Assembly (NCBI GenBank): GCA_035477215.1
Contig: DATIKU010000061.1
Coordinates: forward strand, 1 to 64,000
Reading direction: 5' to 3'
Source of the DNA: Spirochaetota bacterium
GTDB taxonomy: Bacteria > Spirochaetota > UBA4802 > UBA5368
DNA: 64,000 nt
Positions 1-64,000 of the stretch are shown here, piece after piece. Each line of letters begins with the position of its first letter. Within the stretch, counting starts at the first letter, position 1. The notes beneath the pieces are model-generated. The model saw only the letters and a list, made by a program, of their open reading frames with translations, ran no database searches and had not been told where the DNA came from. The translations under genes and the position numbers were made by a program.

Positions 1-791
1 AAGCCTTCCTCGGTGTTGGAGGCCTGCTGGTAGGTATAGCCGAACGAGAAGTCGACATCGTAGAAACCCGGCGTGTAGCCCGGGTGCGCTCCGAAGGGCT
101 CCTCGGTGACGGCCACCACCTTGAAGGCCGGAAGGATGGTGCGCGACGGATCCTTGCCGATCGTCTCGCGGCTGACGATGCGCTCGCAGCTGACGATCAC
201 CTTCTTCGCCGCGTTCGCGCCCCACTTGCAGTCCCCGCCGATCCCCCACATCTGCGCGTTGCCGTCCTCGTCCGCCTGTTGGACGTGGATGATCGCCGTG
301 TCGGGATTTAGCGCCGGGACCAGCATCACGGGACTGCCGTCGAACGGGGATTCGATCATCCGGTACTTGTTCTCGCCCATGAAGGACTTCACCCTCATGA
401 GGTCGGTGCCCACCATGTCCTTCACCGGAACGAAGGGCATCCCGAGCGCCCCGGCCATGAGCATAAGCGGAAGCGAGAGATTGGTGTATTCCTCGAGCTC
501 GATTTTGTGTGGAATACCTTTCTCAATCGAGCGGCGGTAACAGCGCGCGAGACCGTAGAGGCCAAGCGAAATGAAGGTGGCGATGAAGCGTTTGACGCAC
601 CCCGCCCCGATAAGCATGTCGAAATCGTCCGCGGCGTTGCTTCGCGTCACCGTGAGCTCCCGTTTTTTCTGGCGGATGATCTCGTGCACCGCGGCGAAGG
701 GGGGGCGGCATATATACCCCCCTATGAAAAGAAAGTCCCCGTCGTTCACGAAGCGCTGGACCGCTTCGGACGTACTCATCACCTTGCTCAT
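1..791 (-). CDS. Family I CoA-transferase, alpha subunit (3' end outside window)
   Basis: The reading frame runs off the left edge; about 263 codons are visible. The start is ATG at 791, preceded by GGAGGGAGT. Translation begins MSKVMSTSEAVQRF and continues with an IGG segment (near residue 24) and later VSCERIVSRETIGKDPSRT and PFGAHPGYTPGFYDVDFS, as seen in GctA-like (glutaconate CoA-transferase alpha type) and IpdA-like proteins. Such subunits move CoA between acyl groups or, in IpdAB, open a ring. It lies 61 bases after the glycyl radical enzyme on the same strand, so the two are probably co-transcribed. A beta subunit would be expected beyond base 1. The substrate cannot be inferred. Confidence 0.85.
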   Translation of the reverse strand, partial: MSKVMSTSEAVQRFVNDGDFLFIGGYICRPPFAAVHEIIRQKKRELTVTRSNAADDFDMLIGAGCVKRFIATFISLGLYGLARCYRRSIEKGIPHKIELEEYTNLSLPLMLMAGALGMPFVPVKDMVGTDLMRVKSFMGENKYRMIESPFDGSPVMLVPALNPDTAIIHVQQADEDGNAQMWGIGGDCKWGANAAKKVIVSCERIVSRETIGKDPSRTILPAFKVVAVTEEPFGAHPGYTPGFYDVDFSFGYTYQQASNTEEG

Positions 792-852
792 ACTCCCTCC
801 GATCTACACAGCGATGATGAAGCCGGGGGCGCGAATGCGCCCCCGGTATCGG

Positions 853-3234
853 TTACAGTTCGAACTCGGTCCGGCTTATGATCTCGTCCTGGGCGATCTC
901 GGAAAGCCCCGTAAATTCCGCGGAATAGCCGCTGACGCGCACCACCAGGTCGCGGTGCTTTTCGGGCTCTTGCTGCGCCTCGCGCAGCGTTTCGCTGTCG
1001 AGCATGTTGAACTGGACCTGCACGCCGCCCTTTCCGAAATAGGCCCGGATCAGCGAGGCCAGGTTCTCGTTCGAGATCTTTTTCCCCTGGAAACGCATAT
1101 TGAGATTTACTCCGTTATATGCTTTCGTAAGCGGGAGCTTCGTTATGGAGTTCATTAGCGCCGTCGGGCCCGATACGGCGTTTCCCGTGGTCGGCGTGAT
1201 GCCGTTGCCAAGCACGTCTCCCGCGTAGCGCCCGTCGGACGTCGCGCCGGTGAACGCGCCGAAACTTATATGAAAGCCCACGGAGAATATCCCCGGCCAG
1301 AACCTTCCTCCGCGGAAGTTCGGATACCCAAAAACGACGTCGCAGTAATGGTCCATCACCCTCGCCGCCATCGCGTCGACATCGTCGTTATCGTTTCCGA
1401 ACTTGGGCACGCGGTGCAGGAAGTGGGCGCGTTTTTCGTCGACGTCCTGCCAGTCGTCAGAGAGCCATGCGGCCAGGTCGGTTATTGAAAAGCGCTTCTC
1501 GTCGAACACCGTCGTCTTTACGGAGTACAGGCTGTCCGCGACGTTCGCGAAGCCCATCATCTGGACCCCGGTCGAGTTATACACCGCGCCGCCGCGCGTG
1601 AGGTCCAGCCCCTTCTCGAGGCAGCCGTCGATCATGGCGGAGGCGAATGGCGACGGAACCTTTTCGGCGATGGTGCGGTCGAGGATTTCCATCCCCCGCG
1701 TCATCTGTCCTATGAAATGGCGCATCTGCGCGTCATAGGCCTTCCAGACGTCGTCGAACGAGGTAAAGCCCGACGGCTCGCCGGTCTCGATCCCCGTGCG
1801 GTACCCGAAGACGTTGTCGATGCCGTTGGAGAGCGCAAGCTCGACGCACTTGATGCCGTTGAACTGCACCGCGAAGGTCGAGCCGAAGCTCTTGCCCTGG
1901 GCGTTGGCCTCGAGGCAGCCGACCACGCCGTAATCGCGCGCGTCCTCGACCGAATGCCCCGCGTCGACGAGCGAGCGCACGACCGCCTCGTCGTTGAAGA
2001 AGTGCACGAGCACCCCGTCGCGCGCGTACTCGACCGCCCGGTTTAAAAAATCGGCCGGCGGGTTCTTCGACAGGCGCACGCCGAAATTGGGCTGCACCGT
2101 GCGTACGTCCGCGTAGGCGTCAAGACCCATGTAACTCAACTCGTTCGTCGCGTCGGCGCCGTCCGGACCCATCCCGCCGACCGTTACGTTCTGCGTGGTC
2201 TTGCCCTCGGTGCCCTCGCCGCCCGGAATGAAGGCCTCCTCGAGCACGTTCCAGATTTCGTTGGTCTTGATAAAAAGCAGAGCCATGAGCTCGCGCGCCC
2301 CGTCGGGCGTGATGCGTCCCGCCGCGGCATCGGCCCTGTAGTACGGATAGAGCACCTGGTCGATCCTCCCGAGCGAAATGGAGTTCCCACCCGATTCTAT
2401 CTGCGAGATCAGGTGAATGAAATACACGGACTGCACCGCCTCGTGGAAACTTCCGGCCGGATGTTCGGGCACCCTTTCGCAGACGCGGGCGATCTCCCGA
2501 AGCTCGGCCGCGCGCGCGGTATCGCGCTCCTTTTTGGACTGCGCCAACGCGGCGGCGGCATAGCGGCGCGCGAAGGATATTGCCGCGCCGCACGAACGGA
2601 TCATCGCGTCGTACAACAGGCCCTTCTCGCCTTCACGCTCGGCGGGCGACAGCCGCTCCATCGCGGCCTTGGCGTCCGCGATGACGCCCGAAAGTCCCTT
2701 CGCCAGCACCCTCGAATGGTTCATCGTGAAGTGTCCGATACCGTAGGTAATCTCGAGCATCATGGTGAAGATGTACTTGTCCATGTCCGCGGAGACGTCC
2801 TCCGGCAGGAGCTCCTCCAGCCGGTTCTCCACGGTCTTCCCCTGCCAGAAGGGAAGGATCTTATCCGCCAGTTCCCTTTTTTCTTCGGCGGTGATGAGCG
2901 CGCGCTGCAGCATGCGGACGTCGAAGTTCTCAAGGTCCCCCTCGATCCAGCGGGACTTGTTCTCGGGAAAGAGCGGCGCGCCCTTCAGCTTCGAGGTGCG
3001 GCACCCGACGACAATCTCGTCATCCCGGATGATTACGCTGATGTTGTTCAGGATATGCTCCAGCGCGAGGCTCATCCGGGTGAGCGGGTGTTTGTCCCAG
3101 TGGAGCTTCATCGACTCGGTGAGATATCGGGCCCGCTCCACGCAGACCTCCTGGTTCGCGTCGATGATCCGCTGTCGGAGGCGCTCCACGCGGGAGGCCC
3201 CGACGGCCGCACGGATTGCGTGCTGTGTATTCAT
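853..3234 (-). CDS. Glycyl radical enzyme, lyase/dehydratase type (PFL-like)
   Basis: This 793-residue protein has both signatures of the glycyl radical family. The thiyl-radical site is YGVVGCLEANAQG, with Cys440 and Glu442. The glycyl-radical loop near the C-terminus is VRVSGYSAEFTGL, with the radical Gly at 769. The Cys-x-Glu arrangement is that of glycerol dehydratase, choline TMA-lyase and related C-X bond-cleaving members rather than pyruvate formate-lyase (Cys-Cys). His168 and His274 lie where active-site histidines are found in glycerol dehydratase. The start is supported by GGAGGCTTGT before ATG. The radical-SAM activase it needs is not encoded in this window. Neighbours are a short-chain dehydrogenase upstream and a CoA-transferase subunit downstream. 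The substrate is unknown. Confidence 0.93.
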   Translation of the reverse strand: MNTQHAIRAAVGASRVERLRQRIIDANQEVCVERARYLTESMKLHWDKHPLTRMSLALEHILNNISVIIRDDEIVVGCRTSKLKGAPLFPENKSRWIEGDLENFDVRMLQRALITAEEKRELADKILPFWQGKTVENRLEELLPEDVSADMDKYIFTMMLEITYGIGHFTMNHSRVLAKGLSGVIADAKAAMERLSPAEREGEKGLLYDAMIRSCGAAISFARRYAAAALAQSKKERDTARAAELREIARVCERVPEHPAGSFHEAVQSVYFIHLISQIESGGNSISLGRIDQVLYPYYRADAAAGRITPDGARELMALLFIKTNEIWNVLEEAFIPGGEGTEGKTTQNVTVGGMGPDGADATNELSYMGLDAYADVRTVQPNFGVRLSKNPPADFLNRAVEYARDGVLVHFFNDEAVVRSLVDAGHSVEDARDYGVVGCLEANAQGKSFGSTFAVQFNGIKCVELALSNGIDNVFGYRTGIETGEPSGFTSFDDVWKAYDAQMRHFIGQMTRGMEILDRTIAEKVPSPFASAMIDGCLEKGLDLTRGGAVYNSTGVQMMGFANVADSLYSVKTTVFDEKRFSITDLAAWLSDDWQDVDEKRAHFLHRVPKFGNDNDDVDAMAARVMDHYCDVVFGYPNFRGGRFWPGIFSVGFHISFGAFTGATSDGRYAGDVLGNGITPTTGNAVSGPTALMNSITKLPLTKAYNGVNLNMRFQGKKISNENLASLIRAYFGKGGVQVQFNMLDSETLREAQQEPEKHRDLVVRVSGYSAEFTGLSEIAQDEIISRTEFEL

Positions 3235-3353
3235 ACAAGCCTCCTGTTCGTCGATGGTGGTGCGGACGGGCCGGTGGGATCGGTTTTATATGTTCGGCAA
3301 AGGGCCAGTCCGTACAGATACAATACGGCGGCAATCACGGAAAAGCCACCTTT

Positions 3354-4184
3354 TTATACCTTGATGTCCATGTGGTTCACCAGTATCGCGTCGCGCCACG
3401 CCCTCGGCAGGTAGTTGTTGAGCCACAGAAAGAAGGTGCTCATGAAATCGACCTGGTTGAAGATGGCGGGCTTTTCCGATTTGACCACCTTGAAGATCCT
3501 TTTCGCCGCGGCGTCCGGCGTCGGAGCGGTCTTGATGAGCTCGTCGTCGCGCGCGATGAAACGCCCCGCTCGTTCGCGATAGGGCGAACCCTCGGGCGGA
3601 AGCACGTGTATCTTCGCGGCGAAGGTGGTCGACACCTGCGCGGGCTCGATCAGCGCCACGCGTATGCCGAACGGCTCGACCTCGTAGCGGAGCGAGCACA
3701 TGAGGCCGGTAATGGCGAATTTGCTCGCCGAATAAATCGACTCGAACGGAAACGGAATGCGCCCTACAAGCGACGACATCGCGATGAGTTTCCCCCTGCG
3801 CCGCTCCCTCATGGAGGGCAGGAAGGCCTGGAATATGGCCGAGGCGCCGATCACGTTGATTTCGAGGCATTTGAGTGCCTTCTCGAGGTCCGCCTCCTCG
3901 AAGGGACTGAAGAAGCCGATGCCCACGTTGGAAAGCACCGTGTCAACGCGGTTGAACCGCTCGAGCACGCGGTTACGAAAACGCAGAATGCCCTTGCGGT
4001 CAGTGATGTCCAGCGTTTCGAGATAATGGTCCCCGCCGATCGCGGCGAGTTCCTTTTCGAGCGACGCGATCCCCTTCTTATCTACATCGAACCCGGCGAT
4101 GCTGTCCCCCGACGCGGCGAGCATCTTCGCCACCTCGCGCCCCATCCCATCGCCCAGCCCCGTGATCACCACTACCTGTTTCAT
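3354..4184 (-). CDS. Short-chain dehydrogenase/reductase (classical SDR)
   Basis: The protein has 276 residues with an N-terminal Rossmann motif TGLGDGMG (residues 8-15), an NVG segment and the catalytic YSASK (Tyr-x-x-x-Lys) with an upstream SSLVG serine. This is a classical NAD(P)-dependent alcohol/ketone oxidoreductase. The ATG is preceded by AGGAGGGCGGG. It sits between an epimerase and a glycyl radical enzyme in a run of five minus-strand genes headed by a PadR regulator. It may oxidise or reduce a hydroxyl intermediate of that pathway, which is inference. The C-terminal 60 residues are rich in aromatic and hydrophobic residues (FMSTFFLWLNNYL) and could touch the membrane. Confidence 0.9.
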   Translation of the reverse strand: MKQVVVITGLGDGMGREVAKMLAASGDSIAGFDVDKKGIASLEKELAAIGGDHYLETLDITDRKGILRFRNRVLERFNRVDTVLSNVGIGFFSPFEEADLEKALKCLEINVIGASAIFQAFLPSMRERRRGKLIAMSSLVGRIPFPFESIYSASKFAITGLMCSLRYEVEPFGIRVALIEPAQVSTTFAAKIHVLPPEGSPYRERAGRFIARDDELIKTAPTPDAAAKRIFKVVKSEKPAIFNQVDFMSTFFLWLNNYLPRAWRDAILVNHMDIKV

Positions 4185-4288
4185 TGCCCGCCCTCCTTTT
4201 TATCCACCGCTGTATTTGTTCGGCATGCCGTGCATACCTCCGACGACAGCCCCGCCGAGGCGGGGAGAACGACGATCATCGAGATGCG

Positions 4289-5272
4289 TTATTTCCTCGC
4301 GCGATACCACTCTCCCATCTGCTTCATGGAATCCCGGAAATCGGAATAGGCCATTTTGTAGCCCGCGGCCTTGAGCTTGGTGTTATCGACTACGTAGTCA
4401 TCGTACAGATAGTTCACCGCGTCGTATTCCAGGTCGGGAATGCTTCCCTTCCGCGCGGCCTTGGCCCCGTCGATCTTCGCCGCTATCTTGACCAGCCACA
4501 GTGGAAGGTGAAGTTTCGGCGGCTTCGTTCCGAATGTCTTCGCGGCGAGGACGAGCGCCTCCTCGAGCGACGGGCAGTAGTCCTCGGCGATGTTATACGC
4601 CTGCCCCACCGCCGAGTCCAGGTACGACAGATGGTCCACCGCGCCTGCCACGTCCTCCGCGCGGATGTTCGAGAGAAGCTGTCTGCCGCTTCCGGGGATC
4701 GCGCTTATATCGGTCGGGCGCGAAAAGGCCTTGCCGGCGCCGTCGTTGCAGCGCGGCCCGTATACCGTGCAGGGGCGCGTGATGATGGCGGGAAGGCCTT
4801 CCTTTATCCTTCGCCATATCACGTCCTCGCCGTCGCGCTTGCTGCGGCCGTAGGAATCGGCCGGATCGCGCGGCCCGTCCTCCCTGAACGGCGTCCCCTT
4901 GTAATAACCGTAGACGCTGGTGGAGCCCACGTGCACGTAGCGCTTCACGCCGTGCTCGAGCGCCAGGCCGGTGATGCGATCGACCCCCAGGACATTGGTT
5001 GGATGCAGTTTTTCGTACGGCGTGGAAAAATTACAGATGGCGCCGAGGTGGAAGATGCGGTCCACCCCGCCCTCGAAGAGCGCCGGCAGTGTTTCCGGCT
5101 TTGTCAGGTCGGCGGGAACATATTCCACCCCGAGGCGGTCGAAGAAGGATGTATCCTTGCGGGGACGCGCCGTTGCCCGCACGCGTACTCCCTTTTTCGC
5201 AAGGTACTCGACCAGATGACTTCCCATAAAACCGGCCGCGCCGGTGACCAGCGTAATCCCGTTGAATTCCAT
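4289..5272 (-). CDS. NAD-dependent epimerase/dehydratase (extended SDR)
   Basis: The protein has 327 residues with glycine-rich TGAAGFMGSHLVEYL (residues 10-24) for NAD binding, a GSTSVYGYYKG serine/threonine region and YGRSK carrying the catalytic Tyr and Lys. It resembles nucleoside-sugar epimerases and 3-beta-hydroxysteroid-dehydrogenase-like extended SDRs. The start is ATG at 5272 with GGAGG five bases upstream. It follows the PadR gene by 33 bases, suggesting co-transcription. The sequence does not say whether it acts on a sugar nucleotide or on a small hydroxy compound. Confidence 0.88.
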   Translation of the reverse strand: MEFNGITLVTGAAGFMGSHLVEYLAKKGVRVRATARPRKDTSFFDRLGVEYVPADLTKPETLPALFEGGVDRIFHLGAICNFSTPYEKLHPTNVLGVDRITGLALEHGVKRYVHVGSTSVYGYYKGTPFREDGPRDPADSYGRSKRDGEDVIWRRIKEGLPAIITRPCTVYGPRCNDGAGKAFSRPTDISAIPGSGRQLLSNIRAEDVAGAVDHLSYLDSAVGQAYNIAEDYCPSLEEALVLAAKTFGTKPPKLHLPLWLVKIAAKIDGAKAARKGSIPDLEYDAVNYLYDDYVVDNTKLKAAGYKMAYSDFRDSMKQMGEWYRARK

Positions 5273-5305
5273 GCGAACCTCCTCCCGGACTATAGGCGGG
5301 GGAAA

Positions 5306-5857
5306 TTACACCTTCTGCAAAAGCGCATCCCCCGACTCTTTCTTTATCTCTTCCCGCGCGCGCCGCAGCCACGCGAGAAACATTTCGTTGAAGTTTACGC
5401 CGAGCTCGGCGAGCATGCGCACGTACACGCCCTGCCTGCGCCAGCGGGCCTGGTTTTTTACGCGGCGCTCGAGCTGCTCTTCGTACAGTTTTATCTGCTC
5501 GTCGATTATCGAAAGCGAACGCTCCGGATCGCCGAAGCCGAAAAAGGCGAACTTGAGCAAAAAAGGATCGCGAAGCAGCATGGCCCGCTCGGGCGAGTCC
5601 ATCAGCCAGCGGGCGAATTCCGCGCGACCCTTCTCCGTTATGGAGTAACTCTTCTTATTGGGCCCGCCATCGTCGGAGGGAACGAACCCGCCCATGGAGA
5701 TGAGCCCCTCGTCCTCGAGGTCGCGGAGGTTCGGGTAAATCTGACCGAAATTGATCGACCACATGTGGCCGAAGTTTTTCTCGATGTGCTCCTTGATACG
5801 GTAGCCGTGCATATCCGTGTAATGCAGCAGGCCGAGGATCGCGTATTTGATCGACAT
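5306..5857 (-). CDS. PadR-family transcriptional regulator
   Basis: The protein has 183 residues. The N-terminal winged helix is typical of PadR: YAILGLLHYTDMHGYRIKEH, then a QIYPNLRDLEDEGLI recognition-helix segment and the YSITEKGR wing. The C-terminal half (from about residue 90) is a helical dimerisation region. PadR proteins are usually repressors released by a small ligand and often control their own promoter. It is the first gene of the leftmost minus-strand cluster, and an AT-rich palindrome lies about 120 bases upstream of its start. GAGGTAATAA precedes the ATG. Confidence 0.9.
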   Translation of the reverse strand: MSIKYAILGLLHYTDMHGYRIKEHIEKNFGHMWSINFGQIYPNLRDLEDEGLISMGGFVPSDDGGPNKKSYSITEKGRAEFARWLMDSPERAMLLRDPFLLKFAFFGFGDPERSLSIIDEQIKLYEEQLERRVKNQARWRRQGVYVRMLAELGVNFNEMFLAWLRRAREEIKKESGDALLQKV

Positions 5858-6265
5858 TTATTACCTCGATTCCATCACCATAATAGACTAAGTGTAAATC
5901 TTGGAGATATCGGCCTCTTCCTGCCGCACCCGGGGGGAAGCCCCGCCACATCCTCCAGATTAAACAACAATCTCACTATATATAATCTATATATATTATA
6001 TATATAGTGTCAAGTGCTATTTTATTTTTTTTGTAGAAACGGAGTACTTTGCCAGAGGGATTATTTATAAAGAATCTGAGGCTGAACAGAAAGAGTTCGA
6101 AATACCGCCTCGAGTCGTGTGGACGAATGCCGCTGCTCCAGGCGGGCAAGCCCCCCTGGAATGCTGAAAGCCGTCTATTCACCTGCGTAAATCGTAGTCA
6201 CATAGAGCAAAGAATCACCCTGATCCTATGGAAATTGGGAACGTATACAGGTTCCCTTCAGATAA
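5858..6265. other. Intergenic region, no confident gene
   Basis: Apart from the promoter/palindrome at 5974-6013, this 408-base stretch holds no recognisable gene. A T-rich run lies at 6020-6032. A 6-bp hairpin with arms GGGAAC and GTTCCC at 6237-6256 lies just past the stop of the next minus-strand gene and could be a weak terminator without a T-tract. Short open frames are present on both strands, but none resembles a known family. Confidence 0.5.
5974..6013 (-). promoter_or_regulatory. Promoter with overlapping AT-rich palindrome upstream of padR-type gene
   Basis: Bases 5974-6009 form an imperfect palindrome whose outer arms are CACTATATATA and TATATATAGTG. On the minus strand a consensus -35 box TTGACA occupies 6013-6008, and -10-like boxes (TATAGA with a 16-base spacer, TAGATT with 18) fall inside the palindrome. 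This is the layout of an operator that would occlude the promoter. PadR autoregulation is inference from position. Confidence 0.55.
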
Positions 6266-6793
6266 TCATTGAAGGCGAGGTTGCCTAACGACCCAAAGGC
6301 CGTTTTCGTACTGAACCGCGGTTTCCTTCCTTCTGCGGCGTTCCATGTAAAAGAATAGCACCACGGGTTTATGGGAATTGAGAAACTGAAGCGCTTCTGT
6401 TTCTGTAATAATATTAAAGGCCCACCAGACGGCCATTTCGGCCACGTATTCATTTATACTCCCGTCCCAGTAATAGGGTTGCCTGTCTTCATCGTGCGCA
6501 CGCGCTCCCGACGATGTCGCCGGGACGACTATCTCAATATAATTTGAAGGAGCAAAATCGGCATATCCCTGGTATCGGGTAAAAAGCTCGTACCTCTGCC
6601 CGAGCGACTGCCATCCATCCATTCGATTGCCCGTGGTCGACAGGCCGAACGGAGACCTTAGAAGCCCGATCATGCGTGCCTCTTCCTCTTTCTCGAGGAC
6701 GTACTCGTTTAATCGTTTATCAATCACAGGTCCGCCGCTCATATGCCGCATTGTACATTCCCAAACTTCGCCTTCAAGCATTATTCCAGACAC
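6266..6793 (-). CDS. Hypothetical protein
   Basis: This open frame of 175 codons starts at GTG 6793; in-frame ATG codons at residues 5, 15 and 18 are alternatives. AGGAG lies about 20 bases before the GTG. I do not recognise a family. The protein is soluble-looking, with many aromatic residues (WQSLGQRYELFTRYQGYADF) and a basic patch ERRRRK near the C-terminus, and no signal peptide or membrane segment is evident. It is isolated on both sides. It could be a real orphan or a decayed gene. The composition is less GC-rich than its neighbours, which may hint at transfer. Confidence 0.45.
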   Translation of the reverse strand: MSGIMLEGEVWECTMRHMSGGPVIDKRLNEYVLEKEEEARMIGLLRSPFGLSTTGNRMDGWQSLGQRYELFTRYQGYADFAPSNYIEIVVPATSSGARAHDEDRQPYYWDGSINEYVAEMAVWWAFNIITETEALQFLNSHKPVVLFFYMERRRRKETAVQYENGLWVVRQPRLQ

Positions 6794-6895
6794 TGATTTT
6801 TGACAAATTGCTTTCTCCTTTCCTGGTTAAAGCCATCAATTCGGTGCGGCGCTCGGATGTGCCGGTGGGATTGCAGATTTTTGAAGTGAACCAGG

Positions 6896-7078
6896 TTAAT
6901 CCGGCATGGAACGGGTGTATTCACTATTAAGAAAAAGCCCGTCGACATCGACGGGCTTTTTCTTTTTCCTGTTGTAGGCGGTTTCGGGTGTAACCACCCG
7001 CGGCGGCGGTGTGTCCAGACGTATCCCGGTTCTGATAGTTTTCAGAAGGCTTTTCTTTTTATTCTTCTTCTTTTTCAT
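6896..7078 (-). CDS. Small lysine-rich protein (putative)
   Basis: This frame of 60 codons starts at ATG 7078 with GGTGGAAG just upstream; a GTG at 7087 would add three residues. The product is very basic at the start (MKKKKNKKK) and continues KTIRTGIRLDTPPPRVV and AYNRKKKK. This recalls short conserved Lys/Arg-rich proteins with a proline-rich middle, but the similarity is by eye only. The last third of the frame runs through a perfect 17-bp inverted repeat that looks like a terminator, which argues either for an unusual 3' end or against coding there. Confidence 0.4.
   Translation of the reverse strand: MKKKKNKKKSLLKTIRTGIRLDTPPPRVVTPETAYNRKKKKPVDVDGLFLNSEYTRSMPD
6929..6964. terminator. 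17-bp perfect inverted repeat, bidirectional terminator-like
   Basis: The arms AAGAAAAAGCCCGTCGA and TCGACGGGCTTTTTCTT are exact reverse complements separated by two bases. Each strand ends in a T-rich tract, as in rho-independent terminators. It lies inside the 3' part of the small lysine-rich ORF on the minus strand, and there is no clear plus-strand gene to terminate. Confidence 0.7.
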
Positions 7079-7246
7079 AGCTTCCACCGGAACATCATTC
7101 TGTCGCTCAAAGATGCTTTCCTGTCAATGATTATTCCTACCGTATCTGTGAACTGCACAGCAAATTATCACTTCTGAAAAGAATCCCCGTCTTATACGTT
7201 CCCATGTACGGGTCCGCCTGCTATTGAGCGGGATTATTGCATAATG

Positions 7247-7627
7247 TTACGGCTTTACGGCAATCGCTTCAATCTCGATAAGGGCGTTTTTCGGTAGGTT
7301 TGCGACCTCGTAAGCCGCCCTTGCCGGATAGTCCCCGTTGAATTGCAGGGCGTACACCTCGTTGACAGCGGCGAAATCACCGATATTTTTCAACAAAACC
7401 GTAGTTTTCACCACATGTTCGAATCCCAGGCCTGCCTCCTGGAGTATTGCCTTCATGTTTTTAAATACCTGCTCCGCCTGTTCGGCGGCGGTGGCCCCGA
7501 TCATCTCCATGCTCACCGGATCGAGTGGTATCTGGCCCGAAATAAACAGAAGGTTTCCCGCCAGAACGGCCTGTGAATACGGACCTATCGCCCCGGGTGC
7601 TTTATCGCTGGCGATTATCTTTTTCAT
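7247..7627 (-). CDS. ridA: RidA family enamine/imine deaminase
   Basis: The protein has 126 residues when started at ATG 7627, which has GAGGTG six bases upstream; the longer open frame upstream has no such support. Motifs typical of RidA (YjgF/YER057c/UK114) are present: GPYSQAVLAGNLLFISGQIP near the N-terminus and ARAAYEVANLPKNALIEIE near the C-terminus with the substrate-binding Arg. The family hydrolyses reactive 2-aminoacrylate and other enamines, protecting PLP enzymes. It is transcribed alone; the relic of a regulator lies divergently just upstream. Confidence 0.95.
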   Translation of the reverse strand: MKKIIASDKAPGAIGPYSQAVLAGNLLFISGQIPLDPVSMEMIGATAAEQAEQVFKNMKAILQEAGLGFEHVVKTTVLLKNIGDFAAVNEVYALQFNGDYPARAAYEVANLPKNALIEIEAIAVKP

Positions 7628-7679
7628 TGGAACACCTCGCGTATCATTAATGAATTTGTTTCTTGATCGCGCCGTATGA

Positions 7680-7790
7680 TCATTGCCTTTTCTTGCGCGA
7701 AAAGAAATTTTCGACATCAAGGGTGTTATCGAAATCGTCGTCGGTGAAATCGGCGTTTCAAAATATACCATTTATCGCTACCTGCGGTAA
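7680..7790 (+). pseudogene. Relic of a YheO/DauR-type (HTH_22) regulator C-terminus
   Basis: A plus-strand frame open from 7680 to TAA 7788-7790 translates as SLPFLARKEIFDIKGV, then IEIVVGEIGVSKYTIYRYLR. This fits the C-terminal helix-turn-helix (HTH_22) of PAS_6/YheO-like regulators, which usually ends at such an SxxTIYRYL helix. There is a stop at 7677 and no start codon or room for the rest of the protein, since ridA begins at 7627 on the other strand. The fragment is therefore a remnant. Identification is by eye. Confidence 0.5.
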
Positions 7791-7838
7791 GCGAAAAACG
7801 CACGGTGAAACTTAGGGAAACGGCGTACCGTCCGCCAT

Positions 7839-9005
7839 CTACAGTCTGTCCATGATCCACTGAAGTTTCCCTTTTTTCAGGGTAATTGCCGCCTCGGGGC
7901 ATATTTCCATGCAGCAGTAACATCTGATACACATGTCATAATCGTAGCGGGGCACCCGCGCTGCACCCTCCGCTTTATCGATCGCTCCCGCCGGGCATAT
8001 GCTATTACACTGATAGCAAAGGGTGCAACGCTCCGCGGATGGAACGGGCCGTTCCACACAGAGATTTTTGACCGCATTGAATTTGAGCACACCGTCCTGC
8101 AGCCTGGACGAAAAGCTCCTCCCGGGGGCCTTGAAATCCCGTACGGTCATGTCTTCCGGTGATTGTCCCGCAATCTCAATGTCTTCCAGATTGCCGGCGC
8201 CAAGGCCCCGGGTAACGGCGGAGCTGATGGTCACGATCTTTGACACATCCATGCCGGTGAGATGTGCGACGACTCGGTCAACAGCCACCGCATCGGTGCC
8301 CGCAATCACCATATCAAGCCTGCGCGGGGTACCGCCCGGCCCCGGACCTTCTCCTTCCATGCCGACAATCCCGTCGACAAGGTGAATAATCCGCCTGCCG
8401 TCACCGAATAGACCCTTTATCGCACCGTAAAAATCGAGTATGAACTCCGGGAACTCTTCCCTGGTCTTCGCCCGCATGTGCCATTGCGATTTCGCCTTCC
8501 CCGGTATCGTACCGAAGAGGTTCTTGACCGCACAGGTGAGGCAGGTTATGGCATGAGTTTTTATTTTCGGAAGATTCAACAGCACGTCAGCCTCCAGCAG
8601 GGTCTTCGCCACCTCGAAACGTTTGAACTTCCTTCCCGAGTTATTGGCTATTACGGCGACCGATCTATTGTCCCAGACCTCTATCCGCTCTTCCGCTATA
8701 ATCCTGTCGTATCCTGTTTTAGCGGCGACTTTTTCGAGGCTTTGAAATGCGGGAGACTCCACCAGCACCGGCACCCCTCCGTGGTCTTTCACCATGCGCA
8801 CCGCGGCGGCGAAGAATGCCGGGTGCGTGACAACGGCCTTTTCCGGAGCGCTCGCATTCAGCATGTTCGGCTTTAGCGCTACTCGCGCACCGCGGAAATC
8901 CTCAGCCTTGAAGCCCACATCGTCAAGGGCCCTGATAAATATTTCATTTAATACGCGCTCATCATATTCGGCACAACTGTAAATGGAAACCCTGGTCATC
9001 GGCAT
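7839..9005 (-). CDS. DUF362 protein with two 4Fe-4S clusters
   Basis: The protein has 388 residues. Residues 1 to about 300 form a DUF362 domain (KPNMLNAS, LLNLPKIKTHAITCLTCAVKN, GTDAVAVDRV). The C-terminal 80 residues are a bacterial ferredoxin pair with CTLCYQCNSICP and CIRCYCCMEICP, each in the C-x2-C-x2-C-x3-C pattern. The family is widespread in anaerobes; its reaction is not established, and a redox role is inferred from the clusters. Its ATG overlaps the stop of the preceding gene in TAATG, indicating translational coupling. Confidence 0.88.
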   Translation of the reverse strand: MPMTRVSIYSCAEYDERVLNEIFIRALDDVGFKAEDFRGARVALKPNMLNASAPEKAVVTHPAFFAAAVRMVKDHGGVPVLVESPAFQSLEKVAAKTGYDRIIAEERIEVWDNRSVAVIANNSGRKFKRFEVAKTLLEADVLLNLPKIKTHAITCLTCAVKNLFGTIPGKAKSQWHMRAKTREEFPEFILDFYGAIKGLFGDGRRIIHLVDGIVGMEGEGPGPGGTPRRLDMVIAGTDAVAVDRVVAHLTGMDVSKIVTISSAVTRGLGAGNLEDIEIAGQSPEDMTVRDFKAPGRSFSSRLQDGVLKFNAVKNLCVERPVPSAERCTLCYQCNSICPAGAIDKAEGAARVPRYDYDMCIRCYCCMEICPEAAITLKKGKLQWIMDRL

Positions 9006-10189
9006 TATTTCCCCATTCGCGCGGCCTGCAAAACCCTGACCTCTCTGGCTACAAGGTACGGCCGGGTGTCGCCGCCCGGATTGTTGACAAAAAGGGCACG
9101 CACCATGACCATGTTTCCGTTTGAAACGCCGGGTACATCCTTTTCGCAGTATATGTCCGCTATTCCTGAAAAAGTATTCGCCCCATCATGCCCCGTCATC
9201 AGATTGAAAAGAAGCCTTCCATCCTTCCTGCTAACGTTGGCCGCCCTCCCGGTCCATTCCACGGCGAATCCCCGGTAGAGGTAAGGCCTGCCGGCGACAT
9301 CTTCAAACGCGATGGCGTCATACGCCCTGTCCTCCACGGTAAGCGTGTATTTACTCAAAAACTCGGCCCGCTCCTTGACCGAAAACGCGGCATTGCTGTT
9401 CAGTATTTTATTAATCATAATAAGAGCCTCGTTGTGCCGATTTTTCTTGAGCAGCGCGCGGGCATTGTTGAAATCGGCCACGACCTCTTCGTTGGAGTAG
9501 TAGAATACGCGCGCGCGCTCCCTGCGTATCTTATCTATCAGGTCGTGCCGGCTGCCGTCTATCGTCACCATGTCTACAGGTGTCGAGCCGGTAAAATTTC
9601 CGACTGTTTTAAAATCGAATAAACCGATCAGCCCGTCTCTGTACAGAAACGCCGTCGAAAAGATTACGAGCAGAGCGATTGAAAACGCGGCGACGACCAG
9701 CATTCTCGTCGAAATACGATGTCGGCTCATTCCATTAAAAGCGCCCAGCGCCCTGCGGTTATTTTTCGTCGGGTGTTCGAGCGGAACAAAATCGAGAAGC
9801 CGGGCCTTGCGCTGGAATGTGGCAAAATCACCCGCCCGGCGGATGGACGCGATGGCCCGCGCGATATGGCGATCCCCGGGAAAACGCTGCAAGGCATCGA
9901 TATATCGTGCGAGCGCGGAAACCGTGTTTTCCGCGCTTTTTAAAAAAAGGAAAAGCTCGAGGCGCACGAGCGGGGGATACTGCTGATCGATTGAGCGGAG
10001 CTTCCTTAAAACGGGCTCTATTCTGCCGATCGCCCCCGACTGGAGATACTCAACCGCGAGCAGGAATAAAGCATACGGGTCCGAGTGGGAAGCGGCGGTT
10101 ATTCTTTCGAGAATGAGCACGGCGTCATCATGTCGCCCGGAACTGGCGAGACGGTACGCCTCTTTCAGCAGGGGGTTTTTCGTATTCAC
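9005..10189 (-). CDS. TPR and OB-fold-like membrane protein, function unknown
   Basis: The protein has 394 residues. The first 130 are helical and TPR-like (DPYALFLLAVEYLQSGAIGR). One membrane segment follows at about residues 168-190 (VAAFSIALLVIFSTAFLY). The C-terminal 100 residues (GRPYLYRGFAVEWTGRA and on to YLVAREVRVL) have a beta-rich pattern resembling a tRNA_anti-like OB fold. The N-terminal part would be cytoplasmic and the rest extracytoplasmic. It lies 62 bases downstream of the DUF2273 gene in the efp cluster. No enzymatic motif is visible. Confidence 0.7.
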   Translation of the reverse strand: MNTKNPLLKEAYRLASSGRHDDAVLILERITAASHSDPYALFLLAVEYLQSGAIGRIEPVLRKLRSIDQQYPPLVRLELFLFLKSAENTVSALARYIDALQRFPGDRHIARAIASIRRAGDFATFQRKARLLDFVPLEHPTKNNRRALGAFNGMSRHRISTRMLVVAAFSIALLVIFSTAFLYRDGLIGLFDFKTVGNFTGSTPVDMVTIDGSRHDLIDKIRRERARVFYYSNEEVVADFNNARALLKKNRHNEALIMINKILNSNAAFSVKERAEFLSKYTLTVEDRAYDAIAFEDVAGRPYLYRGFAVEWTGRAANVSRKDGRLLFNLMTGHDGANTFSGIADIYCEKDVPGVSNGNMVMVRALFVNNPGGDTRPYLVAREVRVLQAARMGK

Positions 10190-10251
10190 TCAATGCCAAC
10201 GGGTATCAATAGTATATGGGCGAGCGCCCGGCGGCCTTTGTCGGCCACGGT

Positions 10252-10476
10252 TTATCGCCGCCTGCGGAACAGATCGTTCAGCTCGTCGAGGATGGAAACA
10301 TTGTCGTCTCTGCTTTTACCGATGATGTACCCGATCAGTACGAACAGGACTATGAGGAGCGTTTTTATGATCCCAATGGTAAACAGCAACACTCCAAACA
10401 GAAAACCCGCGAATGCGCCCGCGGCCTTCCCCGGATTCCGCCCGATCCATTCGCCGGCCGCTCCCAGAAAGCTCAT
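10252..10476 (-). CDS. Small membrane protein, DUF2273-like
   Basis: The protein has 74 residues with an N-terminal amphipathic stretch, a glycine-rich first hydrophobic segment (AGAFAGFLFGVLLFTIG), a second one (LLIVLFVLIGYIIG) and a charged tail ending in RRRR. This matches DUF2273 small integral membrane proteins, which in Firmicutes lie beside Asp23-family genes. The ATG overlaps the efp stop codon as TAATG, so it is coupled to efp. Its function is not known. Confidence 0.75.
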   Translation of the reverse strand: MSFLGAAGEWIGRNPGKAAGAFAGFLFGVLLFTIGIIKTLLIVLFVLIGYIIGKSRDDNVSILDELNDLFRRRR

Positions 10477-11039
10477 TATTGTTTTACCCTCTCTACATAT
10501 TCGCCGGTGCGGGTGTCCACCTTGATGGTATCGGATTCGTTTACGAACAGCGGGACCTGGATCATGGCTCCAGTCTCGACCTTCACCGGCTTGGTGACAT
10601 TGGTCGCCGTGTCGCCCTTGACGCCCGGCTCCGCATAAACGACCTTCAGGCTGACGAACGTGGGAGGTTCGATATTGATCGGTTTATCCTCGTAAATCGA
10701 GATATCCACCGTGTCCCCTTCCCTGATGTAATCGAGAATATTGCCGACGTATGTCTTGGCGACGGAATCCTGCTCGTAGCTTTCGGTATCCATAAAAACG
10801 AGCGAATCGCCCTCATCATAGAGATACTGCATCTTCTTTGTTTCGATTCGAACGTCCTCGACCTTCTCGCCGCCCCTGAATGTCTTGTCGACGATCGAAC
10901 CCTTCATTATCGAACGCAGTTTTGTACGGACGAAAGCCGCTCCACGGGCCGGTTTAACATGCTGATACTCGACAACCGAATACAGGTTGCCGTCCAGCTT
11001 GATGACCATTCCCCTTTTAAAATCGTTGCTCGTGATCAT
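10476..11039 (-). CDS. efp: Translation elongation factor P
   Basis: The protein has 187 residues, the full EF-P length, with the KOW-like N-terminal domain, the central OB domain and the C-terminal OB domain ending in RTGEYVERV. EF-P relieves ribosome stalling at polyproline stretches. The loop residue that is post-translationally modified is Arg32 (HVKPARGAAFVRTK), not the Lys modified by EpmA or YmfI-type systems. The gene follows the M24 peptidase by 10 bases in the aroQ-pepQ-efp order known from many bacteria. Confidence 0.97.
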   Translation of the reverse strand: MITSNDFKRGMVIKLDGNLYSVVEYQHVKPARGAAFVRTKLRSIMKGSIVDKTFRGGEKVEDVRIETKKMQYLYDEGDSLVFMDTESYEQDSVAKTYVGNILDYIREGDTVDISIYEDKPINIEPPTFVSLKVVYAEPGVKGDTATNVTKPVKVETGAMIQVPLFVNESDTIKVDTRTGEYVERVKQ

Positions 11040-11049
11040 GGAGTACTCC

Positions 11050-12117
11050 TCACACTATATGAATATCTTTGGATGATTTCGTCAGTATTTCGGAGCCTTC
11101 GCCGGTAACAAGCACCACGTCTTCTATCCGAACACCGCCTTTGCCCGGGATATAGATGCCCGGCTCCACCGTTATCACCATATTTTTCCTCAGTTTTGTC
11201 CGCCCGCCCGACTTCACCGCCGGTATTTCATGGACTTCCATGCCGACACCATGCCCCAGCGAGTGCCCGAAGGCATCCTCATAGCCGGCCGCCCCGATCG
11301 AACTGCGCGCCACCGAATCGAGCGTCCCACAGCTTATTCCCGGCCTTACCGCCTCTATGGCGCGTTCCTGCGCTTCCCTTACGATTCCGTATATTTTGCT
11401 CAAATCTTCATCAACGCTATTGATGAAGATGGTTCTTGTCAAGTCTGAATTATAGCCATCATACTCGCATCCCATGTCTATGAGCAGCGCGTCGCCCTTT
11501 TCCAACTTTTTTGTCATGGAGGTTAAATAGTGTGGCATTGATGAGCCCGCGCCGGAGGCGACGATGCTGTCAAACGAGGTTTTCCTGCAACCATTTTTCC
11601 TGTAAAAGTACTCTATCTCTACCGACAGGTCCCATTCCAGCATGCCCGCTTTCGCCATCGAAAGAATATGCTTAAAGCACCGGTCGGACAGATCGACCGC
11701 CGCCCTGATCGTTTCAATTTCTCCCGGCTCCTTTGCCATTCGGAGCTCGTTGACCGGACTGCCCCCTTCCCTCAGGTCAACCTGATGGAGCGCCTTTTTA
11801 AGTGCGCAATACTGTGAAAGCGTTGTGGTGTGATCTTCCAGGAAGAGCCTGCCGCGGCGACTTCGCCTGATGATCCCTGAAATGGTCTTTACGGCCGTCC
11901 CGCGCATGAGGACGAACTCCATCCCCGAGGGTATAATCGAGCGTGCATATTCTTCATAACGGGAATCTGATATAAAATAATCCCCGTCAGCATCCAGGAG
12001 AAGGAGGGCTGAAGAACCAATGAAACCCGTCAGGTAGCGGATATTTACCAGATCCTGTACCAGGAACGGGAATTTATCCTCACGTTCAAACCGCTTTCGC
12101 AGAATATCGAGCTTCAT
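11050..12117 (-). CDS. M24 metallopeptidase (Xaa-Pro aminopeptidase/dipeptidase)
   Basis: The protein has 355 residues from ATG 12117, chosen because this ATG overlaps the aroQ stop as ATGA; an upstream frame extension is within aroQ. The N-terminal creatinase-like domain covers about residues 1-125 and the pita-bread catalytic domain the rest. Metal ligands are visible: Asp in [11 protein letters not shown], Asp in NSDLTRT, His in [14 protein letters not shown], Glu in VEPGIYIPG and Glu in VRIEDVV. It cleaves proline-containing peptides, which fits the neighbouring gene for the polyproline factor EF-P. Confidence 0.93.
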
Positions 12118-12569
12118 CCAGTCGGCCGTTCCTTCCGCATATGATCGAGCAGCGCCAGCAGTCCGGCAATATAAGAATAAGGGCCGAAACCGCAAACCTG
12201 CCCCACGCACACCGGGGCGATCATCGAATGCCTGCGAAACTCCTCGCGTGCATGAATATTCGAGAGGTGAACTTCCACCGTCGGCACCCTGACCGCCGAT
12301 ATCGCGTCCCTGATGGCGATCGAGGTATGCGTATACGCTCCGGGATTGATGACGATGCCGTCAAAATCGCGGACCACATGAATGTGATTGATAATTTCAC
12401 CTTCTATGTTGGACTGGAAAAACTCAACAGAGGCTCCGCCCGGCGCGGCTGCGTTTTCGATTGCGGAATTAATTGCGTCGAGTGTCGCTCCTCCGTATAT
12501 GCCCACCTCACGGTCCCCAAGCAGATTGAGGTTCGGACCGTTTATGACCGCTATCCTCATTTTGCCCAT
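12114..12569 (-). CDS. aroQ: Type II 3-dehydroquinate dehydratase
   Basis: The protein has 151 residues from ATG 12569, which is preceded by GAAAGGAGG at the right distance; the longer open frame upstream lacks support. Type II dehydroquinase motifs are [12 protein letters not shown], the catalytic Tyr in [14 protein letters not shown] and [14 protein letters not shown]. It converts 3-dehydroquinate to 3-dehydroshikimate in the shikimate pathway in the cytoplasm, as a dodecamer. It overlaps the M24 peptidase gene by four bases. Confidence 0.97.
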
Positions 12570-12679
12570 TTGCAGCCTCCTTTCAGCCAGCTGTCTGAAG
12601 CATCTTAACCGCCGCAAGCCGGCAGCAACCGCCCTCTCTGCGGCATGTGACATTGCCTGTCGCCAATGGCGCGGCATGC

Positions 12680-15517
12680 CTATTTGGAAAAATTGAGATA
12701 TTCGGCGAGATTCTCGGCCTGCGCCTTCATCACCGCATTTTCGGGGCCCGCCTCTATTTCTTTGAGCAGTTCTTCAGCCCTCGCGCGATTTGCGCCTTCG
12801 CTCATCAACAGGGCCAGGTTTATTCTCGCTTTCATGGCGAACGAGTTTTCGGGATCGGATGTATCAATCAACCGCTGGAAATGTCCCGCGGCGATACGTG
12901 CGTTTTTGTGGTGATGCAGGCTTATTATCCCCAGGAAAAAAAGCGCCTCCTCGCGGTACTCACTCTCTGTCGCCGCAAGCCTGCCGAAAAAATAACTCGA
13001 CTTCGTATACTGTTGCTGTTCGAAATATATTTTTCCGGACAGGTAATTCAGCAGCGGATCATTACCCGAATATTTTGTGAGATGTGAAGAGTACACGGCG
13101 AAATTTTTTAAATCGCCTTTCAAATAATAATAGAACAGGGCTTCCTTAACGACCGTTTCGCCCGCCGGGTGTCCGAGTATGTTCCGGATGCCCGATCTGG
13201 TCATTTCCACGGCTTCTTCGATCTTCCCCGTTCGGAACATCGCGACGATTCGGAGGATCAGCTTCCTGTCGGCGTGCTTTTCGGATTTGATCTCGTCGAG
13301 AAGCGTGAGTGCTTCTCCGTATTTCCGATTATTCCCGTGTATCTCCGCCATTTCAATACGGGCGTCATCCCTGAAGGCCGAATCCGGGCAGTCCGCGATC
13401 ACTTTCGCAAAATAGTCGAAGGCCACATCCTCTTTTCCCTCGGAGATATAATATTTTCCGAGAATATACAGGGACTCTGCATACTGATCCGATCCCTTGT
13501 GGAGGAGCGCGGGAACGGCCTGGGCCGTCCAGATGTCGCCCGCTTTCAGCGCGCTTTTAGCCAGTATCAATCGGTCATCGTCTTCAAGATCCCCGGATGA
13601 TAATGGCAGCAGTGTCTTGTACGACATTTCGAGGTTTTTCTCATTAAAGTACGCGCGCCCAAGGTATAGCGAGAACTGTATCGACGCGTTTTTGTCAAGC
13701 TCCGGCATGGTCTCGTCTCCGGCGATCGAGATGATCTCCCGGTAACGTTTAAGGCGGGAAAGAGAATCCACGCGGCCTAAAAGCGCGTCCTGCGCCCTTT
13801 CCCTCGCGGGCACCGCCAGGTATTGCCGGTAAAACTGTTCTGCACGGGAGTAGTCACCCGCCACATAGCTCTCCGTGGCCCAGGCGAACATGATCCTGCC
13901 GGCGCTGTCGGACTTCGGGTGGGTGTTAACGACAAACTGCAGATACCGCGCGGGATTTCCGCCTTTGAGGGCGAGCGCCTGCGCGAACGCATAGAGGGCT
14001 TTTTCCGCTCCCTCCTGCCTGGGATAACCGGACTGTATAAGCTGGGCCGTCTTTTCCGCATTTTTGATGTCCGATGCGCTGATATAGAGTTCAAGAAGCC
14101 GTACCAGTGCGTCGTATCTCTTTTCCGCTCCGGTAGTCGAGATGTATCTGTTGAGCAGTTCGACTGCCTGGATGTACTCATTCTTCATCGCGTGCGCGAG
14201 CCCGAGATAATAGACCGCCTCGCGAAGGTAGGGGGATGATGGGTTGATTGATTGTATCCTGTTAAATCCGTCGATCGCGGCCACGGGATCGTTACGCTCC
14301 AGCGCAACGCGCGCTATTAGGAACTGCACCTGGTCGTTTCCCTCGTTTTCGGGGTATGTATTGATCAGCATGGAAAGAATCCTTTCGGCATCCTCGTAGC
14401 GCCTAACATCGACATATACCCTGGCCAGGAGCGACAGGGCGTCGCGCTGTTCCTCCTGATCGGGAAGGGAGACTGCGTCTTCCAGATATGGAATCGCCTC
14501 GACCGGGTTTCGCTCAAGGTGTATCCGGCTCAGTACGAGGGCCGCGCGGCTTCGGAGCGCCATCACCTTTGTGGAATTACGCACCTCCTCCAGAAGCTCG
14601 GTCCCCTCTTTCTCGTTGTTCTGGCGTATAAAAATGCTGCCGAGTTCATATTTCCCGTGATAGTACCATTCGGAAGATTTGCCGATAAGGAGAAACGATT
14701 CCAGGAAGGATTTCGCCGAGTAGGCGTCGCCGAGAGCGATAGACGACATGGCCTTAAAATACTGTGCGTCACAGTATGGCGACTCTCTGAGCATAATTTC
14801 GGGGATGCCGTATAAGGCTTTCAGCGCCTCGCGGTGGCGGCCCTTTATCTGGTATATCCTGCCGATGATCATGCGCGCCTGGGCTTCGTGAGTTTTGTCA
14901 CTCTTCGTCGAGATGAGCGATTCGAGCAGTTCGAGGGCCTTGTCATAATCCTCGTTGAGGAAGAGGGCCCGCCCGATCCAAACCACCCGCTGGCTGTTCT
15001 GCGAAACATTCGTATTGCGGTTGATGGCCTCCTTCCATTCTATCACGGCCTCGTCGTAGCGCGCCTGCATAAAGTAGATCTCCCCTATCCTGTCCAGGGC
15101 GGCCACCGTGAGCATTTCGTTCCTGCTTTTCGCGATGAATCGCTTGAATTCCTCGATGGCCCTAATGTAATTTTTAAGGAAGAAGTTCGATTCCGCGATC
15201 CAGTAACGCGATTCATGGCAGAGGTCCTGGGCCGTACAGATGAGGAGGAAACGGTTGAATTCGAAAATCGCGTCCTTATATTTTTTCTGGTTGAAGATCG
15301 AAAGGGCCAGATAATACCAAGCCCGGTCCCGGTACTCGGCACCGTCCCCCGAATCGATTATCTTCCTGAACAGCAGCTCGGACGATCCGTAATTGCCGGC
15401 CTTGAAGGCCTCCGTTCCCTGTTCGTAAAGGGACTGCAAGCCCCTCATCGACGCGTCGGATACGCCTACCGAAAGGGCCAGGACCGTGATGGCGAGTATT
15501 GCGCGCAATGGTCTCAT
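12680..15517 (-). CDS. Large secreted TPR-repeat protein
   Basis: The protein has 945 residues with an N-terminal signal peptide ([20 protein letters not shown]) followed by TPR-type helical pairs along nearly the whole length (for example [43 protein letters not shown]). No catalytic domain is visible. The opening repeats are of the kind seen in YbgF/BamD-like envelope scaffold proteins. It is likely periplasmic. The ATG overlaps the cinA stop (TAATG). Such proteins usually organise complexes; the partners are unknown. Confidence 0.85.
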
Positions 15518-16743
15518 TATGAAAGTATGCCTCTCCGGATTCCGTCAAGCGCGTACTGGGAGGAAAACTGTCGAACCCTTTCCCTGTCGCCCGTGATATT
15601 TCTTGTAAAGGTTTTAGCCGTCCCGACGGTGGCGATGGCGAAGCAGACCGTACCTACCGGCTTCGCCTCCGTTCCGCCCCCTGGCCCCGCGATACCGGTA
15701 ACGGCGACGGCCATGTCCGCGGCAAAACGCCGCAAAGCGCCGTGCGCCATTTCGAGCGCGGTCTCCTCGCTCACCGCGCCGTAAGTATCCAGTACCTCCG
15801 CCGAAACATCAAGCAAATTACGTTTCGCCTCGTTTGAATAGGCGACGACGCCTCCCTTAAAAACACGCGAGGATCCCGGCACATCGGTGATCCTCTGCGC
15901 AATAAGCCCTCCCGTGCAGGATTCCGCGGTCGCCGCGGAAATCCCGCTGGCTTCAAGCAGGCGCACCATATCCTCCTCAATGTTTTTTGAGGAAAGGGCG
16001 AGCATTTTATTGCCGAACGTACGCTTAGCCTCCGCGATTATCAAGTCCTTCGGTAACGGGTCCTCGGCGCGGCTGACAAAGCCAACCGTGTTCATCCCCG
16101 GGGAGGTAGTGATTCCCCAGTCAATCGAGTCGAAAGGAAGCGCCATCTTCTTTATCTGGTCGTTGACCTCCGCCTCGCGCATAAGTACGACGCGCAGGGT
16201 CAATGAGTCGCGACCCGAACCAGGATAAAGCAAGTGCAGGTGGGGCATCACCCTTTTTTCGAACATCGGCCTCAATTCGTGGGGGACGCCCGGCATCGCC
16301 ACCAGGATTTTTCCTCTATAGTCTATCGCAAAACCCGGCGCCAAGCCTGTTTCGTTCTCGAAGACGATGGAGCCCGCGGGCACCGTCACCATCTTGACGT
16401 CGCCGGGAAGCATTTCCCTTCCCATGCTATTAAAAAAGAATTCCACCCGCCGCAGGGCCGGCTCGTTGACAGTGGACTTAACACCGCAATGTGCGCCTAC
16501 GACTTCCATGGTTCGGTCGTCGTCGGTCGGTCCGAGCCCGCCTGACATGATAACGATGTCCGCCTCGCAGAGCGCCGTGTTTATTGTGCGGCGCAGGTCT
16601 TCCACGACATCGCCGACCGCGTGGTGCGAAACCACGGTGAAGGCCGTCGGGAAGAGGCACGCGCTTATAAACGCCGCGTTCGAGTCCTGTACCCTTCCGT
16701 ATACGAGCTCGCTTCCGGTGGAGATTATCGAAACGCGCTTCAT
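15517..16743 (-). CDS. cinA: CinA family protein (MoCF domain plus NMN amidohydrolase domain)
   Basis: The protein has 408 residues. The N-terminal MoCF-like domain covers about residues 1-170 (STGSELVYGRVQDSNAAFIS, MSGGLGPTDDDRT). The C-terminal PncC-type domain starts near residue 255 (AESCTGGLIAQRITDVPGSS, KGGVVAYSNEAKRNLL, VTGIAGPGGGTEAKPVGTV). Full-length CinA proteins hydrolyse NMN and ADP-ribose in pyridine-nucleotide recycling. It lies nine bases after argS. All expected motifs look intact. Confidence 0.95.
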   Translation of the reverse strand: MKRVSIISTGSELVYGRVQDSNAAFISACLFPTAFTVVSHHAVGDVVEDLRRTINTALCEADIVIMSGGLGPTDDDRTMEVVGAHCGVKSTVNEPALRRVEFFFNSMGREMLPGDVKMVTVPAGSIVFENETGLAPGFAIDYRGKILVAMPGVPHELRPMFEKRVMPHLHLLYPGSGRDSLTLRVVLMREAEVNDQIKKMALPFDSIDWGITTSPGMNTVGFVSRAEDPLPKDLIIAEAKRTFGNKMLALSSKNIEEDMVRLLEASGISAATAESCTGGLIAQRITDVPGSSRVFKGGVVAYSNEAKRNLLDVSAEVLDTYGAVSEETALEMAHGALRRFAADMAVAVTGIAGPGGGTEAKPVGTVCFAIATVGTAKTFTRNITGDRERVRQFSSQYALDGIRRGILS

Positions 16744-16752
16744 TGCCGCAAC

Positions 16753-18426
16753 CTACATGCGCTCCGGAGCGGAGACACCGAGGAGCCTCAGCCCGTTTTT
16801 CATGACGATGCGCACGCAGTCGCACAGCGCCAGGTTCGTGTTGGCCTCGGACCCATCTTCTGAAAGCACACGGTGCTCGGCATAAAACCTGTGATATGCC
16901 TGGGCCAGCCGCATGAGAAAGGTCGCGATGCGATGCGGCTCGAACGCGCCGGCCGCGTCAGCTATCTCCTCCGGAAAACGCGCAAGGAGCTTGAGGAGGG
17001 CGAGCGCCTCCGGGTTCCTGAGGTGCACGGTGTCTCTTTTGCCGGGGTCATGGCGAAAGCCCCGTTTTTCGGCCTCCCTAAAAATGGAACAAATTCGTGC
17101 GTGCGCGTATTGCAGATAAAATACCGGATTTTCCGAGCTCTGCCGCTTTGCCAGGGCGAGGTCGAAGTCGAGATGACTCTCGGTTGATCGCATGGTGAAG
17201 AAATAGCGCGCGACATCCCCGCCGATCTCGTCAAGGAGTTCGCTCATCGTGGAGAACCTGCCCAGCCTCTTGGACATCTTAACCATCTCTCCTTCCATTA
17301 CCAGGTTTACCTGCTGCGCGATGAGCACCCTGAAGGCGCCCTCGGGGCACCCCAGGGCCTTCATGGCCCCGGCCAGCCGGGCGATGTAGCCGTGGTGATC
17401 CGGGCCCCAGATGTCGATAATCAGGTCGTAGCCCCGGTCCTTTTTATTCCGGTGATAGGCTATATCCGCCAGCAGGTATGTGGGCCTCCCGTCGTCACGC
17501 ATAACCACGCGGTCCTTGTCGTCACCGTATTCGGTGGAGCGGAAAACCTTTTTACCCTCCTCCTCGTATATAACGCCCAGTTTCTCGAGTATTCCGAACG
17601 TTTCCCCCACGCTGCCGTCCGCATGTAAAAGGCTTTCTTTGAACCAGCGCTTGAAATTAACGTTGAATCTTTCGAGATCGCGCCTCTGCCCGCTCACGTT
17701 GTATTCCACGGCCTTGCGCGCCATCAATTCTATGAGCGCGTCCTCGCCGGCGGCCGACCGCACTTCACTTTCAAAATTCCCCCGTATGAACGCCGCTATG
17801 TCGCGTATGTATTCGCCATGGTATCCGTCTTCCGGAAATTCCACGCTCTCCCCCTCGAGCTCCCGGTATCTGCACAACACCGATCGCCCGAGCAGTAAAA
17901 CCTGGTTGCCGTAATCGTTGATATAGAACTCGCGGTCCACGTTCTCTCCGCAGGCCTCGAGCAGATTGGCGAGCGTGTCCCCGACGGCCGCCGCGCGCGC
18001 CGATACGATATTCAGCGGGCCCGTCGGATTGGCCGACACAAACTCTATGCTGATGCGCCTCGGGTTTTTCTTTTCCTGCTTTCCATAGCGGTCGCGTTCG
18101 GTTAGAATCTCCTCCATTTGACGATAGAGTAATTCCTGGTTAAGGAATATATTAATGAAGCCCGGTTTCGTAACCTCGACCGCGCCGGCGAGTTCGCTGC
18201 GTTCGATATACCCTTTCAACACGGCGCCGATTTCGAGGGGCGAGCGCTTCAGCACGCGCGCCGATTCCATCGCTATCGGTGTTGAGTAATCGCCGAACTT
18301 TTCCTCCCTTGGGTATTCTATTTTCGGGACGGGCAGATCCCCGGAACCGAGCGCTCCGTCGGCCACGGCCTGTCGAAGCGCGGTTTCGACCACCTCGGCG
18401 ATCTTATCTTTGACGTTCAAACTCAT
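16753..18426 (-). CDS. argS: Arginyl-tRNA synthetase
   Basis: The protein has 557 residues from ATG 18426; a TTG nine bases upstream is a possible alternative, and neither has an ideal ribosome site. It has the Add1 N-terminal domain (EEKFGDYSTPIAMESAR), the class I catalytic core (EFVSANPTGP, NDYGNQ), the KMSKS loop as VKMSKRLGRFSTM, and the DALR anticodon-binding domain ending in NGLRLLGVSAPERM. The HIGH motif position, however, reads N-I-V-S (residues 139-142 from this ATG) after NPTGPL, where most ArgRS have HxGH. It is probably still the cell's ArgRS, as the rest is well conserved. Confidence 0.95.
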   Translation of the reverse strand: MSLNVKDKIAEVVETALRQAVADGALGSGDLPVPKIEYPREEKFGDYSTPIAMESARVLKRSPLEIGAVLKGYIERSELAGAVEVTKPGFINIFLNQELLYRQMEEILTERDRYGKQEKKNPRRISIEFVSANPTGPLNIVSARAAAVGDTLANLLEACGENVDREFYINDYGNQVLLLGRSVLCRYRELEGESVEFPEDGYHGEYIRDIAAFIRGNFESEVRSAAGEDALIELMARKAVEYNVSGQRRDLERFNVNFKRWFKESLLHADGSVGETFGILEKLGVIYEEEGKKVFRSTEYGDDKDRVVMRDDGRPTYLLADIAYHRNKKDRGYDLIIDIWGPDHHGYIARLAGAMKALGCPEGAFRVLIAQQVNLVMEGEMVKMSKRLGRFSTMSELLDEIGGDVARYFFTMRSTESHLDFDLALAKRQSSENPVFYLQYAHARICSIFREAEKRGFRHDPGKRDTVHLRNPEALALLKLLARFPEEIADAAGAFEPHRIATFLMRLAQAYHRFYAEHRVLSEDGSEANTNLALCDCVRIVMKNGLRLLGVSAPERM

Positions 18427-18573
18427 ACCTCTCAAACTGTTGATGAGGATAAAATCTCCCGGTCGCGGAAATATTTTGTCAAGACTTTAATAAAATACTT
18501 GAAAAACCCGCTCCATCCGGTGAATCTATGGGATGCCTTCTCTTCATTCCCATCAAGACACGAGGGACATCGT

Positions 18574-20580
18574 ATGAACAACAAGTTCATCCAGGAACAC
18601 AAAAACCATTTTATCGGCTTCCTATTATCCATCTGCCTGTTCATCGCCCTTGGCTTCGTTTACACCCAGACCCGAATTCTCGACGGCCTCGAGAACGGCG
18701 CCGTCAATTTCCGTTTTTTCCTGCGAGACCCCTCGGAGAAAGCGAAAAAACTCCAGGAGGGAGTGCGGATCACGAAAAAAAACCAGCGCTCGCGTGACGA
18801 CATCATCATCCTCGGCATAGATGAAAACACAATCCGCGAATTTACCGGCCAGAATATACACTGGCCGTTCTCCTGGGACATCCACGCCAAGTTCACCCGC
18901 TACGTTGCAACTGGAAACCCCAAGGCCATTTTTTTTGATATCATGTTCCTGGACCATAAAAAACACGAGCAGGAGTTCGCCGACGCGATTCGCGAAGCCG
19001 GCAACGTGTTTCTGGATTTTCCCTTCGAAACGGCGGAGGTGGACGTCAAGTATTCGGACACCGACGATCGAATGGCCATACTGAACCGCCTGCGTTTCCC
19101 CGTCGACCCGAGCGACAGCAGTTATGAGTGGGCCGAAGAGGCCGTGCCTCCCACTACGAAACTTGCCGGGGCCGCGAAGGGAATCGGTTACGCCAACATC
19201 CGCCCGGACGCCGACAGTATAAACCGGAAACTTCCGGTCGTCATCAAACACAAGGGGTTTTATTACCCGTCAATCGACCTCGTTCTCGCCATGCACTATT
19301 TCGACATCGGGGCAAAGGACGTGGAAATCATGATGGGCAAGTATGTTAAGCTAAAGAACCTTCCGACCGAAAAAATGAAAAAGCCGAATCCGGAGAGGGA
19401 GGTGCGGATCCCGATCGACAGCGAGGGGTTCATGGATATCAACTTCATCGGGGGCCCCGGAAGCTTTCAGAACTACCCCTATTATTATTTCTATAACGAC
19501 GGAAAAATCACCAACAAGTCGCTCGAGAACAAGATCATTTTCGTGGCCGCGTACTCTGTTACCGGAATTTCGACCGATATACACAAATCCCCGTACGGAG
19601 ACCTTTTCGGAATCGAGCACCACGCCAACGCGCTCAACACAATCCTCAATCAGGATTTCATCATTAAATTTTCCGAATGGGAGAACGTTCTCATCCTCCT
19701 CGTGATCGCGATTATTCTGGGGCTCCTTGCTCCAAAGCTTTCTATACTGATGTCGATTCTGTTCTCCACCGGCTTCGGGCTGGTATACATCGTGGCCGCA
19801 TACCTGCTCTTCGACACGATGAACCTTCTCTGCGTATTCGCCACTCCCGTCATTCAGATCGGAGGAACCTTTACGCTGATTACCGTTTACCGGGTTATGA
19901 CCGAGCAGCGCGAGAAAAAATACATCCGCCAGACCTTTTCCAAGTTTGTTTCCAAGTCGGTCGTCGATGAACTGCTCAAACACCCCGACAAGCTGAAGCT
20001 CGGCGGAGAGAAAAAGATACTCACCGTGCTCTTCTCCGATATCCGCGGTTTTACCACCATCTCGGAGCGCCTCACCCCCGAGGCCCTTGTCGAACACCTC
20101 AACGAGTACCTCCAGGCCATGACCGACATCGTCTTCAAGTACCTCGGTACGCTCGATAAATACGTCGGTGACGAGATTATGGCCTTCTGGGGAGCTCCGA
20201 TCCCACAGGACGACCACGCCGTTCTCGCGGCCAAAGCCGCGGTCGAAATGATGCACGTACTCGATGGGCTCAACAAAAAATGGGTCACCGAGGGCAAACC
20301 CGAGCTCCACATAGGCATAGGACTTAACACCGGCGACATGGTCGTCGGCAACATGGGTTCGGCATCGCGAATGGATTATACGCTTATGGGCGACAACGTA
20401 AACCTTGGAGCCCGGCTCGAGGGCACCAACAAGGTGTATGGAACCGGCATAATTATAAGCGAGGTGACATACGAGTACGTAAAGGAGCACATCATTGCCC
20501 GCGAGCTCGATCTGATCCAGGTAAAGGGTAAGAAGTTGCCGGTTAAAATTTACGAATTAGTCGATATTATAGAGGGCTAA
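18574..20580 (+). CDS. Adenylate cyclase with CHASE2 sensor domain
   Basis: The protein has 668 residues from ATG 18574, preceded by GAGGGA. A first membrane helix (about 12-31) is followed by an extracytoplasmic CHASE2 domain (to about residue 370), three closely spaced membrane helices (about 375-450) and a class III cyclase domain from residue 480. Metal-binding aspartates are D489 (LFSDIRGF) and D533 (YVGDEIMAFWGAP); K529 and D601 are the adenine-selecting pair, so the product should be cAMP. It stands alone on the plus strand between two minus-strand genes, and its last 24 bases overlap the AsmA-like gene convergently. Confidence 0.93.
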   Translation: MNNKFIQEHKNHFIGFLLSICLFIALGFVYTQTRILDGLENGAVNFRFFLRDPSEKAKKLQEGVRITKKNQRSRDDIIILGIDENTIREFTGQNIHWPFSWDIHAKFTRYVATGNPKAIFFDIMFLDHKKHEQEFADAIREAGNVFLDFPFETAEVDVKYSDTDDRMAILNRLRFPVDPSDSSYEWAEEAVPPTTKLAGAAKGIGYANIRPDADSINRKLPVVIKHKGFYYPSIDLVLAMHYFDIGAKDVEIMMGKYVKLKNLPTEKMKKPNPEREVRIPIDSEGFMDINFIGGPGSFQNYPYYYFYNDGKITNKSLENKIIFVAAYSVTGISTDIHKSPYGDLFGIEHHANALNTILNQDFIIKFSEWENVLILLVIAIILGLLAPKLSILMSILFSTGFGLVYIVAAYLLFDTMNLLCVFATPVIQIGGTFTLITVYRVMTEQREKKYIRQTFSKFVSKSVVDELLKHPDKLKLGGEKKILTVLFSDIRGFTTISERLTPEALVEHLNEYLQAMTDIVFKYLGTLDKYVGDEIMAFWGAPIPQDDHAVLAAKAAVEMMHVLDGLNKKWVTEGKPELHIGIGLNTGDMVVGNMGSASRMDYTLMGDNVNLGARLEGTNKVYGTGIIISEVTYEYVKEHIIARELDLIQVKGKKLPVKIYELVDIIEG

Positions 20581-22854
20581 TTCGGCCGAATCCTTTTTGT
20601 TCATCACCCGAAGCACCGGCGCGAACAGGCGTCCCGTTATCACCAGCGGGGCGTTTGTCATTTTGCCGGGCGCGTCTTCCGTTCCGATCCCCATATAGGT
20701 GAAATTGATCGGTAGGCGCAGGCCATCCTGGGGTCGGAAGGCACCGTATCCGCTTGCGCTCAGTGAATCCCCGCTGAAAACCACATTGCTGAAGTATACG
20801 TTTTCCGCCGATTGGTTCGCCGAAAGCGTAACCCTGGTGAAACCGATATCTCCGATTGAAGGCTCATCAAGACCGTTGGCGACAACGAATTTCTTCAGTC
20901 GTTTCTGGAACACCGTATCGCTTAAACGCCCGGAATCCATTCCAAGGTTGAACTCGAACTTCCCGTTGTCCAGAAGGTGCGCCTTCCTGGTGCCGCTGAA
21001 TTCGAATTTGAAATCCGCTCCCAGTGTTCCCGACATAGAGCCTTCCACTCCGAGGCTTCTGCCGATCTCCTCAAGATTGATTCCCGTAATCCTGCCCCAC
21101 ACTGACCCCCCAGGATAATCGCTTTTAAGGTACGCGCGCATTTCAAGACCGTACTCGCCCCCCAACCCGGAAAGTGCGAACTCCTCGAGCCTGAGGTATC
21201 CGTCCGCGAGTCGAAACCTGGATTTCAGATTGCTCAGGGCCGCCCTCCCGCCGAAGAGCAGCTTTTCCACGTTGAAATCACATTCGATCGTGTTGTTATT
21301 CACGAAAACCCCCAACGGAGTTTTCATGAAAAATATCTGTTCGTATCCCCGGGCCTTGTCTTCAAACGCGTCTGTGTAAAGTTTTTTCAATGCACCGCCG
21401 GCCGTCTTTATCGGGTAGAGCGCCTCCATCCTTCTGGAATTAAACGCGAACCCGCTTTCGGAAACAAGCGGCATCCATCCCGCAATATATCCTTCACCTT
21501 TCAGCCCAAGGTCCGACCGGCCCTTCCGCGCGTCCACGGAAACCAGGAACGCCCCGTCGGCGATTGTCAGGTGTGCAGCGGGCGCCGAGAGTAGCGTGGT
21601 CTTCCTGCCATCGGCCTTCCTCGTTATGGAAAAATCATCAAGTCTCATGACAAGCGACACGTTCGTGGATCGTTTATGCCGGATGTCATATGAAAAGCGG
21701 CCCGTGCCTTCTATGGAACCTTGATAAGACACATTTTCCCACGGTATCAGCCATTCCGAAAGTCGCGCGAGATCGATCCTGCAGCGTTCGAGAAGCACAT
21801 CGAAATATTCCTCTTGATTGCTGCTACAGTATATTCCGCTGGCGTTAATCCTCGACGAATCATCGCCGATATCGATCTTCCGAACGATTATGCGTTTGCC
21901 GGCATTCAACACATCGGCGGCAAGTGCGATGTTCAGGTTCTCGTTCGCCACTACACTGCGTGCTCCCTCCTGCCGTTGTTCGACGAGATTCAGGTTGTTC
22001 AATTCCGCCGTAGCGTCGATGCTTGCATGCCCGTCCATGACATGCACGGTCGCACCGGCCGACAACCCGCCGAAAACCGCATATGGCGGCGACATCAGTT
22101 TCGCGTTGATATGCGATATATCTAAATTCTCCACTGAAAAGCGATGGACGGACGAGTACCCCCGTCCATTACCGGCGCGATAAACCGTCCCCCTGGCCGT
22201 TACGCTCCCCCTGCTGATCTCCCTGCTGCCGAAAGGCACCAGAATGCCGTTAAGGTAATAATTCACCGCATCTTTTCTGAAATTCAGCCCAATGGATACT
22301 TTTCGACATTCAACTGAAATCCTGCCGCCAACCAGGTATTCAACATACATGATCCTGCCATTGGAGAGGAGCACGCTGAAATCATCCATGTCGACATCGC
22401 TGACTTCAGCGAGCGGTTTGCCCGACATGAACAGATCGCGCAGGGTCTCACCGTAACCAAGGTTATATCTTTTTAACAGGGTGATCTGGGGATGGTCGAA
22501 ACGGATTCCAGTTATGCTGATCTTTTTACTCAACAGCGCAGGAAGGTTAAGGTCGATGGTGACCGATGGACTCCGGATCAGACTTATGTTGTCGTTGAAA
22601 TCGCTCGAAATCGACACGTCGAGGTTGACTATCCGTACATTGCCGGCAAGCGTCAGCCTGACATCCTCAAACTTTACGGCCTTGCCAAAGTTGTCCTTGA
22701 AGAAAACGCTGAGCGAATCTTTCAACAGCCGCTCCGGGGCGACCCATGACAGGTATAATCGCAAGACTATTACCATCGCAAAAAGGGCCGCGGCGGCGGC
22801 TCCAATTTTAAACAGTATTGACTTTTTTACGGCTTTCTTTATTATGTTGGGCAT
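20557..22854 (-). CDS. AsmA-like envelope protein
   Basis: The protein has 765 residues with a single N-terminal membrane anchor (residues 13-34, ILFKIGAAAAALFAMVIVL) and a long beta-rich remainder. The opening FKDNFGKAVKFEDVRLTLAG is typical of AsmA/DUF748-type proteins, and the end contains the AsmA-C-like segment (LGVEGSMSGTLGADFKFEF). Such proteins span the periplasm as bridges for lipid traffic between membranes. Its stop lies within the 3' end of the cyclase gene. Confidence 0.8.
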   Translation of the reverse strand: MPNIIKKAVKKSILFKIGAAAAALFAMVIVLRLYLSWVAPERLLKDSLSVFFKDNFGKAVKFEDVRLTLAGNVRIVNLDVSISSDFNDNISLIRSPSVTIDLNLPALLSKKISITGIRFDHPQITLLKRYNLGYGETLRDLFMSGKPLAEVSDVDMDDFSVLLSNGRIMYVEYLVGGRISVECRKVSIGLNFRKDAVNYYLNGILVPFGSREISRGSVTARGTVYRAGNGRGYSSVHRFSVENLDISHINAKLMSPPYAVFGGLSAGATVHVMDGHASIDATAELNNLNLVEQRQEGARSVVANENLNIALAADVLNAGKRIIVRKIDIGDDSSRINASGIYCSSNQEEYFDVLLERCRIDLARLSEWLIPWENVSYQGSIEGTGRFSYDIRHKRSTNVSLVMRLDDFSITRKADGRKTTLLSAPAAHLTIADGAFLVSVDARKGRSDLGLKGEGYIAGWMPLVSESGFAFNSRRMEALYPIKTAGGALKKLYTDAFEDKARGYEQIFFMKTPLGVFVNNNTIECDFNVEKLLFGGRAALSNLKSRFRLADGYLRLEEFALSGLGGEYGLEMRAYLKSDYPGGSVWGRITGINLEEIGRSLGVEGSMSGTLGADFKFEFSGTRKAHLLDNGKFEFNLGMDSGRLSDTVFQKRLKKFVVANGLDEPSIGDIGFTRVTLSANQSAENVYFSNVVFSGDSLSASGYGAFRPQDGLRLPINFTYMGIGTEDAPGKMTNAPLVITGRLFAPVLRVMNKKDSAELALYNID

Positions 22855-22934
22855 GGCATGTTTTCGTGCATTTCTTAAAACAACAATGAGATCGCGTCAA
22901 GTACATTAGCCCCGGTGAATTGGTAAATAAGGTC

Positions 22935-23258
22935 ATGCCTGAAAAACGATACATCAAGAAGCTTCTGCAGATATCAGAGAAATTCGATATCGATCGCTAT
23001 GAAGATCCTGATTTCGTCAGGTCCCACGTTTCCTATGAGGGAATGCCCCGGAAACACGCGACCGACAATAAAAAAATAGTGCTGCTTACCGATCCTTTTT
23101 CCGATGAAAACCGTTTTTATGAGTTTCCTATCAGCGCCATCAGCTTTATCGAAGAAATCGGTACGATTGCTTCGGAGGACGGCCGAAGCGCCCAGAAACT
23201 GCGCCTCTGGATAAAAAAAGGCACACTTGGGCTCAGGTACACGCCTTTCATCGTCTGA
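22935..23258 (+). CDS. Hypothetical protein
   Basis: This frame of 107 codons starts at ATG 22935; a TTG at 22920 is also possible and neither has a good ribosome site. I do not recognise a family. It looks soluble, with a basic N-terminus (MPEKRYIKKLLQISEKFDI) and a C-terminal beta-rich part (KLRLWIKKGTLGLRYTPFIV). It lies 115 bases upstream of the DHH phosphoesterase on the same strand and may share its transcript. Confidence 0.6.
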   Translation: MPEKRYIKKLLQISEKFDIDRYEDPDFVRSHVSYEGMPRKHATDNKKIVLLTDPFSDENRFYEFPISAISFIEEIGTIASEDGRSAQKLRLWIKKGTLGLRYTPFIV

Positions 23259-23373
23259 ATCGCTTTGGTGTTTGAGGGAGTTTATTCCGATTATTATTTG
23301 CATTTTTTGTTGTCTTCGCTATTATTAGCGGAGATGGGCGCTTTCTCAACCTCATCCTGCTCCGGTAAGGGCG

Positions 23374-24585
23374 ATGAGGCGTAGAACACTTCTCTTCGGT
23401 TCGGGAAAAGGCATGGCCAAACGCGCGATCGCGACTATTCGGGAAAAGAACATCATCATCAACAACATCATAGAGATGATGCTTGCGCGGAATAATTTTC
23501 TAATCTGCGGACATAAAAACCCCGATGAAGACTGCATCGCGAGCATGGTGGCTTTCGCCATTCTGCTTACCAGGTTCGACAAGTTCCCGCAGATATACCT
23601 TCCCGGAGCGGTTCCCGGTAATTTACAGTACCTGATAAACATCTGCAAATACAATTCCATACGGATCGTCAGCGGAAGGCTAAGAATAGTGAACAGCGTC
23701 GAAGCGATCGTAATCTGCGATACGCCCAAACGTTCCATGCTCGACATCAATCAAAAAATCGTCCGCATGATGAATACAGAGGCAATCGTAAAGATCGAGA
23801 TCGACCACCACCTCGGAGGCGACAGCGATTATATCGGCATGCCGGCCTACTCCCTGGTGACCGCGGCCTCATCCGCGAGCGAGCTTGTGGGTTACCTCGC
23901 CCTTAAGTTGCGCGGCAGGAAAGTGATCCTCAACAGGTACCTGATATCCGACCCGTTCTCCCGCAACTTTGTTCTGGCGATCCTTACCGGCATTCTGGGC
24001 GACACACAAAAGGGGCAGTTCCTGAAATCCCGGAGGGAAAAAAAGTTTTACGACATCTTCTCCGGGATGTACAACTCCATCCTCGAACGGATGACCGTGA
24101 GAGACACCAATTTCACCAACATGGAGCAGATATTCCGCGAGCTCCAGCATCTGACCGCGCGCGAGGTGGCCTGTTACGAATACATCAACGAACGACGACG
24201 CTTTTCCGAGTCAATAGGGTATGTGATTCTGCATGAAGACGATATGGGATACCTTTACCGTGAGTTCGACAATGAAATCATCACCACCGTCACCAAGGCG
24301 ATAGCCAACACCCTTGCCGAAAAGAGCGGCAGACTCAGTCTTATCTGCTTCGCGGACGGAACCGGAGCCGAAAAACTGGTGCAGTTTCGCATGCGTCGCG
24401 GCCATCTTTTCAGGAGCTTTGACCTGAGGGACGTACTGAAGCTGCTCAATATCGCCAACGGCGGTGGCCACGAAGGGGCCATAGGGTTCCGCTTTCCCCG
24501 AAAGAGCATCCCCGACGTGGACGCGTACGTCGCGGGGATGATCCCACTCATAGAACAGGCGGTCGAGCGCACACTGAAGGCGTGA
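23374..24585 (+). CDS. DHH/DHHA1 family phosphoesterase
   Basis: The protein has 403 residues from ATG 23374; ATG 23413 is an alternative start. The DHH domain shows GHKNPDEDCIASM (residues 47-59), an ICDTPKRS segment and the metal-binding EIDHHLGG. The C-terminal DHHA1 motif is NGGGHEGAIGF. The family includes nanoRNases and cyclic di-AMP or pApA phosphodiesterases. The sequence does not decide between these, and no GGDEF or PAS domain is fused to it. The gene ends nine bases before the convergent phosphatase gene. Confidence 0.87.
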   Translation: MRRRTLLFGSGKGMAKRAIATIREKNIIINNIIEMMLARNNFLICGHKNPDEDCIASMVAFAILLTRFDKFPQIYLPGAVPGNLQYLINICKYNSIRIVSGRLRIVNSVEAIVICDTPKRSMLDINQKIVRMMNTEAIVKIEIDHHLGGDSDYIGMPAYSLVTAASSASELVGYLALKLRGRKVILNRYLISDPFSRNFVLAILTGILGDTQKGQFLKSRREKKFYDIFSGMYNSILERMTVRDTNFTNMEQIFRELQHLTAREVACYEYINERRRFSESIGYVILHEDDMGYLYREFDNEIITTVTKAIANTLAEKSGRLSLICFADGTGAEKLVQFRMRRGHLFRSFDLRDVLKLLNIANGGGHEGAIGFRFPRKSIPDVDAYVAGMIPLIEQAVERTLKA

Positions 24586-24594
24586 CGCCGGGCC

Positions 24595-26814
24595 TCATTT
24601 CATTTTTCTTAGCTCATTCAGTTCGAAAAGCGCGAGTTTATTGTCCGCGTCGAGATTGGCGACCTTCTCGAAACATCGTATCGCCTCCGCGCGGTTGTCC
24701 CGCTTCTTGTGCGACATCCCCAGCGCGAAATGCGCATTGGCGAAATTCTGATCTATCCTGACCGCCTCCTCGAGCACGTCGATCGAGTTCTGATAGTCCA
24801 TCATCTGGTAGTACGCGGCTCCCGCGATATAGAAGGCGAATTTGTTTCGCTTGTCGCCGGCTATGTACGACTGGATGCATTCAATCGTTTTTGCGTAGTT
24901 ATTGACCCTGAAATAATTCTTGGCGAGGTTGTACATAAGTTTTTTGTTTTCCGGATACAACGAAAGCCCTCGCTCCAGGTGTTCTATGGCCTCGTAGTAA
25001 CGGTTCTCCGTCACCAGCTTCTTCGAGTTCTTGATGATATCAACCGCCGCGTCGCGCGTGAGCTCCACAACTAAAAGGGTAATATCGTCCTCGACCTGCG
25101 CGCTGCCGATAAAGCGCTGCACGTCCTCTATGATCGCGCTGGTAAAGTCCTCGAGCGGCAGGTTACGGTTCTTCACGACCATGTTCTGAAGTCGGTCGAG
25201 TGAATATTCGCGCCTTTCCGCGTCGATCGCCTCCGGTATACCGTCCGTGTACATGATAAGCCTGTCACCGTATTTCATCTTCGAGGTCTTTTCCTCGTAG
25301 GTGTCCCGCGCCTCCTCGATGGCGCCGATGAAGAGGCCATTTGTGTCGAGCAGCTCGGTCGATTCCGCCCCCGCACGGAGCAGGATGGCCTTCTGGTGGC
25401 TCGCGTTCGCGTACGTTATGGTGTAGTCCTCGTCAATCGACAGGAAAAAGCAGGTCAGGTAATCCTGGGTTTTGACGTGGTCGATGATGTTCTGGTTCAC
25501 TTCCTGGAATATACGCCTCGGCGAGTCGTTTTTGTTGCAGGCGTTGCTGAATGATATCTTGGCCATCGTCGTCACAAGCGCCGCCGGAATACCGTGACCC
25601 GAAACGTCGGCCATGAGGAGGCCCAGCTTGTTGCCCTTCAACTGATAAACGTCATAAAAGTCTCCCCCGATTTTCTCCATCGCGATATAGCGTATTGAAA
25701 ATTTAAGCTCGTTCCAGTCGTCTATGCGGCCGGGAAGGATGCCCCGCTGAATGGTACTCGCGATATCGAGCTGTTTCTGGATGAGGTCGTCCCGCTCCTT
25801 CAGGTCGGCGAGTGCTCCCTGAAGCTCCGCCGTGCGCTGTTCCACCTTCATCTCGATGTTTTTACGGTACTCCCTGATCTCGCGGGCCATTTCAACGAAA
25901 CCGAACTCGATCGCCGAGAACTCCTTGTCGAGGGAAAGGACGCGGAATTCCGCGTCGCCTCCGGTCGAGATTTCTCTCGCCACACGGCTCATCTCCCTGA
26001 GCACCCGGAGGATGGAGCTGGAGTTGACGGACATGAGAAAAGCCATCGTGATAATGGCAACGAGGAGGTACACGATTACCGCCGTCATGTCCGCCTGGTA
26101 ATAAAAGCGGCTCTTTTCCATCAGCGCCGCGAAGGTGAGAAGCGCGAGCACCATGAGAATGAGGAAAAACGAGAACTTAACCCTCACTCCGCTCAGTACC
26201 CTCGGATAGGTAACAACCCCGCGCGCGAGGAGGGTATTATAACAGGTCGCCCGCTCGTAGCCGGTGATGATCTCGGTGAAAAGATACGTGGACATCCCAT
26301 ACAGTATAAAAACCACGAGTGTCGCAATCCCGATGATCTTGACCATCATCTTGAAAACCGCCGGATCGAAGGTACCGCCGAGATGCATGTCGGCATATAA
26401 CGCGGCGATTAACAGAATCCCGCTGAGCAGCGCGTAAAACACGGAGCTGAACATATTATGCAGAGAAAGATCGGACACATTCCCGTACAGCCTGCGGAGC
26501 TCTTCATCGCCGATTTCGCCATGAAGGATCCCACCGTCAAAGTGCCTGTTGACCATCCTGAGCGATTTAAAAAAAGCCGGAACCCCCATACGCGTCAGCA
26601 GACCGAACTGCATATAATGGAGCGCCGTCACCGTCGCGACGACCCAGGGGAACCATTTGATAATGAGGATGTTTATCTGTTCGACCGACGAGAGGAGAAA
26701 GGAAGTGCCGAGGAAATAACCGAACACCGCGCCCACCCATCCGCCGAAAACGGTCAGAAAGGCGAGCGCAAAAGTGTAACTGATTTTTCTTGCGAGAAAG
26801 TAGAATAATCTCAT
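24595..26814 (-). CDS. Membrane SpoIIE-type PP2C phosphatase with TPR tail
   Basis: The protein has 739 residues. About six membrane helices (residues 10-260) are followed by a HAMP-like linker (SILRVLREMSRVAREIS) and a coiled coil (IEMKVEQRTAELQGALADLK). The SpoIIE/RsbU phosphatase domain spans about 350-560, with GGDFYDVYQ, MADVSGHGIPAAL and MYTDGIPEAID for metal binding. Four TPR units lie at about 600-739. Such enzymes dephosphorylate anti-sigma antagonists in partner-switching; no partner gene is near. The signal is probably sensed in or through the membrane. Confidence 0.93.
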   Translation of the reverse strand: MRLFYFLARKISYTFALAFLTVFGGWVGAVFGYFLGTSFLLSSVEQINILIIKWFPWVVATVTALHYMQFGLLTRMGVPAFFKSLRMVNRHFDGGILHGEIGDEELRRLYGNVSDLSLHNMFSSVFYALLSGILLIAALYADMHLGGTFDPAVFKMMVKIIGIATLVVFILYGMSTYLFTEIITGYERATCYNTLLARGVVTYPRVLSGVRVKFSFFLILMVLALLTFAALMEKSRFYYQADMTAVIVYLLVAIITMAFLMSVNSSSILRVLREMSRVAREISTGGDAEFRVLSLDKEFSAIEFGFVEMAREIREYRKNIEMKVEQRTAELQGALADLKERDDLIQKQLDIASTIQRGILPGRIDDWNELKFSIRYIAMEKIGGDFYDVYQLKGNKLGLLMADVSGHGIPAALVTTMAKISFSNACNKNDSPRRIFQEVNQNIIDHVKTQDYLTCFFLSIDEDYTITYANASHQKAILLRAGAESTELLDTNGLFIGAIEEARDTYEEKTSKMKYGDRLIMYTDGIPEAIDAERREYSLDRLQNMVVKNRNLPLEDFTSAIIEDVQRFIGSAQVEDDITLLVVELTRDAAVDIIKNSKKLVTENRYYEAIEHLERGLSLYPENKKLMYNLAKNYFRVNNYAKTIECIQSYIAGDKRNKFAFYIAGAAYYQMMDYQNSIDVLEEAVRIDQNFANAHFALGMSHKKRDNRAEAIRCFEKVANLDADNKLALFELNELRKMK

Positions 26815-26848
26815 ATCGGCACCTTGTTACACTGGATCACGCGCCCTT

Positions 26849-27952
26849 TCACAGGGCGACAACCGCGAAAACGCCGAAGTGGTCCGAGGGATGTATTTCC
26901 TCGTACGGACGGTCGAAACACACCGAAGCGTCCACGACCGGCCCGGCGCCGAGCGATTCGTTGAGCAGAATGAAGTCTATCCTCTTTCCGGTTGCTTCAT
27001 TTATACTGTTGAGGTGCTCGTATAAAGAATCAAACCTTTTTTCATTATCGGTTAAATAAAAGCTTTTGATGTTCATATTAATGGCCGGATTCCAGGTGTA
27101 TCCGGGGAGGCGCGATACGCGCGACCAGACGTCACTGTAACCCTTGTCCGCCATGATCCGCATCTCCGGGCTGCCTATCTCAGCGTTGAAATCGCCCATC
27201 ACCACCAGGGGCGCCCCGCAGGGAACGAGGGTATCAAGGTATTGGGCCATCGCCGCGGCCTCGCTCATGCGCCACTCATTGTCGGAAGCGAGGGCCTTCT
27301 GCGCCTCCGCGTATTGGGCATCGCCATAACTCCACTTCTCATTGAGCCTCTTCAGGGTTGTGCGTGTAGCCCCGTCGCCGGGCGGCGAGGCGTGCCAGTG
27401 CGTCACGGCCGCGTAGAGGTCTTTGCCGTTCACCTTCATCCTGCCGACAAGCACCTGGGTGGCGTCCTGCGTGTGAAAGGAAAAAGTATTGCCGATAAAC
27501 CCGCCGCCCGAAAGCTGCTTTCTGCCCGCGATCGAAAGGCCGAGGTCCTTTTTCGCGAGGATAGCATCTCCCTCACGGAGATTCCACGGTAACCCCACCC
27601 TGCCGATATGCAGGCCGGAAACGCCCACGTGATAGATATAATCGTAATCGATTTCCTTCGCCAGTCGCTGGATGTAGTCCGGAAGGAAGTTGGCCTCGTT
27701 GATTCCAATGATATCCGGATCGAGGCGCCGTATTTCCGCAAGAAGGCCCTGAAAACGCGTCTCACGACGCTCAGGAGTCTCGTATTCCCCCATGATAAGC
27801 GTTCCCTTGTAGTCCAGGCCCGACCATATATTGATGCTCATGAGCCTTAGATTTTCCCGCACGGCTCCGGTCTCGTTTTGCTTCCGGCCGCAACCGATCG
27901 CCGTCATTACGACGACCAGAAAGATGAACAACGATATGGAACGTTTACCCAT
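26849..27952 (-). CDS. Lipoprotein of the endonuclease/exonuclease/phosphatase fold
   Basis: The protein has 367 residues with a lipoprotein signal (VVVMTAIGC, lipid-modified Cys at 21). EEP-fold motifs follow: a metal-binding Glu in GINEANF, VMGDFNAEIGSP with Asp-x-Asn, and the C-terminal catalytic SDHFGV. The fold covers nucleases, sphingomyelinases and inositol phosphatases. Export argues for an extracytoplasmic phosphodiesterase, but the substrate is unknown. GGAGGAAG precedes the ATG. A cluster of DnaA-box-like sites lies in its upstream region. Confidence 0.85.
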   Translation of the reverse strand: MGKRSISLFIFLVVVMTAIGCGRKQNETGAVRENLRLMSINIWSGLDYKGTLIMGEYETPERRETRFQGLLAEIRRLDPDIIGINEANFLPDYIQRLAKEIDYDYIYHVGVSGLHIGRVGLPWNLREGDAILAKKDLGLSIAGRKQLSGGGFIGNTFSFHTQDATQVLVGRMKVNGKDLYAAVTHWHASPPGDGATRTTLKRLNEKWSYGDAQYAEAQKALASDNEWRMSEAAAMAQYLDTLVPCGAPLVVMGDFNAEIGSPEMRIMADKGYSDVWSRVSRLPGYTWNPAINMNIKSFYLTDNEKRFDSLYEHLNSINEATGKRIDFILLNESLGAGPVVDASVCFDRPYEEIHPSDHFGVFAVVAL

Positions 27953-27976
27953 TCCGACTTCCTCCGAATGCGTAAT

Positions 27977-28008
27977 TTATCCACGTTTGTGGATAAGTTT
28001 GTTGATAA
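27977..28008. promoter_or_regulatory. Cluster of three DnaA-box-like 9-mers
   Basis: In the 97-base gap upstream of the EEP lipoprotein gene, TTATCCACG (27977-27985), TGTGGATAA (27988-27996, an exact DnaA box on the minus strand) and TGTTGATAA (28000-28008, one mismatch) sit within 32 bases. The first two also form an 8-bp hairpin around GTTT. DnaA titration or local regulation is possible. No dnaA or dnaN is nearby, so an origin is not supported. Confidence 0.4.
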
Positions 28009-28049
28009 CTGTAGCATTTTTACACATAGCAAACAACGCTAATGTTGTT

Positions 28050-29258
28050 CTAATTCCCTTCAGAATCGATATCGAGCAGCGCCGGAGACTTGACACAGCG
28101 GAATCCAGCCGCCGCGTCGCTATTGAGATTCGGAATACCCCCTATCTGACGCCTGGTAGTACGTACCGCTTCGCGCCCTGAATACCATGCCCCGCCTCTG
28201 ATCACTTTGAACCTCGTCCCGAATCGCTGATTGGCATACCGGCTCCCCGGATAGGCCCTGTAAAAGTCGGCCGTCCATTCGGGCGCGTTTCCTGCCATAT
28301 TGACGGCGCCATATGAAGAATCACCGATTCCCCCGAACGATATAACGGGCAGAAGGCCCCTGGAAAAAGATCCCTTAATGTCTCCTCCCGATTTCGGGTC
28401 CTCCCAGAATTCCATCGTGTTCGCCCGTCCCGCTTCGAAGTCCGGCCCCCATGGGTATGGCAGCGAACCGGATCGGGCGGTTGCCTTCACACCGCCCGAG
28501 TCGTACACCGCCGGACCGCGCGCCGCTTTTTCCCATTCCATCTCGGTGGGAAGCCGCTTGTTCGCCCATCGCGCGTATGCCGCCGCTTCCATCCAGGTAA
28601 CGAGTACAGGCATCTGCATCAGCCTTTCCTCGGGAAGCCCCCCCTTCCATGAGCGCGGCGGACCTGTCCTCGCGTCGCGCACATATGCCAAATAATCCGC
28701 GTTGGAGACTTCATATTTGTCGATGAAGTAATCTCCCAGTTCAAGAACGCGTTCGGGTGCCTCGTCCCTGTCACCGGTATCGCTGCCGAATACGAATTTG
28801 CCGGCGGGGACGAGCACCATTTTGCGGCCATCGATGGGCGATACGATCTCGTTTTTATAGACGAGGATCTCCCTCTTCTGCGGCTCGGAGTAATCCCGCA
28901 GCTTTCTTTCAGCTTCGCTTCGCAGGCCTATCTCGATACCGGCACGCATGAGCGCCTCGTCCACAGCTTTTTCGAGCATATAGTATGCACTTACCCGGTA
29001 AACACGGTTTTTCCCGACGGGTATTTCATCAAAAGAAATCACCGAGATATTGCCGATAACCCGCTCGCCCTCTATGATAAAATACGAGCCGGCCGCGGGC
29101 TTCTCATCAAAGCGCAATGTCAATAGACCGTCCTTCCGTTTGGACTCGATGCGGGCCAGTATATCGTAGTTCCGTGCCGACAGCACCCCGGCCACCGCGA
29201 CGACGAGAGCCAGCACAGAAAGTATCGGAAGAATTCTGCGCGTCATTTTCCCCTTCAT
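28050..29258 (-). CDS. SUMF1-like (formylglycine-generating enzyme fold) secreted protein
   Basis: The protein has about 402 residues from ATG 29258; ATG 29246, with GAAGGGG close by, is an equally possible start. A signal anchor (ILPILSVLALVVAVAGVLSA) is followed by a beta-rich N-terminal part (to about 150) and a SUMF1/FGE-sulfatase domain (VLVPAGKFVFGSD, YFIDKYEVSNADYLAYV, RLPTEMEWEKAARG, NMAGNAPEWTADFY, VIRGGAWYSG). The cysteines that bind copper in true FGE are absent after RGGAW, so it is probably a binding or structural protein rather than an oxidase. Confidence 0.85.
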   Translation of the reverse strand: MKGKMTRRILPILSVLALVVAVAGVLSARNYDILARIESKRKDGLLTLRFDEKPAAGSYFIIEGERVIGNISVISFDEIPVGKNRVYRVSAYYMLEKAVDEALMRAGIEIGLRSEAERKLRDYSEPQKREILVYKNEIVSPIDGRKMVLVPAGKFVFGSDTGDRDEAPERVLELGDYFIDKYEVSNADYLAYVRDARTGPPRSWKGGLPEERLMQMPVLVTWMEAAAYARWANKRLPTEMEWEKAARGPAVYDSGGVKATARSGSLPYPWGPDFEAGRANTMEFWEDPKSGGDIKGSFSRGLLPVISFGGIGDSSYGAVNMAGNAPEWTADFYRAYPGSRYANQRFGTRFKVIRGGAWYSGREAVRTTRRQIGGIPNLNSDAAAGFRCVKSPALLDIDSEGN

Positions 29259-29316
29259 CGATTGATGTGCTCTCCAACTCCCATGCCTAATCTCCATGAG
29301 GCGGGCGGCGCCTCAC

Positions 29317-29970
29317 CTATCTCTGAAAAATCTCCCTGTCAGGCCATCTCAGACAAGTCAGCCTGCCTCCGAACACGGCGCCTGTATCCAGCCCTATTAT
29401 ATTGCGCCGCTCGTCGAAATAGGGCCTTGACATTACCCCGGCGAAATGAACCGCGGCCGTATGGCCGAAGATGACCGTTTTGGGCCAGCGTTTATCCGCA
29501 TGATAGAATTCCTCGCGGATCCAGAGCATATCCTCTTCGGATTGCAGGTCCATTGTGGTTATTTTCGGATTAAGGCCCGCGTGAACCGCAATAAAATTGT
29601 CGGTTTCGTGGTAAAGGACCAGGGATTGAAAAAACTCCATGTGTCGGGAGGGGATGCTGAAGGAGCCGAACGCGCGCCGGTAGCTCTCTATGGTGCGCCT
29701 GCCGCCGTTTTGAAAATAGATGCCGTCAGTGTCCCCACCGGACAGGTACGCGAGCAGCATGAACTCGTGGTTTCCCTTTAAAAATACGGTCGGATGCAGC
29801 CTCGAGAGCCCTATGAGAAATTCAACGGTCTTATATGAGTCGCCGCCCCGGTCGATATAGTCTCCGAGGAAAAGTAGGGTGTCGTCCTTCCGTATGGTTT
29901 CGCGCAGCCGCCCGTACAGGGACTCAAGCCTGGAATACATGCCGTGCAGGTCGCCGAAGATATAGTACAT
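29317..29970 (-). CDS. PPP-family metallophosphatase
   Basis: The protein has 217 residues from ATG 29970; the longer frame upstream overlaps the lipoprotein gene and is not typical of the family. The start has no clear ribosome site. Calcineurin-type motifs appear in order: FGDLHGMY, FLGDYIDRGGDS, LKGNHEFM, VHAGLNP and FGHT. These resemble small bacterial PPP enzymes (PrpE, ApaH or Ser/Thr phosphatases). It may dephosphorylate proteins or hydrolyse dinucleoside polyphosphates. It lies 19 bases after the lipoprotein gene and is probably co-transcribed. Confidence 0.9.
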   Translation of the reverse strand: MYYIFGDLHGMYSRLESLYGRLRETIRKDDTLLFLGDYIDRGGDSYKTVEFLIGLSRLHPTVFLKGNHEFMLLAYLSGGDTDGIYFQNGGRRTIESYRRAFGSFSIPSRHMEFFQSLVLYHETDNFIAVHAGLNPKITTMDLQSEEDMLWIREEFYHADKRWPKTVIFGHTAAVHFAGVMSRPYFDERRNIIGLDTGAVFGGRLTCLRWPDREIFQR

Positions 29971-29989
29971 CGCAGGCCCGATACCCCCG

Positions 29990-30940
29990 TCAATCGGTTG
30001 TTGTGGCGGAAACCTCTCCATACAATATGTTGATTGCCGCGTTCCCGTCCACAAGATTTTCGGCGCGCACGAGGCCGAAAACCAGGTCCCCCCACCGCGC
30101 CGCGAAGACGTACCCTCGGTCCGGCCGGGGCTTGAACGAAACCTGCCGCGCACCGGCGCTCGAGAGCACGAATCCGCCGCCACCCTGCCCCTGAAGACCC
30201 GCAAAATCCCGTATCGCCGAGGATTTCGATGAACGCCGGGAATAATACACGTCGTATTCTATACCGTTTATCGACCTTGTTCGCACGAACAGCCCCCCTT
30301 TCAGCGGGATATCGGACGGCGCCCGGGAGTAATATACCAGTCCTTCCCTTTGATTACCGACGCCGAAAAGGTTTGCCCAATCGGGCAGGTCGGATTTTAC
30401 CGGCGGTATATTCTCGAGTATGATCCGCGCAAACGCGACAAGATCGCCCCCGGCGTCGTTCTCGTCGGCGACAAGGGCGATGAAATGAAGTCCCTGGCGA
30501 AGCAGAAGCCCGTTCCGGATTACCGCGATGTCATCGCACATGACAGACGGCGCGGGCATCCTCATTGCTTTCCCGACCCTTCGGCCGAAGATGCCGAACG
30601 CGTCGACCGGAGTGCGCATCCGGTATACCTCGATCGTTACCCGGCCACGCGTTTCTCCGATCGGGCGGTAGGACGAGGTCGCGAGGCTTTCACCGCCGTA
30701 TTCCCGAAAGAGCGCCGATTCATCGTCGACCCGGAGGGCGATATTGGTATTGTCGTAGCGTCGCGGAGGGGCCGCGATTTTCCAACCGGGCAGGTCGGAC
30801 TCCCGCGGAAGCAAATGGAGGACATCCGGATCGCGTTCCATCAGCGCCGCGCACCCCGAAAGTGCGCCGAGCATGACGACCGCCGCAAAACATCGGGCGG
30901 CGAACGTCAATCTATGTCCGGTGGCGGGCGCTTTCATCAT
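29990..30940 (-). CDS. Lipoprotein resembling DUF6599 proteins
   Basis: The protein has 316 residues with a lipobox (LGALSGC, Cys at 30). The mature part starts LLPRESDLPGWKIAAPPRRYDNTN and has FREYGGESLATSSYRP and VDAFGIFGRRV segments, a pattern I associate with DUF6599 proteins. It would be anchored in the periplasm or outer membrane. No catalytic motif is visible. It is followed closely by the PPP phosphatase gene. Confidence 0.65.
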   Translation of the reverse strand: MMKAPATGHRLTFAARCFAAVVMLGALSGCAALMERDPDVLHLLPRESDLPGWKIAAPPRRYDNTNIALRVDDESALFREYGGESLATSSYRPIGETRGRVTIEVYRMRTPVDAFGIFGRRVGKAMRMPAPSVMCDDIAVIRNGLLLRQGLHFIALVADENDAGGDLVAFARIILENIPPVKSDLPDWANLFGVGNQREGLVYYSRAPSDIPLKGGLFVRTRSINGIEYDVYYSRRSSKSSAIRDFAGLQGQGGGGFVLSSAGARQVSFKPRPDRGYVFAARWGDLVFGLVRAENLVDGNAAINILYGEVSATTTD

Positions 30941-30971
30941 CCTGAATTGGATTTATCGCATATCCGGTTAA

Positions 30972-31955
30972 TTATTTTTTGACGGAACGCGGATCGATCG
31001 CGTCCTGGAAACCCTCGCCTACGAGGTTGTATGCTGTGATCGTGATGAATATCGCGAACCCTGGGACGAGGGTGAGCCACCAGGCGAAATCCATGAAGTC
31101 GCGCGACTGCGACAGTATATCACCCCAGCTCGGGGTCGGGGGCTGTACGCCGAAACCGAGAAACGAAAGCGACGATTCGATCAGGATGGTCGAGGCTATA
31201 CCGAAGGTGGCCGAAACCAGCACCGGGGCGAGTGCGTTGGGCAGCATATGCCGGAATATGATGGCGCGGTCGCGCGCTCCCAGCGCGCGGGATGCCTGTA
31301 CGAATTCCATCTCGCGTAGTTTCAAAAATTCGCCGCGCACGATGCGCGCGATTCCGGTCCACCCAGTAATACCGATGACGAGCATCACGTTTACCAGGCT
31401 GGGGCCTACAAGCGCGAGTATGGTAAGAATGAGGAAAAAGGTCGGGAAGCAGATGATGATTTCGATAAAACGCGAAATGACCATGTCCACCACGCCGCCG
31501 TAATAGCCGGCGATCGCGCCGATGATGATGCCCATCGTCACATATATGAAGACCGCGATAAAACCCACCAGGATCGATATGCGCGTTCCGTGTATCATCC
31601 GCGCGGCGAGATCGCGGCCCTGCTCGTCGGTCCCCAGCATGTGCCGCGCGCTCGGAGGCATTACGATGGCGTCGAGATCGTACTCCGAGCTGGTATAGGG
31701 CACCGGCGGCATGAGGACGAGGGTTTTGCCGGCCTCGTCCCGGAAATTTTTTCCGGCGAGTTCCGGGTAGTCGAACAGGATTGGGAAATACAGTCTGCCG
31801 TCGGCCGAGTATATGTAGGGTTTGTCGTTGGCGAGTAGCGGCGCGAAGAGCGCCACGGCGAAGAGCGCGAGCACCACGACCAGGCCCGCGAGCGCGAACC
31901 GGTTGCGCCGGAATTCGCGCCAGGCGATCGCCCAGTATCCGCGTGCCGCCTTCAC
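30972..31955 (-). CDS. Peptide-type ABC transporter permease (DppC/OppC family)
   Basis: The protein has 327 residues with the OppC_N cytoplasmic start (YWAIAWREFRRNRFALAG), about six membrane helices and the permease EAA region (EFVQASRALGARDRAIIFRHMLPN). The large N-terminal extracytoplasmic loop carries the typical HMLGTDEQGRDLAARMIHG segment. It forms a heterodimer with the adjacent DppB-type permease; the two genes overlap by four bases (ATGA). No ATPase gene follows, so the energising subunits must be encoded elsewhere. Confidence 0.95.
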   Translation of the reverse strand: MKAARGYWAIAWREFRRNRFALAGLVVVLALFAVALFAPLLANDKPYIYSADGRLYFPILFDYPELAGKNFRDEAGKTLVLMPPVPYTSSEYDLDAIVMPPSARHMLGTDEQGRDLAARMIHGTRISILVGFIAVFIYVTMGIIIGAIAGYYGGVVDMVISRFIEIIICFPTFFLILTILALVGPSLVNVMLVIGITGWTGIARIVRGEFLKLREMEFVQASRALGARDRAIIFRHMLPNALAPVLVSATFGIASTILIESSLSFLGFGVQPPTPSWGDILSQSRDFMDFAWWLTLVPGFAIFITITAYNLVGEGFQDAIDPRSVKK

Positions 31956-32953
31956 TGCCGCGCCTCCAGCCTTATACGCGGATCGACCACCGCGTAGAGG
32001 ATGTCGGCGATCAGTATACCGATAAGCGTCAGCACCGCCGATATCGAAGCGATGGCCATGATGACGGGTATGTCGCGCGCGAGGATCGCCTCGAACGCAA
32101 GCATTCCCATGCCGGGGATCGAGAAGATCGATTCAACGATGACGCTTCCCCCGAGAAGGCCGGGAAGAATAGACGCCATGAGCGTAACGAGCGGCACGAG
32201 CGAATTGCGAAACGCATGCACCAGCACCACGCGCTTTTCGGTAAGTCCCTTGGCCCGGGCGGTCATGATGTACTGCTGGTTGACGACGTCGAGCATGGTC
32301 GAGCGCGTATAGCGCGAGAGGAAGGCGAAACCGCCGTAGGTGAGGGTAACCACCGGCAGCACAAGGTGCCAGGCGATGTTCACCATCCTGTCGAAAAACG
32401 AAAAGTCCTCGGCCCAGTCCGAGATGATTCCCCCAAGCGGAAAGAGGTTCAGGTAATCGCCGCCCGAAAGGACCATGAGCAACAAGAGCCCCACCCAGAA
32501 CGATGGAAGTGAATAAAGGACAAAAAGGACCAGGCTCGAGACTCTGTCGTAGAGCGAGTCTTTTTTCAGCGCTGAAACGATCCCGCCGGGAATGGAAATG
32601 ATATACACGATGATCATACTGATGATGTTGAGGGAGAGCGTAATGGGCAGGGCCTCGCCTATCCGCTCCGCCACCGGCCTGCCGTCCTTTCGCGAGACGC
32701 CGAAATCCAGCACCACGAGTTTTTTAAACCAGTCCCAGTATCCGACGATCACCGGTTTATCGAGCCCGTAGAGCTTTTTTTCCTGCTCGATGATCTCAGT
32801 GCCGATGGCCCCGGCCTTCAGCTCTCCCTGGAGGCCGGCGCGCAGGGTCGTGTAGTCGCCCGGCGCCAGGCGGATCATGGCGTAGGTGATGAGGCTGATG
32901 CCGATGAAGGTCGGCACGAGCAGGAGAAGGCGCCTGACAAGATATTTAATCAT
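31952..32953 (-). CDS. Peptide-type ABC transporter permease (DppB/OppB family)
   Basis: The protein has 333 residues from ATG 32953, which overlaps the end of the binding-protein gene by eight bases. It begins MIKYLVRRLLLLVPTFIGIS, a typical DppB start, and has about six membrane helices and the EAA loop (YIMTARAKGLTEKRVVLVHAFRN). With the neighbouring OppC-like subunit it forms the membrane channel of an importer for peptides or similar solutes. Confidence 0.95.
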   Translation of the reverse strand: MIKYLVRRLLLLVPTFIGISLITYAMIRLAPGDYTTLRAGLQGELKAGAIGTEIIEQEKKLYGLDKPVIVGYWDWFKKLVVLDFGVSRKDGRPVAERIGEALPITLSLNIISMIIVYIISIPGGIVSALKKDSLYDRVSSLVLFVLYSLPSFWVGLLLLMVLSGGDYLNLFPLGGIISDWAEDFSFFDRMVNIAWHLVLPVVTLTYGGFAFLSRYTRSTMLDVVNQQYIMTARAKGLTEKRVVLVHAFRNSLVPLVTLMASILPGLLGGSVIVESIFSIPGMGMLAFEAILARDIPVIMAIASISAVLTLIGILIADILYAVVDPRIRLEARQ

Positions 32954-34547
32954 CGATCGCCGCCACCTTCCATTCAAGATAATTAAGGCCCCTCAGGTGG
33001 ACCTTTACGTCGTTGAAACGGCGGCTGACCACCACCTGCGCGGGCAGGCAATAAAGAAAGGTATAGGGCTGCTCCTCGTGGAGTATGCGGTGAAAGCGGT
33101 GGTACATTTTTATACGCCTGTTTTCATCGAACTCCTTGCGCAACCGTATGATGATATCATCGGCCTCGGCGTTTTTAAACGAGCAGAAGTTGGAGCCCCC
33201 GACAACCTGCGTCGAATGCCAGAGCTGATAGGGGTCGTCCTCCCACGAGAGCGACCAGGCCAGGGTGACCGCGTCGAAATCACGCTGATGGAGCTTCTGC
33301 ACGAAGACGGCCCACTCGTAGCGGTTGATGTCCATCGTTATGCCGGCTTTTGACAGGTCCTCCTTCATGATGGTCCCCAATCGCTCGGCGAACTTGCTTC
33401 CCGACGGCATCGTAAAGGTAAACGTAAACTTTTTCCCGCCTTTATCCAGTATTCCGTCACCGTTGGTGTCGCGCCAGCCGGCCTCGGCAAGGAGCTCCCG
33501 CGCCCTGGCTGGATCGAAGGGCCAGGGCTTTATGCTTTTATCGTAGCCCTTGCTGTGGATATACGACGAGCCGGTCACGATCTCGCCGATGCCGAAGAGC
33601 AGCTTGTCGAGGATCGCTTCTCGATTAACCAGATGCGTCATGGCAAGGCGCACCCGCCGGTCGGCGAAAAGGGGCCGGGCCGCATTCCAGCCGATGTAAT
33701 TATACGCGGGAAGATAATACTGGAGCTTGTAAAAGCCCTCGTTGAATTTCTTCGAGTTCGTCTGACGCACCCATTGGATGGCTCGCACGGACATCACGTC
33801 CATCTCGCCTTTTTTCACCATCTGCAGGGCGATGTTCGGCTCGGCGACTATCCGGTACACGATACGATGCAGGTCCGGCGCCTTTCCCTTGTACCGCTCG
33901 TTTCGAACCAGGACGATGCGTTTGCCCGTGTCCCAGCGTTCGAATCGGAACGGCCCCGTACCGACCGGAAACCGGTTGTTTTTGTGCGTGTTGAAGTCCG
34001 TACCGTTATCGAACACATGTTTGGGCACGATAGGGATCGTACCGCAGATTTCGAGCGCCCGGAAGTACTGCGTAGAATAGCGGAACTCGACCGTATAGCG
34101 GTCGATCTTTCGGACCTCCCGTACGTCGATGTAATATACCTTCAGCGGCGCACAGGCCACTTTCGGATCCTTGATCGTTTTAAACGAGTAGACGATGTCG
34201 TCGGCGGTCAATTCAACGCCATCGCTCCACTGTATCCCCTTTTTAATCCTGAACCGGTACCGCAGCCTGTCGCCGGATATCGACCACGATTCGGCCAGCC
34301 GGGGGATGAGCTCCGCCGTGTCGTAGTCGCGGTCCAGCAGCGTTTCATAGATATGCTGATTAATGGACGAGGCCACCGCCTCGGTCGAGGTGATGGGGTT
34401 GAGATGCCCCGGCTCGGACCCCAGATGGATGTAGAGCGCGCGCGGGTCGCGGACGGATGAAAAATCTCCGCATGCCGTCAGGGCATGGAGCGCGACACAG
34501 AGCGCAATACACCGGGCACCGAACACCAGTATATTCAGAATCCTCAT
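32946..34547 (-). CDS. ABC transporter solute-binding lipoprotein (SBP_bac_5)
   Basis: The protein has 533 residues with a lipoprotein signal (LHALTACG, Cys at 26). The family 5 binding-protein pattern is clear: LNPITSTEAVASSINQHIYE, YRFRIKKGIQWSDG, DDIVYSFKTIKDP, NRFPVGTGPFRFERW and FADRRVRLAMTHLVNREAIL. It captures peptides or comparable solutes outside the inner membrane for the two permeases encoded downstream. No strong ribosome site precedes the ATG. The ligand cannot be predicted. Confidence 0.95.
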   Translation of the reverse strand: MRILNILVFGARCIALCVALHALTACGDFSSVRDPRALYIHLGSEPGHLNPITSTEAVASSINQHIYETLLDRDYDTAELIPRLAESWSISGDRLRYRFRIKKGIQWSDGVELTADDIVYSFKTIKDPKVACAPLKVYYIDVREVRKIDRYTVEFRYSTQYFRALEICGTIPIVPKHVFDNGTDFNTHKNNRFPVGTGPFRFERWDTGKRIVLVRNERYKGKAPDLHRIVYRIVAEPNIALQMVKKGEMDVMSVRAIQWVRQTNSKKFNEGFYKLQYYLPAYNYIGWNAARPLFADRRVRLAMTHLVNREAILDKLLFGIGEIVTGSSYIHSKGYDKSIKPWPFDPARARELLAEAGWRDTNGDGILDKGGKKFTFTFTMPSGSKFAERLGTIMKEDLSKAGITMDINRYEWAVFVQKLHQRDFDAVTLAWSLSWEDDPYQLWHSTQVVGGSNFCSFKNAEADDIIIRLRKEFDENRRIKMYHRFHRILHEEQPYTFLYCLPAQVVVSRRFNDVKVHLRGLNYLEWKVAAIDD

Positions 34548-34728
34548 TATAGCGCCGCCGGAAGGTAGCCCATGGTCCGTGCACTCTACGGCCCCCTGTT
34601 TCAGTAAATCAAGTCTTTTTCCTTAACGCCCCGAATGACCCGGGCAGGCGCGTGATTAACTGTATTTTGCGGCAATATTTCCGTATCTTTACCGGTATTG
34701 TATATTCGTTCAACACGAAGCCTTTCGC

Positions 34729-34757
34729 TTGACAAAAACAGGGTGAATATCCATATT
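34729..34757 (+). promoter_or_regulatory. Sigma-70-like promoter for the HD-GYP gene
   Basis: TTGACA at 34729-34734 is followed after 17 bases by CATATT at 34752-34757 (four of six to the -10 consensus). The ATG of the HD-GYP gene lies 25 bases downstream with GGAAGGAAAT before it, so the leader would be very short. Confidence 0.5.
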
Positions 34758-34781
34758 CGAACATAGATACGGGAAGGAAAT

Positions 34782-35951
34782 ATGGTCTCACGAAAGATAA
34801 AAATAGACCTCGAGTACCTCAGGCCCGATAACAGCTTTATTTATCCGCTGTATTCGAAAACCGGCGAGATGGTGCTCGAGGCCAGGGCCGTGCTTACCGC
34901 CGAAAAGATAGCATACATTTCCGAAAAATACGGCCATAAGCTATATTACACCGATACCGGTGAGCGCGCGGTCATTCCCGCCTACCGCATGAAAATCGCC
35001 TACAACAAGTCGCGCGAGATCATGGAAGAGATCATGAACACCGAGAAGCTCTCGCGCACCTCGCTCCGCGATGCCGAGAAAGTCGTCGAGGAAATCGTCA
35101 ACGACCTGAACACCGCCGACGTGGAGGCCGTGGAGCTGTTAAAGGACCTGAAATCCCACGATGAATACCTGTACAATCATTCCGTCAATGTGGGGGTTCT
35201 CGCCGCGCTCTTCGCGAAAAAGCGGGGCAATTTCTCGCTCGAAGAGATCAAATACATCACCCTCGGCTCGTACCTGCACGACATCGGCTCCACCAGGATC
35301 GACAAGCAGCTGCTCAACAAGGAGGGAAAGCTCAACATCACCGAAGTACAGAAGATGAAGCGCCACCCGCAGCTTGGATACGAGATTTTAAAGAACATCG
35401 AGCGGGTGAGCCCGATAGTGTTACAATCCGTTCTTTTTCATCATGAGAAATTCAATAACCGTGGATATTACGGGCTGCCGTATGAAAACCTTCCCGACTT
35501 TCCCAAGATCGTGTCGATTTGCGACATCTACGACGCGCTCACCTCGAAGCGACCGTTCAGGGAAGCCGTATCGGTCGAATACGCCCTCAAGGCGATCGTA
35601 AACACCATCGATGTGCATTTCGATTATGAAATAATCAGCGACTTTATAAACAGGATAGCCCCGATACTCAATCACTCCCAAAGCTTCTATACTAAAAACG
35701 ATTTCTGCGAGCTCAACACGCAAGAGCTGGCAATGGTCCGCGAGCTTGGAGTGAAAGACTACCTGAAACCGAAGGTTACGGTCTTTTGTAAGTTCGTCAG
35801 GGAAGGAAACAGGCTGGCCGTCAACTTCTACCAGAAACCGATACAGGTGGACCTGGACAAGGACGCACAGCGAAAGCTCGCGAAGATCATCAGCAACGAG
35901 ACCCAGATCGCGGCCATCAAGAAAAAGCTTGAAGAGCGCGACTTCTTTTAA
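34782..35951 (+). CDS. HD-GYP domain protein with degenerate GYP motif
   Basis: The protein has 389 residues. The N-terminal 120 are of unknown fold. An HD-GYP domain follows, with NHSVNVGVLAALFA, LGSYLHDIGSTRID (HD pair) and VLFHHEKFNNRGYYGLP. The metal-binding His and Asp residues are retained, but the GYP signature reads G-Y-Y. The C-terminal 100 residues (KDYLKPKVTVFCKFVREGNR) are beta-rich and might be PilZ-like. Canonical members hydrolyse cyclic di-GMP; this one may or may not. It overlaps the convergent lplA gene by four bases. Confidence 0.88.
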   Translation: MVSRKIKIDLEYLRPDNSFIYPLYSKTGEMVLEARAVLTAEKIAYISEKYGHKLYYTDTGERAVIPAYRMKIAYNKSREIMEEIMNTEKLSRTSLRDAEKVVEEIVNDLNTADVEAVELLKDLKSHDEYLYNHSVNVGVLAALFAKKRGNFSLEEIKYITLGSYLHDIGSTRIDKQLLNKEGKLNITEVQKMKRHPQLGYEILKNIERVSPIVLQSVLFHHEKFNNRGYYGLPYENLPDFPKIVSICDIYDALTSKRPFREAVSVEYALKAIVNTIDVHFDYEIISDFINRIAPILNHSQSFYTKNDFCELNTQELAMVRELGVKDYLKPKVTVFCKFVREGNRLAVNFYQKPIQVDLDKDAQRKLAKIISNETQIAAIKKKLEERDFF

Positions 35952-36754
35952 CCCCCGGGCCCCCCGGATATCGGCCGAATCGACCGGTCGCGGTTCCAGG
36001 CCTCAAGGCCGAAAAGCCCATTTTCGATCCGTACGGCCTCTTCCTCCTCCCGTCCATTGAGGCCTCCTTCCCCGAAGACGCATCCAAGCCTGTCCGCGAA
36101 CGCGCGTGCAAGTCGCCCGGCGAGTTCGGACGCGAATCCCGTCGCCAGCACCCGTTCCCCAAGCAGCCGGCGAAGCGATGTCACACGGCCTTCAGGCGCG
36201 GCAGACGGGCCGTCCGGGGACTTTTCCTTCGCCACGTTTAAAATGCGGAACATCCGTTCGGTGTCGACATCAATGAGCAGCGTTCCATGCTGGAGCAGGA
36301 CCCCTTCCCTTCTGGTCTGGGCGCTGCCCGACACCTTGGCCCCTTCCACCAGAACATCGTTGACCGGGGCGAATTCCGCCTTCAGTCCGAGCCCCTGCAG
36401 GGCATCAACGATCGGCGCGCAGAGCAGCCCGTATGATTCTCGGATGGATTGCGCGGCCGTGCGGTGCGAAAGCGGTATAAAGACGCTGTAGGTAAGCTCG
36501 TGCTCGTGGAGTACGGCCCCTCCGCCGGTAACGCGCCGTATGACGGCCACGCCCTCCCGGCTGCACTCCGCCTCGCGCACCTCCTCCTCGATCCTCTGGA
36601 AGTAGCCGATCGTAACGGCGGGCGTATCCCACGAGTACAATCGGAGCGTCGGCGGACACGCGCGACGGGCAAGCGAATGAAGGATGGCGAGGTCGACCGC
36701 CATGTTGTACGCGCCCCGCCGTGGAATATCGATGATAAGCCGCCATGTCTCCAT
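35948..36754 (-). CDS. lplA: Lipoate-protein ligase A, catalytic domain
   Basis: The protein has 268 residues, a single BPL/LplA/LipB-fold domain with RRVTGGGAVLHEHELTYS and NDVLVEGAKVSGSAQTR, containing the conserved lysine. The active Cys typical of LipM octanoyltransferases is absent (the place reads AEFAP), and the NDxxx segment is like LplA. The C-terminal accessory domain found in E. coli LplA is missing and is encoded by the preceding gene, with which this one overlaps as TAATG. It should activate and attach lipoate or octanoate to GcvH. Confidence 0.87.
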   Translation of the reverse strand: METWRLIIDIPRRGAYNMAVDLAILHSLARRACPPTLRLYSWDTPAVTIGYFQRIEEEVREAECSREGVAVIRRVTGGGAVLHEHELTYSVFIPLSHRTAAQSIRESYGLLCAPIVDALQGLGLKAEFAPVNDVLVEGAKVSGSAQTRREGVLLQHGTLLIDVDTERMFRILNVAKEKSPDGPSAAPEGRVTSLRRLLGERVLATGFASELAGRLARAFADRLGCVFGEGGLNGREEEEAVRIENGLFGLEAWNRDRSIRPISGGPGG

Positions 36755-37059
36755 TATGGCTGTTTCTCCGCATCGCAGCCCGAAGCGGCCTCGACCGTTC
36801 CACGCGCGATGCTCTCTATTGACAGGCCGATAAGTTGAATGCCCCCGGAATCTACCGCCTCCCGCAGACGGTCCCGTACCGTGTTCAATTCCGGGCGCAC
36901 TCCGCGCAGCGCCTCCTCGATCCTGAGCACCGCTTCTTCCGGATGCACGAAAAAGTCGCCGGTGAGCCGCACGCCTTGCACCAGGCCGTCCGCCATGTCG
37001 ATCGAAACCCGAAGGAGCTTTTCCCCCGGCGCTTTAATGACCGCGGTATGCATCGTCAC
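36754..37059 (-). CDS. lplB: Lipoate-protein ligase accessory (C-terminal) domain, LplB-like
   Basis: The protein has 101 residues from GTG 37059, which overlaps the lipA stop as GTGA; ATG 37053 is an alternative. The sequence APGEKLLRVSIDMADG, VRLTGDFFVHPEEAVLRIEE and the rest match the small domain found at the C-terminus of long LplA proteins (Lip_prot_lig_C). In Thermoplasma this domain is a separate protein, LplB, needed for lipoate adenylation by LplA. The arrangement lipA-lplB-lplA strongly supports the same role here. Confidence 0.85.
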   Translation of the reverse strand: MTMHTAVIKAPGEKLLRVSIDMADGLVQGVRLTGDFFVHPEEAVLRIEEALRGVRPELNTVRDRLREAVDSGGIQLIGLSIESIARGTVEAASGCDAEKQP

Positions 37060-37913
37060 CGCTTCGAAAGCTCGCCCGCGTGATAGGAGCTTCGCACCAT
37101 CGGGCCCGCGAGCACCCGGGCAAAGCCCATCGATTCGGCACGCAGGCGGATCGACTCGAACTCCGCGGGAGTGTAATACTTCGCGACGGGGTGGTTTTCC
37201 TTTCGGGAGCGGAGGTACTGCCCTACGGTCAGGATGGAGCAGCCCGCATGGCGAAGGTCCTCCATCGTCGAGCTGAGATCATCGATCGATTCTCCGAGCC
37301 CCGCCATAAGGCCCGACTTCACCGGTATGCCGGATAGGACTGCGCGCGAAATAAGCCCGAGCGACAGTCCGTAATCCCCCTGCGGGCGAAGGGCCGGAAA
37401 AAGCGGGCCGACGGTTTCCATGTTGTGATTGATTACGTAAGGACCGGCACCGACGACGCGTTCGAGCGACCGCTCCATGCTCGCGCGGAAATCGGGCACG
37501 AGCACCTCGACACGGCACGATGGGGAGATATCCCGTATGGCCGAGACGGTTTCGGCAAAAATGGCGGCGCCGCCGTCCGGCAGGTCGTCGCGCGTAACCG
37601 AGGTGACGACCGCGTATTCGAGGCCGAGCTCGGCGACGGCGCGCGCCACGCGGCCTGGCTCGTCCGGGTCTACCGGCGTGGGCCTTCCGTGCCGTACCGC
37701 GCAATAGCGGCAGTTCCGCGTGCACACATCACCCATAATCAGGAACGTCGCTGTCCCGCTGCAGAAACAATCGCCGATGTTGGGACAGCGCGCCTCCAGG
37801 CATACGGTGTGAAGGCCCTCGCGTTCTATGACGCCCTTTACCCGCACGTAGTCGGTGCCGCCGGGTATCTCCAGGTTGATCCAGCGGGGGATGCGCGCGC
37901 CTATCCCTCCCAT
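37056..37913 (-). CDS. lipA: Lipoyl synthase
   Basis: The protein has 285 residues. The auxiliary cluster motif is CLEARCPNIGDC (C-x4-C-x5-C), the radical-SAM cluster motif is CTRNCRYC (C-x3-C-x2-C), and the C-terminal RSSYHAGE supplies the serine ligand. It inserts two sulfurs into an octanoyl group bound to GcvH or another carrier protein. Its ATG lies 13 bases inside the end of gcvPB, so it is translationally coupled to the glycine cleavage genes. Confidence 0.97.
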   Translation of the reverse strand: MGGIGARIPRWINLEIPGGTDYVRVKGVIEREGLHTVCLEARCPNIGDCFCSGTATFLIMGDVCTRNCRYCAVRHGRPTPVDPDEPGRVARAVAELGLEYAVVTSVTRDDLPDGGAAIFAETVSAIRDISPSCRVEVLVPDFRASMERSLERVVGAGPYVINHNMETVGPLFPALRPQGDYGLSLGLISRAVLSGIPVKSGLMAGLGESIDDLSSTMEDLRHAGCSILTVGQYLRSRKENHPVAKYYTPAEFESIRLRAESMGFARVLAGPMVRSSYHAGELSKR

Positions 37914-39325
37914 TTAAGCACCGGTTTGCGCGCCGCGAGCACCGCATCGACCCTCCGCACAGGCGTTGAGTGCGGTGCGCTTTTAACGGTTTCGGGATCG
38001 CTCTCCGCCTCGCGCTTAATTTCGATCATCGCGGCGGCGAAGGACTCCAATGTCTCACGGTTCTCCGTTTCGGTCGGTTCAATCATGATCGCACCGGGGA
38101 TGAGGAGCGGGAAATAAACCGTGGGCGCGTGGAATCCGTAATCGAGAATTCTCTTGGCGATATCGTTGGTGGTGACGCCGTTGGGCATGTCTTTATCGTT
38201 GAGGACGAACTCGTGCTTGCATATTCGGTCGATCGGGAGGTTGTATTCCCTTCTCAGCAGGGAGAGCAGATAGTTGGCGTTGAGTACGGCGGTCTCTCCG
38301 GCGTCGCGGATGCCATCGGGTCCCAGCATTCTGATGTACGCATACGCACGGAGCGCCACCAGAAAATTCCCATGGAACGAGTGAATGCGGCCGATGGAAT
38401 CGGGCCGGTTTTGCTCGAGGTAAAAGCCGTCATCGCCCTTTAACACAACGGGGACCGGCAGGAAGGGCTCGAGTTCGTCGCTCACTCCCAGTGGGCCCGA
38501 GCCCGGGCCGCCGCCGCCGTGCGGCGTCGAAAATGTCTTGTGTAAATTGATATGCATTAGGTCGAAGCCCATGTCGCGCACCTTCGCCACGCCGAGTATC
38601 GCGTTGAGGTTCGCGCCGTCGCAATAAAAAAGCGCACCCTTCCCGTGCAGCACACTGGCGATTTCAACGATGTTGCGGTCGAAAAGACCGAGCGTATTGG
38701 GACTGGTGAGCATCATTGCGGCCACGTCTTCATCGACCATCGATGAAAGCCTCTGCATGTCGACATCGCCTTCGGGGGTCGACGGCACCTCCCGCACATC
38801 GAAGCCGCACATGGCCACTGATGCGGGGTTGGTGCCGTGCGCTGAATCGGGGATGAGGATAACGCTGCGCTTTTCGCCTTTCTTCTCAAAATATTTTTTT
38901 GCCACCATCAGCCCGGCAAGCTCGCCGTGCGCGCCGGCCGCGGGAGCGAACGAGAAGCGCCGCATCCCGGTTATGGTTGCAAGATACTCCGACAGATCGT
39001 ACAGCACCTCGAGCGCCCCCTGGGCGAGGGCCGGCGATGAAAGTGGATGGAGCGAAGTGAAGCCGGAGAGCGAGGCGACGCGTTCGTTGACCTTGGGATT
39101 GTATTTCATGGTGCAGCTTCCCAGCGGATACATTCCCGTATCCACACCGAAGTTCATCCGGGAAAGGGCCGTGTAATGCCGCACGATGTCGACCTCGCCC
39201 ACTTCGACAAGGTCCACGCCGTCGTTACACAGAGCCGCGGGGATGGGGTCGGTTTCCTCGAGCTGCCACGACGGCATGGCATAGGCGCTTCTTCCGCATC
39301 TGCTCTTTTCAAAAATAACCGGCAT
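37901..39325 (-). CDS. gcvPB: Glycine dehydrogenase (decarboxylating) subunit 2
   Basis: The protein has 474 residues and forms the C-terminal half of the P-protein. The PLP-binding lysine is in HINLHKTFSTPHGGGGPG, preceded by the YCDGANLNAILG segment. PALVARY-type P-proteins of this split form work as an alpha2-beta2 enzyme that decarboxylates glycine onto the lipoyl arm of GcvH. It is separated from gcvPA by 77 bases. Confidence 0.97.
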   Translation of the reverse strand: MPVIFEKSRCGRSAYAMPSWQLEETDPIPAALCNDGVDLVEVGEVDIVRHYTALSRMNFGVDTGMYPLGSCTMKYNPKVNERVASLSGFTSLHPLSSPALAQGALEVLYDLSEYLATITGMRRFSFAPAAGAHGELAGLMVAKKYFEKKGEKRSVILIPDSAHGTNPASVAMCGFDVREVPSTPEGDVDMQRLSSMVDEDVAAMMLTSPNTLGLFDRNIVEIASVLHGKGALFYCDGANLNAILGVAKVRDMGFDLMHINLHKTFSTPHGGGGPGSGPLGVSDELEPFLPVPVVLKGDDGFYLEQNRPDSIGRIHSFHGNFLVALRAYAYIRMLGPDGIRDAGETAVLNANYLLSLLRREYNLPIDRICKHEFVLNDKDMPNGVTTNDIAKRILDYGFHAPTVYFPLLIPGAIMIEPTETENRETLESFAAAMIEIKREAESDPETVKSAPHSTPVRRVDAVLAARKPVLKWEG

Positions 39326-39402
39326 GTCTCCACCTCTTCATCATAATTCCAAAAATCATTATTCCTTTTGTTCCCGCACGTCGGATGGCCCTGAATACGG
39401 GT

Positions 39403-40731
39403 TTACCGGGCGCACCGCTTCACCGCTTCAGCGAAGGCGTCTATTTCCGCGGGGCTCGTCATCTCCGTACAGCAGACGAGGACGCAGTCTGCGTATTCCC
39501 CGTAATAATCCCCCAGGTGTACTCCGGGAATAAAACCTTCTTCCTCCAGTCGCTTCATCACGACCGGGGCTTTTTTTATCCCTACCGCGAACTCGTTGAA
39601 ATAGGGTCTGTCGAATACGGCTGTAAATCCCTTCGATGCCAGCAGGGATTTGCAACGCGCCGCAAGCCGGTGGTTGAGTTCCGCAAGCGGTCGAATGGCG
39701 TTGCCCAGCGCGGAAAGGTAGATTACCGCTCGAAGGGCGCAAAGCCCCTGGTTGGTGCAGATGTTCGACGTGGCCTTCTCGCGGCGTATGTGCTGCTCGC
39801 GCGTCTGGAGCGTCAGCGCGTACGCGTCCTTGCCGTCTGAATCGACCGTTTTTCCGACAAGGCGGCCGGGCATGCGGCGCATGAACTCGCCCTTTGCCGC
39901 CAGGAACCCGAGCGCCGGCCCGCCGTATCCCACGGGATTACCGAAAGACTGCGCTTCACCGCAGAGGATGTCCACGCCGAGCTTTCCAGGCGCGGCGATC
40001 AGGCCAAGGCTGTGGGGCTCGGTCACCACCACGATGCTGTGCGCCTTCGCGACATGGGCGGCCCCGGTTATCGCCGCGACGTCCTCTATACAGCCGAAGA
40101 AATTGGGGTTCTGGGTGACCACCGCGGCCGTGGCAGAGTTCAGCGCCCCGGCGAGTGCGGATGTATCCATCACCCCGTTCGCAGATGGCAGTATGCGCAG
40201 TTCGAGCCCGTTCGCTCCGCAGTAGGTTTCAAGCACCGCGCGATAATGAGGATGCAGCGTGTCGCCGGCGACCACCGATTTTTTCCCCGAAGCGTGCATC
40301 GACATGAGCACCGCCTCGGCGAGCGCCGTCGCGCCGTCGTACATGCTCGCGTTGGCGACGTCCATGCCCGTGAGCCTGCAGACGAAGGTCTGAAACTCGA
40401 AAATGGCGGTGAGGGTGCCCTGGCTCACCTCGGCCTGGTAGGGCGTATACGCGGTGTAAAACTCCGACCGCGAGGCGAGCGCGTCAACCACCGCGGGCAT
40501 GTAATGAACATAGGCCCCGGCCCCGGCAAAGCAGCGTCCCGGGCGGTTTTTTGCGGCCAGTTCCTCCATAAGACGCATGGTCTCGATCTCGGATAGCGCG
40601 GATGGAAGGTCGAGATCCTTCCCCAGACGCATGGCCTCGGGTATATCCGTGAAGAGGTCGTCGACGGCGCGCACGCCGATTGATTTCAGCATTACATAAC
40701 GGTCGTCCTCGGGGCTGCACGTATATTTCAT
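39403..40731 (-). CDS. gcvPA: Glycine dehydrogenase (decarboxylating) subunit 1
   Basis: The protein has 442 residues, the N-terminal half of the split P-protein. Typical features are FAGAGAYVHYMPAVVDAL, YTPYQAEVSQGTLTAIFEFQ, TGMDVANASMYDGATALAEA and GGPALGFLAAKGEFMRRMPG. It pairs with gcvPB. It starts one base after the gcvH stop region, so the two are almost certainly coupled. Confidence 0.97.
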   Translation of the reverse strand: MKYTCSPEDDRYVMLKSIGVRAVDDLFTDIPEAMRLGKDLDLPSALSEIETMRLMEELAAKNRPGRCFAGAGAYVHYMPAVVDALASRSEFYTAYTPYQAEVSQGTLTAIFEFQTFVCRLTGMDVANASMYDGATALAEAVLMSMHASGKKSVVAGDTLHPHYRAVLETYCGANGLELRILPSANGVMDTSALAGALNSATAAVVTQNPNFFGCIEDVAAITGAAHVAKAHSIVVVTEPHSLGLIAAPGKLGVDILCGEAQSFGNPVGYGGPALGFLAAKGEFMRRMPGRLVGKTVDSDGKDAYALTLQTREQHIRREKATSNICTNQGLCALRAVIYLSALGNAIRPLAELNHRLAARCKSLLASKGFTAVFDRPYFNEFAVGIKKAPVVMKRLEEEGFIPGVHLGDYYGEYADCVLVCCTEMTSPAEIDAFAEAVKRCAR

Positions 40732-40732
40732 A

Positions 40733-41125
40733 TCACTTCTCCGGTTCTATGTGGGCGGCGTAGGCGTCGGCGTTCATCAGGCTGTCGAGCTCGCCCGGGG
40801 ATTTTACCTCTATCTTGAATATCCAGCCCTCGCCGTAAGGGTCGCCGTTGAGAAGTTCAGGTGAATTTTCGAGCGCCTGGTTGACGCCGGCGATTCTTCC
40901 CGAAAGCGGCGAATACACGTTCGATACCGCCTTTACGGATTCGACCACTCCCACCTGCTCCCCCTGCGCCACCTCCATTCCGGTTTCGGGCAGTTCGACG
41001 AAGACGATGTCGGTAAGCATCTCCTGTGCGTGGTCAGTGATGCCGCAGGTGGCGTTGAACTCGTCGTCCATGCGTATCCACTCGCTGTCTTTCGTGTACT
41101 TAAGATCTTCCGGTATATTACTCAT
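40733..41125 (-). CDS. gcvH: Glycine cleavage system H protein
   Basis: The protein has 130 residues, the usual GcvH length, with the lipoyl-lysine in VVESVKAVSNVYSPLSG (near residue 65). It shuttles the aminomethyl group between the P and T proteins and is the likely substrate of the lipoate enzymes encoded downstream. It lies 174 bases after gcvT; that gap shows no gene. Confidence 0.97.
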   Translation of the reverse strand: MSNIPEDLKYTKDSEWIRMDDEFNATCGITDHAQEMLTDIVFVELPETGMEVAQGEQVGVVESVKAVSNVYSPLSGRIAGVNQALENSPELLNGDPYGEGWIFKIEVKSPGELDSLMNADAYAAHIEPEK

Positions 41126-41299
41126 GTATTCCTCCGATGTGTTTCTCCGGACCTGGCCGGAAATGGATACCTGACTTCATGCAAATCATGGGATTATCGG
41201 GTTTGCCCCCGCGCCCGGCGGGATGAAGCCCGTCGTATTGCCCGGTTATGAAGCAACTTAACTACTTTCGATCTTGTGCGATGTTTGAGAACATTTTAT

Positions 41300-42388
41300 T
41301 CAGCCGTTGAAGGCGTAGAACGGTCGTTTTACCACCCTCGCCGGGACCGGATTGTCCCGTACCACGAGCGAAAACCAGTCGCCGATCCCGAGCGAGCCGG
41401 CCCGTACCAGGGCCATACCGATCCCTTTTTTGAACGTGGGAGAAAAACCGCCGCTGGTGCTTATCCCGATCCCGACACCGTCTTTGATTACCTTGCAGTG
41501 TTCACGCGGCACACCCCTGCCCTCGAGTTCGAAACAGATAAGAGCGCGCGGCGCACCATTTTCCTTCTGCCCGGCAAGGACACCGCGGCCGATATAGTCG
41601 TCCGCGCTCGTTACAAGCCATCCGAGGCCCGCTTCGACCGGCGTGATGGTATCGGACAACTCGTGACCGTAAAGCGAATAAGCGGCCTCCAGACGCAGCG
41701 TATCGCGCGCGCCAAGGCCGACGGGCCTTATTCCATACGCCTCTCCCGCGCCGAGGATGTCTCTCCACAGGGGAACCGCCAAATCGTTCGGAACGAAGAG
41801 CTCGTAGCCGTTTTCGCCGGTATAGCCGGTGCGCGAAACCATCATCCGAACGCCTTTGTAATCGGTATGAAAGAACTGAAAGCGGCCCATGCTTCCAGCC
41901 CGCTCATCACCGACGACCTTTTTCAGAATATCACCCGAGGCGGGCCCCTGCAAGTCAATTTTGGACGTTTCGGCCGAAACGTCGATTATTTCAGTGTCAC
42001 CGGTCGCGTGAGTGCGCATCCAGTCGAGGTCCCCGTCGAGCGTCGCTGCGTTTACCACGATATAGTATTCAGTTTCAGAAACCATAAAAATGAAGATATC
42101 ATCGACCACTCCGCCGTTGTCGCGGCACAGGCAGCTGTACATCGACGTCCCAGGAGCGAGTTTGCTCAACCTCGTCGGGATCAGACGGCGGAGAAAACTT
42201 TCCGCCCCCGTTCCCTTCACGATCACCTCTCCCATATGTGAGACGTCGAACAGGCCCGCCTTCGTTCTTGTTGCGTTGTGTTCCTCTATTATCGACGAGT
42301 ACATTACCGGAAGCTCCCATCCCGCGAAATCGACCATGCGTCCCTTGAGGGCCAGGTGTTCCCCGTGGAGCGCCGTTCTTTGTATCAT
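41300..42388 (-). CDS. gcvT: Glycine cleavage system aminomethyltransferase
   Basis: The protein has 362 residues with the folate-binding aminomethyltransferase pattern: HMGEVIVKGTGAESFLRRL, DDIFIFMVSETEYYIVVNA, DLQGPAS and SRTGYTGENGYELFV, then GLGARDTLRLEAAYSLYGHE. It transfers the methylene group from GcvH to tetrahydrofolate, releasing ammonia. Its start overlaps the stop of the flavoprotein gene by four bases. Confidence 0.97.
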   Translation of the reverse strand: MIQRTALHGEHLALKGRMVDFAGWELPVMYSSIIEEHNATRTKAGLFDVSHMGEVIVKGTGAESFLRRLIPTRLSKLAPGTSMYSCLCRDNGGVVDDIFIFMVSETEYYIVVNAATLDGDLDWMRTHATGDTEIIDVSAETSKIDLQGPASGDILKKVVGDERAGSMGRFQFFHTDYKGVRMMVSRTGYTGENGYELFVPNDLAVPLWRDILGAGEAYGIRPVGLGARDTLRLEAAYSLYGHELSDTITPVEAGLGWLVTSADDYIGRGVLAGQKENGAPRALICFELEGRGVPREHCKVIKDGVGIGISTSGGFSPTFKKGIGMALVRAGSLGIGDWFSLVVRDNPVPARVVKRPFYAFNG

Positions 42389-43719
42389 CGGGCAATCCTC
42401 CTTAATGCGAATTCAACCGCCCTGTTGAGGGGATCGATCACCTTGCTCACCGCGGGGCAGTACGCGAGCTCGACCCTCCAGAAATCGGCCGGCATTACCC
42501 CTGCATCAAGCGCCATGCTCACGAGGTTGATGCGTCCGGCCGCTCCATTTTCGGCCACCGCCTGAGCCCCTAAAAACCTCCCCGAGTCCCTGTCACATAT
42601 CACCTTGAGTGAAATCTCGGTATTGCCGGGGAAATACTCCGGAAGTATACCGGTGCGGATTTTCCCCTCGACCGGGGTATAGCCGGCGCCCTTCGCGGCC
42701 TCGGTGGTATATCCGGTGCCGGCCACCTCCAGCTTGCCGACTTTCGTTACGAACGTGGCGGCCGTTCCCCGATAGGCGACATCGCCCCCCGACGCGTTGA
42801 TGCCCGCGACAACGCCCTGGCGATAGGCGCAGGTTGCGAGCTTGACCGGCACCCTCGCGCCGTCGATCACCGACCAGGCCGCAATACAGTCTCCCGCCGC
42901 GAACACGCCGGGGACCGAGGTTCGCATCCGTTCATCCACGGTGATGCCGAGCGGTTCGAAGGCGATTCCGGAACCGGCTGCCAGGTCCGTGTCCGCGCGG
43001 AACCCGGCCGCGAGGATGCCGATCTCGGCCTCATATGCTTTTTCTCCGCTCGTTACACCGGCGAACCCGGCGTCCGAAAGAATGCCGTCGACCGACGCCC
43101 CGGCGTTCATCACGACACCGTGTAACTCCATATGTTCCCGTACCGGCACGGACATGTCCGGGTCGAGGATGCCCGGAAGCACCTGCGGTTTCATCTCAAA
43201 TAGATATATTGTTTTAAGATGTTTGCGGAGCGCGATCGCCGCCTCGAGGCCGATCGCCCCGGCCCCGATAACAACCCCCCGAACCGCCGAATCGAGTCGA
43301 TCCTTTATCTTCTTTAAATCATCCACGGTCGCAAGTGGATAGAGCCCGTTGTAGAGCGCCCGCTCCATTCCCGCTATCGCCGGTATCGCGGGAACGCTCC
43401 CCGTGGCGATGATAGCGGCATCGAACGCAATGGCGCGCTCTCCGTCGCCGGCGTGCATTGTTATTGTCCGTGAATCGGCGTCGATTCTCACCGCCTCTCC
43501 GGCAAGTTTTTTGACTCCCATTTTGGAAAGAAGGATATCCTGTTCGAGGCCCGCGGCGGGAACATGTCCCCCGAGGGAATAGGGGATGCCGCAGGGGTGC
43601 ATCAGGTCGGTCAACTTTGGATCTATTACGGTAATCCGCGATTTCGGCGCCGTGCGTCTGATGCTCATCAGCGCCGCGTATCCGGCGCTTCCCAGTCCGA
43701 TGATAACAATATGGTTCAT
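42385..43719 (-). CDS. FAD-dependent pyridine nucleotide oxidoreductase, CoA-disulfide reductase/NADH oxidase type
   Basis: The protein has 444 residues from ATG 43719, with GGGGG five bases upstream; ATG 43734 is an alternative. It has an FAD dinucleotide fold (IVIIGLGSAGYAALMSI), an NAD fold (GVVIGAGAIGLEAAIAL), the FAD-binding VPGVFAAGDC and a C-terminal dimerisation domain ending in ELAYCPAVSKVIDPLNRA. The redox centre is a single Cys in LMHPCGIPYS, as in CoA-disulfide reductases, not the CxxxxC pair of dihydrolipoamide dehydrogenase. It is the first gene of the riboswitch-controlled glycine cleavage operon, where an L-protein might be expected. Confidence 0.88.
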   Translation of the reverse strand: MNHIVIIGLGSAGYAALMSIRRTAPKSRITVIDPKLTDLMHPCGIPYSLGGHVPAAGLEQDILLSKMGVKKLAGEAVRIDADSRTITMHAGDGERAIAFDAAIIATGSVPAIPAIAGMERALYNGLYPLATVDDLKKIKDRLDSAVRGVVIGAGAIGLEAAIALRKHLKTIYLFEMKPQVLPGILDPDMSVPVREHMELHGVVMNAGASVDGILSDAGFAGVTSGEKAYEAEIGILAAGFRADTDLAAGSGIAFEPLGITVDERMRTSVPGVFAAGDCIAAWSVIDGARVPVKLATCAYRQGVVAGINASGGDVAYRGTAATFVTKVGKLEVAGTGYTTEAAKGAGYTPVEGKIRTGILPEYFPGNTEISLKVICDRDSGRFLGAQAVAENGAAGRINLVSMALDAGVMPADFWRVELAYCPAVSKVIDPLNRAVEFALRRIAR

Positions 43720-43801
43720 ACAGGCCCCCGCCATCTCACCTGTTTTCGGGTATAAAACAAGCGATACCCCCCGATCCGCGGGATATCATTTTCCCGGAAA
43801 T

Positions 43802-43839
43802 AAAAAAAGGAAGACGGTCGTGAAACGCGTCTTCCTCCT
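43802..43839 (-). terminator. Intrinsic terminator of the glycine riboswitch
   Basis: On the minus strand GGAAGACG and CGTCTTCC form an 8-bp stem around an 11-base loop and are followed by seven T residues. It sits between the riboswitch and the first gene of the gcv operon, as an expression platform should. The preceding GGAGGA could alternatively pair with TCCTCC near 43876. Confidence 0.85.
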
Positions 43840-44048
43840 GTCGTTCAACCTGGGATATTATCCCCCCGGGGAGGATTTATAGCCTTCGGTGCCCGTTATT
43901 GCCGGGACTCTCCAGGATGTATACAGACCGCAGTCCTTTTGCCTGAGAGTTTCATCCTTAAACGTTACGGACTTGCCCCTTCGGCGCCCCTTTAGCGACA
44001 GGAGTCTCTCGTGCGAACCCTGTTGAGCATAGCCGTCGCTCTCCCATC
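43828..44048 (-). promoter_or_regulatory. Tandem glycine riboswitch
   Basis: Read on the minus strand, the first aptamer has GGGAGAG (from about 44045), GCGCCGAAGGGGCAAG and AAACTCTCAGGCAAAAGGAC, all hallmark glycine-aptamer segments. A second begins CCTGGAGAG (43917) and has GGGCACCGAAGG, but its 3' core reads AATATCCCAGGTTGAACGAC instead of the usual ATCTCTCAGG form. A terminator follows at once. Such tandem switches turn on glycine cleavage genes when glycine is high, which fits the operon downstream. No clear promoter was found upstream; a TTGACA near 44056-44051 would start transcription inside the aptamer. Confidence 0.93.
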
Positions 44049-44132
44049 AATGTCAAGAAAAAATTGGGCATGAAGCCATATCCGGCCGGCAAACGGCTGC
44101 GGTCTTTGTCGTTCCATCCTGTTTTTTACGTT

Positions 44133-44483
44133 TCAGGACGGCAGGAACATGAAGACAAAGAGGCCCACAACAGAGAGCAGGGCAAAAACTATAAGCGATA
44201 TGCTGAACTTGTCACTTTTCCGCTTCATGCGGCTTGACTGCACCGCAAGCCCGGTGACGCAGAGAATGAACTGCGCCGCCATGAGGGCGATCGCCCAGCC
44301 CGTAAGAGCCCCGCCGCCGGCCCTGACGGCGCCATACATCTGCCCGCCACCGGAAGGCCCGGAAATCGACACAATTATGAATGCCACAAGAAACACCCCC
44401 CATGAAATGACCACCATGCCGTTTATCGCCTTAACCACACCGTCCGCGCCCTGCCTGCGTATTTTTTTTATTTCCTCAGCCAT
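44133..44483 (-). CDS. Small integral membrane protein, function unknown
   Basis: The protein has 116 residues from ATG 44483, which has GGAGGTG seven bases upstream. It has a charged start (MAEEIKKIRRQGADG), three hydrophobic segments (about residues 22-41, 58-80 and 93-113) and a glycine-rich loop (SGPSGGGQMYGAVRAGGGA). I do not recognise a family. It lies upstream of the glycine riboswitch on the same strand and stands apart from its neighbours. Confidence 0.7.
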   Translation of the reverse strand: MAEEIKKIRRQGADGVVKAINGMVVISWGVFLVAFIIVSISGPSGGGQMYGAVRAGGGALTGWAIALMAAQFILCVTGLAVQSSRMKRKSDKFSISLIVFALLSVVGLFVFMFLPS

Positions 44484-44681
44484 TGGACACCTCCGCGCTA
44501 CAATAGTACACACTTCATCGGTCTTTTCCAAGAGGTAAATTCCATTGTCAGTTACATAAGCGCCGAATATTTTGTCACCTCCCGCTGTTCGGGGGCCATG
44601 CCCAATTTGTATGTATTACGACAGGCCGTTTCCAATTTATACTTGCAAACGCCGGGGTCGGGTAGTATAGCCTGAACCGTC

Positions 44682-45626
44682 ATGGGACCGCTTAAAAAGA
44701 TCATAACTTTCATCACGGCATGCCTCCTCGTTTTTTATTTCGTGCCTTTGATCGTCGAGGGGCTCAAGCCGACCACCGACCGGCTGCGCGCCGGCATGAC
44801 GGAGCTCAATACCGTCCCGGTACTCAATTATACCATGAACTACCGCACTCGCGGCAGGGGGCCGGCCGTCATATTGGTCCACGGCTTCAGCCAGTCCACC
44901 CTGATCTGGGAAAGCAACATCAACGCGCTCGCGCGCGCCGGATACCGCGTCTATGCCATCGATCTTTTCGGACACGGCATGAGTGACAAGCCTTATGGAA
45001 TCCGTTATTCTCTCGACCTGTACGCCCTGCAGATCCGCGAATTCATGAACGTTCTCGGAATACGTCGTGCTCACCTCGCGGGCCACTCGATGGGAGGGGC
45101 GGTCGCACTGAAGTTCTCCTGCCTGTATCCTTCGATGACCGGGAACCTCGTGCTGATCGGAAGCGCCGGTCTTCACCATGAACGAAACGGAAACCTCGTC
45201 TTCCGCCTTATGCGCTACCCGCTCCTTGGTGAATTCCTCATCCTCTTTAATTTCAAGCCCGTTGTCCGGATGGTCAACAGCGCCATCAACACCAACGGCC
45301 TGATCGCGGTGAGCGATGATTACATCAACCGCTATATTATGCCGTCGAGCACCCGCGGGTATAACTACGCTTTTTTAAGAATACTGCGGAATTTCAGCAC
45401 CCCCCCCTGGGAGGTGGAGGACTGCATAGCGGGCGTTAAAAGACCGGCGTTCATCCTTCATGGAACCGACGACCGGCTGGTCCCGGCGTCGTCGGGGAGA
45501 AGAATGCACGCACTGCTTCCCGGTTCGAAGCTGGTAATGGTCTCGAAGGGGCCGCACGCTCTCATGGAAACCCACGCCGGGCTGGTCAACAGGGAGATTA
45601 TCGAATTTTTACGAACACGGCGGTAA
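44682..45626 (+). CDS. Alpha/beta hydrolase, membrane-anchored
   Basis: The protein has 314 residues with an N-terminal hydrophobic anchor (IITFITACLLVFYFVPLIV). The alpha/beta hydrolase core has the oxyanion segment VILVHGFSQS, the nucleophile elbow AGHSMGG, the acid in LHGTDDRLVPAS and the histidine in KGPHALMETH. It is probably an esterase or lipase facing the periplasm; the substrate is unknown. No Shine-Dalgarno sequence precedes the ATG, and a TTGCAA/TATAGC promoter-like pair ends only some 10 bases upstream, so it might be leaderless. Confidence 0.88.
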   Translation: MGPLKKIITFITACLLVFYFVPLIVEGLKPTTDRLRAGMTELNTVPVLNYTMNYRTRGRGPAVILVHGFSQSTLIWESNINALARAGYRVYAIDLFGHGMSDKPYGIRYSLDLYALQIREFMNVLGIRRAHLAGHSMGGAVALKFSCLYPSMTGNLVLIGSAGLHHERNGNLVFRLMRYPLLGEFLILFNFKPVVRMVNSAINTNGLIAVSDDYINRYIMPSSTRGYNYAFLRILRNFSTPPWEVEDCIAGVKRPAFILHGTDDRLVPASSGRRMHALLPGSKLVMVSKGPHALMETHAGLVNREIIEFLRTRR

Positions 45627-45744
45627 CATTTTTACCGGATATCTCCACCAACTACTCGTATTCTCGGCCGGTACGGAGACCCGACAAAGAAAATCGCCGG
45701 TGACACAGGATACAATAGACATGTTTCTTTACTCGAAAATTTTG

Positions 45745-45785
45745 TATATTTTACCCCGCCGCCAAAGGCGGAGTGGTAAAATATA
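45745..45785. repeat. Long inverted repeat in the flavodiiron gene leader (stem 1)
   Basis: TATATTTTACC (45745-45755) pairs perfectly with GGTAAAATATA (45775-45785), and inside it CCGCC pairs with GGCGG around GCCAAA. The AT-rich outer stem and GC-rich inner stem could be the terminator of the hydrolase gene, although the T-tract is weak, or a regulatory fold. Confidence 0.6.
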
Positions 45786-45860
45786 ATCAAAGAACCAAAT
45801 TAAGAAACAAGTCTGATCATAGTAATCACGGGAAGTGGTGCAACGGTTCTTGCAAACGGG

Positions 45861-45873
45861 ACGGGAATCCCGT
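45861..45873. repeat. Short hairpin in the flavodiiron gene leader (stem 2)
   Basis: ACGGG and CCCGT form a perfect 5-bp stem around AAT. It lies between the two longer inverted repeats of this leader, 51 bases before the flavodiiron start codon. Confidence 0.45.
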
Positions 45874-45878
45874 TATCC

Positions 45879-45906
45879 GGTGTTTGGTTCGGTCGAACCA
45901 AACACC
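45879..45906. promoter_or_regulatory. Perfect 13-bp palindrome next to the flavodiiron ribosome site (stem 3)
   Basis: GGTGTTTGGTTCG and CGAACCAAACACC are exact reverse complements separated by GT. The palindrome ends four bases before the AGGAGGAGG ribosome site of the flavodiiron gene. It could bind a dimeric repressor or fold to control ribosome access. No terminator T-tract follows. Confidence 0.6.
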
Positions 45907-45923
45907 ATCAGGAGGAGGACATA

Positions 45924-47084
45924 ATGAAACCGATAGAACTTAAAAAGGGCGTTTACTGGGTGGGTGGAATCGACTGGGACCTCAGAAACTTCCACGGATA
46001 TCTCACCCAGCGCGGCTCGACCTATAACGCGTACCTGATCATTGACGATAAGATTACGCTGATCGACACGGTTAAACACTACCTCTACGAAGAAATGCTC
46101 GCGCGCATTTCGGCGGTGGTCGATCCTGCGAAGATCGATTATATCATATGCAACCACGTGGAGATGGACCACTCCGGTTCCATCCCGCTCATCACGAAAA
46201 CAGCGAAAAATGCCAAGGTGCTTGCCTCTCCGGCCGGCGAGAAAGGGCTCAGGCATCATTACAGGGAAGAGCTCAATATCCGCGCGGTAAAGGCCGGCGA
46301 GACGATACTACTCGGCAAACGCAGCCTCCAGTTCCTGCTGACCCCCATGGTCCACTGGCCGGACAACATGATCGCCTACTGCCCTGAGGAAAAGATACTC
46401 TTTTCAAACGATGCCTTCGGCCAGCATATAGCGACCTCGGAGCGGTTCGATGATGAATACCATGCGGACGTCATCATCGAGGAGGCCAAAAAGTATTACG
46501 CAAACATTGTCCTGCCCTATTCGGCACAGGTTAAAAAAGCGCTCGACGCCGCGGCCACGCTCGACATCGGCGTGATCGCCCCCAGCCACGGCATCATCTG
46601 GAGGAGCGCCATTCCCAACATCCTCCGGCACTACAAAGCGTGGTCGGAGAACACCGTCGAGAATAAGGCACTGGTCATATACGACACGATGTGGAATTCG
46701 ACCAGGAAAATCGCGTACGCGATACGGGAGGCTTTTGAGAACAGAGGCGTTCACACGGCGATGTACGATCTGAAATTCAACCACATCTCGGATATCATGA
46801 CCGATGTATTGACGGCAAGATACATCTGCGTGGGTTCTCCTACCCTCAACAACAACATGCTTCCCGGTGTCGCGGCTTTTCTAACGTATTTAAAGGGCCT
46901 CGCCCCGAGGGATCGCACGGGCCTGGCCTTCGGATCGTTTGGCTGGGGCGGGCAGAGCATCGAGCTCGTCCACAGGGAACTCGAGGGATGCGGCTTCAAA
47001 ATGCTCGAAAAAATAAGGGTACAGTACATTCCCGACGACGACACGCTTTCAGGGATTGCCGGAAAACTCGAGTCGGCGTTGTAA
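45924..47084 (+). CDS. Flavodiiron protein (FprA family, class A)
   Basis: The protein has 386 residues. The N-terminal metallo-beta-lactamase domain carries the diiron ligands: CNHVEMDHSG (H-x-E-x-D-H), MVHWPDNM, FSNDAFGQH and APSHGIIWR. The C-terminal flavodoxin domain has YDTMWNSTRKIA and the FMN-binding GSFGWGGQS. The enzyme reduces O2 to water or NO to N2O, taking electrons from rubredoxin, which is encoded two genes later. It opens the oxygen-defence cluster and has a strong ribosome site. Confidence 0.95.
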   Translation: MKPIELKKGVYWVGGIDWDLRNFHGYLTQRGSTYNAYLIIDDKITLIDTVKHYLYEEMLARISAVVDPAKIDYIICNHVEMDHSGSIPLITKTAKNAKVLASPAGEKGLRHHYREELNIRAVKAGETILLGKRSLQFLLTPMVHWPDNMIAYCPEEKILFSNDAFGQHIATSERFDDEYHADVIIEEAKKYYANIVLPYSAQVKKALDAAATLDIGVIAPSHGIIWRSAIPNILRHYKAWSENTVENKALVIYDTMWNSTRKIAYAIREAFENRGVHTAMYDLKFNHISDIMTDVLTARYICVGSPTLNNNMLPGVAAFLTYLKGLAPRDRTGLAFGSFGWGGQSIELVHRELEGCGFKMLEKIRVQYIPDDDTLSGIAGKLESAL

Positions 47085-47146
47085 TCGCATTATCGGACCC
47101 GCCCGAATATGGGTTTTCAGGTCTGGCGACAGGCGGAATATTTTTC

Positions 47147-47175
47147 TTGATTTCATGCCGCCCTTTGCATAGTAT
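47147..47175 (+). promoter_or_regulatory. Possible promoter upstream of the HMA gene
   Basis: TTGATT at 47147-47152 and TAGTAT at 47170-47175 are separated by 17 bases, 54 bases before the HMA start codon. Each box matches the sigma-70 consensus at four positions. This is a weak call; read-through from the flavodiiron gene is also possible. Confidence 0.3.
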
Positions 47176-47229
47176 CAATTGAGTGTTTGGCGGAGTCTGA
47201 GCCTCGAGGCGGGCGACAGGAGACAGGTG

Positions 47230-47424
47230 ATGAAATTTTTAGTGAAAGATATGTCCTGCCATCACTGTGTCGGGCGAATCAACGATGCGCTTTACCGCCT
47301 TGACGGTGTAGACGGTGTGAAGATCGATCTGGAGCATAAACTCGTTGAAGTCAGCGGCCGGGCGAGCGTCGACGCCGTTATCGACGTCATTAAAGGCGCC
47401 GGATACACCGCAGAAACTGAGTAA
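47230..47424 (+). CDS. HMA-domain metal-binding protein (CopZ-like)
   Basis: The protein has 64 residues from ATG 47230, chosen because AGGAG lies seven bases upstream and because the family has this length. The metal site is MSCHHC (C-x2-C) and the beta-alpha-beta-beta-alpha-beta pattern is complete ([19 protein letters not shown], then [12 protein letters not shown]). Free-standing HMA proteins pass soft metals such as copper to target proteins. Its position between the flavodiiron protein and rubredoxin is unusual. Confidence 0.88.
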
Positions 47425-47500
47425 TCAGGCCGCGGACCGGGCGTTTCATTTTTCTGTTGAAAATTTTATTAAGTTATACCAATTACCTGGGGAGGATTTT

Positions 47501-47662
47501 ATGAAAAAGTACGTATGCACGGTGTGCGGCTATATTTATGATCCCGCCATCGGTGATCCCGACAATGGCGTTAAACCCGGCACCGCTTTCGAAGACGTCC
47601 CAGCCGACTGGGTATGCCCCGTTTGCGGAGTTGAAAAGGATTCGTTCGAGGCGGAGAAGTAA
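47501..47662 (+). CDS. Rubredoxin
   Basis: The protein has 53 residues from ATG 47501, with GGGGAGGATTTT upstream. The iron ligands are in [10 protein letters not shown] (C-x2-C) and CPVCGVEKD (C-x2-C), with the conserved WVCP. It passes electrons one at a time to the flavodiiron protein, desulfoferrodoxin and rubrerythrin encoded in the same cluster. The start lies in a different frame from the preceding HMA gene. Confidence 0.96.
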
Positions 47663-47686
47663 TACGGCTCAATCGGGAGGTATACA

Positions 47687-49009
47687 ATGGATGTTGTTCT
47701 TCTTTCCCGCATTCAGTTCGCCGTTGCGGCGGGCTTTCATTTTATCTTCCCGCCGCTGACATTCGGGATAACGCTTGTCATCCTCGTTCTCGAAACCCTG
47801 TATCTTAAATCGGATCAGGAAATCTTCAAGACGATATCTTCGTTCCTTATCAAAATCCTGGGGCTAATATTCGTTTTGGGCGTCGCGACGGGCATAGTTC
47901 TCGAATTCTCTTTCGGAACCAACTGGTCACAGTATTCGCGCTTTGTGGGGGATATTTTCGGCGCCCCACTCGCCGCCGAGGGTATACTGGCGTTTTTCCT
48001 TGAATCGGTGTTTCTTGGATTGCTCCTGTTCGGCCGCAACCGCGTATCGCGGAAGTTTTACTGGTTTTCGGCCTTCCTGGTCTTTTTCGGCGCGCTCCTG
48101 TCGGGTTTCTGGATAATCATCGCCAATTCCTGGATGCAGACCCCGGCCGGCTATGCTATAGAAGGCGGCCGCGCGGTGCTGACGGACTTTTACGCCGCCG
48201 TGTTCAATCCATCTACAGTCATAAGGTTCCTGCACACCATGCTCGCCGGCTGGATTACCGGCTCGCTTTTCCTCGCGGGACTTGCGGCCTGGTACCTGCT
48301 CAACAGGCGTCATGAGGCCATCTCCAAAATACTAATGAAGATATCGCTGACTATCTTTATCTTCTCGGCGCTGGCCCAGTTCGTATCCGGTCACTCGAGC
48401 TCGGTCCAGGTGGCTAAAACACAGCCGGAAAAAATGGCGGCCTTTGAAGCGCTCTGGAACACGATGGAAGGGGCGCCCCTCTCCCTCTTCGGAATCCCCA
48501 TCGAGAGCGAGCAGAAAACATACCTTGAGGTTTCGGTCCCGAAGCTGTTGAGCCTGCTGATTTATTCCGACCCGGACGCCAGGGTGCTTGGACTCAACGA
48601 ATTCAAGCCCGACGAGAGACCGCCAGTATTCCTTCCGTACCTGTCCTATCATGTGATGATCGCACTCGGCGCGCTGTTCGCCCTCCTGGCGGCCGTCGGC
48701 GCGGTGATGCTCGTTCGCGGCACCGCGTATACCGCCAGATGGTTCCTTGTCGCTCTCATCGCCGCGATCCCGCTGCCGCATCTTGCCAACCAGTTCGGCT
48801 GGATCGCCGCGGAGGTCGGCCGCCAGCCCTGGGTCGTGTACCGAGTGCTTAAAACTGCCGACGCGGTTTCCGTCGTCGTGCCAGCCTGGCAGGTGCTCTT
48901 TTCTCTGATCATGTTCTCGCTTATCTATATGCTTCTTTTCGTGGTGTTCATCATGATACTCCTTAAAATCGTGAAGAAGGGACCCGGCGCGACATCCGAA
49001 GGATACTGA
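47687..49009 (+). CDS. cydA: Cytochrome bd oxidase subunit I
   Basis: The protein has 440 residues with about nine membrane helices. Haem and quinol features are visible: an N-terminal His in AGFHFIFPPLT, His in RFLHTMLAGWITG, the Q-loop GHSSSVQVAKTQPEKMAAFE and GWIAAEVGRQPWVVYR. The Q-loop is of the short type. The enzyme reduces O2 with quinol and has high oxygen affinity, so in an anaerobe it acts in respiration or oxygen removal. It lies 24 bases after rubredoxin. Confidence 0.96.
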   Translation: MDVVLLSRIQFAVAAGFHFIFPPLTFGITLVILVLETLYLKSDQEIFKTISSFLIKILGLIFVLGVATGIVLEFSFGTNWSQYSRFVGDIFGAPLAAEGILAFFLESVFLGLLLFGRNRVSRKFYWFSAFLVFFGALLSGFWIIIANSWMQTPAGYAIEGGRAVLTDFYAAVFNPSTVIRFLHTMLAGWITGSLFLAGLAAWYLLNRRHEAISKILMKISLTIFIFSALAQFVSGHSSSVQVAKTQPEKMAAFEALWNTMEGAPLSLFGIPIESEQKTYLEVSVPKLLSLLIYSDPDARVLGLNEFKPDERPPVFLPYLSYHVMIALGALFALLAAVGAVMLVRGTAYTARWFLVALIAAIPLPHLANQFGWIAAEVGRQPWVVYRVLKTADAVSVVVPAWQVLFSLIMFSLIYMLLFVVFIMILLKIVKKGPGATSEGY

Positions 49010-49040
49010 CCTGCACGGGAATTACAAAGGAGAAATCACC

Positions 49041-50045
49041 ATGGAAACAATGGCATTCTTACAGACGTCCTGGTTTGTGATCATTGGGATTCTACTGACC
49101 GGCTACGCGATCCTTGACGGTTTCGACCTGGGAACGGGCGCCCTGCTCCCCTTTCTTGCCAGGGATGACGACGAGAAGCTCATGGTCTTCAACTCAATCT
49201 GGCCCTTCTGGGACGGGAACGAAGTCTGGCTGATCACCGGGGGGGCGGTCCTTTTTGCCGCGTTTCCGCATGCATACGCGACGGTTTTCAGCGGTTTTTA
49301 CCTGGCTTTCATGTTTATCCTTTTCGCACTCATCTTTCGTGCTGTTTCCATCGAATTCTGGTACTACGATGAGAAGCGCCGGGGCCTGTGGAGCGCGGCC
49401 TTCGTTGTGGGCAGTCTGCTTCCCTCGCTCCTCTTTGGTGTCGCTCTCGGCAATGTGATAGTCGGCATCCCGCTCGCCGAATCGATGGAGTTTACCGGTA
49501 ATTTTTTTACGCTCCTGCGTCCCTACCCGCTTGCGCTCGGCCTGCTCGGCCTTTCCGCCATATTGATGCAGGGGGTTACATTTATCACCATGAAGACTGA
49601 CGGCGCGGTCCAGAAACGCGCCCGCGAACTCTTCGGCAAAATATGGGCCATCTTCGCCGCCGCGCTGGCCCTGTCGTTCATCGCCACCATTATCTACATG
49701 CCCGAAAGCCTCGCGAGCCCGTATGTATGGATATCAGCGACCGTGGTAATCGCCGCGTGGCTCCTCTGCAGGCGTTTTGCCTCGACGGGGAAGATGGGGG
49801 CGTCATTCGCAATGTCATCGCTCAGTTTCGCGGGACTGTGGGGTATCGTTGGCGTAACCCATTTCCCAAACCTGGTAAAGGCGACCGGCGACGCCGCGCT
49901 CAGCATCACCATATACAACGCCTCCTCGGGGGAGAAGACTCTTACGGTCATGTTGTGGATAGCGCTTATCGGCATGCCGATTGTCATCCTGTATACCGCC
50001 TTTGTTTACAGGGTGTTCAGGGGGAAAGTGATGACGGCAAAATAG
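49041..50045 (+). CDS. cydB: Cytochrome bd oxidase subunit II
   Basis: The protein has 334 residues with about eight to nine membrane helices and the typical N-terminus (YAILDGFDLGTGALLPF, then NSIWPFWDGNEVWLITGGAVLFAAFP). It supports assembly and stability of the haem-bearing subunit I. The start has GGAGAAATCACC upstream. No cydX-like small gene was found in the 54 bases between this gene and the next. Confidence 0.96.
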   Translation: METMAFLQTSWFVIIGILLTGYAILDGFDLGTGALLPFLARDDDEKLMVFNSIWPFWDGNEVWLITGGAVLFAAFPHAYATVFSGFYLAFMFILFALIFRAVSIEFWYYDEKRRGLWSAAFVVGSLLPSLLFGVALGNVIVGIPLAESMEFTGNFFTLLRPYPLALGLLGLSAILMQGVTFITMKTDGAVQKRARELFGKIWAIFAAALALSFIATIIYMPESLASPYVWISATVVIAAWLLCRRFASTGKMGASFAMSSLSFAGLWGIVGVTHFPNLVKATGDAALSITIYNASSGEKTLTVMLWIALIGMPIVILYTAFVYRVFRGKVMTAK

Positions 50046-50099
50046 GCCTACCGTGTTACTTTGGCGGGATTGTATTCTTTATATTGAAAAGGAGGAAAT

Positions 50100-50477
50100 A
50101 TGGTTAAAGAAAGGCTGGAAGTCTATAAATGCGATGTATGCGGAAATATCGTGGAGGTTCTTCATGTGGGCGGCGGCGAACTGGTATGCTGCGGTCAACC
50201 GATGAAGCTGCTCTCCGAAAACACCACCGACGCCTCGAAGGAGAAGCACGTTCCGGAGATTGAAAGGACCTCCGACGGCCTCAAGGTAAAGGTTGGAAGC
50301 GCACCGCACCCGATGGAAGATAAACACTGGATAATGTGGGTTCAGCTTATCGCCGACGGAAAGAGCTACCGGCAGTTCCTCAATCCCGGCGACGCTCCAG
50401 AGGCCGTGTTCAAGGTCTCCGCGGACAAACCGGTCGCGCGGGAATACTGCAATCTGCACGGGCTCTGGAAGGCTTAG
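50100..50477 (+). CDS. dfx: Desulfoferrodoxin (two-iron superoxide reductase)
   Basis: The protein has 125 residues. The N-terminal desulforedoxin domain binds the first iron through CDVCG and CCGQPM. The catalytic domain has [20 protein letters not shown] and C-terminal YCNLHGLW, giving the four His and one Cys of the superoxide-reducing site, with the conserved Glu-Lys pair. It reduces superoxide to peroxide without making O2, using rubredoxin as donor. Confidence 0.96.
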
Positions 50478-50574
50478 AACGGTATCGGGTCAGTATATTT
50501 TACGCACGAATCCGGCGAGAGGCTTCGGCGCATTCACCGTTTCTATCAACGTATATATTAAACTGGGAGGATCA

Positions 50575-51150
50575 ATGAAAAGCGTTAAGGGAACAAAAAC
50601 CGAGAAAAATCTCCTCGCTTCTTTCGCCGGCGAATCGCAGGCGCGGAACAGATACACCTATTTCGCGTCGGTGGCGAAGAAAGAAGGGTACGAACAGATG
50701 GCCGCCATATTCCTCGAGACGGCCGAAAACGAGAAGGAGCACGCCAAACGATTTTTCAAGTTTCTCGAGGGCGGCGAAGTCGAAATCACCGCGTCGTATC
50801 CCGCCGGTGTGATCGGCACCACGGCCGAGAACCTCAAAAATGCCGCCGCGGGCGAGAACATGGAGCACACCAAACTTTATCCGGAGGCGGCGAAGATCGC
50901 CGAAGAGGAGGGATTCAAGGAAATCGCGTTTGTATTCCGCAAGATCGCCGAAGTCGAGCTTCACCACGAGATTCGGTATCTCAATCTTCTTAAAAACCTC
51001 AAGGAAGGGAAGGTTTTCAAAAAAGACACCGAGGAGAAATGGATATGCCGCAACTGCGGATACATTCACGAGGGCAACGCGGCCCCCGAGAAATGCCCCA
51101 CGTGCGATCATCCCAGGGCGTATTTCGAGCTGCTCTGCGACCATTTTTAG
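50575..51150 (+). CDS. rbr: Rubrerythrin
   Basis: The protein has 191 residues. The N-terminal ferritin-like domain ([45 protein letters not shown]) supplies the diiron ligands, and a C-terminal rubredoxin-like domain has [10 protein letters not shown] and [11 protein letters not shown]. It reduces hydrogen peroxide and completes the chain from superoxide to water. It is the last gene of the cluster and is followed by a terminator. Confidence 0.96.
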
Positions 51151-51175
51151 GAGTTGCCGTCATCCGCGATGTAAA

Positions 51176-51199
51176 AAGGCCGCCCCGTCGGGCGGCCTT
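51176..51199. terminator. Bidirectional intrinsic terminator between rbr and the deacetylase-family gene
   Basis: AAGGCCGCCC and GGGCGGCCTT form a perfect 10-bp stem around CGTC. On the minus strand it is followed by five T residues; on the plus strand by a shorter T run. It lies between two convergent genes and should end both transcripts. Confidence 0.85.
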
Positions 51200-51202
51200 T
51201 CC

Positions 51203-52147
51203 TCAGGCCTCGACGAAGGTTCGCATCATTCTTTCCACGCTCGCGGCGAGCGCATTCAGGTTATAGCCACCCTCCAGAAGCGCGACCACCCGGTTTTTCG
51301 CGTGCCGCGCGGCGACCCCCATGAGCACCGTGGTGAATTCGCCGAACATGCCGGTTGAAATGTCCATTCCCGCCAGCGGATCATTGCGGTGGGCGTCAAA
51401 ACCGGCGGATATCAAAATGAATTCCGGTTGAAAAGCCTCGAGCGCAGGTATGAGGCGGTTCCTGAAGGCGGCGCGATACTCCTCGTCGCCGCTGCCGGCG
51501 TCCATGGGAATATTAAGCGTGAAGTCGACGCCGGCGTCCCTCCCCTTTTCCACGCCGGAACCGGTCCCCGGATAATAGGGAAACTGGTGGAGGCTCGCAT
51601 AAAACACCGTGTGATCCTTTTCGAACGTGTGTTGTGTTCCGTTGCCGTGGTGCACGTCCCAGTCCACTATGGCCACCCGTTTCAGACTGTGCTCTTTTTG
51701 AATATAGCGCGCCGCTATCGCGATATTGTTGAAGATGCAGAATCCCGCCGCGTAATCCCTCTCGGCATGGTGGCCGGGCGGCCTCAGGGCGCAAAACCCG
51801 TACTCGGCCCTCCCTTCCATGACCGCGTCGCATATGGCGAGCGCGCCTCCCGCCGCATAGAGCGCGACCTCGTACGAACGCGGGCAGACCGAGGTGTCCA
51901 TCGAGTCGAAATATTCTTCACCGCTCTCGATTTCCTCACGCGCCCGCCTGATATACGCCAGATCGTGAACAAGCTCTATGTGCCTGATATCGGCCTTCCT
52001 CGGCCTGACGCGCACCAGATCCCCGTAATACGGCCGCGACTGAAGCATGGTGTCGATCGCTATCAGCCGCTCGGCGCTCTCGGGATGCCCCCACTCGGTC
52101 TGGTGTTCCAGGTATATCGACTCGAAAAGGTACGCAGTCCTGCCCAT
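51203..52147 (-). CDS. Histone deacetylase family protein (AcuC/acetylpolyamine amidohydrolase-like)
   Basis: The protein has 314 residues from ATG 52147, which has GGAGG upstream; the long frame extension before it is not conserved in type. Zn-dependent deacetylase motifs are LRPPGHHAE, VDWDVHHGNGTQ, FILISAGFDAH and LLEGGYN. Bacterial members deacetylate acetyl-lysine, polyamines or similar compounds. It follows the acyl-CoA operon on the same strand but is separated from it by a terminator-like hairpin. Confidence 0.93.
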   Translation of the reverse strand: MGRTAYLFESIYLEHQTEWGHPESAERLIAIDTMLQSRPYYGDLVRVRPRKADIRHIELVHDLAYIRRAREEIESGEEYFDSMDTSVCPRSYEVALYAAGGALAICDAVMEGRAEYGFCALRPPGHHAERDYAAGFCIFNNIAIAARYIQKEHSLKRVAIVDWDVHHGNGTQHTFEKDHTVFYASLHQFPYYPGTGSGVEKGRDAGVDFTLNIPMDAGSGDEEYRAAFRNRLIPALEAFQPEFILISAGFDAHRNDPLAGMDISTGMFGEFTTVLMGVAARHAKNRVVALLEGGYNLNALAASVERMMRTFVEA

Positions 52148-52166
52148 TGAATACCTCCGTAAACAA

Positions 52167-52195
52167 ACATCCCCCTGCTTTTTACAGGGGGATGT
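52167..52195 (-). terminator. Intrinsic terminator of the acyl-CoA operon
   Basis: ACATCCCCCTG and CAGGGGGATGT form a perfect 11-bp stem with a 7-base loop, 33 bases after the last gene of the acyl-CoA operon. The T-tract on the minus strand (TTTGTTTA) is moderate. Confidence 0.7.
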
Positions 52196-52227
52196 GGGTT
52201 GTCCGAATCTCGCCGCACGCGCTCCCT

Positions 52228-52620
52228 TTAAACCTCGACCTCGGCCGTCACGTTCTTCTCGACCTCGTCGCCGTTGTGCCTTGTCACCTTGAGGTTCAGT
52301 ACCGCCCTGCCGCCCGAAACGTCGAGCACCTCTCCGGCGACGGTGATGGTGTCCTCGATATGCACCGGGGTCGCGAACCTGCACCGGAGTTTCTTGAGTT
52401 TGCCGGGATCGCCGGTCCAGTCGGTCACGCTCTTGGCGACGAAACCGAGCGCACAAAGACCGTGAAGGATGACGCCGCCCAGCCCGACCATCTTGCCGAA
52501 CTCCGGATCGATGTGTATGGGATTGAAATCCCCCGAGGCGCCCGCGTAATAGATGGCGCGATACTTGTCGACGACCTCCTGCGCCTGGAACGTCGCCCCC
52601 TTTGTTATTTTATCCGCCAT
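52228..52620 (-). CDS. MaoC-like enoyl-CoA hydratase subunit (hydratase-motif hotdog)
   Basis: The protein has 130 residues, one hotdog domain. It carries the R-specific hydratase motif with its Asp and His in ASGDFNPIHIDPEFGK, followed by GGVILHGLCALGF. It is half the length of eukaryotic type hydratase 2 enzymes. The neighbouring gene, two bases upstream, encodes a second half-size hotdog, so the two probably form a heterodimer as in HadAB/HadBC or ChsH1-ChsH2. It would hydrate the double bond made by the acyl-CoA dehydrogenases. Confidence 0.9.
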   Translation of the reverse strand: MADKITKGATFQAQEVVDKYRAIYYAGASGDFNPIHIDPEFGKMVGLGGVILHGLCALGFVAKSVTDWTGDPGKLKKLRCRFATPVHIEDTITVAGEVLDVSGGRAVLNLKVTRHNGDEVEKNVTAEVEV

Positions 52621-52622
52621 GG

Positions 52623-53060
52623 CTATTTCCTTACCACGAAAGTGTAGATTCCCCTGCAGACGTTGCGACCATGCTGGTTTTTGCTGAGCGCCTCAATTGT
52701 CAGAACGTCCAGCTTCTCCTTGTTGACGATATCCGTTATTTTCGCGGTGCTGGTGATGGTGTCCCTGTCCTTCACCACCTCGAAGAACTCGAATTCCTGT
52801 TCGCCGTGGACCAGCATCATGAGATTGAGGTTCAACTCGTTGTCGAAGAAAATCGGTTCCATGAGCGCCCCGCCGAAAACAACGCAGAAGGTCGGCGGCG
52901 CTATTATACGGCCATACTTGGATTTCTTCGCAAATGCCTCGTCTACAAAGTGAGGATCCGGGTTCTTAATGGCCTTTGCGTATTCCCGTATCTTCTCCTT
53001 GCACACGTCGTAGGAGATTTCCGGCCATGTCTTCCCGATGAATTTTGTATCGATCGCCAT
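52623..53060 (-). CDS. MaoC N-terminal-type (FAS1-like dehydratase) hotdog subunit
   Basis: The protein has 145 residues, one hotdog domain of the MaoC_dehydrat_N type (ISYDVCKEKIREYAKAI, NPDPHFVDEAFAKKSKYG, APPTFCVVF, HGEQEFEFFEVVKDRDTI). The full hydratase motif is not present, so it would be the binding or structural partner of the adjacent MaoC subunit. It lies 10 bases after an acyl-CoA dehydrogenase gene. Confidence 0.88.
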   Translation of the reverse strand: MAIDTKFIGKTWPEISYDVCKEKIREYAKAIKNPDPHFVDEAFAKKSKYGRIIAPPTFCVVFGGALMEPIFFDNELNLNLMMLVHGEQEFEFFEVVKDRDTITSTAKITDIVNKEKLDVLTIEALSKNQHGRNVCRGIYTFVVRK

Positions 53061-53070
53061 TGCCCCTCCT

Positions 53071-54243
53071 CTATTTCTTGAAGCGCGCCAGAATACTTTT
53101 CGCTATCAGCACGCGCTGTATTTCAGAAGTACCTTCGCCAATTTCGCCGAGTTTGGCGTCGCGATACAGGCGCTCGACGGCGAAGTCCTTGATGTAGCCG
53201 TATCCGCCGAACACCTGTACCGCCATGCTCGCTATCTGCGTGGCCGATTCGCTCGCGAAAAGCTTTGCGCACGACGCCAATACCGCCGACTCCGGGTCCT
53301 TCACTTCCTTGGCCCACGAGGCCCGGTAGATGAGCAGACGCGAGATGTCGGTCATGATCATCATGTCCGCGAGCTTGAACGAAATTTCCTGGTAGCGGTT
53401 GATCGGCTTGCCGAACGCTTTGCGCTCCTTGGAGTATTTGTTGGCCTCGTCCATACAGGCCACGGCGATCCCCAGCGAGACCGTCGCCATGCCGATCCTG
53501 CCGAATTCCAGGGTCTGCATGGCCTGTATGAATCCATGCCCTACGTTACCGAGCACGGCGCTCTCCGGCACCCTGCAATCCTCGAGAACCAGCTCGGAAG
53601 TAGGAGAGCCCCTGAATCCCAGTTTGTCAAACGCTTTCCCCACCGAGAATCCCGGGGCGTCCTTTTCGACCAGGAACGCCGTAACGCCCGCACCCGGCCC
53701 GGCGGCCTTGTCGTTATATGCCATGATCAGTGAGACGTCGGCAATCGGGCCGTTGGTGATGAAGGTCTTGGTGCCGTTGAGGACCCACTCCGGGCCCTTC
53801 TTGACCGCGGAGGTGCGTATCGCAGCGGCGTCGGAACCGGCTTCCGGTTCGGTGAGCCCGAAGCATCCCACAAGGTCTCCCTTAATGATCCCGGGCAGGT
53901 ATTTCTGTTTCTGTTCGGCGTTTCCGAAAAGCCTGAGCGGTATTCCGAATAGCCCGTAGCTCGCTCCGCACGACAGGAAGGTCGAAGCGCATGCCCTGGC
54001 CACCTCTTCGCCCGCGATCGCCTGGCTTATCAGGTCGTTCGAGGTGCCGCCGTACTGCTCCTCGTGCGGCATTCCGAGAAAGCCTATGGAGGCGAGTTTC
54101 TTCATGTTCTCCTTAATAAGCGAGTGCACCTCCTGCTCGCTCGCCCGATCCAGTATCGAGGCGCGGGGCGCGATCTCCTTCTGGCAGAAATTGGCGAAGT
54201 TTTCTTTTATCGCCTTCTGTTCATCGGTCATTGTATAATCCAT
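53071..54243 (-). CDS. Acyl-CoA dehydrogenase (catalytic Glu present)
   Basis: The protein has 390 residues with the standard three ACAD domains: CFGLTEPEAGSD for FAD/substrate binding, KTFITNGPIADV, GFRGSPTSELVLEDC, and the C-terminal YRDAKLGEIGEGTSEIQR. Glu370 occupies the position of the catalytic base of medium-chain acyl-CoA dehydrogenase. It oxidises an acyl-CoA to the enoyl-CoA and passes electrons to electron-transfer flavoprotein, whose genes are not in this window. The companion gene 44 bases upstream encodes a second, different ACAD. Confidence 0.95.
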   Translation of the reverse strand: MDYTMTDEQKAIKENFANFCQKEIAPRASILDRASEQEVHSLIKENMKKLASIGFLGMPHEEQYGGTSNDLISQAIAGEEVARACASTFLSCGASYGLFGIPLRLFGNAEQKQKYLPGIIKGDLVGCFGLTEPEAGSDAAAIRTSAVKKGPEWVLNGTKTFITNGPIADVSLIMAYNDKAAGPGAGVTAFLVEKDAPGFSVGKAFDKLGFRGSPTSELVLEDCRVPESAVLGNVGHGFIQAMQTLEFGRIGMATVSLGIAVACMDEANKYSKERKAFGKPINRYQEISFKLADMMIMTDISRLLIYRASWAKEVKDPESAVLASCAKLFASESATQIASMAVQVFGGYGYIKDFAVERLYRDAKLGEIGEGTSEIQRVLIAKSILARFKK

Positions 54244-54287
54244 ATCGATGTTCTCCTTATTACATTTCGCTGTTCGTTTCGAGCCGC

Positions 54288-55436
54288 TTAAAAGCTCATG
54301 AGGCGCGAGATGATGAAACGCTGAATCTCAGAAGTCCCCCCGCCGATCTGGGCGAGCTTTGCGTCCCTGAGCATCTTTTCGATCGGGTAATCGTGTATGT
54401 AGCCGTAACCGCCGAATATCTGCACGGCCTCCGACGCGGCCTTCATCCCCCAGTCACCCATGAAGGCCTTGGCTATTGACGTGTGCATGTGATTGAGCGG
54501 CTGACCGGAATCCTTGTCGAACGCCACGCGGTAGACCGCCATCCTCGACGCTTCCAGAATGACTTTGATATCCGCCAGCTTGTGCTGTATGGCCTGGAAA
54601 CTCTTGATCGGTTTGCCGAACTGGACGCGGTCCGTGGCGTACTGCCCGCACTGCTCAAGCGCAAACATAAGGCCGCCGACGAAAGGCGCCAGGAGTGCGC
54701 TCCGGTCCCACGAAAGCGTTTCGTGCGTATAGGCGAAACCCATGCCGATTTCGCCAAGCACGTTCTCTTCGGGCACCTCGCAGTCTTCAAGGAAGACCTC
54801 GGAGGTAGCAGAAGCGCGCACACCCATCTTGTGGAAGGGCTTGCCGGTTGAGAATCCCTTGAAGTTCTTTTCAACGATGAACGCGGTGATTCCCTGGTGC
54901 TGTTTGGCCTTGTCCACAGTGGCATACACTACGCAGATATCACACACCGGCGCGTTGGTGATAAACGTCTTGCTCCCGTTGAGCGCCCAGCGGTCGCCCT
55001 TTTTCACGGCCGTCGTCTGGATGGATCCGGCGTCCGACCCGGCGCCGGGCTCGGTAAGCCCCATGCAGCCGATCCACTCGCCCGAGGCGAGTTTTGAAAC
55101 ATACTTTTCGCGCTGCGCTTCGTTGCCGTGCTTGTACAGCGTGTCCGTGCACAGGTAGGTGTGTGCTCCGAGCGCGAGCGTGTGCCCGCCGTCCACGCCG
55201 GCATGCCCCAGCGCCTCCGCCGCGAGGCAGCAGGTGACGACGTCCGCACCCGATCCACCGTACTGTTCCGGAAACGGGAGTCCCAGAAGGCCCATCGCTC
55301 CCAGTTTCTTCCAGACCTCGAAACTGAACTCGGCCCTGAGGTCCGCCTCCTCGCAGAGGGGGTATATCTCTTTTTTCGCGTACTTGTAGATGGTATCCCT
55401 GAACATCATCTGTTCTTCGGTGAATCCGAATTCCAT
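54288..55436 (-). CDS. Acyl-CoA dehydrogenase (canonical catalytic Glu replaced by Gly)
   Basis: The protein has 382 residues with the full ACAD fold: CMGLTEPGAGSDAG, KTFITNAPVCDI, GVRASATSEVFLEDC and RDAKLAQIGGGTSEIQR. The position of the usual catalytic Glu is Gly366. Isovaleryl- and long-chain ACADs also lack that Glu and use one on helix G, where this protein has Asp244 (LSWDRS). It may use this Asp or act as a non-catalytic partner of the adjacent ACAD. The gene lies 38 bases after the TetR gene. Confidence 0.94.
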   Translation of the reverse strand: MEFGFTEEQMMFRDTIYKYAKKEIYPLCEEADLRAEFSFEVWKKLGAMGLLGLPFPEQYGGSGADVVTCCLAAEALGHAGVDGGHTLALGAHTYLCTDTLYKHGNEAQREKYVSKLASGEWIGCMGLTEPGAGSDAGSIQTTAVKKGDRWALNGSKTFITNAPVCDICVVYATVDKAKQHQGITAFIVEKNFKGFSTGKPFHKMGVRASATSEVFLEDCEVPEENVLGEIGMGFAYTHETLSWDRSALLAPFVGGLMFALEQCGQYATDRVQFGKPIKSFQAIQHKLADIKVILEASRMAVYRVAFDKDSGQPLNHMHTSIAKAFMGDWGMKAASEAVQIFGGYGYIHDYPIEKMLRDAKLAQIGGGTSEIQRFIISRLMSF

Positions 55437-55474
55437 GATCGCCTCCCTCTAATTTTTCCTGGCCGATCGGCCCT

Positions 55475-56146
55475 TTATTTTTGTTTCGTTATCATTTTTA
55501 CGATCTGTTCCCTGGTCTTCTGCGTGTACCGCTGATAATCGAACGCCCCGTTATCGATAATGTACTGGATGATGGTCCCCTGGATAAGCGAGATTATCAG
55601 CGTCGCCGTGTACATCACGTCCATTTCAATAAAGAGCCCGTCTTCGAGTCCTTCATGGAGGATGGCCGCGCATTCGTCGCGGTAGCTCTTGAAAAGCTTG
55701 ATATTCGCCGCCCGCATGCGGTTGTTGTGGTTTACCTGCGTCCAGAAATCGATAAGGACGTAGAAGTATTCTTTTTCCTTCTCCACCAGGCCGAAGGCCT
55801 GATCGATATAGGCCATCAATTTTTCCAGCGGCGTCACGCAGTTCTGAAATTCTTTGTTAAGATAGTCCCGGATATTCTGGTTGATCTCCTTGAGCAGGTT
55901 GAGAAGCAGGTCCTGCTTGTCTTTGAAATAATAATGCACCAGTCCAGCCGAAAGCCCGGCCTCCTTCGCGATATCCTTGATGGTGAAGTTATAATAGCCC
56001 TTTCGGCTAACAACCTTGTATGTCGCCTTGGTCAGCTGTGCGCGGCGCATTACGCTGATGTCGTTGAGTCGCTTATCTTCCATGCCATTTCGACTGTTCT
56101 TTGCTGGATGACCAACCAAAGCATTTGCGCCTTTTTCCGGCTTCAT
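55475..56146 (-). CDS. TetR-family transcriptional regulator
   Basis: The protein has 223 residues from ATG 56146, two bases after the upstream stop; ATG 56083 is an alternative. The N-terminal HTH reads RAQLTKATYKVVSRKGYYNF, then TIKDIAKEAGLSAGLVHYYF and KDKQDLLLNLL. The C-terminal ligand domain is all helical. TetR proteins in acyl-CoA operons (FadR, KstR types) usually sense a CoA ester and repress the operon. It lies in the middle of the operon rather than at its head. Confidence 0.93.
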   Translation of the reverse strand: MKPEKGANALVGHPAKNSRNGMEDKRLNDISVMRRAQLTKATYKVVSRKGYYNFTIKDIAKEAGLSAGLVHYYFKDKQDLLLNLLKEINQNIRDYLNKEFQNCVTPLEKLMAYIDQAFGLVEKEKEYFYVLIDFWTQVNHNNRMRAANIKLFKSYRDECAAILHEGLEDGLFIEMDVMYTATLIISLIQGTIIQYIIDNGAFDYQRYTQKTREQIVKMITKQK

Positions 56147-56148
56147 TA

Positions 56149-57015
56149 CTACAATATCCTAATGCCGCAGGAATTGATCAGCGAGGATTGCGCCGCCATC
56201 TCACCCACGCCGAGCCACCTGTTGAAAATCCTCTCGGGCAGCACCCGCCGCTGGTATTCCTCTTCCTCTCCGGGGCTTGTCCCCCCCATTACCATGCGCA
56301 GATCACCCGACTCGTTCATCACCGACGGCTCCAGCACGATGAAGCTTATGTCGTCGTAATCCCTTTCCGCCTCCCTCATCAGGAAATCGCTGATGATCTT
56401 CTTCACCCGTTCGGGGATTTTCCTGACCGCCGCCCTGAGCGCGGTGGACGACAGAAGCCCGGCGATGTCCCTTCCCGCGAAACGCGCCACGTCGATGAGA
56501 CCGTCCGAACAAATTACGATCCTGTACTCTCCCTTTTTCAGGTCTATTTCGGTGACATTCGTCACGGTTTTACTCCTGCCCGCAAAGCTCATATCAACGC
56601 CTGTGCGAAACTCTATGGCTCCCGTATGCTTGTTGACGACAAATACCATGCTGTCGCCGCCGTGAATAACGACGAGCCGCCTCGATCCGGGCGGACCGGC
56701 CAGCGCCGCGCAGCTGAACGTGGCCTTGTGCTGGTATCGCTGTCTCGAATAGACCCTGTTGACGAGATCCCGCCATTCGTCCGTTCCCGTCGGCACCCCT
56801 TCGACCTCGATGGCCTCCGACAGTCGCTCGAGCAGCAGGCGCGACGCGCGCGCATAGCGTTCGGCGCCGTCGGAAAGCGCGAAGACACTGTGCTTAAAAT
56901 CGAGCAGCAGGCAGTCCCCGTTGCCGTAGCCGCTGCGTATTTTGTCCGAGCCGGTAAGTACCATTGCACATGCCGCGTCGCCCATAACCAGCGTTCTCTC
57001 GGCCGCGTTTATCAT
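56149..57015 (-). CDS. PP2C-like protein phosphatase
   Basis: The protein has 288 residues from ATG 57015; a TTG at 57030 overlapping the previous stop is possible. PP2C metal motifs are present: FALSDGAE (Asp49-Gly50), IHGGDSMVFVV, VICSDGLIDVARF and the C-terminal YDDISFIVLE. It should dephosphorylate Ser or Thr residues in the cytoplasm. It lies within the acyl-CoA operon between a DUF35 gene and the TetR gene, with gaps of 11 and 2 bases, so co-expression is very likely. A regulatory role towards pathway enzymes is inference. Confidence 0.8.
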   Translation of the reverse strand: MINAAERTLVMGDAACAMVLTGSDKIRSGYGNGDCLLLDFKHSVFALSDGAERYARASRLLLERLSEAIEVEGVPTGTDEWRDLVNRVYSRQRYQHKATFSCAALAGPPGSRRLVVIHGGDSMVFVVNKHTGAIEFRTGVDMSFAGRSKTVTNVTEIDLKKGEYRIVICSDGLIDVARFAGRDIAGLLSSTALRAAVRKIPERVKKIISDFLMREAERDYDDISFIVLEPSVMNESGDLRMVMGGTSPGEEEEYQRRVLPERIFNRWLGVGEMAAQSSLINSCGIRIL

Positions 57016-57026
57016 GACACCGCCCG

Positions 57027-57491
57027 TCAATCAATAACTCTGAAATACAGGATGTCTCTGATGGTCCCCTTGCGCTCGTCCGCGAAAACCGCTTCCACTC
57101 TGGCGCCAATCTTGATATTCTTCTCGTCCACGATGTCGATATAGTGCTGAAACAGCGTGTCGGCGCCGTCCAGCCTGATGAAGCCGTACCCGTACGGCAC
57201 CGGTTTCTGCTGGCCGGTCTCCGGGTCAATAAAAGCGAATCGCAGGATGGTGTATGTACTGATCACGCCGCCGGGGCCGACCTCCACGAAATCGGTCATC
57301 TCCTCGAAGCAGGGGCCGCAAACCCCCCTGGGGGGGATATACACCTTTTTACACTTCGGACAGCGCACTCCCATGAACTTTTTATTGTCGCGCAGTTCCG
57401 TGAAAAACTTCGATCCGAACATGCCCACCGCGTAATCAAACGGCTGCGATGCTTCGCCGGATTCTATGACGATTTGTTCTTTCTCTGCCAT
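57027..57491 (-). CDS. DUF35 Zn-ribbon/OB-fold protein (thiolase partner)
   Basis: The protein has 154 residues. A rubredoxin-like Zn ribbon CPKC...CGPC (residues 44-60) is followed by an OB fold (ISTYTILRFAFIDPETG, PYGYGFIRLDG). DUF35 proteins pair with SCP2-type thiolases and thiolase-like aldolases such as Ltp2 and act as CoA-binding scaffolds. It directly follows the thiolase-like gene by 10 bases. It is clearly different in sequence from the second DUF35 protein at 59828. Confidence 0.9.
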   Translation of the reverse strand: MAEKEQIVIESGEASQPFDYAVGMFGSKFFTELRDNKKFMGVRCPKCKKVYIPPRGVCGPCFEEMTDFVEVGPGGVISTYTILRFAFIDPETGQQKPVPYGYGFIRLDGADTLFQHYIDIVDEKNIKIGARVEAVFADERKGTIRDILYFRVID

Positions 57492-57501
57492 TTCAGCGCT
57501 C

Positions 57502-58662
57502 CTAATAGTTCGGTTTATTCTTCCCGTGGAGGATCATGTCGGTCCACCAGCAACCGCCGAAGCCCGTACTCACAGCGAAATTTACATCGGGCACCTGGCG
57601 CCCCTCGGCTTTGCCCATCACCTGCATAGCCGCCTCGGCGCAACGTATGAGACCGGTGGCACCGATTGGATTGGTCGAAATCGGGCCGCCGGAAGGGTTG
57701 ATTGGAAGCTCCCCCCCCATGTCGGTGGCGCCGCTCCAAATATATTCCGCTCCCTTTCCATGCGGAACGATCCCCATATCCTCTATCCAGATAATCCCTC
57801 CGAAAGAATAGGGCTGATAGAGCTCGATCACGTTGATCTCCTTGCGCGGCTCCCTGATTCCCGCCTTCTTGAATATCTGTTTTGACGTGCGTTCCATGCT
57901 TGTAAGCCTGCCGTAATCGGCGTCGCCGAGGTAGGCATAGGAATGACGGTTGCCGGTTCCCCATATCCAGTCGGGAGTGGCGGTTATCTTTTCAGCGCTG
58001 TCTTCGCTCGCCATAATCACCGCACATGCCCCGTCGGTACGCGGACAAATGTCCAGGAGATGGATGGGGTCCGCGAGCATGGGCGAGGCCAGCACCTCCT
58101 CCAGCGTAACCTCCTTGCGAAGCTGCGCATAGGGATTGTTTAGCGCATGCCTGCGGTCCCGCACCGAAACGCGCGCCCCGTCTCTGTCTGTGGCGCCGTA
58201 ACGCGCCATGTATGCCTGCGCTTCGGCGGCCAACCCCGAAATCGCTCCCGCGAAGACCCGCCTGTCCCATACCGGATCGAAAGCGGTGGTGATGGCCCCT
58301 GACGTGTCCGATTCCGAGTTTTTCTCCCAGCCGATAACCAGCACTTTCTCAAACATCCCCGAAGCGACCATGTGATACCCGCCAATGGCGATGGTGCACC
58401 CGGTGGTGCCCCCGGTCGTTATCTTGATGATTGGCCTCATCAACCCGCCCGAACCGTCCACGCTCCAGCAGTCCACATAATTGATTCCCTCAAAGTGGTC
58501 CATGTTGCCGATGATGATGGCGTTGATGTCAGTCATCGTAAGGCCGGCGTCCGCAAGCGCGGCCTGCACCGCCTCGTTGATGAGCTCCTGCCCGTTAACG
58601 TCGGGCCGATGGCTTTTATGAAAGGTCTGGCCCGTTCCTACTATCGCGACTCGCTTTGCCAT
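57502..58662 (-). CDS. Thiolase-like protein (SCP2 type), catalytic His replaced
   Basis: The protein has 386 residues from ATG 58662, the only start that gives a normal N-terminus (MAKRVAIVGTGQTFHKS). Thiolase-fold features are TTGGTTGCTIAIGG with Cys89 near the nucleophile site, LDICPRTDGACAVIMAS and SGGPISTNPIGATG. In the last, the His of the usual GHPxGATG is Asn331, and the usual C-terminal CGxG is altered (STGFGGCWW). It may be an aldolase or condensing partner rather than a thiolase. It overlaps no gene but lies 10 bases from each neighbour. Confidence 0.9.
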   Translation of the reverse strand: MAKRVAIVGTGQTFHKSHRPDVNGQELINEAVQAALADAGLTMTDINAIIIGNMDHFEGINYVDCWSVDGSGGLMRPIIKITTGGTTGCTIAIGGYHMVASGMFEKVLVIGWEKNSESDTSGAITTAFDPVWDRRVFAGAISGLAAEAQAYMARYGATDRDGARVSVRDRRHALNNPYAQLRKEVTLEEVLASPMLADPIHLLDICPRTDGACAVIMASEDSAEKITATPDWIWGTGNRHSYAYLGDADYGRLTSMERTSKQIFKKAGIREPRKEINVIELYQPYSFGGIIWIEDMGIVPHGKGAEYIWSGATDMGGELPINPSGGPISTNPIGATGLIRCAEAAMQVMGKAEGRQVPDVNFAVSTGFGGCWWTDMILHGKNKPNY

Positions 58663-58672
58663 TCCGTACCCC

Positions 58673-59818
58673 CTACCTGTCCTTACCGAGAATCCACACG
58701 CAGTGCGACTGTCCCGCCAGGCCGTTAACGCCGTGCGCAAGGCCCGTATTGGTCTTCTTTGCCTGGTACGCTCCGGCCTCGCCGCGTATCTGCCGCACGA
58801 CCTCGGCGATGCGGTAAAGCCCCGCGGCAATGACCGCGTGCCCGCCCAAAAGCCCTCCCGACGCGTTGACGGGGAGCCTGCCGCCGATATCGAAAGCTCC
58901 CTTTTCAAGGAGTTTGCCCGCCTCTCCGTCGGCACAAAGCCCCAGCCCCTCGAGCCACATGAGCTCCTGGTAGCTGAACGCGTCATACACCTCGGCCAGA
59001 TCGATCTCTTTCTCCGGGGAGGTTATCCCCGCCATTTTATACGCCGTTTGCGCCGCCTTCACCAGCGATTCAGACCGCGAGAGGTCGCGGTCGCCCAGAA
59101 AGTACGCATCCGCGCACATCCCGACCCCTTTTATCCACACCGGTTTCTTCTTCGATTTTCCGGCCCTCTTTTCGTCGGCGATTATGATGGCGCAGCATCC
59201 GTCCGAAACCGGCGAACAGTCGAGCTTATGCAGCGGATCGGCGATCATCTCGGAGTCGAGCACGTCCTTTACCGTGAGCTTCATGCCCAGGTGCGCGTTT
59301 TCGTTCATCATCGCGTTGCCGTGGTTTTTTACCGAGACACGGGCGAGTTGTTCGGACGTGGCGCCGGTTCTTGCCATGTAAGCATTGGCCTGCATGGCAC
59401 AAGCCGTGATCATATCCGCGCCCAGCATGCGGTTATAGATCGGATCGAAGGCGGCGTTGGTGATGAGGCTGGAAACGCTCTGCGAGCCCTTCGAGTGTCC
59501 CGTCACCAGCGTGGTGCCGTATGAACCCGACAGTGTCCGCGCAAGCCCGTATAAAGCTCCGAAGGTGCCGTCGCCCTCCACGCACGAAACGTTTTTGTCC
59601 GAAGCGCCGCTCGCGTCGCCGACCGCCATGCACGAGATGGTCCTGCCGTCCCAGAAGTCGTTGGATGTGGTGATTACGTTGTCGATATCGTTGATCGTCA
59701 TCCCCGCATCGTCCAGCGCCTTCCGCACCGCCTCGAAGACCATGTCGGCGAAGGTCTTGTCGACTTTTCGCGCCTCGATCTTCGTCATTCCTATCCCGAT
59801 GATTGCCGCTTTATCCAT
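58673..59818 (-). CDS. Thiolase-like protein (SCP2 type)
   Basis: The protein has 381 residues with Cys79 at the nucleophile position (NVSCVEGDGT), LDCSPVSDGCCAIII, the EVYDAFSYQELMWLEGLGL region and ASGGLLGGHAVIAAG with His327. The final CGxG loop of true thiolases is not evident (GVNGLAGQSHCV). It belongs with SCP2-type thiolases and Ltp-like aldolases that cleave side-chain or ring-derived acyl-CoAs. It follows a DUF35 gene by nine bases, which supports a complex. Confidence 0.9.
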   Translation of the reverse strand: MDKAAIIGIGMTKIEARKVDKTFADMVFEAVRKALDDAGMTINDIDNVITTSNDFWDGRTISCMAVGDASGASDKNVSCVEGDGTFGALYGLARTLSGSYGTTLVTGHSKGSQSVSSLITNAAFDPIYNRMLGADMITACAMQANAYMARTGATSEQLARVSVKNHGNAMMNENAHLGMKLTVKDVLDSEMIADPLHKLDCSPVSDGCCAIIIADEKRAGKSKKKPVWIKGVGMCADAYFLGDRDLSRSESLVKAAQTAYKMAGITSPEKEIDLAEVYDAFSYQELMWLEGLGLCADGEAGKLLEKGAFDIGGRLPVNASGGLLGGHAVIAAGLYRIAEVVRQIRGEAGAYQAKKTNTGLAHGVNGLAGQSHCVWILGKDR

Positions 59819-59827
59819 GGCCCCTCC

Positions 59828-60292
59828 TTATTCGCCCTTCGGAATGAAACATTCAATATCCTGCATCCTCGCCCCGCGGCTTCCGGAAAATTTCGCCTTT
59901 ACCCGCATGCCGATATTCACTTTCGCGGGATCGACCCCGTCCAGGTAATGCATCATGGCTGTATCGGCCCCATCCAGTTTAATGAGCGCGAAAATGACGG
60001 GGACCTTCCTGGGAAGGGACGCCAACTGCCTTCGTGCGACCGTAAACGTCACCACACTACCCTCGTGAGAGAGCTCCACCCATTCCATCGAAGCCCCGAA
60101 GCACGACGGACAGTTTTTCCTCGGCGGCACATACGTTCTGTTGCATTTGGCGCACTTTGTCCCCATTATCTTCTGTGCGTCCCGGAGCGTCACCAGGAAC
60201 TTCGACGCTGTCTCGCCCGCCCACCAGTGATAGGGGACGCTTATCTTGCTCTTGTACACCATTGGCTCTATACCCTTGAATATTTCCGTCAT
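59828..60292 (-). CDS. DUF35 Zn-ribbon/OB-fold protein (thiolase partner)
   Basis: The protein has 154 residues from ATG 60292, with GGAGGG upstream. The Zn ribbon is CAKCNRTYVPPRKNCPSCF, followed by an OB fold (SVVTFTVARRQLASLP, VIFALIKLDGADTAMMHYL). It probably forms a complex with the thiolase-like protein encoded immediately downstream. The window has two such DUF35/thiolase pairs back to back, in the order DUF35, thiolase, thiolase, DUF35. Confidence 0.9.
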   Translation of the reverse strand: MTEIFKGIEPMVYKSKISVPYHWWAGETASKFLVTLRDAQKIMGTKCAKCNRTYVPPRKNCPSCFGASMEWVELSHEGSVVTFTVARRQLASLPRKVPVIFALIKLDGADTAMMHYLDGVDPAKVNIGMRVKAKFSGSRGARMQDIECFIPKGE

Positions 60293-60384
60293 TATGATTC
60301 CCTCCAGCCTGATGATTCCGGTTCTCCCCCGGTGTGTTTCCAGGCGCGGATCATGATCAAGGCCTGGAAAACGATTTAGCGCGC

Positions 60385-61155
60385 CTACCGCCCGATGATA
60401 TACCGGTGCGGGTCGACCTCCTCCCTCAGTATCCGAAGCTCATCCGCGGTCGGCGGGTCGGTGTCGGCGATATTGTCGTCCCAGCGCAGCTCGAAACCGC
60501 AGTTGTCCTGCACGTCCTTGCGCGAATATCCCGGGTTGATCGAGAGGACTTTCATCCACTTTGTATCTTCTTCGAAACCCATGATCGCCATGTTGGTTAT
60601 TATCCGGTACGGTCCGGTCCCCTTCGGCAGCCCCGCCTCGTACCGGGTGTTTCCGCCCTTGAGGTAGCCCGGCGACGTGATGAAGTTGATCTTGTCCGTG
60701 AAGCGCTTGGCGTCCTGGACCGTCATCATCATCGTGCGCCAGCAGAGGGAGGCCAGGTCGTTCGCGCCCCCCGATCCGGGAAAACGCACCTTCGGTTTCG
60801 CGTGATCGCTGCCGATCATCGTCGAGTTGATGTTTCCGTACATGTCGATCTGAGCGCCGCCCAGAAAGGTGTAGTCGACCATGCCACGCTGACACGTCTC
60901 CATGATCTCGGGCATTGAGCTGGCCATGAGCGCCTTGTGAAACGTCCGCGAGTCGCCCACGGAGATCGGCATGGCCGGAAGGATCGGCGCAACGCCGCCG
61001 GCCTCGAACATGATGCAGAGGTTGGGCGAGTGCGTCTTCTGCGAGAGCATTGCGGCCGCGCAGGGAGCGCCGGTGCCGACCACGACCGTGGCGCCGTCCT
61101 CGAGGTTCCGCGCCGCGACGCAGATCATCAATTCCATGGGATTGTAGTCCGCCAT
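60385..61155 (-). CDS. CoA-transferase-like beta subunit (GctB/IpdB type)
   Basis: The protein has 256 residues of the family I CoA-transferase beta type: NLEDGATVVVGTGAPCAAAM, IMFEAGGVAPILPAMPISVG, MVDYTFLGGAQIDMYGNINS and GSGGANDLASL. The Glu in MFEAGG is near the place of the catalytic Glu in GctB. IpdAB, which opens the last steroid ring, is built from the same folds, so transferase or hydrolase activity cannot be told apart here. It lies nine bases after the alpha subunit gene. Confidence 0.9.
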   Translation of the reverse strand: MADYNPMELMICVAARNLEDGATVVVGTGAPCAAAMLSQKTHSPNLCIMFEAGGVAPILPAMPISVGDSRTFHKALMASSMPEIMETCQRGMVDYTFLGGAQIDMYGNINSTMIGSDHAKPKVRFPGSGGANDLASLCWRTMMMTVQDAKRFTDKINFITSPGYLKGGNTRYEAGLPKGTGPYRIITNMAIMGFEEDTKWMKVLSINPGYSRKDVQDNCGFELRWDDNIADTDPPTADELRILREEVDPHRYIIGR

Positions 61156-61164
61156 TTCGTCCTC

Positions 61165-62175
61165 CTACTTTTTGTCGATCAAAAGCTCTATGCGGCGTAG
61201 CTTGTTCATCTTTTCGATGCCGCCGCAGAGCGCCAGGTACTCGCTGAAGTTCTTCGTGCCGTAGATGTACTTATCCATAAATTTCTTGAGCGATTCGGCA
61301 TCCTTTTCCGCGGCGAGCCATTCCCTGATGTGCTCCTCGTCCGAGAAGTACTCATAGGGCATGTTTCCGGGATAGCTTCCGTACGGCGACTCGATGACCG
61401 CGTCCACACACCAGAAGGGTATGAACGTGGCCTCCGGCCGCTGCCGGATGGATTCGGTGGACACCAGCCTCTCGGTGGTGATGACCACGCGCTTGGCCGC
61501 CTTGGCGAGGTCCTGGTCCGATACCGTCGCACCGTAAACGTGGCAGTTGCCATAGACGTCGCATTCATGCACGTGGATGGCGGCGAAATCCGGATAGAGA
61601 GCCGGGAAGGCCGCGTACTTCTGTCCCGTGAACGGACAGAGGATCTCCTTCGCGGCGCTGTATTTAAACGTGTCGGTACCCATGATGTTGCGCGCCGGCA
61701 TGAACGAAAGCCCCATCGCCGCGGCTTTTATCCGCCAGGACAGCGTCGCGTTTGTCCACTCCGTAAGTTCCACTTTGCCACTCTCGATGTAGCGTCGCGC
61801 GTTGGGGGAAAGGCCGCGCGCCTCGAGCCCGATGATATAGGCGATATCGCACCGGTCGAAGACCTCGCCGGCCGACAGTATCTGGAAGTCATGCGTCGAG
61901 GTGTGGCCCGCAAAGCCAAGACCCTTCTTCCCCTGCCGGACGATCTCATGGCAAATGGCGGTCGGTATCCTGTTGGCTCCGAATCCTCCGATCGCGAAAT
62001 AGTCGCCGTCCTTTATCATCGTGCGCACCACTTCCTCTGCCGTAGCGAGCTTGGGCTTCAGTGCCCGCGACTTTCCGCGGAAGTATGCACGCGCCGCATC
62101 CGCGTCCGGGTTGGTAAAAATCCTGTTCAGTCCCGATTTCAGCTCGATATTGTTTTCCATTACTTCAGCCGACAT
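61165..62175 (-). CDS. CoA-transferase-like alpha subunit (GctA/IpdA type)
   Basis: The protein has 336 residues from ATG 62175, chosen because a perfect AGGAGG lies eight bases upstream; ATG 62220, overlapping the previous stop as ATGA, would add 15 residues. Features are DYFAIGGFGANRIPTAICHE, GLGFAGHTSTHDFQIL, AAIHVHECDVYGNCHVYGA and ITTERLVSTESIRQRPE. It pairs with the adjacent beta subunit. It is not closely similar to the other alpha-type subunit at the left edge of the window. Confidence 0.9.
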   Translation of the reverse strand: MSAEVMENNIELKSGLNRIFTNPDADAARAYFRGKSRALKPKLATAEEVVRTMIKDGDYFAIGGFGANRIPTAICHEIVRQGKKGLGFAGHTSTHDFQILSAGEVFDRCDIAYIIGLEARGLSPNARRYIESGKVELTEWTNATLSWRIKAAAMGLSFMPARNIMGTDTFKYSAAKEILCPFTGQKYAAFPALYPDFAAIHVHECDVYGNCHVYGATVSDQDLAKAAKRVVITTERLVSTESIRQRPEATFIPFWCVDAVIESPYGSYPGNMPYEYFSDEEHIREWLAAEKDAESLKKFMDKYIYGTKNFSEYLALCGGIEKMNKLRRIELLIDKK

Positions 62176-62216
62176 GCTTCCGTCCTCCTGCATGGATTTT
62201 TCTTCATCAATCCCGT

Positions 62217-64000
62217 TCATCCGGCCTGCGCCACGTCGTCCGCATACATGCTCTCGATTACGGGACCGTATTTTTCCTGTACGACCTTGCGTTTCACCTT
62301 GAGTGTCGCGGTGAGCTCTCCCGACTCTTTCGAGAAATCCTGCCTGATAATCCGGTATTTCTTTATTGTTTCATACCTGGCAAGGCGCGAGTTCCTTTCG
62401 GCCACATGCTCGTCCAGAATCTTCAAAAACTCCGGTTTATCCAAAAGCTCCTCGGGGTCGTTGAACGCGAGTCTCCTTTCCTCTGCAAGTTTGGCCGCGA
62501 TCTGCCGATCGACATTGATGAGCGCCGTGAGGTATTTCCGCCTTTCGCCGATTACAATGCACTGGGTAAAGAGCGGATCGCTTTTAAAGAGGTTCTCGAT
62601 GTTCTGCGGCGCCACGTTTTTCCCGCCCGATGTTATGATGATATCCTTCTTCCTGTCTGTGATGATGAGAAATCCCTCTTCGGTGAAAATTCCAATGTCG
62701 CCGGTCCGTAGATAACCATCCGGCGTAAAGGCCTCTCTGGTGGCTTCATCATTGCGCCAGTAGCCCCTGACCACGCAATCACCCTTCACGAGAATCTCGC
62801 CGTCGTTGTCAATCTTGATGTCGACGCCCGGCAGGGGCTTGCCCACCGTGCCGATACGGTAGTCGGCGAGGTTACTCATCGTTCCCGGTGCGGTCAGCTC
62901 GGTCATACCATATCCTTCGATCACATGTATACCGGCCCCGTTGAAGAACTGTATGATCTCCTTCGCCGTTGGAGCGCCGGAGGCCGTCATCCAGCGCACG
63001 CGCCCGCCCAGCGCGTTCTGCAGCTTCTTGAATATCATTTGAAACGCAATGAAGTATTCTAACCTGAGCAGAAGCGGAATGCGCTTTTTGCGCTCGCGGT
63101 AATCGCTTATCTCCGCCCCGACCTTCTGCCCCCAGTAGAAGACCTTCTGCTTCCATGCGGGCTCGTTTCGCACCTGCATCGTAATACGCTGGTACACCTT
63201 TTCGCAAACGCGGGGAACGGCAAGAATCTCGGTGGGCCGCTTTTCCTGTATGTCCTGCACGATGGTGTCCATGCTCTCGGCGTAGGACGAGGTGAGACCG
63301 ACGTACATGCCGAAGAAATGCCCGGCGATCCTCTCGAACACGTGACTGAGCGGAAGGAAGGGCACGGTCTGGTCGGTATCAAAACCGTACTGCGGCTCGA
63401 CCGAGGCGAGCGCCTTGATCTGGGCCATGATGTTCTTATGCGAAATCATGGCGCCCTTGGGGTGCCCCGTGGTACCCGAAGTATACACTATGGAGGCCAG
63501 ATCCTCAACGTCTACCTCGTCAGCCTGTTTTTCGAAAAGCTTCGGATCCTCATCGTGTTTCCGGCTTCCCGCCTGCATCATGTCCGCGAAGCTCAAGACT
63601 CCCTGCGGCATGAGGGACTTGCCTTCGGCCTCAATAACCACGATCTTTTCAAGCCGGGGACATCCCTTCCGGGCCGCGAGCGCCTTTTCCATCTGCTCGT
63701 TGTTTTCGACTATCACCACTTTCGATTCCGAATGACCGATGATAAACTCCATTTCCTCGGCGGAAAGCGTGGAGTAAATAGGCACCAGCACCGCCCCTAT
63801 TCCGAGTGTGCCCATATCGGTATACAGCCATTCGAGCCTGTTCTCCGAAACGAGCGAGACACGGTCGCCTTTCTTGATCCCTATCGATAGAAGCCCAAGA
63901 CCGGCCGATCGCGATCGATCATAGTACTGGTTCCATGTCGCCTGTTCCCACACTCCTTTGCGCTTCTTCTCTACCGCAAGCCTGTCCCCATAACTGAGCA
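62217..64000 (-). CDS. Long-chain acyl-CoA synthetase (AMP-forming; 5' end outside window)
   Basis: The frame remains open to the right edge (…LSYGDRLAVEKKRKGVWEQ), so the true start lies beyond base 64000. About 594 codons are visible. Motifs of the long-chain AMP-forming family are VYTSGTTGHPKGAMISH (P-loop), YGMTELTAPG, the FTPDGYLRTGDIGIF region and ITDRKKDIIITSGGKNVAP. It activates a carboxylic acid to its CoA ester and would supply the substrate to the operon it heads, as far as visible. Its stop overlaps a possible start of the next gene. Confidence 0.95.
   Translation of the reverse strand, partial: LSYGDRLAVEKKRKGVWEQATWNQYYDRSRSAGLGLLSIGIKKGDRVSLVSENRLEWLYTDMGTLGIGAVLVPIYSTLSAEEMEFIIGHSESKVVIVENNEQMEKALAARKGCPRLEKIVVIEAEGKSLMPQGVLSFADMMQAGSRKHDEDPKLFEKQADEVDVEDLASIVYTSGTTGHPKGAMISHKNIMAQIKALASVEPQYGFDTDQTVPFLPLSHVFERIAGHFFGMYVGLTSSYAESMDTIVQDIQEKRPTEILAVPRVCEKVYQRITMQVRNEPAWKQKVFYWGQKVGAEISDYRERKKRIPLLLRLEYFIAFQMIFKKLQNALGGRVRWMTASGAPTAKEIIQFFNGAGIHVIEGYGMTELTAPGTMSNLADYRIGTVGKPLPGVDIKIDNDGEILVKGDCVVRGYWRNDEATREAFTPDGYLRTGDIGIFTEEGFLIITDRKKDIIITSGGKNVAPQNIENLFKSDPLFTQCIVIGERRKYLTALINVDRQIAAKLAEERRLAFNDPEELLDKPEFLKILDEHVAERNSRLARYETIKKYRIIRQDFSKESGELTATLKVKRKVVQEKYGPVIESMYADDVAQAG

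Follow-up and report, generated by a model that had tools for sequence, protein, structure and literature searches.

A flavoprotein of the coenzyme A-disulfide reductase type as a candidate replacement for the L-protein in a spirochaetal glycine cleavage operon

The L-protein of the glycine cleavage system is usually assumed to be dihydrolipoamide dehydrogenase (Lpd), shared with other complexes when its gene lies outside the operon. In related disulfide reductases, the catalytic histidine is contributed by the opposite subunit and is positioned near the cysteine pair and the FAD (PMC10910545). Glycine cleavage without Lpd has been described in Eubacterium acidaminophilum, for which a thioredoxin system has been proposed (PMC4056300). 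Among the CoA-disulfide reductases (CoADR), residues 56–76 of phCoADR constitute one wall of the cleft that receives CoA (PMC6026696). Here we analyze a glycine cleavage operon, carried by a group of uncultured spirochaetes, that begins with a flavoprotein of the CoADR type, and we consider it probable (about 0.75) that this protein serves as the L-protein replacement of the system.

The locus resides within a 64,000-nucleotide stretch of DNA from a Spirochaetota bacterium (positions 1 to 64,000 of contig DATIKU010000061.1, assembly GCA_035477215.1), referred to below as the window. The flavoprotein gene is the first in the operon and is followed by gcvT, gcvH, gcvPA, gcvPB, lipA and lplA, all on the minus strand and 3′ of a glycine riboswitch (Table 1). 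Its stop codon and the gcvT start codon (at position 42388) share the four bases ATGA. The T, H and P proteins of the glycine cleavage system all score above the curated cut-offs of their models, and the operon includes no gene for Lpd. An earlier sequence-only reading of this DNA had described such an arrangement, with the flavoprotein at the head of the operon and under the same riboswitch as gcvT, and the open reading frames, the ATGA overlap and the match to the riboswitch model bear it out.

Table 1. Features of the flavoprotein gene, the gcv operon and its leader in the window
Feature	Position	Strand	Size or evidence
CoADR-type flavoprotein, proposed replacement L-protein	42385..43719	-	444 aa
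gcvT, aminomethyltransferase	41300..42388	-	TIGR00528 381.6 bits, over cut-off
gcvH, lipoyl carrier protein	40733..41125	-	TIGR00527 158.4 bits, over cut-off
gcvPA, glycine dehydrogenase subunit 1	39403..40731	-	NF001696 579.3 bits, over cut-off
gcvPB, glycine dehydrogenase subunit 2	37901..39325	-	NF003346 706.5 bits, over cut-off
lipA, lipoyl synthase	37056..37913	-	TIGR00510 329.4 bits, over cut-off
Lipoate ligase / octanoyltransferase (LplA/LipM type)	35948..36754	-	PF21948 169.5 bits, PF03099
Glycine riboswitch aptamer, single	43921..44023	-	RF00504, 57.6 bits vs gathering score 32
Terminator-like hairpin and T-run, between aptamer and flavoprotein gene	43802..43835	-	sequence
Cys43 codon in HPCGIPY, flavin-adjacent cysteine of the family	43591..43593	-	invariant in alignment
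Cys421 codon in AYCPAVS, aligned with the Lpd catalytic His	42457..42459	-	hhalign with Lpd

The riboswitch aptamer also gives a weak match to the GGAnGA variant, which falls under the gathering score of that model. The region between aptamer and flavoprotein gene that contains the hairpin (43790–43860) folds with a z-score of −4.1 relative to shuffled sequences, and the hairpin with its T-run probably represents the expression platform of the riboswitch. We considered whether the riboswitch is a conserved companion of the flavoprotein and dropped this idea, as only one of the eight other loci searched holds a glycine riboswitch that reaches the gathering score; the element is thus not a defining part of the system. 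On the opposite strand beyond the riboswitch (45924–51150, plus strand) lies a run of frames that by eye resemble a flavodiiron-type protein, rubredoxin, cytochrome bd subunits, a desulfoferrodoxin-like and a rubrerythrin-like protein, and that, judged in the same manner, may constitute the oxygen-defence set of an anaerobe.

The motif HPCGIPY occupies residues 41–47 of the flavoprotein and includes the active-site cysteine within CGxPY that is expected of a CoADR. Its earlier attribution to a CoADR-type centre stands as far as family is concerned. The protein scores 250 bits against the CoADR model TIGR03385, far below the curated cut-off of 578.8, and two of its orthologs (L131 and L055) reach 270 and 302 bits against the same cut-off. 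An AlphaFold2 model of the monomer (pLDDT 91.4, with residues 411–430 as its lowest-confidence part) adopts the fold of the CoADR/Nox/Npx group, and the solved structures nearest to it are those of CoADR and persulfide reductases, with Z values of 44–46. By the curated cut-off, and equally by the criterion of a single cysteine, the flavoprotein is not a CoADR, yet its fold is that of CoADR. Judged from its sequence, it is also not an Lpd: its score against TIGR01350 (110.1 bits) lies below the curated cut-off of 408.8, the redox-active CxxxxC of Lpd (GGxCxxxGCxP) is missing from its N-terminal FAD domain, and the catalytic histidine that Lpd carries in the C-terminal motif HPT.SE is replaced by Cys421. 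The flavoprotein may, however, work like an Lpd.

The assembly to which the window belongs is a draft MAG of 3.57 Mb in 62 contigs and is 95.5% complete. A search of this assembly with TIGR01350 revealed no Lpd above the cut-off; the best match (131 bits) is a 589-aa frame that is itself of the CoADR type. The class-I motif GGxCxxxGC[IV]P, searched as a DNA pattern, has no copies in this genome and none in seven other genomes that carry the flavoprotein, and it occurs once each in G017 and G029, in both cases inside the Lpd of the gcv operon. No intact lipoyl E2 enzyme was found in the window's genome. The sole E2 candidate there is an orphan 66-aa frame (L118:1471-1668; G000:C2:92327-92479) that resembles the C-terminal part of the 2-oxoacid dehydrogenase E2 catalytic domain. 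Nothing else in the genome looks like E2, and these searches thus revealed no lipoyl-dependent system besides glycine cleavage. The genome does encode three TrxR-like proteins (L004, L007 and L013), none of which is linked to gcv genes.

Among 46 genomes of the order that were searched for the flavoprotein, orthologs were found in 20 relatives, with 44–85% identity over the full-length copies. The gene is followed directly by gcvT in 18 of these 20; in G008 it is followed by gcvH, and the contig of G038 breaks off within the flavoprotein gene. Three genomes (G010, G031 and G043) have the flavoprotein-gcvT pair at a site apart from gcvPA. None of the 393 Spirochaetota genomes searched outside the order yielded the flavoprotein. 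A scan of a genome collection, which detects close relatives only and gives a survey of two groups, returned proteins of 37–43% identity in four genomes of a distant group (L054–L057, recorded as bacterium, ADurb.Bin236 and UBP15) and in G064, with the gene in each case directly after gcvH. In L055–L057 and G064, gcvT precedes gcvH, and the contig of L054 starts at gcvH; lipA follows the flavoprotein gene in L054–L057, and gcvP is found at other sites in the genomes of this second group, G064 included. That a second lineage has these partners too, arranged in another order, argues that the function is shared. A control set, made up of the 20 homologs nearest to the clade from outside it, has neither gcvT nor gcvH within flanks of 1.5 kb. 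The sequence-only reading had named beforehand what would count against it, namely a normal lpd encoded elsewhere and a linkage to gcvT peculiar to this genome. Neither proved to be the case: the assembly, at the stated completeness, shows no lpd and no class-I motif, and the linkage extends to most relatives that have the gene and, with gcvH as the neighbor, to the distant lineage.

One of these loci differs in its surroundings. In G008 (96% complete), the flavoprotein gene, gcvH and lipA are adjacent (L076:6953-10131; G008:C13), no gcvP was found in the genome and no gcvT lies nearby; either the bin has lost gcvP or the flavoprotein-gcvH pair has another use.

The distribution of the flavoprotein alternates with that of genuine Lpd among the genomes compared, all of which are draft MAGs. 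Genuine Lpd is present in all seven gcvP-containing genomes that lack the flavoprotein and have a readable 5′ end, and it is missing from 18 of the 19 gcvP-containing genomes that possess the flavoprotein, the exception being G005, where Lpd is encoded directly after an E2 gene. The corresponding table (18/1 versus 0/7) yields a p value of 1.2e-5, which is descriptive, the genomes being related and their kinship uncorrected. Five genomes of the sister genus g12 carry the operon gcvT-H-PA-PB-lplA-lipA-Lpd, in which the terminal Lpd retains both CxxxxC and HPS.SE; for the two of these proteins that were scanned, lipoamide dehydrogenase is the best-matching family. In G025 and G035, Lpd is encoded outside the gcv operon, in G025 beside an E2 gene.

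Several apparent departures from this pattern were examined and set aside. G028 seemed to contain gcvP and neither enzyme; its contig begins inside gcvT, which places the expected site of the flavoprotein gene off the contig, and the contigs of G027 and G030 are cut likewise. Additional Lpd proteins seemed to be present in G002, G005, G039 and G042, with scores of 318–380 against TIGR01350, and in these HAYP, PYPS or SFPT replaces the HP of the catalytic motif. The three that were scanned (from G002, G039 and G042) match NF004991 better, and the one from G005, a second Lpd-like protein next to the genuine Lpd of that genome's set, likewise lacks the catalytic histidine. In G002, the class-I motif matches a second time, in a reading frame that is interrupted by stop codons. 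Proteins of this kind at L175:6056-7504, L177:5490-7620 and L178:5845-8222 are class-I disulfide reductases with HAYP or PYPS for HP that score 318–380 on the lipoamide dehydrogenase model; those in G005 and G039 are encoded beside small membrane-protein ORFs, and such reductases could be misannotated as Lpd. Elsewhere in the Spirochaetota, a single-contig genome that is 90% complete (L174; G048:C1:3162000-3181000) has gcvPA and gcvPB, with no Lpd at an E value of 1e-60 or better and no ortholog of the flavoprotein.

The flavoprotein contains five cysteines, at positions 43, 278, 297, 375 and 421. Cys278 belongs to a GDC motif that is frequent in the family, and Cys297 and Cys375 are variable. 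In an alignment of 19 rows, Cys43 and Cys421 are invariant, together with His41 and Pro42. Cys421 occurs within AYCP in 23 of the 24 gcv-linked proteins with a readable C-terminus and in none of 29 other CoADR-type proteins, most of which have YAPP or YSPP at this site. The gcv-linked proteins form one clade, set off by a branch supported at 100/99. The one copy without Cys421 (L085:2944-4207; G039:C239) has AYAP in place of AYCP and is frameshifted near residue 104; it might be a decaying gene or an assembly error. A more distant CoADR-type protein with no gcv genes nearby (L151:1501-2820; G100:C25) combines PCGIPY with THPAL, which puts a histidine in the Cys421 column.

Profile-profile alignment of the flavoprotein with 12 Lpd sequences (hhalign, E value 2.7e-43) pairs LAYCPAVSKV with HA-HPTLSEV, such that Cys421 falls on the catalytic histidine of Lpd, proline on proline and serine on serine. 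The alignment skips one residue, Tyr420 next to Cys421, and leaves the N-terminal 61 residues uncovered. If this alignment holds, Cys421 would face Cys43 across the dimer interface. The flavoprotein has a few residues fewer than phCoADR in the stretch that lines up, by profile alignment, with the CoA-cleft wall. These observations divide the earlier proposal, according to which a single-cysteine enzyme in place of the L-protein might reoxidise dihydrolipoyl-GcvH, couple the reaction to CoA or some other thiol, or send electrons elsewhere. The description as a single-cysteine enzyme is misleading, Cys421 being as conserved as Cys43 in the gcv-linked orthologs, and the link to CoA finds no support in the form in which it had been stated, given the location of Cys421 at the position of the Lpd histidine and the shortened cleft wall. 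The proposed reoxidation itself has strong support from context, given the lack of lpd, the linkage in two lineages and the alternation with Lpd.

In the mechanism that we propose, a homodimer of the CoADR type would have been re-purposed for electron exchange, with the lipoyl arm of GcvH on one side and NAD+/NADH on the other. Cys43, on the flavin side, and Cys421 of the partner subunit would form a disulfide across the dimer interface. One thiol of dihydrolipoyl-GcvH would attack Cys421′, and the second lipoyl thiol would then close the lipoyl disulfide. From Cys43 the two electrons would go to FAD and then, by way of the reduced flavin, to NAD+; the invariant His41 may serve as a base. The cycle could also run in reverse, in the direction of glycine synthesis. 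The invariant Glu175, at the end of the second strand in the NAD fold, points to a preference for NAD over NADP. Formation of the disulfide, the identity of the substrate, the direction of the reaction and the NAD preference are all predictions from sequence comparison.

Replacement of the L-protein by the flavoprotein is well supported by its position in the operon, by the failure to find lpd, a class-I CxxxxC protein or an intact lipoyl E2 in the genome, by the gcv linkage in two lineages, by the alternation with genuine Lpd, by the membership of the gcv-linked proteins in one clade and by the conservation of Cys43 and Cys421. On the other side stand the draft state of the genomes, the gap and incomplete coverage of the Lpd alignment, the low model confidence at residues 411–430, G008, where the flavoprotein gene occurs in a genome in which no gcvP was found, and the TrxR-like proteins of the window's genome. 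That the protein fills this role and that both cysteines participate in some form has, in our estimate, somewhat better than an even chance. We give roughly even odds to the narrower proposition that Cys43 and Cys421′ act as a redox pair. The most specific formulation is tentative and rates slightly below even: the flavoprotein would be a second, independently built lipoyl dehydrogenase on a CoADR scaffold, with a cysteine at the place of the partner's catalytic histidine and a redox disulfide (Cys43/Cys421) split across the dimer interface rather than held in one CxxxxC loop, and at least two bacterial lineages would use it as their L-protein.

The main rival retains the replacement role and assigns it to a true single-cysteine enzyme, in which Cys43 would form a mixed disulfide with the lipoyl arm via a flavin C4a adduct, in reverse of the CoADR reaction, the lipoyl dithiol would provide the second thiol and Cys421 would tune the site or act in acid/base catalysis. 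The CoADR-type fold of the family and its CGxPY centre are compatible with such chemistry. However, the near-perfect retention of Cys421 in gcv-linked proteins, and its lack in all others, would be left unexplained, and we regard this variant as unlikely. We assign a still lower probability to a flavoprotein that is co-regulated with glycine cleavage as a CoA-disulfide, persulfide or other small-thiol reductase, with thioredoxin and thioredoxin reductase reoxidising dihydrolipoyl-GcvH. The proposal for E. acidaminophilum, which lacks Lpd (PMC4056300), and the three TrxR-like proteins of the window's genome lend it some plausibility; yet the gene linked to gcv is that of the flavoprotein and not those of the TrxR-like proteins, and the score of 250 bits against a CoADR cut-off of 578.8, the shorter CoA-cleft stretch and the presence of Cys421 speak against a small-thiol reductase.

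The flavoprotein could also be an NADH oxidase or peroxidase with a protective or tuning role in the pathway, lpd having been missed in the unassembled few percent of the genome, since Nox and Npx belong to the superfamily of the flavoprotein and the genome, at 95.5% completeness, is not closed. This is hard to reconcile with the absence of genuine lpd from 18 of 19 gcvP-containing flavoprotein genomes and its presence in their sisters, or with linkage to gcvT, gcvH or lipA in two lineages, and we judge this explanation very improbable. The replacement of the L-protein by the flavoprotein, for which both conserved cysteines would be at hand, is the reading that we prefer.

Here, whole genomes are without Lpd and also without lipoyl E2 complexes, and what appears to fill the role is an enzyme to which databases would give the name CoA-disulfide reductase. 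If this reading is correct, it would close an annotation gap for glycine cleavage and for its reverse, glycine synthesis, would provide a functional assignment for a branch of flavoprotein disulfide reductases that still lacks one and would represent a natural experiment in the conversion of a single-cysteine flavoenzyme into a lipoyl dehydrogenase. Our literature search, with subscription journals and preprints outside its scope, found no paper on a CoADR-type L-protein. Both the scaffold and the pathway are known, and the proposed active-site arrangement and role have gone unrecognised so far.

The flavoprotein can be compared with several described systems. E. acidaminophilum and Clostridium litorale resemble the case analyzed here in that they cleave glycine in the absence of Lpd (PMC4056300). 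For them, a thioredoxin system together with a selenoprotein has been proposed, whereas here a CoADR-type enzyme is encoded in the operon itself. With the CoA-disulfide and persulfide reductases (P. horikoshii 4fx9 and 5l1n; B. anthracis 3cgb and 3ict; the A. fulgidus persulfide reductase 6pfz; TIGR03385), the flavoprotein has in common the whole-chain fold (Z 44–46, 27–32% identity), the CGxPY centre and the FAD and NAD(P) domains. It differs from CoADR in the HPC that precedes the centre, in YCP for YAPP, in the shorter CoA-cleft stretch and in its association with gcvT, gcvH or lipA wherever the neighborhood is readable. With Lpd (E3, the L-protein; TIGR01350) it has in common the proposed job and the place in the pathway, and its C-terminal dimerisation motif aligns with that of Lpd residue by residue, but it lacks CxxxxC and has a cysteine for the catalytic histidine. 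A chemical parallel is offered within its own superfamily by the L40C mutant of NADH peroxidase (1nhr, 1nhs), in which, according to the title of the structure entries, an added second cysteine turns the single-cysteine centre into a disulfide, which indicates that such a change is chemically possible. That mutant is engineered and has both cysteines two residues apart in one chain, whereas the flavoprotein is natural and carries its second cysteine in the C-terminal motif of the dimer interface.
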